Shown: positions 1 through 34,659 of the stretch, in pieces
Numbering within the stretch: the stretch's first letter is position 1
Layout: the number at the start of each line of letters is the position of its first letter
From: Limnohabitans sp. Rim8
GTDB lineage: Bacteria > Pseudomonadota > Gammaproteobacteria > Burkholderiales > Burkholderiaceae_C
DNA length: 34,659 bases
Direction of reading: 5' to 3'
NCBI GenBank assembly: GCA_945901045.1
Contig: CAMDKK010000042.1
Location: forward strand, 1 to 34,659
Position numbers and translations under genes: made by a program
Notes under the pieces: model-generated
The model's input: the letters and a program-made list of their open reading frames with translations, nothing else
Databases searched by the model: none
What the model was told of the DNA's origin: nothing

Positions 1-252
1 GGTTGCGGCGCCTGCTGTACAGCGCCCTCCATAAGTTCCCCCATCCCTGGAATGCCCTCAGGCAAACCGGCGGGTGTGCGTTGCATCCAGTTGGCAGATG
101 ACTTGCGTTGTATGCTCTTTGGTCAAGACACAAGGCCGTTGGTGTGCGCCCAATTGCAAGCGTCACAAGACATGTGCGGCGCACAAGATGATGGCGGTCA
201 CTCTGCGCGGGTGTACCTTGCGCGACTGGAGAAGCTGACAGCGCCAGATTAA
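1..252 (+). CDS. ykgJ: YkgJ-family cysteine-cluster protein, 5' end missing
   Basis: The reading frame is open from base 1, upstream of the first ATG at 52, so the gene enters from outside the window. The visible 83 residues begin with a CGACC cysteine cluster, then [13 protein letters not shown], a GKPAG turn and further cysteines (VRCIQL, LRCMLF, LVCAQL, DMCG). This spacing is typical of the small YkgJ/DUF-type zinc- or iron-binding proteins, roughly 85 to 95 residues long, so probably fewer than ten residues are missing. The family has no firmly assigned reaction; the cysteines suggest metal binding in the cytoplasm. The gene ends 55 bases before the next one on the same strand. The family call is strong and the function is unknown. 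Confidence 0.85.
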
Positions 253-258
253 GCTTGA

Positions 259-266
259 GTAATTAC
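259..266. promoter_or_regulatory. GTAATTAC palindrome upstream of the aldolase gene
   Basis: A perfect 8-bp palindrome, GTAATTAC, lies 41 bases before the start codon at 308. It shares the core of the 12-bp palindrome CTGTAATTACAG at 15194-15205 beside the GntR gene. GntR/FCD regulators commonly bind sites of the form TNGTNNNACNA, so this may be a second, weaker operator of the same regulator. An 8-bp palindrome can occur by chance. Confidence 0.3.
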
Positions 267-307
267 AAGAACTTTCACATGTGATAACCAACCCGAGGAG
301 CTGATTT

Positions 308-1093
308 ATGGACTTGATTATTCCCAGCGTCAAAGACCGCGTGCATGCGGATGAATGGCAATTGCGCTGCGACCTGGCCGCGTGCTATCGATTGGTTGCC
401 TTGTACGGCTGGAGCGACTTGGTATTCACCCACATCAGCGCCAAATTACCGCACAGCGTGGCCGGTGAAGTCCATCAGTTCTTGATCAACCCTTATGGTT
501 TGATGTTCGACGAAATCACGGCCTCCAGCTTGGTCAAAGTGGACATGCAGTGCAATAAACTGGATGACAATCCCTTTCCCGTCAACCCCGCAGGATTTGT
601 TATCCACAGTGCAATCCACGAAGCACGCGAAGACGCCGGCTGTGTGCTGCACACCCATTCTCGCGCTGGCGTGGCGGTGAGTGCCCAGCAACATGGGGTG
701 CTCCCGATCAGTCAGCAAAGCACCTTTGTATTGGCCTCACTGGCCTACCATGCGTATGAGGGTGTCGCCATCCGTGACGAAGAAAAAACACGCCTGCAAG
801 CTGACCTGGGCCATGCCAACTATTTGATGCTACGCAACCACGGCTTGCTTACCGTAGGCAAGACGATTGCTGACGCATTTTTATCCATGTACACATTCGA
901 AAACTCATGCCGCATCCAGGTTGATGCCTTGGCAGGCAATGTGACAGCGAATGGGCTCACGAATGTAGATCCACACATTTTGAATGGTGTGGCCCATGCC
1001 ATGAAAGTTCAAACCGATAGCCTCGGGGGGCAATTCGTTTGGCCCGCATTGTTGCGCAAACTTGAACGCGAGCACAGCGACTACGCAAACTGA
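308..1093 (+). CDS. Class II aldolase/adducin-family protein
   Basis: This 261-residue protein has the complete class II aldolase/adducin fold. The metal-binding histidines are visible as HTH at residues 115-117 and in the RNHGLLTVG motif (H178). Near residue 61 is the NPYG segment, followed by E69, equivalent to the region that carries the acid/base residue in fuculose-phosphate aldolases. The start is supported by a GAGGAG ribosome-binding site at 295-300. Family members cleave sugar phosphates or decarboxylate four-carbon acid phosphates using zinc or manganese; the sequence alone does not give the substrate. The length is slightly above the roughly 215 residues of classical aldolases and fits the group of unassigned adducin-domain enzymes found with organic-acid genes in Burkholderiales. 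A palindrome resembling the GntR operator lies upstream. Confidence 0.88.
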   Translation: MDLIIPSVKDRVHADEWQLRCDLAACYRLVALYGWSDLVFTHISAKLPHSVAGEVHQFLINPYGLMFDEITASSLVKVDMQCNKLDDNPFPVNPAGFVIHSAIHEAREDAGCVLHTHSRAGVAVSAQQHGVLPISQQSTFVLASLAYHAYEGVAIRDEEKTRLQADLGHANYLMLRNHGLLTVGKTIADAFLSMYTFENSCRIQVDALAGNVTANGLTNVDPHILNGVAHAMKVQTDSLGGQFVWPALLRKLEREHSDYAN

Positions 1094-1135
1094 ACGCCAA
1101 GGACTGATACCTGCGTCCGACTTAAGCGCCTAAAC

Positions 1136-1150
1136 CAACCGGTGCGGTTG
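1136..1150 (+). terminator. Short hairpin after the aldolase gene
   Basis: CAACCG and CGGTTG form a perfect 6-bp stem with a three-base loop in the gap between the aldolase and pirin genes. No run of T follows, so it is at best a weak or factor-assisted terminator. Confidence 0.25.
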
Positions 1151-1214
1151 CCTTCATCACAGTGAGACGGCTGCTTTTCTGACTCTTGCATTCGCATTGA
1201 GGCATCATTCGACC

Positions 1215-2108
1215 ATGAACCAATCCTTTATAGATAAGCCAACACAGAGCAACCGCGAACTTGAACGTGTCGTCATCGGCCGCGCGACACAAGACGGCGC
1301 CGGCGTCAAGCTCACACGCGTCTTGACGCAAGACCTCCAACAAAGGCTTGATCCTTTCTTGATGTTAGACAACTTTGCCAGCGATGACCCCAACGATTAC
1401 GGCGGCGGATTCCCCGACCACCCCCACCGAGGGTTTGAGACCGTCACCTACATGATTGCCGGGCGAATGCGCCATAAAGACAGTGCAGGCCATGAGGGCT
1501 TGCTTCAAAACGGTGGCGTGCAATGGATGACAGCTGGCAAAGGCGTGATTCACAGTGAAATGCCCGAACAAGAAGTTGGCGTGATGGAAGGTTTCCAGTT
1601 GTGGTTGAACTTGCCAGCGCATCAAAAAATGTGCACCCCTTGGTACCGCGATATTCAAAGCCATGAGATTCCAGAATTCACAACAGCTGACGGTGTTTTG
1701 GTGCGTGTGATTTCAGGCGATAGCCACGGCAAAAGCGGCGCAATAAACCGCTCAGCAGCGCTTTATCCCACACAAGCGCTTTATCTGGACGTTCATTTCA
1801 ATCAAGACGGCTTTTTTGAGCAAGCGCTTAAGCCTGAGCACAATGCGTTTCTTTACAGCTACCGTGGCGCGACCGAGGTGATAGGTCGGAATGGGGAAGT
1901 GAAAAATGTGGCATGTCATCACATGGGCATTTTGCAAAATAAGGGTGACCGTGTCCAGCTGCGTGCCAAGTCGGGCACGCAAGTCTTACTGATTGCTGGG
2001 CAACCCTTGAACGAACCGATTGCGCAACATGGCCCTTTTGTAATGAATACACGCTTAGAACTGATGCAAGCTGTTGAAGATTATCAAAATGGCCTTTTGA
2101 CTCCCTGA
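1215..2108 (+). CDS. Pirin family protein (cupin metalloprotein)
   Basis: The 297-residue product is a bicupin of the pirin family. The iron-binding residues of the N-terminal cupin are all present: H69 and H71 in DHPHRGFETVTY, and H113 and E115 in VIHSEMPE. The pirin C-terminal domain follows from about residue 190. Bacterial pirins have been reported to act as quercetin 2,3-dioxygenases or to interact with metabolic enzymes; the true substrate here cannot be read. The frame is also open from a TTG at 1197, but the ATG at 1215 is preferred because a GAGG sits at 1199-1202, about 12 bases upstream, and the added residues match nothing in the family. The gene stands between the aldolase and the Spy-like gene on the same strand. 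Confidence 0.9.
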   Translation: MNQSFIDKPTQSNRELERVVIGRATQDGAGVKLTRVLTQDLQQRLDPFLMLDNFASDDPNDYGGGFPDHPHRGFETVTYMIAGRMRHKDSAGHEGLLQNGGVQWMTAGKGVIHSEMPEQEVGVMEGFQLWLNLPAHQKMCTPWYRDIQSHEIPEFTTADGVLVRVISGDSHGKSGAINRSAALYPTQALYLDVHFNQDGFFEQALKPEHNAFLYSYRGATEVIGRNGEVKNVACHHMGILQNKGDRVQLRAKSGTQVLLIAGQPLNEPIAQHGPFVMNTRLELMQAVEDYQNGLLTP

Positions 2109-2154
2109 ACTTTACAAAGGCATACACAACAGATGAAAAGCAGAAACATCGTTT

Positions 2155-2195
2155 GCTGATACTTGTCATCAGCTTGAACTTCAATTCAAGTTTTT
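2155..2195 (+). terminator. Tandem hairpins with a T tract between pirin and Spy-like genes
   Basis: Two stems adjoin. GCTGAT/ATCAGC spans 2155-2173 with a 7-base loop. CTTGAA/TTCAAG spans 2173-2190 with a 6-base loop and is followed by five T at 2191-2195. The second has the form of a weak intrinsic terminator for the pirin transcript. Because it ends only 19 bases before the Spy-like start codon, it could instead be a structured leader of that gene. Confidence 0.4.
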
Positions 2196-2214
2196 GAACA
2201 TGAAAAGGAACACC

Positions 2215-2724
2215 ATGAAACGCCATCACATTCTGATTTCTGCCAGTCTGTTGCTTGCTTTGAATACTTTTGCGCAAAGTGCGCCTGTCGCTGAGTCCCA
2301 AATACCAGCTGCAGATATGGGCCATATGCACAACCTAGGATTGATGCAAAAAATACGGGATATGAAGGGTCTTCGTCATGCCCAACACTTGGAAGCGCTC
2401 AAAACCACTTTAAAAATCCTGCCCGAACAAGACAGCAAGTGGGCTGCATTTGCCAACAGCATGAAACCAACGGGGCCACGCCAAGACAAGCGGTTTTTAG
2501 AAGACATAGACAGACTGACCACACCTGAACGCATCGACAAAATGATGGCCTTCAAGGCACAACGTGATACAGAATTGAACAAACGCGCAGAGGCCACTAA
2601 AACGTTTTATAACGTTTTAACAGAGGATCAGAAAAAAATATTTGACCAACATACGACCAAAATCATGGGCAAGATGGCACACAAGCAATCCGGTGGCCAT
2701 GAGAACATGATTCGAAACAATTAG
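2215..2724 (+). CDS. Spy/CpxP-like periplasmic LTXXQ-motif protein
   Basis: The 169-residue product starts with a signal peptide (MKRHHILISASLLLALNTFAQ, cleavage probably near residue 22) and continues as a highly charged, predicted all-helical protein. It carries LTEDQ near its C terminus, the LTXXQ signature of the Spy/CpxP family of periplasmic chaperones and stress sensors. The start at 2215 is chosen over an in-frame TTG (2194) and ATG (2200) because AAAGGAACACC places a good ribosome-binding site directly before it. Known relatives bind unfolded envelope proteins and are induced by envelope stress or copper; no regulator is adjacent here. Divergence within the family is high, so the family is fairly sure and the exact role inferred. 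Confidence 0.75.
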   Translation: MKRHHILISASLLLALNTFAQSAPVAESQIPAADMGHMHNLGLMQKIRDMKGLRHAQHLEALKTTLKILPEQDSKWAAFANSMKPTGPRQDKRFLEDIDRLTTPERIDKMMAFKAQRDTELNKRAEATKTFYNVLTEDQKKIFDQHTTKIMGKMAHKQSGGHENMIRNN

Positions 2725-2728
2725 TTTT

Positions 2729-2751
2729 GAAATGCTTTAAAAAAGCATTTC
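2729..2751 (+). terminator. Perfect hairpin after the Spy-like gene
   Basis: Ten perfect base pairs (GAAATGCTTT with AAAGCATTTC) enclose a three-A loop, starting five bases after the stop codon. The T-rich tail is poor, so termination strength is uncertain. It also marks the left border of the origin-like region. Confidence 0.5.
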
Positions 2752-2812
2752 ATCATTGCTGATTTGGTATAAAAATCAAAAGCCACAAAATTTTAAATTT
2801 TTTGTATAAGCT

Positions 2813-2821
2813 TGTGGATAA
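2813..2821 (-). promoter_or_regulatory. Perfect DnaA box
   Basis: TGTGGATAA on the + strand is the exact complement of TTATCCACA. It is inverted relative to the box at 2841-2849, with 19 bases between them, and lies next to the weaker box at 2801-2809. Confidence 0.75.
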
Positions 2822-2840
2822 ATAGACTTGAAAAAACAAG

Positions 2841-2849
2841 TTATCCACA
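2841..2849 (+). promoter_or_regulatory. Perfect DnaA box
   Basis: TTATCCACA is an exact match to the consensus DnaA box. Together with the inverted copy at 2813-2821 it forms the left cluster of the origin-like region. Confidence 0.75.
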
Positions 2850-2958
2850 ACTTTCTCTAAAAATAAAAAGTTGTTCATTTTGCGGGTACAAAGCGAAACA
2901 CTGTCTTGCACAAGATTCAAAACCAGTTAAGTACTTGAAAAATAACAGAGTATTGCCC

Positions 2959-2967
2959 TTGTCCACA
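2959..2967 (+). promoter_or_regulatory. Near-consensus DnaA box
   Basis: TTGTCCACA differs from the consensus at one base. Its position, 18 bases before the CTA repeats and in the same orientation as the + box at 2841, is what a DnaA-trio unwinding module requires. Confidence 0.55.
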
Positions 2968-2985
2968 GGGAAGTGCATTCCTTAT

Positions 2986-2997
2986 CTACTACTACTA
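2986..2997. promoter_or_regulatory. DnaA-trio-like CTA repeat
   Basis: Four tandem CTA units occur (TAG on the complementary strand), followed by TCTTTATTTAAAAG. DnaA-trios are repeated 3'-GAT-5' trinucleotides that load DnaA on one strand during origin melting. The orientation relative to the DnaA box at 2959-2967 is correct for this. Confidence 0.6.
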
Positions 2998-3077
2998 TCT
3001 TTATTTAAAAGAATAAGAGATAAAGAAGGGACAACAGTCGCTGGTAAAATTTGGCATCTTCAAAGTTTATTGGGTAC

Positions 3078-3857
3078 ATGTTGTCAGCTTCCGATCCAAG
3101 CACATCTGTCGGTTATGAAATCAAGAGCGCTGACCTGGCACTGGTTGCTTTGTTGCTGAAAACTTCCAATATCGACACATTGAAACGCGAGTTAAGAAAA
3201 CAACTCGCAGACACGCCCGATTTTTTTGACCAAGAACCCGTTGTGATTGATCTGATTGGATTGTCAGAACATGAAAAAAATCAGCCCATTGACTTTGACC
3301 AATTGTTGGCTCTGTTACGTTCCCATCAAATGCATCCTATCGCCTTGCGCTCTGGCACAACATATCACATGCAAGCAGGAAAAAATGCCGGCTTGATCGA
3401 CGCCACATACGCTCGTATTTTGAAAACAACGGTTGCTGTTGCATCACCCCAAGCAACTTCTGCTGCTGCACCCATTCCCGTCAAGACACGTGAAACACCA
3501 ACGGGTTCTTTGGGTGCATTGGTGGTTGATAAACCGCTTCGATCGGGTCAGCAGGTGTATGCAAAAGGCCGTGATTTAGTGGTACTGGCTATGGTCAATC
3601 CAGGCGCTGAGGTCATTGCCGATGGCAATATCCATGTGTATGCAGCGCTTCGTGGAAAAGCCATTGCAGGCGCTAAAGGCAACAGTGAAGCCATGATATT
3701 TGCACAAGCTATGGAGCCTGAATTACTCTCCATTGCAGGTGTCTACAGGACCAGTGAAAATGCATTACCGACCGACATTTGGGGTAAAGCAGCGTATGTT
3801 CGCTTGAAACCCAGCCCAGAAGGTGAAAAATTGGTGATACAAGCACTGAAAGCCTGA
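3078..3857 (+). CDS. minC: Septum site-determining protein MinC
   Basis: MinC blocks FtsZ ring assembly away from midcell and is carried to the membrane by MinD. The 259-residue product has an N-terminal FtsZ-inhibiting domain (from about YEIKSADLALVALLLK, residue 13, to about residue 105). A linker rich in alanine and proline follows, then the C-terminal beta-helical MinD-binding domain with RSGQQVYA, the GAEVIADGNIHVYAALRG turn and AGAKGN. An in-frame TTG at 3051 would add nine residues, but neither start has a clear ribosome-binding site; the ATG at 3078 is chosen because the family usually begins just before the EIKS strand. It is the first gene of minCDE and lies immediately right of the origin-like region, so that region also contains its promoter. 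Confidence 0.93.
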   Translation: MLSASDPSTSVGYEIKSADLALVALLLKTSNIDTLKRELRKQLADTPDFFDQEPVVIDLIGLSEHEKNQPIDFDQLLALLRSHQMHPIALRSGTTYHMQAGKNAGLIDATYARILKTTVAVASPQATSAAAPIPVKTRETPTGSLGALVVDKPLRSGQQVYAKGRDLVVLAMVNPGAEVIADGNIHVYAALRGKAIAGAKGNSEAMIFAQAMEPELLSIAGVYRTSENALPTDIWGKAAYVRLKPSPEGEKLVIQALKA

Positions 3858-3910
3858 TCTTCAAACAATTTTCATCCGAATTTTTAATTTCACAGAAAGA
3901 CTTATCACCC

Positions 3911-4726
3911 ATGACAAAAATAGTTGTTGTGACTTCCGGTAAGGGGGGTGTGGGGAAAACCACCACCAGCGCCAGTTTCGCTACAGGCTTGGCCCTTCGT
4001 GGCTTTAAAACCGTTGTGATTGATTTTGATGTGGGTCTGCGCAATCTGGACTTGATCATGGGCTGTGAGCGCCGTGTGGTGTATGACTTCATCAATGTGA
4101 TTCAAGGTGAAGCCAACCTGAACCAAGCACTGATCAAAGACAAGCAATGTGAAAATCTTTTCGTGCTCGCGGCATCGCAGACACGCGATAAAGACGCTTT
4201 GAGCCACGATGGCGTTCAGAAGGTTTTAAACGATTTGGCTGGGATGGGCTTCGACTACATCATTTGCGACTCTCCTGCGGGCATTGAAACGGGTGCATTG
4301 ATGGCTATGCACTTTGCAGACGAAGCATTGATCGTGACCAACCCGGAAGTTTCGTCGGTACGCGATTCAGACCGTATTTTGGGTATGTTGGGCAGTAAAA
4401 CGAAGCGGGCTATTGAAGGATCGGACCCCATTAAGGAACATTTGTTGATTACCCGCTACAACCCCAACCGGGTGGAAGACGGCCAGATGCTGTCGCTGCA
4501 AGATATTCAGGACATCTTGCGCGTCCCCTTGATTGGGGTGATTCCTGAAAGTGAAAACGTTTTGCAAGCTTCCAATCAAGGCACACCCGCGATTCACATG
4601 AAGGGTGCGGATGTGTCTGAAGCTTACAAAGATGTGATTGACAGATTTTTGGGAGAAGAAAAGCCACTTCGTTTTACCGAAGTGGAAAAAACAAGTTTTT
4701 TCAAGCGTCTTTTTGGAGGCAAATAA
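3911..4726 (+). CDS. minD: Septum site-determining ATPase MinD
   Basis: MinD is the membrane-cycling ATPase that recruits MinC and is driven off the membrane by MinE. The 271-residue protein has the deviant Walker A motif SGKGGVGKTTT with both lysines (K11 and K16), a switch I region with D38 and D40 (VVIDFDVGLRNLD), and Walker B ending at D120 (IICDSPAGIE). The C-terminal membrane-targeting amphipathic helix is clear as KTSFFKRLFGGK. Its length equals that of the usual gram-negative MinD. It follows minC by 53 bases and precedes minE by three, as expected for one transcript. Confidence 0.98.
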   Translation: MTKIVVVTSGKGGVGKTTTSASFATGLALRGFKTVVIDFDVGLRNLDLIMGCERRVVYDFINVIQGEANLNQALIKDKQCENLFVLAASQTRDKDALSHDGVQKVLNDLAGMGFDYIICDSPAGIETGALMAMHFADEALIVTNPEVSSVRDSDRILGMLGSKTKRAIEGSDPIKEHLLITRYNPNRVEDGQMLSLQDIQDILRVPLIGVIPESENVLQASNQGTPAIHMKGADVSEAYKDVIDRFLGEEKPLRFTEVEKTSFFKRLFGGK

Positions 4727-4729
4727 AGC

Positions 4730-4990
4730 ATGTCCTTCCTTTCATTCTTTCTTGGGGAAAAGAAAAAAACGGCCAACGTGGCCAAAGAACGCTTGCAAAT
4801 CATCCTTGCACACGAGCGCAGTGGTCGCAATGCAGCAGAACCGGACTACCTGCCGGATTTACAACGTGAGTTGATCGCCGTGATCAGCAAATACGTCAAG
4901 ATCAATCCTGATCACATCAAAGTAAATTTAGAACGTCAGGACAATCTGGAAGTGTTAGAAGTCAAGATCGAATTGCCAGATTCACGCTAA
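4730..4990 (+). CDS. minE: Cell division topological specificity factor MinE
   Basis: MinE stimulates the MinD ATPase and makes the Min system oscillate. The 86-residue product has the short hydrophobic N terminus MSFLSFFLG (membrane contact), the MinD-binding helix with [10 protein letters not shown] at residues 21-30, and the C-terminal dimerisation domain ([16 protein letters not shown] onward). Its start is three bases after the minD stop, indicating translational coupling. The stop codon lies within the left arm and loop of a terminator hairpin. Confidence 0.97.
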
Positions 4991-5017
4991 AAATAAAATT
5001 GAAGCGTGGGTTTTTTT
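4981..5017 (+). terminator. Intrinsic terminator of minCDE
   Basis: TTCACGCT and AGCGTGGG can pair (six Watson-Crick pairs plus two wobbles) around a 14-base loop, and a run of seven T follows at 5011-5017. The left arm overlaps the last codons of minE. Confidence 0.6.
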
Positions 5018-5022
5018 CTTTG

Positions 5023-5126
5023 CCGTGGAGAAAAATTTCTTAAATGAATCATTCTTTATTTGGATTGATGTGTGCTATCGGGCACATTCTAAATACAAGA
5101 ATAAAGAAATTAATACTTCTCCGCGG
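5023..5126. repeat. Nested inverted repeat, about 104 bases
   Basis: The outer arms CCGTGGAGAA (5023-5032) and TTCTCCGCGG (5117-5126) pair over ten positions with one wobble. Inside them AATTTCTT (5034-5041) can pair with AAGAAATT (5104-5111), or TTCTTTATT (5052-5060) with AATAAAGAA (5100-5108). A central hairpin TGTGC/GCACA lies at 5071-5086. The whole segment could fold as one long stem-loop. It carries no open reading frame. It might be a structured RNA, a small non-autonomous element, or part of the leader of the gene at 5227. Confidence 0.5.
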
Positions 5127-5186
5127 TACGTTTCCTGTTTAAGATGAGATAAACAGAGTAGTTAAAAAATCCTGAAAAATCTGCGT

Positions 5187-5205
5187 CCATAAAGCACTTT
5201 TATGG
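5187..5205 (+). promoter_or_regulatory. Leader hairpin before the Bug gene at 5227
   Basis: CCATAAA and TTTATGG form a perfect 7-bp stem with a five-base loop, ending 21 bases before the start codon and just upstream of the AAAGGTG ribosome-binding site. It could influence translation or transcript stability. Confidence 0.3.
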
Positions 5206-5226
5206 CTGAAAAATAAAGGTGACAAC

Positions 5227-6210
5227 ATGATCAATCGGCGTCAAGGTATTGCTGGCTTGGGTGGCCTTAGTCTGCTGGGTGTAAAAGCGCTGTGTGCGCA
5301 AACACTTTCTGGCCCACCCATCAGTTTGATCGTCCCACAACCGGCGGGCAACCCCACCGATATCCTGGCCAGAAGGTTGCAGTTCGCCACACAGCGTGAA
5401 CTCGGTCAGGCTATCGTGGTCGAAAACCTGCCTGGCGCTGGAGGTTCATTGGGTGTCAATAAAATGTTGGCGAGTCCTGTGGCCTCGCCGGTGTTGATGA
5501 TCGCTTCGCAAACCGAATCCATATTGACACCTCTGTCTGTTCGCGCTGCGCGTTACACCAGTGAGCGTTTGCGCCCAGTGCTGCTTATCACAAGAGCCCC
5601 TTATATTTTATTAGGCCGCGCGGATTTGCCTGCACGCCATTTGGGTGAACTTGTCAAATTGGCACGCAATCAACCTTCTCGTCCTTTGACGTTTGGGCAT
5701 ATTGGGAACGGGTCCATGATTCATCTGTTGGGTGAACGACTTGCACGAAAGACTGGAATATCATTGACGCAAGTGCCTTACAAAGGGGTGCCACCCGTGC
5801 TCCAAGATTTGATCGGCGGGCAGATAGATCTGACCTTCGTGCCCCAAAGTGCCGTTCGAGATTTGGTGGCATCGGGCAAGGTGAAAGTGTTTGGGACGAC
5901 CGCTGCCAACACGTCAGAAAAAATACCAGAAGCGTTTCCTATTTCAAAATCCGAGCCTGTACTTTCGGATTTTATTCATGGCACATGGGGTGCGATTTTT
6001 GTGGCAAGGACCTTGCCAGAGGAACAGGTGCTTCGCTTGCACAAAGCCTTGACCGCCGCCTGCCATCAAACTCAATTTCAATCGCAGACCCTGGCCAGCG
6101 GCAGCGAACCGGCGCCACCCATGACTTTGAGTGAGTTGGAACGTTTCTTTGATGAGGAGACCATTCTGTACCATGCCATGGCGCGTGAGATAGGTATTCA
6201 GCCTGAATGA
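5227..6210 (+). CDS. Tripartite tricarboxylate transporter substrate-binding protein (Bug family)
   Basis: The 327-residue protein is a periplasmic receptor of the Bug/TctC family, which captures organic acids or amides for TctAB-type transporters. After an N-terminal signal with a twin-arginine-like start (NRRQGIAGLGG), it shows the family pattern: ISLIVPQPAGNPTDILARRL, VVENLPGAGGSLGVNKML, the LTQVPYKGVPPVLQDLIGGQIDLTF block and a C-terminal helical region. The usual PFxxGGxTD loop is changed to PQPAGNPTD, which may alter ligand contacts. A ribosome-binding site (AAAGGTG) precedes the ATG. No tctA or tctB is in the window, so it is an orphan receptor, as is common in this order. It is transcribed toward the oxidoreductase gene, with a hairpin between them. 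Confidence 0.92.
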   Translation: MINRRQGIAGLGGLSLLGVKALCAQTLSGPPISLIVPQPAGNPTDILARRLQFATQRELGQAIVVENLPGAGGSLGVNKMLASPVASPVLMIASQTESILTPLSVRAARYTSERLRPVLLITRAPYILLGRADLPARHLGELVKLARNQPSRPLTFGHIGNGSMIHLLGERLARKTGISLTQVPYKGVPPVLQDLIGGQIDLTFVPQSAVRDLVASGKVKVFGTTAANTSEKIPEAFPISKSEPVLSDFIHGTWGAIFVARTLPEEQVLRLHKALTAACHQTQFQSQTLASGSEPAPPMTLSELERFFDEETILYHAMAREIGIQPE

Positions 6211-6248
6211 TGAAGGTCGACAAGTTAGCAAATTGAAATCGAATTTAA

Positions 6249-6280
6249 TTTCTGCGTACCCGGTGACAGGTATGCAGAAA
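6249..6280. terminator. Hairpin between convergent genes
   Basis: TTTCTGCGTACC and GGTATGCAGAAA form a 12-position stem with one wobble and an eight-base loop, placed midway between the stop codons of the converging genes ending at 6210 and 6294. It can act on both strands, although neither side has a strong T run. Confidence 0.55.
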
Positions 6281-6293
6281 CAGTGGCTTGAAA

Positions 6294-9200
6294 TCAGGTA
6301 TTGAATTTCGCCATCAAAACGGACCATTGCATGCGCGCAGCTTTCACGTTGCGCTCTTTCACGTGGCCAAAACCTTTGATCTGATCAGGTAGCCGCGCCA
6401 GCTCAAGTGCTAACCCATGGTTGTCGGCGCTCAATTGACCCAGCACAATAGACACACTGTTTTTGTATTCTTCTATCAAAGCGCGTTCCATTTGTCGTTC
6501 GTGTGTCCGGCCAAATACATCCAGCATGGTGCCTCGCAAAAACTTCAACCTTGACAACAATTTGAAACCAGTGAGCATGAAGGGGCCGAACTTTTTCTTG
6601 ATGAGTTCGCCTTTGTCATTGGTCTTTGATGTCAGAGGCGGCGCCAGATGGTAGTTCAAGGTGAAATCACCTTCGAACATGCCATTGACGCGTGACAAAA
6701 AGCCTGTATCCGTGTGCAGGCGTGCAACCTCATATTCATCTTTATAAGCCATTAACTTGAACAGATAACGGGCCACACTTTCAGTCAAAGAAGTCTTTCC
6801 CAATGCCGATTCAACCTGTTGCACTTGCGTTAAAAAAGCAAGATAGTTTTGCGCATAAGCGGCATTTTGGTAATCGGTCAAAAAGGCCACGCGCCGCTCA
6901 ATCAGGGTGTCAAGCGACTCGCGTTTTTTGAATTCAATCACCTGTGAAGGTGCCAGGATGCGCTGAACAGCCGCCGCATCGTGAGCGGCGTGACGACCCC
7001 ATTCAAAGGCATCTTGGTTGTTCTGTACTTGAACGTCATTGAGTGCCATGGCGCGCAAGATGCTTTCTCGGGTCAATGGAATCCATCCCTTTTGCCACGC
7101 ATAACCCAAAATCATCGGGTTGACATAGATGGTGTCGCCCATCAACTGATTGGCCATCGCATCGGCATCAAACGCACCCACCAAAGCCACGCCAACCGTT
7201 TGGCTGATTTCTGCCAAACATTGCTCAGCCGGGTTTTCCCAGTTGCCGTTTTTGACAAAAGCAGCGGTAGGTGAACCATGTGAGTTCAAGGCAACGTGCG
7301 TGCGGCCTTCACGCATGCGCAAAGCGGTTTCTTTGCTGGCGGTGACGATAGGATCGCATCCAATGATCAAATCAGCTGCAGCCATGCTCACACGCGTGGT
7401 GCGAATGTCATCTTGCGTATTGGCAATCAACACATGACTCCAGGTCGCCCCTCCTTTTTGGGCCAATCCTGCCGCATCTTGCGTGATGATGCCTTTGCCG
7501 TCGATGTGCCCAGCCATGCCCAGCAACTGTCCGATGGTGATCACACCGGTGCCGCCAACACCTGCTACCACCACGCCATAGGCTTGTGAGATGAGGGGTA
7601 ATGTGGGTTCAGGCAATGCGCCCAAGCCAGCAGGCGTGACGGTTTTTGATTTGGATTTCTTTTTCAGCTGTCCGCCTTCAACCGTCACAAAACTGGGGCA
7701 AAAGCCTTTGAGGCAACTGGTGTCCTTGTTGCACGTGCTTTGGTTGATGGTGCGTTTGCGACCAAACTCGGTTTCAAGGGGCTCCACCGACAAACAGTTG
7801 GATTGCACGCCGCAGTCGCCACAACCCTCGCAGACGAGCTCATTGATTACCACACGCACGGCAGGGTCCACCATGGTGCCGCGTTTGCGGCGACGCCGCT
7901 TTTCAGTGGCGCATGTTTGGTCGTAAATGATGACGGTGCACCCTTTGATCTCCCGCATTTCACGCTGGATGCGGTCGAGCTCTTCGCGGTGATGCACCGT
8001 GACGCCTTCGGCCAAAGCAACGCCATCGTATTTTTCAGGTTCATCTGTGACGACATTGATGCGCAAAGCGCCTTCAGCACGCATGCTTTGGGCAATTTGC
8101 ACCACACTGTGGCCCTCAGGGCGCTCGCCCACCTGCTGGCCCCCCGTCATGGCCACGGCGTCGTTGTAGAGAATTTTGTAAGTGACATTGACACCGGCCG
8201 CGATGCTTTGCCGAATAGCCAGCATGCCACTGTGGAAATAAGTGCCATCGCCCACGTTGGCAAACATGTGCTGATCGTGGCTGAAGGGTTGTTGCCCTAC
8301 CCAAGGTACACCTTCTCCGCCCATTTGCGTGAAGCCCACTGTGCTGCGGTCCATCCACACACTCATAAAGTGGCAACCTATGCCCGCCATCGCGCGCGAA
8401 CCTTCGGGGACGCGCGTGGAGGTGTTGTGCGGACAACCGGAGCAAAACCAAGGTGTGCGTTCACCGATGGTGTTGATGTTTAAAATCTGCAATGATTTTT
8501 CTTTGGCGTTAATGATGGCCAATTGCGAATCCATGCGCGCCGTGATGTCGGCATCAAGGTCCAGTTTTTTCAGTCGTTTGGCCAAAGCTTTGGCAATCAA
8601 GGCAGGCGTCAAATCCGCATTGGCCCGCAACAAGGTATGGCTGTGGGGGTTCTGGTGTGACCATTCACCGCCAGAGGTTTCCCCGTCTTGTTCGTCGAAT
8701 TTTCCGAGTACTCTGGGTCGTACATCATCGCGCCAGTTGTAGAGCGCTTCCTTGATTTGGTATTCGATGAGTTGGCGTTTTTCCTCGACCACCAAAATCT
8801 CTTTCAAGCCGGTGGCAAATTCGCGCGTCGAATGTGATTCGAGTGGCCAGACTACCCCGACTTTGTGCACCCGAATGCCCAGACGTTGGCAAGTGGCATC
8901 GTCCAAGCCAAGATCGAGCAAGGCTTGGCGGGTGTCGTTGTAGGCCTTGCCGCTGGCGATGATGCCAAACCGGTCGTTCGGCCCTTGAACCACATTGTGG
9001 TTGAGCTTGTTGGCACGAATATAGGCCAATGCCGCATACCATTTGTAATCGAACAGGCGGGCTTCTTGGTCAAGGGCGGGGTCTGGCCATCGGATGTGGA
9101 TACCACCTGCGGGCATGTCGAATTCGGGCAGGATAATTTTCACGCGGTGGGGGTCGATCTGTGCGGTGGCACTGGACTCCACAATTTCCTGAATCGTTTT

Positions 9201-9833
9201 CATGCCCGACCAGATGCCTGCAAAGCGGCTCAGCGCAATCCCGTGGACGCCCATGTCCAAGACATCTTGGACCGAGGCGGGGAAAAAAACCGGTAAACCA
9301 CAGGCTTTGAAAATATGGTCACTTTGGTGCGCGGCGGTCGAGCTTTTGGCCACATGGTCGTCTCCCGCGACCGCCAATACGCCGCCCCAAGGCGTGGTAC
9401 CCGCCATGTTGGCGTGCTTGAATACATCCGAGCAGCGGTCCACACCAGGACCTTTGCCATACCAAATGCCAAATACGCCGTCAAAGCGGTTGCTGCCAGC
9501 AGGCGCAAACCCCAGCTGTTGCGTCCCCCATAAAGCGGTGGCGGCCAATTCCTCGTTGACCCCAGGTTGGAACACAATGTTTTGCGCTTGCAAATAGGCT
9601 TTGGCTTTCCAAAGCGACTGGTCATAGCTGCCCAATGGCGAGCCGCGATAGCCACTGATGAAGCCCGCGGTGTTTTTGCCTTGCAAAGCGTCACGCTGAC
9701 GTTGCAACATCGGTAATTTGACCAAGGCTTGCACGCCACTCATGAAGGCGTGACCTGTGTCTAAGCTGTACTTGTCGTCCAGGGTGACGGTTTCAAGTGC
9801 TTTGCGAATCGAATCGGGAAGTGGGGCGTTCAT
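6294..9833 (-). CDS. Fused indolepyruvate ferredoxin oxidoreductase
   Basis: This 1179-residue enzyme fuses the subunits of archaeal-type 2-oxoacid oxidoreductases. It is expected to oxidise arylpyruvates (from tryptophan, phenylalanine or tyrosine) to arylacetyl-CoA, passing electrons to a ferredoxin. The N-terminal half carries the thiamine-diphosphate domains (SGYRGSPLGSYD near residue 50; CSGCPHNTSTRV near 465). A cysteine cluster CEGCGDCGVQSNC near 665 and further cysteines (CNKDTSCLKGFC) suit iron-sulfur centres. The gamma-type domain begins at GVVVAGVGGTGVITIGQ near 750, and a C-terminal DUF6537-like region follows from about 980. The frame is open to a GTG at 9863, but the ATG at 9833 has a GGAG about seven bases upstream. 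It is divergent from an Lrp-type gene, a common arrangement for amino-acid catabolic genes. Confidence 0.92.
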   Translation of the reverse strand: MNAPLPDSIRKALETVTLDDKYSLDTGHAFMSGVQALVKLPMLQRQRDALQGKNTAGFISGYRGSPLGSYDQSLWKAKAYLQAQNIVFQPGVNEELAATALWGTQQLGFAPAGSNRFDGVFGIWYGKGPGVDRCSDVFKHANMAGTTPWGGVLAVAGDDHVAKSSTAAHQSDHIFKACGLPVFFPASVQDVLDMGVHGIALSRFAGIWSGMKTIQEIVESSATAQIDPHRVKIILPEFDMPAGGIHIRWPDPALDQEARLFDYKWYAALAYIRANKLNHNVVQGPNDRFGIIASGKAYNDTRQALLDLGLDDATCQRLGIRVHKVGVVWPLESHSTREFATGLKEILVVEEKRQLIEYQIKEALYNWRDDVRPRVLGKFDEQDGETSGGEWSHQNPHSHTLLRANADLTPALIAKALAKRLKKLDLDADITARMDSQLAIINAKEKSLQILNINTIGERTPWFCSGCPHNTSTRVPEGSRAMAGIGCHFMSVWMDRSTVGFTQMGGEGVPWVGQQPFSHDQHMFANVGDGTYFHSGMLAIRQSIAAGVNVTYKILYNDAVAMTGGQQVGERPEGHSVVQIAQSMRAEGALRINVVTDEPEKYDGVALAEGVTVHHREELDRIQREMREIKGCTVIIYDQTCATEKRRRRKRGTMVDPAVRVVINELVCEGCGDCGVQSNCLSVEPLETEFGRKRTINQSTCNKDTSCLKGFCPSFVTVEGGQLKKKSKSKTVTPAGLGALPEPTLPLISQAYGVVVAGVGGTGVITIGQLLGMAGHIDGKGIITQDAAGLAQKGGATWSHVLIANTQDDIRTTRVSMAAADLIIGCDPIVTASKETALRMREGRTHVALNSHGSPTAAFVKNGNWENPAEQCLAEISQTVGVALVGAFDADAMANQLMGDTIYVNPMILGYAWQKGWIPLTRESILRAMALNDVQVQNNQDAFEWGRHAAHDAAAVQRILAPSQVIEFKKRESLDTLIERRVAFLTDYQNAAYAQNYLAFLTQVQQVESALGKTSLTESVARYLFKLMAYKDEYEVARLHTDTGFLSRVNGMFEGDFTLNYHLAPPLTSKTNDKGELIKKKFGPFMLTGFKLLSRLKFLRGTMLDVFGRTHERQMERALIEEYKNSVSIVLGQLSADNHGLALELARLPDQIKGFGHVKERNVKAARMQWSVLMAKFNT

Positions 9834-9919
9834 CAGGGGGCTCCAACGTATGACGATAGTCACTCAGTGTAGAACCTCTGGTTTGACAGGTGCTTGCTTT
9901 ATGTGACAGGACTTGCCCT

Positions 9920-9937
9920 ATGATTTGAAAGAATCAT
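9920..9937. promoter_or_regulatory. Palindrome in the oxidoreductase-Lrp divergent region
   Basis: ATGATT and AATCAT form a perfect inverted repeat around a six-base spacer, 18 bases upstream of the Lrp-type start codon. It overlaps a possible -10 element TATGAT (9919-9924). TGACAGG occurs twice just upstream (9884-9890 and 9904-9910), 20 bases apart. The layout suits an Lrp/AsnC operator for autorepression and control of the divergent gene. Confidence 0.5.
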
Positions 9938-9954
9938 GCGCAAAAAGGCCATTT

Positions 9955-10422
9955 ATGGAAACATTGGATAAATTCGACCGCTTAATTTTGAATGAATTGC
10001 AAAGCAATGGGCGATTGTCAAACGCCGAGCTGGCTGCGCGGGTCGGTCTGTCTGCGGCGCCATGTTGGCGTCGTGTGCGGGTACTGGAGCAAGAGGGCTT
10101 CATCAAAGGTTATCGCGCCGAAATCGACCGCCAAAAAGTAGGTCTGGACGTTTTAGCTTTCGTGCGCTTGGATGCTGAGCGCAACCGAGGGGATGTGACG
10201 CGCGAGCTGGAGGCGGCCATTCGGCTCCTGCCAGAAGTCATTGCTTGCCATTACATCAGTGGCACTGGAACTTTTGAGCTGCAGGTCGTGACCAAGGACC
10301 TGAACCATTTCAGCAACTTTGCGCGTGATGTATTGCTCAACTTGCCCAACGTGAAGGATTTGCACACCAGTTTTTCACTGGGCGAAGTTAAGGCCGGGGG
10401 CGCCTTGCCATTGCAATTGTGA
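9955..10422 (+). CDS. Lrp/AsnC family transcriptional regulator
   Basis: The 155-residue product has the standard two-domain layout. An AsnC-type helix-turn-helix (DKFDRLILNELQSNGRLSNAELAARVGLSAAPCWRRVRVLE compressed here to residues 4-45) is followed by the ligand-binding domain, with ACHYISGTGTFELQVV near residue 98. Such proteins sense amino acids or related metabolites and form octamers. The frame is open from a TTG at 9913, but the ATG at 9955 is preceded by AAAAAGG and matches the family's usual beginning. Its divergent position suggests that it controls the arylpyruvate oxidoreductase in response to an aromatic amino acid; that link is inference from context. Confidence 0.92.
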   Translation: METLDKFDRLILNELQSNGRLSNAELAARVGLSAAPCWRRVRVLEQEGFIKGYRAEIDRQKVGLDVLAFVRLDAERNRGDVTRELEAAIRLLPEVIACHYISGTGTFELQVVTKDLNHFSNFARDVLLNLPNVKDLHTSFSLGEVKAGGALPLQL

Positions 10423-10522
10423 ATGCGGCAAAGGCAAGCAGTTCATCAATTGTGTTTGTAGAAAAATGCAGATAGACTTTATCGAATGCTTGTGTTCAAG
10501 CAGCAGTCAAGAAAGGACAAAG

Positions 10523-11506
10523 ATGTTAAGAATCGCCATGAAAGCGTTCATTCTTCTCGCATTGGCAGGAGTCACAAGCATCACGGCTGCGCAAAATACA
10601 AATGCGTATCCAACCAAGCCGATCACCATGATCGTCCCATTTCCACCCGGTGGCGTGACGGATCTGGTGGCCCGTGAGTTGGCCAAGCGATTGAGCGAGG
10701 GATTGGGCCAGCCCGTGGTGGTCGACAACCGTGCGGGAGCCGGTGGCAATATTGGAACGGCGGTATTGGCAAGAGCGCAGCCCGATGGTTACACCCTGGG
10801 TGTGATGACGGTCAGTGCCATGTCCATTGCTCCCCACATTCAAAAATCCTTGAGTTTTGTACCCGCTAAAGACTTCACGCCCATCACCAATATTGTCAAT
10901 ACACCGGGTGCTGTTTTGGCAGGCATTAAAACCCCTTACAACTCGCTTCCAGATTTGGTGAAAGCCGCCAAAGCCCAGCCCGGGAAAATCAGTTATGCCA
11001 GTGTGGGGCTTGGTTCGTTGCCCCATTTGATTGCCGAGAAACTGTCGCTAGATGCCGGTATCAGCATGGTGCATATCCCTTACAAGGGCGCAGCACCGGC
11101 CATGCAGGATTTGCTCGCTGGCGTGGTTGATTTGTCATTTGAAAGCGCGCTCACCAATACGGTTGCAAACTACAACGCTGGGCGATTGAAAGTCCTGGCC
11201 ACCACGGGCTCTAAACGGGTTCCTATTCTCAGCAACATACCCACTGTTTCAGAGTCTGGATACCCCGGGTTTGTCGCGCAAGGCTGGTTTGGTTTTTTTG
11301 GCCCCGCTGGTTTGCCGCCTGCTGTCACCAAGCGCTTGAATGAGATTGCGACGAGCATGCTCAGAGACAAGGCCGTAGTGGAAAAATTCGACAACTTGGG
11401 CATTCAAGCTGACCCCTTAACGCCCGAGCAATTTGTGAAGTTTTTACAAGAGCAAGATCGGATTTGGGCGACCACCGCAAAAGGCTTGAACTTACAGCTT
11501 GATTAG
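10523..11506 (+). CDS. Bug-family substrate-binding protein paired with an aromatic hydroxylase
   Basis: This 327-residue periplasmic receptor is a canonical Bug/TctC protein: signal peptide (MLRIAMKAFILLALAGVTSITAAQ), YPTKPITMIVPFPPGGVTD, VVVDNRAGAGGNIGT, MVHIPYKGAAPAMQDLLAG and GWFGFFGPAGLPP. The ATG at 10523 is selected because GAAAGGA lies at 10511-10517 and the signal peptide starts there; the longer frame from 10466 adds 19 residues that do not look like a signal. It follows the Lrp-type gene by 100 bases and precedes an MhpA-like hydroxylase by 120 bases on the same strand. This suggests it imports the substrate or a related aromatic acid. The ligand cannot be read from sequence. Confidence 0.93.
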   Translation: MLRIAMKAFILLALAGVTSITAAQNTNAYPTKPITMIVPFPPGGVTDLVARELAKRLSEGLGQPVVVDNRAGAGGNIGTAVLARAQPDGYTLGVMTVSAMSIAPHIQKSLSFVPAKDFTPITNIVNTPGAVLAGIKTPYNSLPDLVKAAKAQPGKISYASVGLGSLPHLIAEKLSLDAGISMVHIPYKGAAPAMQDLLAGVVDLSFESALTNTVANYNAGRLKVLATTGSKRVPILSNIPTVSESGYPGFVAQGWFGFFGPAGLPPAVTKRLNEIATSMLRDKAVVEKFDNLGIQADPLTPEQFVKFLQEQDRIWATTAKGLNLQLD

Positions 11507-11626
11507 CTTGCGATGTCATCGTGTGCCTAAAAGGTTTTACCTCTGCTGGTTTTCACTGTCGTCCCGCGCCAGAGCAGGTAGGCGCTTCATCCCAGAGCAA
11601 CGCCCCTTGCATTCAGGAGGACAGAG

Positions 11627-13231
11627 ATGACGTCACAAGCAAATACCGCTCAGCACGAGGCAGATTTTTTGGTTGTCGGTTATGGCCCCAGCGGCGCAAC
11701 GATCGCGGCCTTGTTGGCCCGGCGTGGCTGGCGCGTCATCGTTGTTGAGCAATCGGCCGAAATCTACGACAAGCCGCGCGCGATCACGGCAGACCATGAG
11801 GCTTTGCGTATTTTTCAGGAAATGGGCGTTGCCGATGAAATTGCTGCAGCGGCGGTACCCCACCCCGGCACGGATTATGTGGGGCTTGCTGGCCAGATCA
11901 TCAAACGTTTTTACCCTGCTCCGCCGCCCGATCTGTTGGGGTGGATGCCTAACTTCATGTTCGTACAACCTGAGCTTGAAGCAAGTCTGCGCAGGGCGGT
12001 AGAAAAAACGGGGAAGGTACAAACATTTTTAGCCCATCAGCTGCTGGATATTGAGCCATACGATGGCGGCGTTAAAGCTAACATTTGCAGGACATCAGAT
12101 GGCGCGCGCTTGACAGTTCACGCGCGCTATCTCATCGCGGCGGATGGCGCGACCAGCGTCGTGCGCAAGCAGCTCCAACCGCCCATCGAGGATTTGGCTT
12201 TTGATGAGTGGTGGCTGGTGGTGGACGCTTGGATTCGCGGACCGCTTGAATTGCCCGCGCGCGCGGTGCAGTATTGCCGCCCATCCCGACCGGGTACCTA
12301 CATGGTCGGTCCGGGCGCGCTCAGGCGGTGGGAGATCAAAATGCTGCCGCATGAGACGCCAGCGGATTTTCAAGATCACGACGCAGTTTGGCGTGTGCTG
12401 GCCGAGTTTGTCGACACCCAGGGGCTGGAACACTGCCGGACCGCTGTATACCGTTTTCATGCGGTGGTGGTCGAACAGTGGCGGCATGGTCGCGTATTTT
12501 TAATCGGTGATGCCGCGCATCAGATGCCCCCTTTTTTGGGTCAGGGCCTGTGCGCAGGTGTGCGAGATGCTTTTAATTTGGCGTGGAAACTCGATGCCGT
12601 GATGGGTGGTTGGGCGACCCAGAGGCTTTTGGACACCTACACCGATGAGCGCAAGCGCCATGTGCGTACGGTGGTTGGGCATGCCAAAGCGTTTGGTTTG
12701 ATTATTGGGGAGCTTGATCCTGTGGCTGCGCGTGAGCGTGACCTCAATCTTGGCGCAGAACTGGCCGCCGGACGGGCTGTCACGGTGCGTCAGCGCTTTA
12801 TCCCTGGCCTGGAGACCGGGCTTATTGATTGCGATGCGAATGGCTCCCCCCAGCCAGGCGCGGGTGACTTGCTTCTTCAGCCCTGGGTCAGGCAAGGCAA
12901 GGGCCCCTGGTTGCGCTTTGATGATGTGGTCGGCTCCCGTTTCCTTATTGTGAGCCGCTCACTGAACGTATTCAACGAACTTGACGAATCGACGCGCGCA
13001 AGTTGGTTGGCATTGAAGGGCGGGTGGGTGGTTTTAGGCCACAAGAATGGCGATACCTCGGCGCATTCTGTACTGCTCGAAGAGCGTGACAATTGGCTCT
13101 CCAACTGGTTGAACGAGAGAGGTGCATTGGCACTGATCGCTCGGCCCGATCGGTATGTTTACGGTGTGGTCAGAAATGCTGAAGCATTAGGGCGTCTGGT
13201 GCGAGAGCTCGTCAAAAAAGTCAGCAGCTGA
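11627..13231 (+). CDS. FAD-dependent aromatic hydroxylase, MhpA-like
   Basis: The 534-residue protein is a group A flavoprotein monooxygenase close in layout to 3-(3-hydroxyphenyl)propionate hydroxylase. The N-terminal dinucleotide fold reads VVGYGPSGATIAALLARRG (residues 16-34), and the DG motif AADGATSVVR lies near 167. The GD motif with the second FAD contact, LIGDAAHQMPPFLGQG, lies near 292-307. A thioredoxin-like C-terminal region ends in RPDRYVYGV. It uses NAD(P)H and oxygen to hydroxylate a phenolic ring. A strong AGGAGGA precedes the start. No ring-cleavage dioxygenase (mhpB) is nearby, so the assignment to phenylpropionate is uncertain and other phenolic acids are possible. Its stop codon is one base from that of the converging Bug gene. 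Confidence 0.88.
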   Translation: MTSQANTAQHEADFLVVGYGPSGATIAALLARRGWRVIVVEQSAEIYDKPRAITADHEALRIFQEMGVADEIAAAAVPHPGTDYVGLAGQIIKRFYPAPPPDLLGWMPNFMFVQPELEASLRRAVEKTGKVQTFLAHQLLDIEPYDGGVKANICRTSDGARLTVHARYLIAADGATSVVRKQLQPPIEDLAFDEWWLVVDAWIRGPLELPARAVQYCRPSRPGTYMVGPGALRRWEIKMLPHETPADFQDHDAVWRVLAEFVDTQGLEHCRTAVYRFHAVVVEQWRHGRVFLIGDAAHQMPPFLGQGLCAGVRDAFNLAWKLDAVMGGWATQRLLDTYTDERKRHVRTVVGHAKAFGLIIGELDPVAARERDLNLGAELAAGRAVTVRQRFIPGLETGLIDCDANGSPQPGAGDLLLQPWVRQGKGPWLRFDDVVGSRFLIVSRSLNVFNELDESTRASWLALKGGWVVLGHKNGDTSAHSVLLEERDNWLSNWLNERGALALIARPDRYVYGVVRNAEALGRLVRELVKKVSS

Positions 13232-13232
13232 A

Positions 13233-14192
13233 TTACATCTTGATATTGGCCTGTTTGATCAGCTTTCCAAATCGCTCAAAATCTTGTTTATTGCGTTTGC
13301 TAAATTCATCTGGTGAGATGTTGCCTGGCTCGCCCCCAAGGCCCTTGAGTTTGGCTTGAACATCTGGCAACTTGATGATGCGGGCCAGTTCATTTTGAAG
13401 TTTAGTCACAACATCTGAGGGCGTGCCAGCCGTAACAAACACGCCGTACCACGTGCTCATTTCAAAACCCGCCACGCCAGCTTCTGCAAGGGTGGGCACA
13501 TCGGGCAACTCAGCCGATCGTTGAGGGGTGGTCACGGCAAGGGGCTTGAATTTGCCCGCCTTGATTTGGCCCATGGCGGAAGAGGTGGTGTCAAACATCA
13601 TTTGCACGTTACCAGCGATGATGTCCAAATGGGCCTGTGCGCTGCCTTTGTAAGGGATATGAATACTTTTTACACCGGCCGCAATGTCAAATCCTTCGCC
13701 CTCAATGTGTTGAGTGCTGCCCACGCCGGAAGAAGCGTATTTAAATTCTTCAGGTTTGGCCTTCATGAGCGCCACCAACTCTTTGACTGTGTTGGCCGGC
13801 ACATGGGCGCCTACCACCAGGACGTTGGGAACAGTGACCACCAAGCCAATGGGGGTTAAGTCTTTGATGGGGTCAAAGGACAACTTGATCAAATGAGGGG
13901 CAATGGCCTGACCGGTATTGGTGGCCACCAGCAGCGTGTGGCCATCTGGGGCCGCCTTGGCGGTAAGGTCGGCCGCAATGGTGTTGGACGCGCCGGGTTT
14001 GTTTTCAACAATGAAGCTACCCTTTAAAGAGTCGGTCATTTTTTCTGCCAGCATCCGCGCGATGATGTCTGTTCCGCCGCCGGCACCGGCGCCCACCATC
14101 AGCTTCACGGGCTTGTTGGGAAAGGTGGTTTGTGCGTTTGCACTCAAGGTGCATATCAGCGTGGCAAGCACGCAAGCGATGAGTTTTTTCAT
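13233..14192 (-). CDS. Bug-family substrate-binding protein downstream of pdxA2
   Basis: This 319-residue Bug/TctC receptor starts with a signal peptide (MKKLIACVLATLICTLSANAQ) and shows FPNKPVKLMVGAGAGGGTDIIARML, VENKPGASNTIA, IHIPYKGSAQAHLDIIAGNVQMMFD and a GVAGFEMSTWYGVF block. The PFPPGG loop is replaced by GAGAGGG. The ATG at 14192 has a GGAGAT five bases upstream and agrees with the signal peptide; the frame is open further upstream only into the pdxA-like gene. It lies 22 bases after pdxA2 on the same strand and is very probably cotranscribed with it, so its ligand is probably the precursor of the PdxA2 substrate. Confidence 0.93.
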   Translation of the reverse strand: MKKLIACVLATLICTLSANAQTTFPNKPVKLMVGAGAGGGTDIIARMLAEKMTDSLKGSFIVENKPGASNTIAADLTAKAAPDGHTLLVATNTGQAIAPHLIKLSFDPIKDLTPIGLVVTVPNVLVVGAHVPANTVKELVALMKAKPEEFKYASSGVGSTQHIEGEGFDIAAGVKSIHIPYKGSAQAHLDIIAGNVQMMFDTTSSAMGQIKAGKFKPLAVTTPQRSAELPDVPTLAEAGVAGFEMSTWYGVFVTAGTPSDVVTKLQNELARIIKLPDVQAKLKGLGGEPGNISPDEFSKRNKQDFERFGKLIKQANIKM

Positions 14193-14214
14193 GGCATCTC
14201 CTTTGTATATGGGG

Positions 14215-15171
14215 TCAGGCAATATGTTGGGTGACTCTTCGGTGGTGCAGGCCCATGCGGCAAGCCAACTCAAAAGCATTCAACATCGCTTGAGGGTTGG
14301 CCACGTTTTTGCCGACTATGTCATAGGCCGTTCCGTGGGCCGGTGTGGTGATGGGGAAGGGCAATCCGCCATGCACTGTGACGCCTTTTTCAAAGCCCAT
14401 GAGTTTCATGGCTATTTGGCCTTGGTCGTGGTACATGGTGACAACACCGTCATAGCCGCCGTCCTGCCGAATGGCGCGAACAAAGGCGGTGTCGGCAGGA
14501 AAGGGGCCTTCGGCGGGTAGGCCTGCGGCCCTTGCCATTTCAACGGCTGGTGCAATGATTCTGATTTCCTCATCTCCGTAATTGCCGTTGTCCCCGTTGT
14601 GAGGATTGAGTCCGCAGACAGCCAGGCGGGGTGACGCTTTGCCAGATGCTTTTAAAGCATTGCAAATCATTTCTATGGACTCAAAAACCTTGTGGATTGA
14701 CAGCAAGCTACTCACTTCCTTGAGCGGTATGTGAGAGGTGACGCGAGAAGTCCAGAGGTCTTGCAGAACGTTCAATTCCCCACACACACCCTTGTAAGCC
14801 AGGAACTCTGCAAACCAACGCAACTCGTCTTCTTGGTGCATGCCACCCAAACGAAGCGCTGTTTTGTTCAGTGGCGCAAAGCAAAAAGCATCGGCTTGGC
14901 CGTCGCGCACCAAGGCGGCCCCTGCTGCCAGCGCGTCCAGCATGTAAGCGCCATTGCGTGTACTTGCCGTGGCGGTTGGAAAAGCGGGGGTGTTGTAACC
15001 CGGCCAGTCGTGCCACTCCACGTTGGCAGGCGTTTGAATACGGCCCTTTTGGCCGATCAAAATGACGCGACCTGCCTTTTCCACGGAAGGGTTGAGCAGT
15101 AATTTTTGAACCAGTTCAGGCCCAATGCCTGCAGGATCGCCTGTAAATAATGCCAGGGTCGGCTTGTCCAT
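14215..15171 (-). CDS. pdxA2: PdxA-family dehydrogenase (PdxA2-like)
   Basis: This 318-residue enzyme belongs to the PdxA family of metal-dependent NAD(P) dehydrogenases acting on phosphorylated hydroxy acids or related diols. The metal-binding histidines are present: H147 (TSHIPL), H191 (LNPHNGD) and H248 (YHDQGQ). The substrate segment near the N terminus is GDPAGIGPEL, and TPAHGTAYDIVGKN follows near 276. The ATG at 15171 has a GGAGA just upstream. A catabolic role is favoured over pyridoxal-phosphate synthesis because the gene is paired with a transporter receptor and faces a GntR regulator. Catabolic relatives include 4-phospho-threonate/erythronate dehydrogenases, usually with a DUF1537 kinase, and TphB of terephthalate breakdown. 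Neither partner kinase nor dioxygenase is in the window. Confidence 0.85.
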   Translation of the reverse strand: MDKPTLALFTGDPAGIGPELVQKLLLNPSVEKAGRVILIGQKGRIQTPANVEWHDWPGYNTPAFPTATASTRNGAYMLDALAAGAALVRDGQADAFCFAPLNKTALRLGGMHQEDELRWFAEFLAYKGVCGELNVLQDLWTSRVTSHIPLKEVSSLLSIHKVFESIEMICNALKASGKASPRLAVCGLNPHNGDNGNYGDEEIRIIAPAVEMARAAGLPAEGPFPADTAFVRAIRQDGGYDGVVTMYHDQGQIAMKLMGFEKGVTVHGGLPFPITTPAHGTAYDIVGKNVANPQAMLNAFELACRMGLHHRRVTQHIA

Positions 15172-15193
15172 GCGTTCTCCACGTCTCTGTAAT

Positions 15194-15205
15194 CTGTAAT
15201 TACAG
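15194..15205. promoter_or_regulatory. GntR-type operator palindrome
   Basis: CTGTAATTACAG is a perfect 12-bp palindrome, with an extra CTGTAAT half-site directly before it at 15187-15193. It lies where transcription of pdxA2 should begin, a few bases downstream of the predicted -10 box at 15211-15216, and beside the divergent GntR/FCD gene. This arrangement fits repression by that regulator. Confidence 0.65.
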
Positions 15206-15210
15206 CTTGG

Positions 15211-15238
15211 AGTATAAAGAGCCTCGTAGAATCGACAA
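15211..15238 (-). promoter_or_regulatory. Predicted sigma-70 promoter of pdxA2-bug
   Basis: Read on the - strand, TTGTCG (15238-15233) and TATACT (15216-15211) are separated by 16 bases, close to the consensus. The operator palindrome follows immediately downstream. Confidence 0.5.
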
Positions 15239-15263
15239 TATCCGTTATTACCCTTGGATTTGA

Positions 15264-15911
15264 ATGCCCACAAAAGACCCTATCGCGCGAACTTCACTGC
15301 ATTTGGAAGTGACTTCCCGTCTGAGAAGTTTGATTGTCGAGTCTCACATCAAGCCGGGTGAGCGTGTGCCGGAATTAGAAATCAGCAGGGATTTGGGTGT
15401 CTCAAGAACGCCCATCCGCGAGGCATTGAAGGTATTGGCTTCTGAGGGTTTGGTGGAGTTACTGCCTTTGCGGGGGGCCGTGGTGAAAAGCTTCAGCCCC
15501 AAGGATGCTGCGGACATGCTGGAGGTGATGGGCTTGCTGGAAAGCTATGCGGCGCAAAAAGCATGCAAAGCTGCGCAAAGCCGCATCGACCACGTGCTGA
15601 CCATGCACAACAAAATGAAAACCTTATTCAGTCAACGCAAGCGGCCAGCATATTTTGATCTGAATCAAAAAATACATGACGCCTTGGTCGATATGGCAGA
15701 CAACGAATCATTGAGCATGGTGCACAGCACCATGAGCAAGCGCATGCGCAGTTTGCGTTACAGCGGCAACAATACACCTGAAAACTGGCGTGCCGCTTTA
15801 GAGGACCACGAACGCATTGCACACGCATTGAAGAAGCGTGATGCACAAGAGATGAAGCAAGCGGTTCAGTCCCATTTTGAGAACACGATTAAAAGAGTTT
15901 TGAATCCATAA
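15264..15911 (+). CDS. GntR family transcriptional regulator, FCD type
   Basis: The 215-residue protein has an N-terminal winged helix-turn-helix (about residues 10-70; GERVPELEISRDLGVSRTP then IREALKVLASEGLVEL). A C-terminal all-helical FCD ligand-binding domain follows, with the likely metal-binding histidines in NQKIHDAL, EDHERIAHAL and QSHFENT. FCD regulators typically sense organic acids and repress the divergent catabolic genes. The intergenic palindrome CTGTAATTACAG is its probable operator, covering the pdxA2 promoter and its own 5' region. The ribosome-binding site is weak (TTGGA), but the ATG at 15264 matches the family start. Confidence 0.93.
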   Translation: MPTKDPIARTSLHLEVTSRLRSLIVESHIKPGERVPELEISRDLGVSRTPIREALKVLASEGLVELLPLRGAVVKSFSPKDAADMLEVMGLLESYAAQKACKAAQSRIDHVLTMHNKMKTLFSQRKRPAYFDLNQKIHDALVDMADNESLSMVHSTMSKRMRSLRYSGNNTPENWRAALEDHERIAHALKKRDAQEMKQAVQSHFENTIKRVLNP

Positions 15912-15916
15912 AGAAA

Positions 15917-15945
15917 AAGGGGCGCGCCTGAAAGCGCAAACCCTT
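15917..15945. terminator. Interrupted hairpin between gntR and ggt
   Basis: AAGGG/CCCTT and an inner GCGC/GCGC can pair, with three bulged A on one side, in the 33-base gap between converging genes. It may serve both strands; no long T run follows. Confidence 0.35.
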
Positions 15946-17642
15946 CAATTGCCACAGGTTTTTCGTGTTTCCGGCAGGAAACGAACGCCTTTTCGCGCCA
16001 ATCCGCCCCCGATACCGATGGGTGTGCCGTCTGCCCGCCAGCAGGCGGCGCCTTCGATTGAGCCATCATCGTGGAATTCAATCGCATTCATGCCGCCGCC
16101 CACATTGGGCACGGGCACAACGGGGTGGCCGCGGTTTTGAAGGGCTGAGTGCAAAGCCGCAGAAAAGGCAGGCTCCAACTCCAGCTCGAACCCTTGGGTC
16201 CAGATGCGGGGCGCCTCAACCGCCTCTTGCAAGCGCATGCCATGATCGACCAGGTTGATCACGGCCTGGAGGGCAGAAGTAAAGATGCGCAAGCCGCCGG
16301 GCAATCCGAGCGCGTAACGGGGTTTACCGTTCTTGATCAGCATCAAAGGAGCCATGGACGAAGTCACTCGTTTTCCGGGGGCCATCGAGTTGGCGCGGCC
16401 GGGCCGTGGATCCAGAACGTACAGGTAATTGTTGGGAATCATCCCGGTGCCCGGCACCATGTAGCGCGCACCAAACACCGAGTTGATGGTCTGCGTGGCA
16501 CTGACGACGCGCCCTTCACTGTCGGCTACCGTGATGTGTGTGGTGTTGGCACTTTCAGCAGGCGCCAGGCCTGGAGACCACGTTTGGGCTTGATGCAGGT
16601 CAATTTGTTTGCGGCGCTCGGCGGCGTATTCTGCAGACAACAGTTTTTCGATCGGGACATTGACGAAGTCCGGATCTGCGGTGACCGCAGAACGATCCGC
16701 AAAAGCCATTTTCATGACCTCTGCGAGCAGGTGCACGCTTTGCTCGGTACCGAAGCCGATGGCCTTCAGATCAAAACCCTCGAGCACATTGAGCATTTGT
16801 CCGATGTGCAAAGGTCCTGCGCACGGGGGTGGGGGGCCGATGATTTCAAAACCGCGGTAGTGGCTGCGCAACGCGGCGGGATCACGCGTGCTGTAGCGGC
16901 GTAAATCCTCGAGGCTTAAAAAGCCTTGGTGATTTGCAATGTCGGTACACAATGCGCTGCCGAGTGCACCGCTGTACAAAACACCGGCACCTTCTTGGGC
17001 AACCAGTTTCAGGCTGTCGGCATAGGCGCCTTGCACCAACAATTCGCCTTTTTGAAGTGCTTGAGCTTGGGGCAAAAACAGACGGGAAATTTCGGGGTCT
17101 AGCGCCAAATCAGCCGCATTTTCGGCAATGCAGTCGCTCAGGTATTGCGTGGCTCTGAATCCGCAAGAGGCGTGCTTTATGGCCGGTGCGATCACCTCCG
17201 ACAAGGACATCGAACCGTGGCGCGAGAGCATTTGGCACCAGGCCATCAGGTTGCCAGGCGTGGCCACCGCCCCTCTGCCCAGGCTGTGCTGCCGACCTGT
17301 GCTTTCGAGCGAGCCGGGAGCTGCCAAAGGATCGTGTGTGAAGGTGTGCGGGCCGACCGCTTGAGGACACGTGCCTTGGCCCTCCAAAATGGTGTGCGTT
17401 CCATCGGGATGACGAAGGTGAGCAAATCCACCGCCAAGCAGGCCCACCATCATGGGTTCGACCACGCTCAAGGTAAATAACGCGGCCACGGCTGCGTCAA
17501 CTGCATTGCCACCTGCACACAGCATTTCCGAGCCGGCAGCAGAGGCCAGCGGGTGGTTGGTGACAACCATGCCACGCGATGCGCGAGCCGGTTGTTTCTC
17601 GGTGGTAAAAGAGGTCCCGCAGTGATCTGTCCAATGGTTCAT
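15945..17642 (-). CDS. Gamma-glutamyltransferase family protein
   Basis: The 565-residue product is an N-terminal-nucleophile hydrolase of the gamma-glutamyltransferase family, which cleaves glutathione and other gamma-glutamyl or acyl amides after self-processing. The processing site NTTHITVADSEG places the catalytic threonine at about T367. The large-subunit motif GGNAVDAAVAALFTLSVVEP lies at 44-63. In the small subunit, PGKRVTSSMAPLML and the glycine pair LGLPGGLRI are seen. The N terminus has no clear signal peptide, unlike the periplasmic E. coli enzyme, so a cytoplasmic enzyme acting on an imported compound is possible; some family members act as acylases. It converges with gntR. Confidence 0.92.
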   Translation of the reverse strand: MNHWTDHCGTSFTTEKQPARASRGMVVTNHPLASAAGSEMLCAGGNAVDAAVAALFTLSVVEPMMVGLLGGGFAHLRHPDGTHTILEGQGTCPQAVGPHTFTHDPLAAPGSLESTGRQHSLGRGAVATPGNLMAWCQMLSRHGSMSLSEVIAPAIKHASCGFRATQYLSDCIAENAADLALDPEISRLFLPQAQALQKGELLVQGAYADSLKLVAQEGAGVLYSGALGSALCTDIANHQGFLSLEDLRRYSTRDPAALRSHYRGFEIIGPPPPCAGPLHIGQMLNVLEGFDLKAIGFGTEQSVHLLAEVMKMAFADRSAVTADPDFVNVPIEKLLSAEYAAERRKQIDLHQAQTWSPGLAPAESANTTHITVADSEGRVVSATQTINSVFGARYMVPGTGMIPNNYLYVLDPRPGRANSMAPGKRVTSSMAPLMLIKNGKPRYALGLPGGLRIFTSALQAVINLVDHGMRLQEAVEAPRIWTQGFELELEPAFSAALHSALQNRGHPVVPVPNVGGGMNAIEFHDDGSIEGAACWRADGTPIGIGGGLARKGVRFLPETRKTCGN

Positions 17643-17674
17643 ACAAACGACTTTAAGTTGGGTTCATGAAAATG

Positions 17675-17692
17675 AGACTTACAAGTTAGTCT
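17675..17692. promoter_or_regulatory. Inverted repeat upstream of ggt
   Basis: AGACT and AGTCT enclose ACTT/AAGT-like inner symmetry 33 bases upstream of the ggt start. It could be an operator, but no regulator gene is adjacent and the symmetry is imperfect. Confidence 0.22.
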
Positions 17693-17780
17693 GAAAATGC
17701 ACAAAAAACAAGGGTGCAATCCATGACCTCGACCCGAATGCAGGGGCGCTGCATGGCTGTTCCCAATGCATCAGTAAAAA

Positions 17781-17924
17781 CAGGATGCCGAAGATGCCTT
17801 GTCTGCGCTTCGTATTGCCGATCGTGCCTATGTTTTAGAGCACGGTCATGTGGCTAGGCACGGGCCTGTAGCGGAGCTCCGCAAAGACGAGCCTATTCGA
17901 CAGATATATTTGGGCGTGGCGTAG
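17781..17924 (+). pseudogene. livF: Remnant of livF (branched-chain amino acid ABC transporter ATPase), 3' end only
   Basis: In the frame ending at TAG 17922-17924 the translation includes LRIADRAYVLEHGHV, then GPVAELRKDEPIRQIYLGV. This is the characteristic C-terminal tail of LivF-type ATPases. Upstream the frame is closed by TAA at 17775, and no Walker A, Walker B or ABC signature is present, so only about 47 codons of a roughly 235-residue protein survive. No other liv gene is nearby. The rest of the 17643-18075 gap shows only a short hairpin (ATGCAG/CTGCAT at 17738-17754) and no gene. It is most likely a relic of an ancestral transporter operon lost by deletion. Confidence 0.72.
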
Positions 17925-18075
17925 GTGCCAAAGCCGTTATGCGCATGCCAGCGCTTCCGGCTTTTTGTTGCTGGCAACTTGGGTTCAGCGCTGGTGGTCA
18001 AGTGGGCCGTCTCAGAGCGTCAATCGCCGGTCATAATGGACCGCTTTGATGCACTTGAAAAGCGTTACACCTGCG

Positions 18076-19287
18076 CTATTTGGGCCACAGCACCCACAAC
18101 CGCAAGGTCTGCTTCAGTCGCCCTGCGAGCTCTCCGGCTTCAGGGCCGGAGCCGGCAAAGTAATCTGCCCTGACGCCGCCCACAATGGCGCTGCCTGTAT
18201 CTTGTGCCATCACCAATTTTTGCAGCTGGATCTGGGGGCCGTTAGAAACTAACCATACGGGTGTGCCATAGGGAATGCTGCCTGGATCAACCGCAATCGA
18301 GCGCCCGGTTGTCAGGGGCACGCCTTGCGCTCCCTTGGGGCCCAGTTCAGCTGCTGGGCCAGCCAAAGACTCTTCTTTGAAAAAAACCATGCGTGGGTTC
18401 TTCCATAAAAGCTCGTTCAGACGTTGGGGGTTCTTGGCGATCCAGGCTTTGATGCCTGGCCAGGTTGCATCCCGCGTCAAGCCTTGCTCGAGCAACCAGG
18501 ATCCAATGCTTTTATAGGGCTGGTCGTTGGTACCGGCGAACGCGAGTCGCACCATGCGGACTTGACCATTCGTCTCCATGACCCGCACGCGGCCAGAGCC
18601 TTGAATTTGCAACACCATCGCATCAACTGGGTCGGCGAGGTAGACCAGTTCTTTGCCTTTGAGCGCGCTGCGGGCTTGGGGGTTACGCTCCATTTCTTCG
18701 CGCGTGAACCAGGGTTTGCGTTGGCTCAGCCCATGGGGAAGTGCATAAATAGGTGCGCTGAAGCCGGGGCGTACATGGCGTGAGGCATCTAAAACAGGCT
18801 CGTAATAACTGGTCAACAGACCTTCTGCTTGGCCTTGCAAGGTTTCCACTCTGTAAGGCTGAAAATGTTGCTCCAGCCATTGTTTTTGCGCCAACTGTTC
18901 GGCACCATTCAGTCGTTGCACCTGGGCGCACAAAGCCGTTGTTGCTGTCGTGGTGCGTTGACAACTTTGCATCCATGCGCCCCAGGCTTCTTGCAAGGCA
19001 TCTTGAGGCCAGCCAGGTAACTCGGACCAAGCCGCTGGGATCCATCGACTTTTGGCTTGAGGGATGGGGGGCGGCAGCCGTGACGGGCTGGTGGACAGCG
19101 CTTGTTCGGCTATCACTTCAGCAGTGGGGCTTGGGGCGGGTGCTGTGGCGTGTGCCGAGGTATTTGTCGAGGTATGCGTCAGGGTATGTGCCGGAGTCAG
19201 CCACCCACATCCACTCAAGCTGCCTACAATCAGCAGGCAAATCAAGTTGAAAAGGCGAATGCCTGGTAACCAAGGGAGTCGGATCAT
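18076..19287 (-). CDS. mltA: Membrane-bound lytic murein transglycosylase A
   Basis: MltA cleaves glycan strands of peptidoglycan from the outer-membrane inner face. The 403-residue product starts with a lipoprotein signal (IRLFNLICLLIVGSLSGCG, lipobox LSGC) and a threonine/proline-rich linker. The MltA insert domain follows (GLLTSYYEPVLDASR; VLQIQGSGRV). The C-terminal 3D domain carries three conserved aspartates: AVDPGSIPYGT, MAQDTGSAI and VRADYF. The frame is open up to 19458 but the extra 57 residues are not lipoprotein-like. The ATG at 19287 gives a proper signal, though no good ribosome-binding site precedes it. This start overlaps the start codon of a divergent small gene within the four bases CATG. 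Confidence 0.9.
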   Translation of the reverse strand: MIRLPWLPGIRLFNLICLLIVGSLSGCGWLTPAHTLTHTSTNTSAHATAPAPSPTAEVIAEQALSTSPSRLPPPIPQAKSRWIPAAWSELPGWPQDALQEAWGAWMQSCQRTTTATTALCAQVQRLNGAEQLAQKQWLEQHFQPYRVETLQGQAEGLLTSYYEPVLDASRHVRPGFSAPIYALPHGLSQRKPWFTREEMERNPQARSALKGKELVYLADPVDAMVLQIQGSGRVRVMETNGQVRMVRLAFAGTNDQPYKSIGSWLLEQGLTRDATWPGIKAWIAKNPQRLNELLWKNPRMVFFKEESLAGPAAELGPKGAQGVPLTTGRSIAVDPGSIPYGTPVWLVSNGPQIQLQKLVMAQDTGSAIVGGVRADYFAGSGPEAGELAGRLKQTLRLWVLWPK

Positions 19288-19447
19288 GATTGCGTTGTTG
19301 TTGGAGGCCTTGTTGGCATTGGCCGTTTTGGTTTTCATTGTGTGGTGGACCATGTTTTCGGGCCGTACAGGCGGTGAAGTTTCGCCCCCACCTGCAGAGC
19401 TACCAAAGCCGACAGATGCCAAGGTATTGCCCCATACCAAGGAGTGA
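19286..19447 (+). CDS. Small single-pass membrane protein, 53 residues
   Basis: The ATG at 19286 is preceded by AGGGAG at the right distance. The product begins with a strong hydrophobic helix (LLLEALLALAVLVFIVWWTMF), followed by a short hydrophilic proline-rich tail ending in HTKE. I do not recognise a named family. It ends seven bases before the stop of the converging response-regulator gene and starts head-to-head with mltA, sharing the bases CATG. The good ribosome-binding site and clear membrane segment support a real gene rather than the antisense shadow of mltA upstream sequence. A small inner-membrane partner of the cell-envelope machinery is one guess, based on position only. Confidence 0.6.
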   Translation: MIALLLEALLALAVLVFIVWWTMFSGRTGGEVSPPPAELPKPTDAKVLPHTKE

Positions 19448-19454
19448 TCGTCAT

Positions 19455-20099
19455 TCACACCTCGCGCAATAAGTTAGCCAACTCAACTGCCGATTTCACA
19501 TTCATTTTGTCAAATACTCGCGAACGATGAACCTCCACGGTGCGCACGCTGATATCGAGTTGATCGGCAATCAGCTTATTGGGCAGGCCTTCAATTACGA
19601 GCCGCAGCACATCGCGTTCACGGTCTGTCAATTCGCTCAGACGGGTTTGAAGTTCGGAATGAATGTGTCGCGCATCCATGCGTATTTTGGAAAGAGCCAA
19701 GGCTTGTTCGATCCGATCAACCAAGACATTGTCGGAAAACGGTTTTTCACAAAAATCAAAAGCCCCGCGTTTGACCGTGCCCACAGCCGTGGGAATATCG
19801 GCATGTCCAGTCAAAAAAATCACAGGCCAAGCCTGTGCCAAACCTGAGGCAATCAACTTTTCAAACAGTGCCAGACCACTTTGACCTGGCATGCGCACAT
19901 CTAACAAAATGCAGCCCGCTTGCATGGGAAAGCCGTTCAGCAAAGGTGATGGGTGGGCATTTAGCATGGCTTCAAAAGCATCGGCACTTTCAAAAGACTC
20001 GCTGATCAGGTGACGAGAGCGCAGCAACCAAGCCATACCTTCTCGCACGATGGCATCGTCATCAACAATGAACACAGTGGCATTGACAGTCGGCTGCAT
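19455..20099 (-). CDS. FixJ/DctR-type response regulator
   Basis: The 214-residue protein has a receiver domain with acidic pocket D13-D15, phosphoacceptor D67 (CILLDVRMPG), T97 and K119 (CEKPFS). A LuxR/FixJ-type helix-turn-helix follows at about 150-210 (LTDRERDVLRLVIEGLPNK and ISVRTVEVHRSRVF). It is the probable partner of the kinase nine bases upstream in the same operon. Regulators of this group include FixJ, TtrR and DctR; DctR controls dicarboxylate uptake in some proteobacteria. Its targets here are unknown. Confidence 0.93.
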   Translation of the reverse strand: MQPTVNATVFIVDDDAIVREGMAWLLRSRHLISESFESADAFEAMLNAHPSPLLNGFPMQAGCILLDVRMPGQSGLALFEKLIASGLAQAWPVIFLTGHADIPTAVGTVKRGAFDFCEKPFSDNVLVDRIEQALALSKIRMDARHIHSELQTRLSELTDRERDVLRLVIEGLPNKLIADQLDISVRTVEVHRSRVFDKMNVKSAVELANLLREV

Positions 20100-20108
20100 G
20101 CTGTGATT

Positions 20109-22163
20109 CTAGTGAGTCTCGCGCAGGTCCGGCACGGGCAATGTGAAACGAAAAACGGTGCCTCGTGGCGTGTGGGCATCAAAAGCTAAATGCCCGCCAT
20201 GTTGTTCGATTACTGTTCGGCACAAGCTCAAGCCCAACCCCATGCCCTCTGGCTTGGTGGTAAAGAAAGGGGTGAACAGTTGCCTGGCAACCTCTTCGGA
20301 AATGCCACAGCCAAGGTCGGCAACTGAAAACTCGACCCATTGCTTGTTTTCATTGGAGGCAGCCCGCCGCACCTGAATCAGCAAGTGCCGGTCAGCGCAA
20401 TCGGGCCCATCCATGGCCTGCATGCCGTTGCGTGCCAAATTCAGCAGCACCTGTTCGACCATGGTGCGATCACACCAAACCGTGTGCAACTTGTCGTCGA
20501 GTTTGGTGATCACTTTGATTTGAAGTTTACGCGCTTGCAAATTAACCAAGGGCATGATGGCGTCGATCAAAGCCTTGGGACCGACGGATTCTCGGTCTTG
20601 ATCGCGGCGGCGCACAAAGTCGTGCACGCTGTTGATGATCTTGCCTGCCCGACCCGCTTGTTCTGCGATGCGTCTCAACGCAAGGTTCAAGTCCACCAGG
20701 GTTTGTGCTGCGGTATGAACTTGTTGGTCCCGGAGTAAATTCAAGGAGCCTGCGGCATAGCTGGCAATCGCAGCCAAGGGTTGGTTCAGTTCATGGCTGA
20801 GCAGTGATGCCATTTCGCCTACAGTGGCCAACCGTGCCGAGGCTTGTAGCCGTTCTTGGCTGGTTCGAGACATTTCTTCCACGCGTCGTTGTTCGCTGAT
20901 GTCTAGAAATGCGCTCATCCATCCGGTTTGTTTGCCCAGCACGTTAATCAAAGGTGCCTCAATGATCAACACCGAAATGCGGGTACCGTCCTTGTGCACG
21001 AAAACCGATTCATAACCTTCACGTGGGGGCGTATTGCCTGCCAAGCGTATGGCTAGGCGTTGTTGGTACTCTCCCACCATCTCGGGGGGCCAGTAAGGCA
21101 TGGGCGTTTTCTGACCCAGCAACTCGGCAGGCTCAAAGCCCACCATTTGGCAGAACGCGGGATTGACGTAAGTGATGCGTCCTTGCAAATCACGTGCACG
21201 CAAGCCGGTGACCAGCGAGTCTTCCATGGCTTTGCGAAAGGCCAGCGCGTCGGCCAAGTCCCGCTCGGCTTTCAAGCGCCTGCGGGAGTCTTTCACCAAT
21301 AACACCAACACAGACACCAAGGCAATTGACATGACGGTGACCAAAGCAGTAAGCACATTGGGAAAAAGGTCCGGCGCACCCCGGCGACCTTCCATGCGCA
21401 GCAACAGCGTCAAACCCGGTAAATCGAGTAATTGTTGTGCCGAAAAAATGCGCACGCCGCGGCCGTGGTTGCCAATAATGGCCAAGCGCGTGCCGTCGGG
21501 TTCGATGATTGAAACTTCATTTCGACGTCCAAAAGTCTGTCCCAAATGTTCGGTCATGATCTCTTGAAGACTGTAGGTTATGACCGCGAACTCGACCCTG
21601 CCACCCGTGTCGACCGTGGGCAGGCACAGGTCCATGACTTCCATACCCAGGCCATCTACTTGGGGCAAAAAGTAGCTGCTCGAATAAGCCGGGCCACTGG
21701 AGCGCCGAGCCCGTTGGCAAGCTTGAACGATTTCATTTTGGGCGTTGCTACGGGGTGTTTTGAAAAACGAAGGCGCTCTTAAAGGCGAATCTGCTGCTGC
21801 ACGCTCGCGCCACTGGGCATCACGCCATTCCACGCGGAGCCAATCGCGATGTTCACGCAACAAACCGATGGCCGCGGGTCCCCAAGCGGAGGTCGACGTG
21901 AAGTTGGCATGCAGAGCCTGCAACTCCTGCACATCGCGCATCAGCTTGCTTCTGATGTCATTGACCGCATCACCTGTGTCGCGCTCCAAGGTGGCTTGCA
22001 CTTGGCTGGCCTCGTAACGCCCGGCCAACCAAACCAATGTGATCAAGACCGCCACCACCAAGCCCACCAACGCCGCCCAAAGGTACAAACGGCGGTCTCG
22101 GAATGGCCATAGAAAAATCAGGCGTTGAGTGCGTTGTGCCCACCAATTTAGATGCGTATTCAT
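20109..22163 (-). CDS. PAS-domain sensor histidine kinase (DctS/FixL-like)
   Basis: The 684-residue kinase has a membrane segment at about residues 29-46, a periplasmic sensor region of some 215 residues, and a second membrane segment at about 268-290. Then come a PAS domain (about 310-430), the HisKA helix with H457 (SHELNQPLAAIASYA) and an ATPase domain with NLARNGMQAM, DLGCGIS and GMGLGLS. The TM-periplasm-TM-PAS layout with a FixJ-type partner is that of DctS/DctR and TtrS-like systems, which sense small periplasmic molecules. The periplasmic region matches nothing I can name. It starts 29 bases after yhdP, which suggests a shared transcript with yhdP and the regulator. Confidence 0.92.
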   Translation of the reverse strand: MNTHLNWWAQRTQRLIFLWPFRDRRLYLWAALVGLVVAVLITLVWLAGRYEASQVQATLERDTGDAVNDIRSKLMRDVQELQALHANFTSTSAWGPAAIGLLREHRDWLRVEWRDAQWRERAAADSPLRAPSFFKTPRSNAQNEIVQACQRARRSSGPAYSSSYFLPQVDGLGMEVMDLCLPTVDTGGRVEFAVITYSLQEIMTEHLGQTFGRRNEVSIIEPDGTRLAIIGNHGRGVRIFSAQQLLDLPGLTLLLRMEGRRGAPDLFPNVLTALVTVMSIALVSVLVLLVKDSRRRLKAERDLADALAFRKAMEDSLVTGLRARDLQGRITYVNPAFCQMVGFEPAELLGQKTPMPYWPPEMVGEYQQRLAIRLAGNTPPREGYESVFVHKDGTRISVLIIEAPLINVLGKQTGWMSAFLDISEQRRVEEMSRTSQERLQASARLATVGEMASLLSHELNQPLAAIASYAAGSLNLLRDQQVHTAAQTLVDLNLALRRIAEQAGRAGKIINSVHDFVRRRDQDRESVGPKALIDAIMPLVNLQARKLQIKVITKLDDKLHTVWCDRTMVEQVLLNLARNGMQAMDGPDCADRHLLIQVRRAASNENKQWVEFSVADLGCGISEEVARQLFTPFFTTKPEGMGLGLSLCRTVIEQHGGHLAFDAHTPRGTVFRFTLPVPDLRETH

Positions 22164-22192
22164 GCGGACTCAGGCAACGACCATTCGCGAAA

Positions 22193-25100
22193 TTACGGAG
22201 CGACAGCCGGGGCCGAGGGCACAAAGCTGTCGGTTTTGGTAACTTTAGGGTTCGACCAAGTCCCGTCAATAACGAAGGATTGCATCGCCGCTTTAGACAG
22301 GGGTGTGCGTAAAAATAATTGCGCCAAAAATGTACTCAAACCCAGCACCGGATTGACCGCGATGCCCGCCAATAAGGATGCAGTTCCAGCGTCGACCTCA
22401 GGCAAGATGACGACCCGCAGATTTTGCGTTTCTTTGGCAATGTCAGAAGTCCCCTCCATTTGGACCAAAGCATTCACACCTTTCATTTGAAGGTTTTTGG
22501 TGCTGGCCATTCCTTTGTCAATACTGACATCGCCACGGATGACGTCGTAAGAAAACCCCTCTGAGAAAACGTCTCGAAAATCCAATAACAACCGACGAGG
22601 AAGCGCTTGTAAGCTCAACACGCCCAGCAATTTGGCCACCCCAGGGTCAGCCTTTAAAAACTGACCGCGCGAAATATTGACATTGAAACGCCCCGCCAGG
22701 CTGGGGTAGTTCATGATCAAGGGCGAGCCGTTCCAAGAAATTTGCCCTTCCAATTGGCCCTTGCCACTGCGCATAGCATCTTGCGTTCCTAAACGGTTAA
22801 GCAACGCACCGGCATCGTCTATGTCCAGGCGGAAATTCATCTCTGTGCTGCGCAGATTGTTGTTCGATTTGGCAGTTACCCAGCGGCCGGTGGCTTTGAA
22901 AACGGCCTCGGGTACGGTCACGTTGAGCTTGTTCAGGCGCCACTCGTTGGTGGGGGCATTGCGGGGGCCGGAGATCAGCGCATTCACAGCTTCGATTTCG
23001 ATGCGGCCCAACTTTTTGCCGCGCAACTCCACATCTTCCACCACGATGTCTAAGGCCGGAATATCGACGGGACCGCTTTCAAGCAACTGCTCGACCACGT
23101 TGTCTGCAGTAGACGGTAAGTTCAAACGTGCTAAGCGGGCATATACGCGGCCTAAGTTGGCGCCAGACGATTGGCGGTATTCCAGATAGCCACTGAATTC
23201 ATTGGCATCCAAATTGGCTCGCCACAGCAAACCTTCCCGGGAGCCGCCCACCACAAGGTTGTTCAGTGTGCGCCCTTGGGTCACGAATTCTTGCGCCTGC
23301 AAGGCGATGCGAGTGGGTAAAAAAGTCGCGGCAATCAGGTCATCAGTAGCGCGTGCCAAGGCGCCAGTGGTGTTTACAGGTGCCAATGGTTCCAATGAGC
23401 CCGTCCACGCGGCTTGCCATTCGTCCAAAGAAAATCGCGCTAAAGCCAGGTTGGCCACCACGCCCTGGTCCGGCAGTGGGGGCGCCTGAATACGGTCAAG
23501 TCCCAAGCCCACGCTGCCTTGAACCACCACAGGTTTTTCACCGCTCAAATCGCGCACATAGGTCGCAGCCATGATGCGCCCCAGGCTCAATTGGATTTGC
23601 TCACGCAGTGGTTTGGTTTTGTCGTCATTCAAAATCCGAGTTTCCAGGCGCAAGGGCATCTCTTCTTGGGGTGCTTTGGCCAAAGGAAAGGGCAAACTCA
23701 AGCCTAAACCTTGTAAATTACTGGTCATTGAAATTTCGGGGTGACCTCTGCGCAAGGCGATGACCCCGTTGTAATTCGTGCCACCATTCATGCGTTGGGC
23801 AAGTTTGTTGAGCGGTGCCAGTTCGTTGGCTTGTTGCAATCCCTGTGCAGTGACGTTACCTTGCAGGCGCAAGCTGATGGGAGCATCTGTGCTGCTGGCA
23901 TTGGCGGCGCGTGTGCCACCCTCTATGCGCATGGTGCCGCCCAGCATGCGTGTTAAACCGGCGGTGACGGTGAACCCTGTTTCTGTGAAGCTCAAGTTGC
24001 CCTGGGCTTTTTCCATCAAGGGCAACTCAGGCAGGATGCGCAGATCGTTGCCGTCCAACACCAGGCTGCCTTGAACACGTGTTTTATCCAATGCCGTTAA
24101 AGGCAAATTGAGTTTGATGCGCCCAGACACATTGCCCGTTGCTGTGGCGTCATGCAAGCTGCCGCCGATCATCTGGTCCAGGGGGGATTTCTGCACCAGA
24201 CTCAGGACATCGCTGGCCAAGGCATTGCGCGATTCGGCTGTAATTTCGAGTTGTGCGGCACGGCTCACATCCGGTATGACGGCTTGCCCACTTGAAAGAG
24301 GCACGTTGCCTATTTTTCCGTTGGCATTGCTCAGCTTCACGCCTAATCGATCGAAAACCAGATCGCCATTGACGTTTGTTAACGCGGGCCACGGCAGCTC
24401 TCCTGCAGTTTGTGATCGCGCTGGAACATACGCCATATGGACGTCACGTACTTTGCCAGCGAAACGAAACTCCCCGGATGGGGGGTTGGCAAAGGGCAGG
24501 TCTTTCAAATCACCTTTGATCGTCACCGCCATTTGACTGAGATCGCCTTTGACGAAGGACTCCTGAACATAGCGGCGCAGATCGATGGGCAGCGATTGAG
24601 GAAGGTAGCGGTACACCTGCGTGGCGTCGGCACGCGCAATGCGCCCTTGTAAATCGAGCCAGCCAAGGCCGCCTGGGTCTTTGTTCATGCGCCAACTGCC
24701 ACTCAGGTCGGCGGCAAAGTCGCTGTTGTCGAACTTCAATCGCCACTGAGGCACATGCCACTTGTGGTCTTTCACAGCCCAGTTCAGGTCGGCTTTGAGC
24801 AGATCGACGGGAATGAGAGGGGACGCCAGCAACCCGTTCAAGGTGACGCTGCCTTTTTCAATCTCTAAAGCCAGTTTGCCACCCGATTGGGTTAAAGAAA
24901 AATCGGCCACCGCGTTGTGCAAGCCGGGCATGTTCGTCCAAGCGCCACGCGTATCGTCTGGCACGACAGGTGAAGCTGTCAATCCATTGACCCGCCCTCT
25001 GGCCTCATAACCGGTGAAGTGAGGCCACTCGCCTTCCCATTGGGCTTTGAGGTTTTCAACGGTGCCTGCTACTTGCATGCGTTGAATGTTGGTGAGGATG

Positions 25101-26242
25101 TCGGCATTCAAGGGCAGTCGTGTGGCAATGGACTGCAGCGCTTGAAGGCTCAATTGATCACCTTCAATGCGACCTTTGCCTAATTTTTGACTCTGCGGGT
25201 AGCTGTAATTCATTGCGAGATTGCCGCCGGGCCATCGCAGACCATCCGGCGTGTCAAACATCACGTCATGTGTGGTGATCTCAAAGCCTTTGGCATCTTG
25301 CTGAGCAGAGATGCGGCCTTGCAGGTTGTCAAAGCGCAGCGCGCTCAATTCTGGGCCCAAGGCGAAATTCAAGTGACTCATTGCCACGTCTGCTGTGGCC
25401 TTGATGGGTTGACCGCGCAGGATGTCCAGGTCGACGCCCAATCGGCCTTGGCCCGACGTCAAGACCCAGCCGGTTGCTATGCTGCGCCCCAAGGGGGCCA
25501 AGTTCACCTCAGGCAAATCAACCTTCAGCGTGCCGGTCCAATCTTGGATGCGACTGGCATGAATGGACAGCAAGCCGCGTCGGAATTGTCCGGAAGCGCG
25601 AAAGCGCGTTCCCCAGCCTTCTGGCGGGTTGGCTTGCAGTCGCAAATCGTGCTGCCGGGCACTGTTGTGCACCGTGACCTCTACGCCCGTCAAGGTGACC
25701 GTGCGAAGGGGTTCCAGCGACAACGCGTCAGTCCATCGAACAGTACCTTCACGCAGCACCAGCTCTTTTTGTGCAAAGATCCAATCGGCCGCAGGAGACG
25801 AGGTATTGGCCTGGTCGGGCAAGGCAAGCCCTGCGACCAAAATGTGACCTTCCTCTGTACGCCGCAGGTCCAAGTCGGCCCCCTCCAACATCAATTGCTC
25901 AACCCCCAGGGTTAACAAAGAGTTGGCGCTGACCATCACACGCACTGTGGGCAGTGTCAAGGCGATCCCGCCGTCGGGCTTGTGTAGGCTGAGATGGTCA
26001 ACTTTAAACACCGGCGCCCAGCCGTTCGATTCCACGTGCAGTTGACCTATGCTGACCGGCATTCCCAGCGTAGAGCTGGCCATGCTTTCAAAATGTGGGC
26101 GCAGATCCGATATTCGCGGCACAATCCAAAAATGCAATAGGGCCCAGATGATGCCGACAAGCAGGCTCAAGCCGAGCAGGGCCCATGCGATCCATCGGAT
26201 CAGCAATGCTGGCAGGGCAGAAAGTCTGGGCAATTTCAGCAT
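22193..26242 (-). CDS. yhdP: YhdP family AsmA-like phospholipid transport protein
   Basis: This 1349-residue protein is an AsmA-like bridge protein (DUF3971 plus AsmA C-terminal region). E. coli YhdP, about 1266 residues, helps move phospholipids to the outer membrane. One N-terminal membrane helix (about residues 13-38) anchors it. The rest is a repetitive, beta-rich periplasmic region, and the conserved C-terminal block with FSYDVIRGDVSIDKGMASTK and VLPEVDAGTASLLAGIAVNPVLGL is present. No strong ribosome-binding site is visible. It is divergent from glnE, with only 42 bases between start codons, so the two promoters must be compact or overlap. Confidence 0.93.
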   Translation of the reverse strand: MLKLPRLSALPALLIRWIAWALLGLSLLVGIIWALLHFWIVPRISDLRPHFESMASSTLGMPVSIGQLHVESNGWAPVFKVDHLSLHKPDGGIALTLPTVRVMVSANSLLTLGVEQLMLEGADLDLRRTEEGHILVAGLALPDQANTSSPAADWIFAQKELVLREGTVRWTDALSLEPLRTVTLTGVEVTVHNSARQHDLRLQANPPEGWGTRFRASGQFRRGLLSIHASRIQDWTGTLKVDLPEVNLAPLGRSIATGWVLTSGQGRLGVDLDILRGQPIKATADVAMSHLNFALGPELSALRFDNLQGRISAQQDAKGFEITTHDVMFDTPDGLRWPGGNLAMNYSYPQSQKLGKGRIEGDQLSLQALQSIATRLPLNADILTNIQRMQVAGTVENLKAQWEGEWPHFTGYEARGRVNGLTASPVVPDDTRGAWTNMPGLHNAVADFSLTQSGGKLALEIEKGSVTLNGLLASPLIPVDLLKADLNWAVKDHKWHVPQWRLKFDNSDFAADLSGSWRMNKDPGGLGWLDLQGRIARADATQVYRYLPQSLPIDLRRYVQESFVKGDLSQMAVTIKGDLKDLPFANPPSGEFRFAGKVRDVHMAYVPARSQTAGELPWPALTNVNGDLVFDRLGVKLSNANGKIGNVPLSSGQAVIPDVSRAAQLEITAESRNALASDVLSLVQKSPLDQMIGGSLHDATATGNVSGRIKLNLPLTALDKTRVQGSLVLDGNDLRILPELPLMEKAQGNLSFTETGFTVTAGLTRMLGGTMRIEGGTRAANASSTDAPISLRLQGNVTAQGLQQANELAPLNKLAQRMNGGTNYNGVIALRRGHPEISMTSNLQGLGLSLPFPLAKAPQEEMPLRLETRILNDDKTKPLREQIQLSLGRIMAATYVRDLSGEKPVVVQGSVGLGLDRIQAPPLPDQGVVANLALARFSLDEWQAAWTGSLEPLAPVNTTGALARATDDLIAATFLPTRIALQAQEFVTQGRTLNNLVVGGSREGLLWRANLDANEFSGYLEYRQSSGANLGRVYARLARLNLPSTADNVVEQLLESGPVDIPALDIVVEDVELRGKKLGRIEIEAVNALISGPRNAPTNEWRLNKLNVTVPEAVFKATGRWVTAKSNNNLRSTEMNFRLDIDDAGALLNRLGTQDAMRSGKGQLEGQISWNGSPLIMNYPSLAGRFNVNISRGQFLKADPGVAKLLGVLSLQALPRRLLLDFRDVFSEGFSYDVIRGDVSIDKGMASTKNLQMKGVNALVQMEGTSDIAKETQNLRVVILPEVDAGTASLLAGIAVNPVLGLSTFLAQLFLRTPLSKAAMQSFVIDGTWSNPKVTKTDSFVPSAPAVAP

Positions 26243-26284
26243 TCGAGAAACTATTCACACGTTCAATACAAAGTGACAGGAATT

Positions 26285-29050
26285 ATGACCCGCAGCGAAC
26301 CTTTTGACGCCGCTCCGGTGACAATGGAAGGGCAAAATCCAAAAAAAGCGACCTATTCTCGCTTCAGGCAACGTTTAGAGCGGCGTTATGCGGAATTGTG
26401 GGCAATTTTGCCTTGGGGCGTGCCCCATCGCGAAAACATGCAGACGGTATTTGACCTGGTGTGCACACACAACCCGACTTGGCAAGCCGACCCAGGTGCT
26501 GCGCTGCGCATCGTCCGCCAATGGGTTTTGGCACAGCTGATGGACCTCGATTGCGATCAGCAAGCACCGCTTGAAACCATCACCCTGTGCATGACCCATT
26601 TGGCAGAGTTTGCACTCGATGTGGCCTGCCGACATACCCTGACAGAGTTGGACAAACGCCATGGCGAGCCCCTGGGTGCGTCCGGCAAGCGGGTTGAGTT
26701 TTGGATTGTCGGTATGGGCAAGCTGGGGGCACGCGAGCTCAATGTCTCCAGCGATATTGACTTGGTTTATGTCTATGAAGAAGACGGTGACACCACGGGA
26801 ACGACGGACGGACGCGGTCAGATCAGTTGCCAAGAATACTTTGCACGCGCCGTCAAAATGATGTACGCCCTGATCGGTGAAACCACCGAGCATGGTTTAG
26901 TGTTTCGGGTGGACTTGGCCCTTCGCCCGAACGGCAACGCAGGCCCCAGCGTGGCCTCGCTGGGGGCACTCGAGGAGTATTTGTTGGTGCAGGGGCGCGA
27001 ATGGGAGCGCTTTGCCTGGATGAAAAGTCGTGTGGTGGCTCCCCGCAGCGCCATTGTCAACGGTTCAGCACAGGCGATGCGCCAAGTGGTGTTGCCCTTT
27101 GTCTTTCGCAAATACCTCGACTACAACGTATTCGAATCCTTGCGCACCTTGCATCAACAGATTCGGGACCATGCAGCCAAACGCAGCGCCGGGCACCCAG
27201 AACGGGCCAACGATGTCAAGCTCTCTCGGGGCGGCATTCGAGAAATTGAATTCACCGTGCAATTGCTGCAAGTGGTGCGAGGCGGGCAGTTCCCCGAGTT
27301 GCGAACGCGCTCCACATTGGACGCCTTGCAACGCGTCGCCAAGGCAGGCTTGATGTCGCTACAGGCCGCTCAAGCCTTGAGCGCTGCTTATGTGTTTTTG
27401 CGGCGCGTAGAGCACCGCATTCAGTACTTGGACGATCAGCAAACCCATGTACTGCCTACGCAGGACGAGGATTTATTCTGGATCGCCCAGACGCTCGGCT
27501 ATTCGGACACGTGTGGTTTTCTCAAAGACCTGGATGCGCACCGCGAACTGGTAGCGCAGGAGTTTGATGTGCTTTTGGGTGGCGGCCGCGCCGAGCAAGG
27601 CTGTGCCGGTAAAGCTTGCGCAGGAAAAGTTGTATCGCAAGAACACACCGAGCTGGAAACCTTGATCGAGCTCTTCAGTGGTGCCGTCAAAAAAAGGCTG
27701 TGGCTCTGGCATGAAAGCCCCAAAATTCACGCGCTTCGCGAAGAGTCTCGCTCACGCCTGATGCGCTTATTGCAACGAACGGCCCAATGGCAAAAAGAAG
27801 GCCGAGTGAATGAGGACGCCGTTTTGCGCATGGCCGACTGGATCGAGCCCTTGCTGCGTCGCGAAAGCTATCTGGCCATGTTGCATGAGCGCCCGGCCGT
27901 GCATGAGCGACTGCTGCGATTGCTGGGTGCGGCCCGATGGCCTGCTCGCTATTTGGTGCAACACCCGGGCGTGATCGATGAGCTGGCCGGTGGCGATGTG
28001 CTGACCACCCGCTTCAATGCCGATGATTTTGAGGCCGAGCTCCAATCGCGCTGGGTAGCGCTTCAAAGAACGGGCGAAGACGACGAAGAAAACCTGCTCA
28101 ACTTACTGCGTCGTGGACACCATGCGGAACTCTTTCGTACCTTGGCCCGCGACGTAGAGGGCGTGCTGACGATCGAGCAAGTGGCCGATGACTTGAGCGC
28201 ACTGGCCGATGCGGTGTTGCGTGTCACCACCCAATGGTGTTGGGCCTGTTTTAAAAACCGCCACTGTGATGCGCCGCAACTCGCAGTCATTGGTTACGGC
28301 AAATTAGGCGGCAAAGAGCTGGGCTATGGGAGCGACCTGGACATTGTGTTCGTGTACCAAGACGCGCATGAACGGGCACAAGAAATCTATGCCGCCTTTG
28401 TGCGCAAATTGATCAACTGGTTGACCGTCAAAACAGGGCAAGGCGATTTGTACGAAATTGACACTGCCTTGCGCCCCAATGGCAATGCCGGTTTGTTGGT
28501 CACGCCATTTGCGTCGTATGCCGACTACCAACAACAGCGCGGCAGCAATACCGCTTGGACCTGGGAGCACCAAGCCATGACCCGCGCGCGTTTTGTCGTC
28601 GGCTTGTCTACTTTGAAAGCACCCTTTGACGGCATGCGTCATGGCGTCATCAGTGCCCCGCGCGATCCCGAAAGCCTGAAGTACGAGATCGTCAGCATGC
28701 GCGAACGGGTGCGCAAAGGGCACCCCGAAAAGACCGATCGTTTTGACGTCAAACACAGCCCAGGCGGCATGGTCGACGTCGAATTTGCTGTGCAGTACCT
28801 GGTTTTACTGCACACGGCCAGGCACCCTGAACTGGCTGACAACGTTGGCAATATTGCCCTGTTGCAGCGCGCCGAAAAAGCCTGCCTGCTACCCACCGGT
28901 GTTGGCGAAGCGGCGGCGAACGCTTACCGCGAACTGCGCCGTGTGCAACACCATGCGCGCTTGAACGAAGAGCCGACCGATGTGGCGCCTTCTGACCTGC
29001 AACGCGAGAGCGAGGCGGTGCTGCGCTTATGGCGGGTGGTGATGGGCTGA
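26285..29050 (+). CDS. glnE: Bifunctional glutamine synthetase adenylyltransferase/deadenylylase
   Basis: GlnE adds or removes AMP on glutamine synthetase in response to PII and glutamine, adjusting nitrogen assimilation. The 921-residue protein contains both nucleotidyltransferase domains. The N-terminal deadenylylase carries GMGKLGARELN (about 143-153) followed by SSDIDLVYVY and DLALRPNGNAGPS. The C-terminal adenylylase carries GYGKLGGKELGYGSDLDIVFV (from about 669) and DTALRPNGNAGLL. The frame extends to a GTG at 26273, but the ATG at 26285 follows ACAGGAATT and is preferred. The length is close to the roughly 946 residues of E. coli GlnE. Confidence 0.97.
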   Translation: MTRSEPFDAAPVTMEGQNPKKATYSRFRQRLERRYAELWAILPWGVPHRENMQTVFDLVCTHNPTWQADPGAALRIVRQWVLAQLMDLDCDQQAPLETITLCMTHLAEFALDVACRHTLTELDKRHGEPLGASGKRVEFWIVGMGKLGARELNVSSDIDLVYVYEEDGDTTGTTDGRGQISCQEYFARAVKMMYALIGETTEHGLVFRVDLALRPNGNAGPSVASLGALEEYLLVQGREWERFAWMKSRVVAPRSAIVNGSAQAMRQVVLPFVFRKYLDYNVFESLRTLHQQIRDHAAKRSAGHPERANDVKLSRGGIREIEFTVQLLQVVRGGQFPELRTRSTLDALQRVAKAGLMSLQAAQALSAAYVFLRRVEHRIQYLDDQQTHVLPTQDEDLFWIAQTLGYSDTCGFLKDLDAHRELVAQEFDVLLGGGRAEQGCAGKACAGKVVSQEHTELETLIELFSGAVKKRLWLWHESPKIHALREESRSRLMRLLQRTAQWQKEGRVNEDAVLRMADWIEPLLRRESYLAMLHERPAVHERLLRLLGAARWPARYLVQHPGVIDELAGGDVLTTRFNADDFEAELQSRWVALQRTGEDDEENLLNLLRRGHHAELFRTLARDVEGVLTIEQVADDLSALADAVLRVTTQWCWACFKNRHCDAPQLAVIGYGKLGGKELGYGSDLDIVFVYQDAHERAQEIYAAFVRKLINWLTVKTGQGDLYEIDTALRPNGNAGLLVTPFASYADYQQQRGSNTAWTWEHQAMTRARFVVGLSTLKAPFDGMRHGVISAPRDPESLKYEIVSMRERVRKGHPEKTDRFDVKHSPGGMVDVEFAVQYLVLLHTARHPELADNVGNIALLQRAEKACLLPTGVGEAAANAYRELRRVQHHARLNEEPTDVAPSDLQRESEAVLRLWRVVMG

Positions 29051-29149
29051 TCAAAAACCCGTTTGATTTGGGAATGAATGGGCGGGCGTCACGCCTTCTG
29101 TGCGTCGGATCCCCTAAACTCGCGTTAATTTTTTTGATGCGAGTGAACC

Positions 29150-30271
29150 ATGAATACAGGCGTCTTGATCGGCTGTCTCCTGAGCTGTGCTGTGGGCTTC
29201 GCAGTTGCAGCCGATGACAACAAAAAACCGACCGCGCCCAAAGCGAGTCTGACAGTCACAGTGGTGAAGCCCCAAAATGCGTCCCTGTTTCAGGGCGTGT
29301 TTGCCAATGGGTCGCTGGCCGCTTGGCAAGAAGCCGTCATTGGCGCCGAGGCGAATGGCTTAAAGATCACCGAGGTGCGTGTCAACGTGGGCGACCGTGT
29401 GCAAAAGGGTGACGTACTTGCTGTTCTGCAGTCCGACACCTTGCGTGCCGAGTTGGCACAAGCCGAAGGCACTTTGGCCGAAGCCACGGCCAGCGCACAA
29501 GAAGCGCATGTTCAGGCCGATCGGGCCCGCGCTTTGCAACAACAAGGGTTTTTCAGCAACGCGCAACTGAGTCTGGCCTTGGCAGCAGACGCATCGGCGC
29601 AAGCCCGCGTACAAACCGCTCGCGCCTCGGTGCAATTGCAAAACGTGCGTTTGTCACAAACCCAGGTCAAAGCCTCGGACGCGGGCGTGATTTCGGCGCG
29701 CCAAGCCACCGTGGGCAGCGTGGTCGGTGCCGGCGCCGAATTGTTTCGCTTGATTCGACAAGGCCGCATCGAGTGGCGCGCCGAAGTCCCGGCTTCAGAA
29801 ATTGGCCGCATCCCCGTGGGCGCGTCAGTTCAGATGACCGCAGCCAGTGGCCAGCTGCTGCAAGGCAAGGTGCGCATGGTCGCGCCTTCGGTCGATGCGC
29901 AAACACGCAATGCCTTGGTCTATGTGGACCTGCTCGGCCCAGCGGGCAGCGCCCGAGCAGGCATGTACGCCAAAGGCGAGATCAGCTTGGGTCAAACGCA
30001 GGCCATCACCGTGCCGCAAACGGCCGTGGTGGTTCGCGATGGGTTCAGTTATGTTTACACCGCAGGGGCTGATCAAAAAGTCAGTCAAATCAAAGTTCAA
30101 ACCGGTCGCCTGAGTGGTGACCGCATGGAGATCAAGAGCGGACTCAAGCCCGATGCCAGTGTGGTGGTCAGTGGGGGGGCTTTTCTCAACCATGGCGACA
30201 CGGTGAGGGTGCTTAACCCCGTAGCGCAAGCGACCACCCCTGCTCCTTTACCCGCCGCTGTAGCCAAATAA
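29150..30271 (+). CDS. Efflux RND transporter periplasmic adaptor subunit
   Basis: The 373-residue membrane-fusion protein has a signal peptide (cleavage near VAADD, residue 22) and a barrel-sandwich/lipoyl half-motif (VNVGDRVQKGDVLAVLQSDTLRAELAQAEG split across residues 76-106). A coiled-coil hairpin rich in alanine, glutamine and arginine (about 100-165) is followed by the returning lipoyl strand (VKASDAGVISARQATVG) and beta-barrel and membrane-proximal domains. It links an RND pump to an outer-membrane channel. It starts nine bases plus its stop before the pump gene, forming an operon. No lipobox is seen, so it is predicted to be a soluble periplasmic adaptor. Confidence 0.92.
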   Translation: MNTGVLIGCLLSCAVGFAVAADDNKKPTAPKASLTVTVVKPQNASLFQGVFANGSLAAWQEAVIGAEANGLKITEVRVNVGDRVQKGDVLAVLQSDTLRAELAQAEGTLAEATASAQEAHVQADRARALQQQGFFSNAQLSLALAADASAQARVQTARASVQLQNVRLSQTQVKASDAGVISARQATVGSVVGAGAELFRLIRQGRIEWRAEVPASEIGRIPVGASVQMTAASGQLLQGKVRMVAPSVDAQTRNALVYVDLLGPAGSARAGMYAKGEISLGQTQAITVPQTAVVVRDGFSYVYTAGADQKVSQIKVQTGRLSGDRMEIKSGLKPDASVVVSGGAFLNHGDTVRVLNPVAQATTPAPLPAAVAK

Positions 30272-30280
30272 GGGGCCTTC

Positions 30281-33200
30281 ATGATGAACGTCTCCTCTTG
30301 GTCGATTCGCAATCCGATTCCGGCTGTCATGTTGTTTGTGCTCTTGACCGTGGCGGGCTTCATTGCGTTCGGTTCGATGAAAGTGCAGAACTTTCCAGAC
30401 CTGGATCTGCCCACCATCAGCGTGACCGCCAGCTTGCCGGGCGCCGCGCCCACGCAGCTCGAAACCGATGTGGCCCGCAAACTCGAAAACGCACTGGCGC
30501 CTTTGCAAGGCCTGAAGCACATCACCACCAAGGTGCAAGACGGGGTGGTGTCCATAACCGCTGAATTCCGCATGGAAAAACCGGTGCAAGAAGCGGTCGA
30601 CGATGTACGCTCGGCGATTCAAGGGGTACGCGCCGATTTGCCAGGCGACCTGCGCGACCCGGTTGTGCAAAAAATCAACCTCGCCGGTACACCGGTTCTG
30701 GCCTACACCGTGCGCTCGGCGCGCATGGACAACGAAGCGCTGTCTTGGTTGGTGGACAACGAGATCACGCGCAAACTGCTGTCCTTGCGCGGCGTGGGAG
30801 CAGTCAACCGCGTGGGCGGCGTCACGCGCGAGGTGCGGATTGCGCTGGATGTGAACCGCCTGCAATCTTTGGGCATCACGGCCGCCGAAGTGTCTCGTCA
30901 ACTCAAGCAAGTGCAACAAGAAGGCTCGGGTGGCCGCATGGACCTGGGTGTTGGCGAACAACCCGTGCGCACCTTGGCCACCGTTAAAACCGCTCAGGAA
31001 GTGGGCCAAATTGATTTGGCCACTTCACGCGGTGGGCGAGTGCGGCTGGATCAATTGGCCACTGTGACCGATGGCTTAGCGGACCTGCGCTCGGCGGCCA
31101 GCTTGAACGGCCAGCCGGTGGTGGGTTTTGAAGTGGTGCGCAGCCGTGGTGAAAGCGAAGTGGCGGTGGGCAAAGGGGTGCGCCAGGCGCTGGCCGATTT
31201 TCGTTTGAAAAACCCTGATATTGAAATTACCGAAGCCTTTGACTTTGTGACCCCAGTCGAAGAGGAGTACACCGGCTCCTTGCACCTGCTCTACGAGGGC
31301 GCTATTTTGGCGGTGCTGGTCGTGTGGCTTTTCTTGCGTGATTTTCGCGCCACCTTTGTGTCGGCCGTGGCCTTGCCCTTGTCGGTCATTCCGGCTTTCA
31401 TCGGCATGGCGTTTTTGGGCTTTTCCATCAACGTGGTCACTTTGCTGGCGCTGTCTTTGGTGATCGGCATTTTGGTGGACGACGCCATTGTCGAGGTGGA
31501 AAACATCGTCCGCCATTTGCGCATGGGCAAGTCGCCTTACCAGGCCGCCATGGAAGCGGCCGATGAAATCGGCCTGGCCGTGATCGCCACCACCTTCACC
31601 TTGATTGCCGTTTTCTTGCCCACCGCGTTCATGGCGGGCATTCCGGGCAAATTCTTCAAGCAATTTGGTTGGACCGCGTCGCTGGCGGTGTTTGCTTCCC
31701 TGGTTGTGGCGCGGGTGCTCACGCCCATGATGGCGGCTTACCTCCTCAAACCCATCGTCACCCCAGCAGCAGAGCCCCGTTGGTTGACGCTCTACATGCG
31801 CTGGGTGGCTTGGTGCACCCGCCACCGCCTCGTCACCATGTTTTTGGCCACCTTGTTTTTCATCGGCTCCATCATGCTGGTGCCGCTGTTGCCGAAAGGC
31901 TTTATTCCGCCAGACGACAACTCTCAAACCCAGGTCTATGTGGAGTTACCGCCTGGCTCGACCTTGCAGCAAACCCAAGCCAGCGCTGAGCAAGCGCGTC
32001 AGATCTTGACGCAGGTGCAGCACGTCAAAAGCATCTACACCACCATCGGTGGCGGCAGCGCGGGCACCGACCCCTTTGCTGGCAGCGGCGCGGCCGAAGT
32101 GCGCAAAGCCACTTTGACCATTCAGCTCAGCGAGCGCGGTGCACGCCCCCGCAAACAAGCCATTGAAAACGACATCCGCAGTGCCTTGTATCAACTGCCC
32201 GGCGTGCGCACCAAGGTCGGCTTGGGCGGTTCGGGCGAGAAGTACGTCCTCGTGCTCACCGGTGAAGACCCACAGGCCTTGCAGTCCACCGCCATGGCTG
32301 TCGAAAAAGACCTGCGCACCATCAACGGTCTGGGCTCTATCGCCTCCACGGCCAGCTTGGTGCGCCCAGAGATCTCGGTGCGTCCCGACTTTGCCAAGGC
32401 AGCAGACCAGGGTGTGACCAGCGCCGCCATCAGCGACACCTTGCGCGTAGCCACTTTGGGCGATTACGACGCGCAATTGCCCAAGCTCAACCTGTCACAA
32501 CGCCAAGTCCCCATCGTTGTGCGCTTAGAAGCCGATGCCCGCAAAGACCTGTCGGTACTTGAACGCCTGATGGTGCCCGGCGCCCGAGGCCCGGTCATGT
32601 TGGGGCAAGTGGCCCAAGTGGCCATCGCCGGCGGCCCGGCGGTCATTGACCGCTACGACCGGCAGCGCAACATCAACTTCGAAATTGAACTTTCCAATAT
32701 GCCTTTGGGCGACGTGACCGAAGCGGTGCAAAAACTGCCCAGCCTGCAAAGCCTGCCGCCCGGGGTGCGGGTGGTGGAGGTGGGTGACGCAGAAGTCATG
32801 GGCGAATTGTTTGCCAGCTTTGGTCTGGCCATGATGATCGGTGTGCTGTGCATCTATATCGTGCTGGTGCTGTTGTTCAAAGGCTTTTTGCACCCGGTTA
32901 CTATTTTGGCGGCCTTGCCATTGTCTTTGGGAGGTGCCTTTGTCGGCTTGTTGGTGGCGGAAAAAAGCTTCTCTATGCCCTCGCTTATTGGTTTGATCAT
33001 GCTCATGGGCGTGGCCACCAAAAACTCTATCTTGCTGGTCGAGTACGCCATCGAAGCGCGGCGCGGCAAGCCTGCTACTGATGGGCACCCTGCCGTGCCC
33101 GGCATGAACCGCTGGGACGCGCTGATGGACGCGTGTCACAAACGCGCCCGCCCGATCGTGATGACCACCATCGCCATGGGCGCCGGCATGCTGCCTATCG

Positions 33201-33388
33201 CACTGGGTTGGGGCAGTTCTGACACCAGCTTTCGCTCCCCTATGGCGATTGCCGTGATCGGCGGCCTGATCACCAGCACCGTGCTCAGCTTGCTGGTGAT
33301 CCCGGTGGTGTTCACTTACCTGGATGATTTGGGGCTAAGGAGCGGGCGCATGTACAGACGCCTGACGCAAAGCCGCGACAAGGCGTAG
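30281..33388 (+). CDS. RND efflux pump, inner-membrane permease
   Basis: The 1035-residue protein has the duplicated RND architecture: N-terminal helix (about 12-31), a large periplasmic loop, a helix bundle including the proton-relay pair D400-D401 (LVIGILVDDAIVEVENIV), a second loop and the C-terminal bundle (GLIMLMGVATKNSILLVEYAIE). It uses the proton gradient to export toxic compounds. The single-component adaptor and its signature resemble the AcrB/MexF-like hydrophobe/amphiphile group; heavy-metal pumps (CzcA) would have different TM4 residues. No outer-membrane factor gene follows, so the channel must be encoded elsewhere. The specificity cannot be read. Confidence 0.95.
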   Translation: MMNVSSWSIRNPIPAVMLFVLLTVAGFIAFGSMKVQNFPDLDLPTISVTASLPGAAPTQLETDVARKLENALAPLQGLKHITTKVQDGVVSITAEFRMEKPVQEAVDDVRSAIQGVRADLPGDLRDPVVQKINLAGTPVLAYTVRSARMDNEALSWLVDNEITRKLLSLRGVGAVNRVGGVTREVRIALDVNRLQSLGITAAEVSRQLKQVQQEGSGGRMDLGVGEQPVRTLATVKTAQEVGQIDLATSRGGRVRLDQLATVTDGLADLRSAASLNGQPVVGFEVVRSRGESEVAVGKGVRQALADFRLKNPDIEITEAFDFVTPVEEEYTGSLHLLYEGAILAVLVVWLFLRDFRATFVSAVALPLSVIPAFIGMAFLGFSINVVTLLALSLVIGILVDDAIVEVENIVRHLRMGKSPYQAAMEAADEIGLAVIATTFTLIAVFLPTAFMAGIPGKFFKQFGWTASLAVFASLVVARVLTPMMAAYLLKPIVTPAAEPRWLTLYMRWVAWCTRHRLVTMFLATLFFIGSIMLVPLLPKGFIPPDDNSQTQVYVELPPGSTLQQTQASAEQARQILTQVQHVKSIYTTIGGGSAGTDPFAGSGAAEVRKATLTIQLSERGARPRKQAIENDIRSALYQLPGVRTKVGLGGSGEKYVLVLTGEDPQALQSTAMAVEKDLRTINGLGSIASTASLVRPEISVRPDFAKAADQGVTSAAISDTLRVATLGDYDAQLPKLNLSQRQVPIVVRLEADARKDLSVLERLMVPGARGPVMLGQVAQVAIAGGPAVIDRYDRQRNINFEIELSNMPLGDVTEAVQKLPSLQSLPPGVRVVEVGDAEVMGELFASFGLAMMIGVLCIYIVLVLLFKGFLHPVTILAALPLSLGGAFVGLLVAEKSFSMPSLIGLIMLMGVATKNSILLVEYAIEARRGKPATDGHPAVPGMNRWDALMDACHKRARPIVMTTIAMGAGMLPIALGWGSSDTSFRSPMAIAVIGGLITSTVLSLLVIPVVFTYLDDLGLRSGRMYRRLTQSRDKA

Positions 33389-33399
33389 TGCCTTCTGAA

Positions 33400-34442
33400 T
33401 CAGTTGGCAGGCACTGTGCGCAGCAGGTAATCGTGGAACAGCGGTACGGGGAAGGCAGTGTCGCCATGGGTAGGGCTCCAGACGATGCTTTTGCGGATGA
33501 GGCTGGCGCGGACCGGTGCCTGGGTGCTGACAGATTTTTGCAATTGGTGTGCAATGTCGCCTGAACGGTGTGGCCCGATGCCCAGGTCGGCCATGGCCCG
33601 CAGGTAGCCACGTTCGCTGGGCTTGGTGCGTTCCAGGCGAACTTTGAAAAAACTTTCATCGAGCCCGGCAATGGTCAGTTTGGTCGCGGTTTCCACCACA
33701 GCCAAAGTAATCGGACTGGTCGTGGCAAGGTCCCAGGTGTGCTTGCCCCATTCCTGCAAAAAATAGGGATAACCTTGGGTTTTTTCCACGATGGCCAGAG
33801 CCGCTTCGTTGGTGTAACTCACAACGAGTTGTTGAGCCGGTTTGCGCAAGGCATCCAGTGCTGCCATTGTGTTGAGCTTGTCGACTTGTGGGTATTCAAA
33901 CAAGCGTTCTGAATACGACTTGGCTTCACCCGCCAGCGCGAGCAATTGCGGCAGGCCTGCACCGACCAAGGTGATGGGTAAGCGCAGGTGCGCTCAGCGG
34001 TGAAGCGCAGCGATCAAAGCACCAAACTGATCTTCTTTGATATATTGAAGTTCGTCGATGAACATGACCATGACGCTGTTGGCGGCCTTTGCCCTTTCTC
34101 CGGCTTGCACCAGCAGGGCGGTCAAATCGGACTCAAGTTCGCCATTGTCGGCCAGGCCAGGCTCTGGCTCGTAATCAAAGCCGACTCGATCGTGCTCATG
34201 CGCAGGAGCGCTTTGCGCAACTCGGGCGCCAGCATGGCGGGTAAAGATTTGTTTTCGGGCGCCTCAATGCGCAGGGTTTGTATGCCTGTGCCCTCGGCAT
34301 CCGAGCGCATCCGATCCAGTAAAACGGTTTTGCCAACGCCGCGCAAGCCGACCAAAATCAGGCTTTTGGCCGAGTTGCCTGTGCGCAGACGCTCAATGCA
34401 GATTCGGACTTTCTCGCGCAACGCATCACGGCCTGCCAGCAC
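33400..34442 (-). pseudogene. Broken AAA-family ATPase gene
   Basis: Three reading segments together resemble one ATP-binding protein. The N-terminal part (34442 to about 34190) has NPYNPGAG just upstream of VLAGRD, and Walker A LVGLRGVGKT. The middle part, in another frame (about 34200-33997), reads VGFDYEPEPGLADNGELE and then Walker B VMVMFIDELQY. The C-terminal part runs from 33993 to the stop at 33400, with LPITLVGAGLPQLLAL. Lesions: a frame change near 34180-34200 where about 30 family residues seem to be missing, and an in-frame TGA at 33994-33996. The intact N terminus also lacks a credible start. The gene is therefore probably inactive, unless the frame change is a sequencing error, which would not explain the missing block. 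Confidence 0.8.
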
Positions 34443-34538
34443 GGGTGGAGGAGTGCCTGCACCAGGGTTGTATGGGTTGGTGACAGGGCTCTTAAATACA
34501 TATGTTTGGACAGTAGTGTCCGGTTTATTTGATAGCCA

Positions 34539-34555
34539 ACTCGCTGCAAGCGAGT
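34539..34555. terminator. Perfect hairpin at the right edge
   Basis: ACTCGCT and AGCGAGT pair perfectly around a three-base loop. It may block read-through from outside, as hairpins near insertion-sequence ends do, or be a terminator of the neighbouring transcript. Confidence 0.35.
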
Positions 34556-34652
34556 AACTGCAAGGGTTTCAGAGGTTTTATGGGTGTCCACGATTTGAAT
34601 TTTATTTTGCGCACTAGGCATGCTCTAAGGGTTCAATCACCTGGAGATGCTC

Positions 34653-34659
34653 ATGAACG
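34653..34659 (+). CDS. Start of a gene cut by the window edge
   Basis: An ATG at 34653 follows a good GGAGAT ribosome-binding site at 34643-34648; only ATG AAC and one further base are visible. The identity cannot be determined; a transposase is one possibility from the leader's appearance. Confidence 0.45.

Follow-up and report, generated by a model that had tools for sequence, protein, structure and literature searches.

The region of dnaA is the usual place of the replication origin in many bacteria, and oriC of Bacillus subtilis is located at dnaA-dnaN. Clusters of DnaA boxes also occur at DnaA-regulated promoters and at datA- or DARS-like sites. The genus Cupriavidus belongs, in the broad sense, to the same family as the host of the DNA considered here. 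An oriC situated away from dnaA has already been reported in this genus: according to the published account, the GC-skew switch of chromosome 1 of Cupriavidus metallidurans CH34 is located about 90 kb from dnaA-dnaN-gyrB and adjoins a 213-nt region containing three perfect DnaA boxes, and dnaA of this strain has one perfect box upstream (PMC2864759). A second relevant system is the basal unwinding system of B. subtilis oriC, in which a DnaA box is followed by repeated 3'-GAT-5' trios. The published search rule for such systems calls for at least three trios (3'-NAN-5') no more than 16 bp from a DnaA box, with spacer lengths peaking at 10-13 bp (PMC8287927).

Here we describe the gap upstream of minC in a window of 34,659 bp, which is one whole contig (C42) of a draft genome of 126 contigs and 4.01 Mb. 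Sequence comparison makes it very probable that this gap is the chromosomal oriC of a freshwater, Limnohabitans-like bacterium (Comamonadaceae). It is well supported by these comparisons as a real oriC, apparently ordinary in kind, unusual and shifting in place. The locus resembles the CH34 origin in its position away from dnaA, in having a box-rich region at the skew switch and in the single box upstream of dnaA, whereas minC, trios and a family-wide module are unmentioned in the available passages on that origin (PMC2864759). Within the titles, abstracts and some passages of the literature surveyed, we found no paper that places oriC beside minC; DoriC may hold predictions for these genomes.

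Sequence elements upstream of minC

The features of the gap and its flanking genes are as follows (window coordinates; strand where one applies):

2194..2724, + strand: LTXXQ-family gene, the left neighbour, its transcription directed at the module
2725..3077: intergenic region with putative oriC, 353 bp, 31% GC; the right end assumes a minC start at ATG 3078
2761..2812: AT-rich tract on the left flank of the boxes, 21% GC; the alignment of 35 modules shows no conservation of it
2796..3048, + strand: match to model R1 of the family-wide origin module, E 1.9e-38
2801..2809, - strand: one-mismatch box TTATACAAA (consensus TTATNCACA); not conserved in the alignment of relatives
2813..2821, - strand: DnaA box 1, TTATCCACA, perfect; retained within the genus
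2841..2849, + strand: DnaA box 2, TTATCCACA, perfect; nearly invariant across the 35 aligned modules
2870..2879, + strand: conserved GTTGTTCATT, from the alignment of modules
2959..2967, + strand: DnaA box 3, TTGTCCACA, one mismatch; adjoins the presumed unwinding site
2986..2997, + strand: CTACTACTACTA, four CTA triplets, DnaA-trio-like (3'-GAT-5' on the other strand); conserved in relatives
2998..3045: AT-rich stretch, presumed from its composition to be the DNA unwinding element
3051..3857, + strand: minC (PF03775, PF05209); TTG start at 3051 in the ORF list
3911..4726, + strand: minD, with ParA/MinD-type domains; minE next; minD/minE features under the DNA match

The original prediction described a gene-free element with a pronounced AT-rich tract, two perfect inverted DnaA boxes and two one-mismatch boxes, and all of these are recovered. 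There are no likely genes between the end of the LTXXQ-family gene at 2724 and the start of minC, either at 3051 or at ATG 3078, which is perhaps the true start. The GC content is 21% over 2761-2812 and 31% over 2725-3077, and the starts of the two perfect boxes are 28 bp apart. Both one-mismatch boxes (2801-2809 and 2959-2967) are obtained with the consensus TTATNCACA, and only that at 2959 with the strict TTATCCACA. The genes to the left of the element, three in number, are all on the + strand, as had been remarked. The CTACTACTACTA run, which starts 18 bp past box 3, was absent from the prediction. A 115-aa ORF with a TTG start (2812-3159), which overlaps the intergenic region, was taken as spurious.

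Neither two perfect boxes nor three boxes with up to one mismatch were encountered in any of 2000 first-order Markov copies of positions 2725-3050, and no other 300 bp of the window contain more than one box with up to one mismatch. The gap shows a feature that serves as a criterion for oriC, namely clustered DnaA boxes within DNA free of genes. Single-strand folding of the module was not notable (z -1.66), a promoter scan returned two sites against 1.7 expected, Rfam gave no match within 2300-3300, and in a distant blastn search against plasmids only the minD/minE part was matched.

The order of box 3 and the CTA run is that of the basal unwinding system, a DnaA box followed by trios, and the four triplets exceed the minimum of three, but the spacer of 18 bp is longer than the 16-bp limit of the search rule as published, and for this reason we do not class the element as a formal basal unwinding system (PMC8287927). 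At one related locus (L149) the spacer is 14 bp if TTA is counted. By analogy, the module may nevertheless work like such a system. There is also some likeness to oriC of Escherichia coli (NC_000913.3:3925744-3925975), which is near mnmG and in which a box continues into a comparable GGG-AGTGC-TCCT stretch, although E. coli has mnmG adjacent to oriC, whereas in the relative G006 this gene is about 5.7 kb from the module. The local alignment score of 35 falls within the range of 100 shuffles (maximum 37), so the likeness provides no evidence for shared descent.

The closest named relatives of MinC are found in Comamonadaceae metagenome bins and Limnohabitans strains, and the same-genus group is here taken to be Limnohabitans. 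Elsewhere in the window, positions 6294-9863 (- strand) encode a protein of 1189 aa with POR, TPP and DUF6537 domains that resembles indolepyruvate ferredoxin oxidoreductase, and three genes of the TctC type (tripartite tricarboxylate receptor) are located at 5227-6210, 10466-11506 and 13233-14279.

Conservation of the module in relatives

A sequence-only profile of the module of about 250 bp (model R1), built from 35 modules including that of the window, has matches in 197 of the 200 family genomes. The three genomes without an R1 match are also without a dnaA match, and these misses may therefore be assembly gaps. Outside the family, weaker matches (best E 9e-19) were found in 32 of 78 members of the order. 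In most modules box 3 is located at about +146, with the CTA run a further 24-32 bp on. Conservation of the boxes in relatives, which the original prediction had called for, is confirmed by the intergenic comparison. The inverted pair at 28-bp spacing is present at 24/24 same-genus minC loci and is missing from all five loci that represent other families in the order (L061-L065). With up to one mismatch it is found in 48 of 60 genus genomes, the window's own among them, and at one mismatch in 47 of the 200 family genomes. Among named contigs the pair is located no more than 900 bp upstream of minC in 20 of 78 loci (two of 80 having been left out), among them 8 of the 10 on contigs titled Limnohabitans.

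GC skew and parS sites

Skew was analysed by change-point analysis of contiguous stretches of 200-400 kb sampled from six relatives (G006, G033, G035, G013, G146 and G172). The best change point of the skew sign is within 10 kb of the module in five of the six and 48-73 kb off in one; it is never at dnaA, which is well inside the stretch in four of the genomes only, being at the edge in G172 and outside in G146. For example, the change point is at 334-340 kb in G006 (module at 343.3 kb, 3-10 kb apart), 375-379 kb in G033 (module at 377.5), 484-488 kb in G035 (module at 485.1) and 139-143 kb in G146 (module at 139.4). G172 has its best change point at 96 kb and its module at 101.9, with a wide support interval (49-100 kb) that stops short of the module. 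The change point of G013 is 48-73 kb from the module and 231-256 kb from dnaA. The skew of G013 is mixed between the switch point and the module (G013:C1:1217000-1284000), perhaps as a result of a recent rearrangement. Change-point permutations gave 0/300 in each of the six genomes, and 0/500 in two of them in an earlier run.

The genome of G006 is complete in one contig of 2,948,795 bp, from which 40 samples of 20 kb (800 kb) were taken. All nine samples from 60 to 340 kb have negative skew, the next 20, up to 1.8 Mb, are without exception positive, and all ten from 1.88 to 2.8 Mb are negative; the sample at 1-20 kb is positive, out of pattern. Apart from that sample, the skew turns positive once, at the module, and reverts once, between 1.80 and 1.88 Mb, nearly opposite the module; the exactly opposite point would be at about 1,818 kb. 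In the window itself the skew is -0.021 over the 2.8 kb to the left of the module and +0.027 over the 31.6 kb to its right. With this genome split into 126 contigs and so short a stretch on the left side, these values cannot settle the origin.

All six relatives have a cluster of parS-like sites (up to two mismatches) at a distance of 7-41 kb from the module: 7.4-10.5 kb in four genomes of the Limnohabitans group, 17-20 kb in G146 and 38-41 kb in G172. Such sites are absent from the rest of those stretches, from 580 kb sampled at other places in G006 and from the window, which extends only 2.8 kb to the left of the module. In G006 the genes mnmG, rsmG, parA and parB, a classical setting of origins, are 5.7-11.6 kb from the module, and in nine named loci of this group mnmG is within 10 kb of minC. 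Searches of the window for GidA (mnmG) and ParA gave no real match; however, its Aldolase_II gene (308-1093) is of the same family as the gene adjoining mnmG in G006, and the contig therefore probably breaks just before mnmG.

A chromosomal origin beside minCDE rather than dnaA, as originally predicted, is supported by the conserved boxes and by the skew of the tested relatives, in which the sign change falls near the module rather than at dnaA. The prediction was open to refutation by a skew minimum and a coverage peak elsewhere, such as at dnaA, together with boxes that were not conserved; the skew and conservation comparisons have been run, and it survives them.

Location of the module relative to dnaA

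The module of the window is not directly beside dnaA, as in origins of the dnaA-dnaN type; dnaA of this genome is on another contig (C45). In four same-genus genomes (G006, G033, G013 and G035) the two are 82-183 kb apart. Among the 200 family genomes, at least 120 have a module among the matches listed, and 96 of these also have dnaA listed, leaving 24 that cannot be classified and 80 in neither location count. Of the 96 classifiable genomes listed, 28 have the module immediately following dnaA, 16 have it immediately preceding minC and the remaining 52 have it at other places; in 33 of these 52 it is on the contig of dnaA, 7.6-259 kb off, and in 19 on another contig. One of the 24 unclassified genomes (G224, L266) has dnaA beside the module. 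In nine dnaA-type genomes examined, dnaN is on the other side of the module.

Two modules within about 10 kb of each other are found in at least 25 of the 120 family genomes listed, some in tandem and 300-600 bp apart, and it is possible that paired modules represent bipartite origins. In G119, two inverted copies flank minC. One same-genus genome has two oppositely oriented modules with about 5.5 kb between them (G068:C23:87238-87485 and 92978-93217). G179 has a module before minC and a second at the far end of the contig; assuming a circular contig, the latter would precede dnaA by about 260 bp (C1:4936244-4936475 and C1:14531-14784).

A tree of 24 DnaA proteins, from all 16 minC-type genomes, eight of the 28 dnaA-type genomes and none of the "elsewhere" type, requires five changes of location, two of them forced by well-supported branches. 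As 42 of 500 shuffles were as low, and a tree holding the minC group together was not rejected (p 0.103), repeated relocation of the module is suggested by these sequences, not shown.

min genes as neighbours of the probable origin

MinC matches are missing from 11 of 35 same-genus relatives, six of which are at least 97% complete, and the MinD-like proteins of these eleven are only distant (29-32%). The min genes are probably absent from a Limnohabitans lineage. The six more complete genomes, with no MinC match and distant MinD-like proteins, are G001, G006, G012, G020, G031 and G034.

These genomes bear on an alternative reading, that the boxes form a DnaA-binding control site, either a DnaA-regulated minC promoter or a titration or reactivation locus (datA-/DARS-like), and that the real origin is elsewhere. 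The boxes are directly before minC, and a single perfect box (C45:13441) is located 75 bp upstream of dnaA in this genome. However, all 11 same-genus genomes without a minC match retain the module, which therefore appears to be an origin merely adjoining minC and not a min regulatory site. The gene order of G006 (pirin, LTXXQ, DUF2788, module, indolepyruvate oxidoreductase) is that of the window minus minCDE and the TctC genes, and likewise argues against a site serving minC. With the module directly after dnaA in 28 of the 96 classified genomes and flanked by dnaN in the nine such genomes examined, with skew switch and parS both indicating the module, and with a single R1 match in the window's genome and no second one, we consider a control site very unlikely. 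minCDE is a neighbour of the origin and not a necessary part of it. The proposed coupling of initiation and division-site genes thus holds for position alone, given that the module is kept in 11/11 genomes without minC and follows dnaA in 28/96.

It is also conceivable that the rpmH-dnaA region is the active origin and the module beside minC a relic or secondary origin, as the perfect box at C45:13441 and the two modules of some relatives might suggest. This we regard as very unlikely: in the four same-genus genomes with dnaA well inside the stretch, the skew does not change sign at that gene, the skew on C45, the dnaA region of this genome, is weak and irregular, G000 has no R1 match at dnaA, and a relic would hardly remain so conserved. 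The window is one contig of a draft genome, which would also permit an origin belonging to a plasmid, a chromid or an inserted element. This is extremely improbable, as module and dnaA share one 2.95-Mb replicon in the complete one-contig G006, where mnmG and parAB are close by.

Proposed origin function and possible relocation

The chromosomal oriC reading draws comparative support from conservation of the module, its near-single-copy presence, the skew switch and the nearby parS cluster. From established work on DnaA, all three boxes would be expected to be bound by this protein, and the inverted pair of boxes 1 and 2 would contribute to its assembly. By analogy with the basal unwinding system, DnaA may extend from box 3 onto a single strand of the CTA repeat (DnaA-trios). 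DnaA would then open the AT-rich stretch beside the trios, and helicase would load for two forks.

A broader and tentative reading, which we think possible though not quite probable, is that oriC in this family is a fixed cassette of about 250 bp that has repeatedly changed position among a small number of sites (behind dnaA, in front of minC and elsewhere near mnmG-parAB), partly via two-cassette states. In Limnohabitans, its stay before minC would put origin opening and transcription of division-site genes on one stretch of DNA.

Genomes are often cut open at dnaA as the assumed start, which would here be wrong by about 80 to 180 kb. The occurrence of the module after dnaA, before minC and elsewhere within one family is a natural series for how origins relocate, and allows one to ask whether two-origin states are intermediate steps and whether proximity to minC is relevant. 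For the latter the genus gives a direct control, since some of its members have min genes at this origin and others do not.
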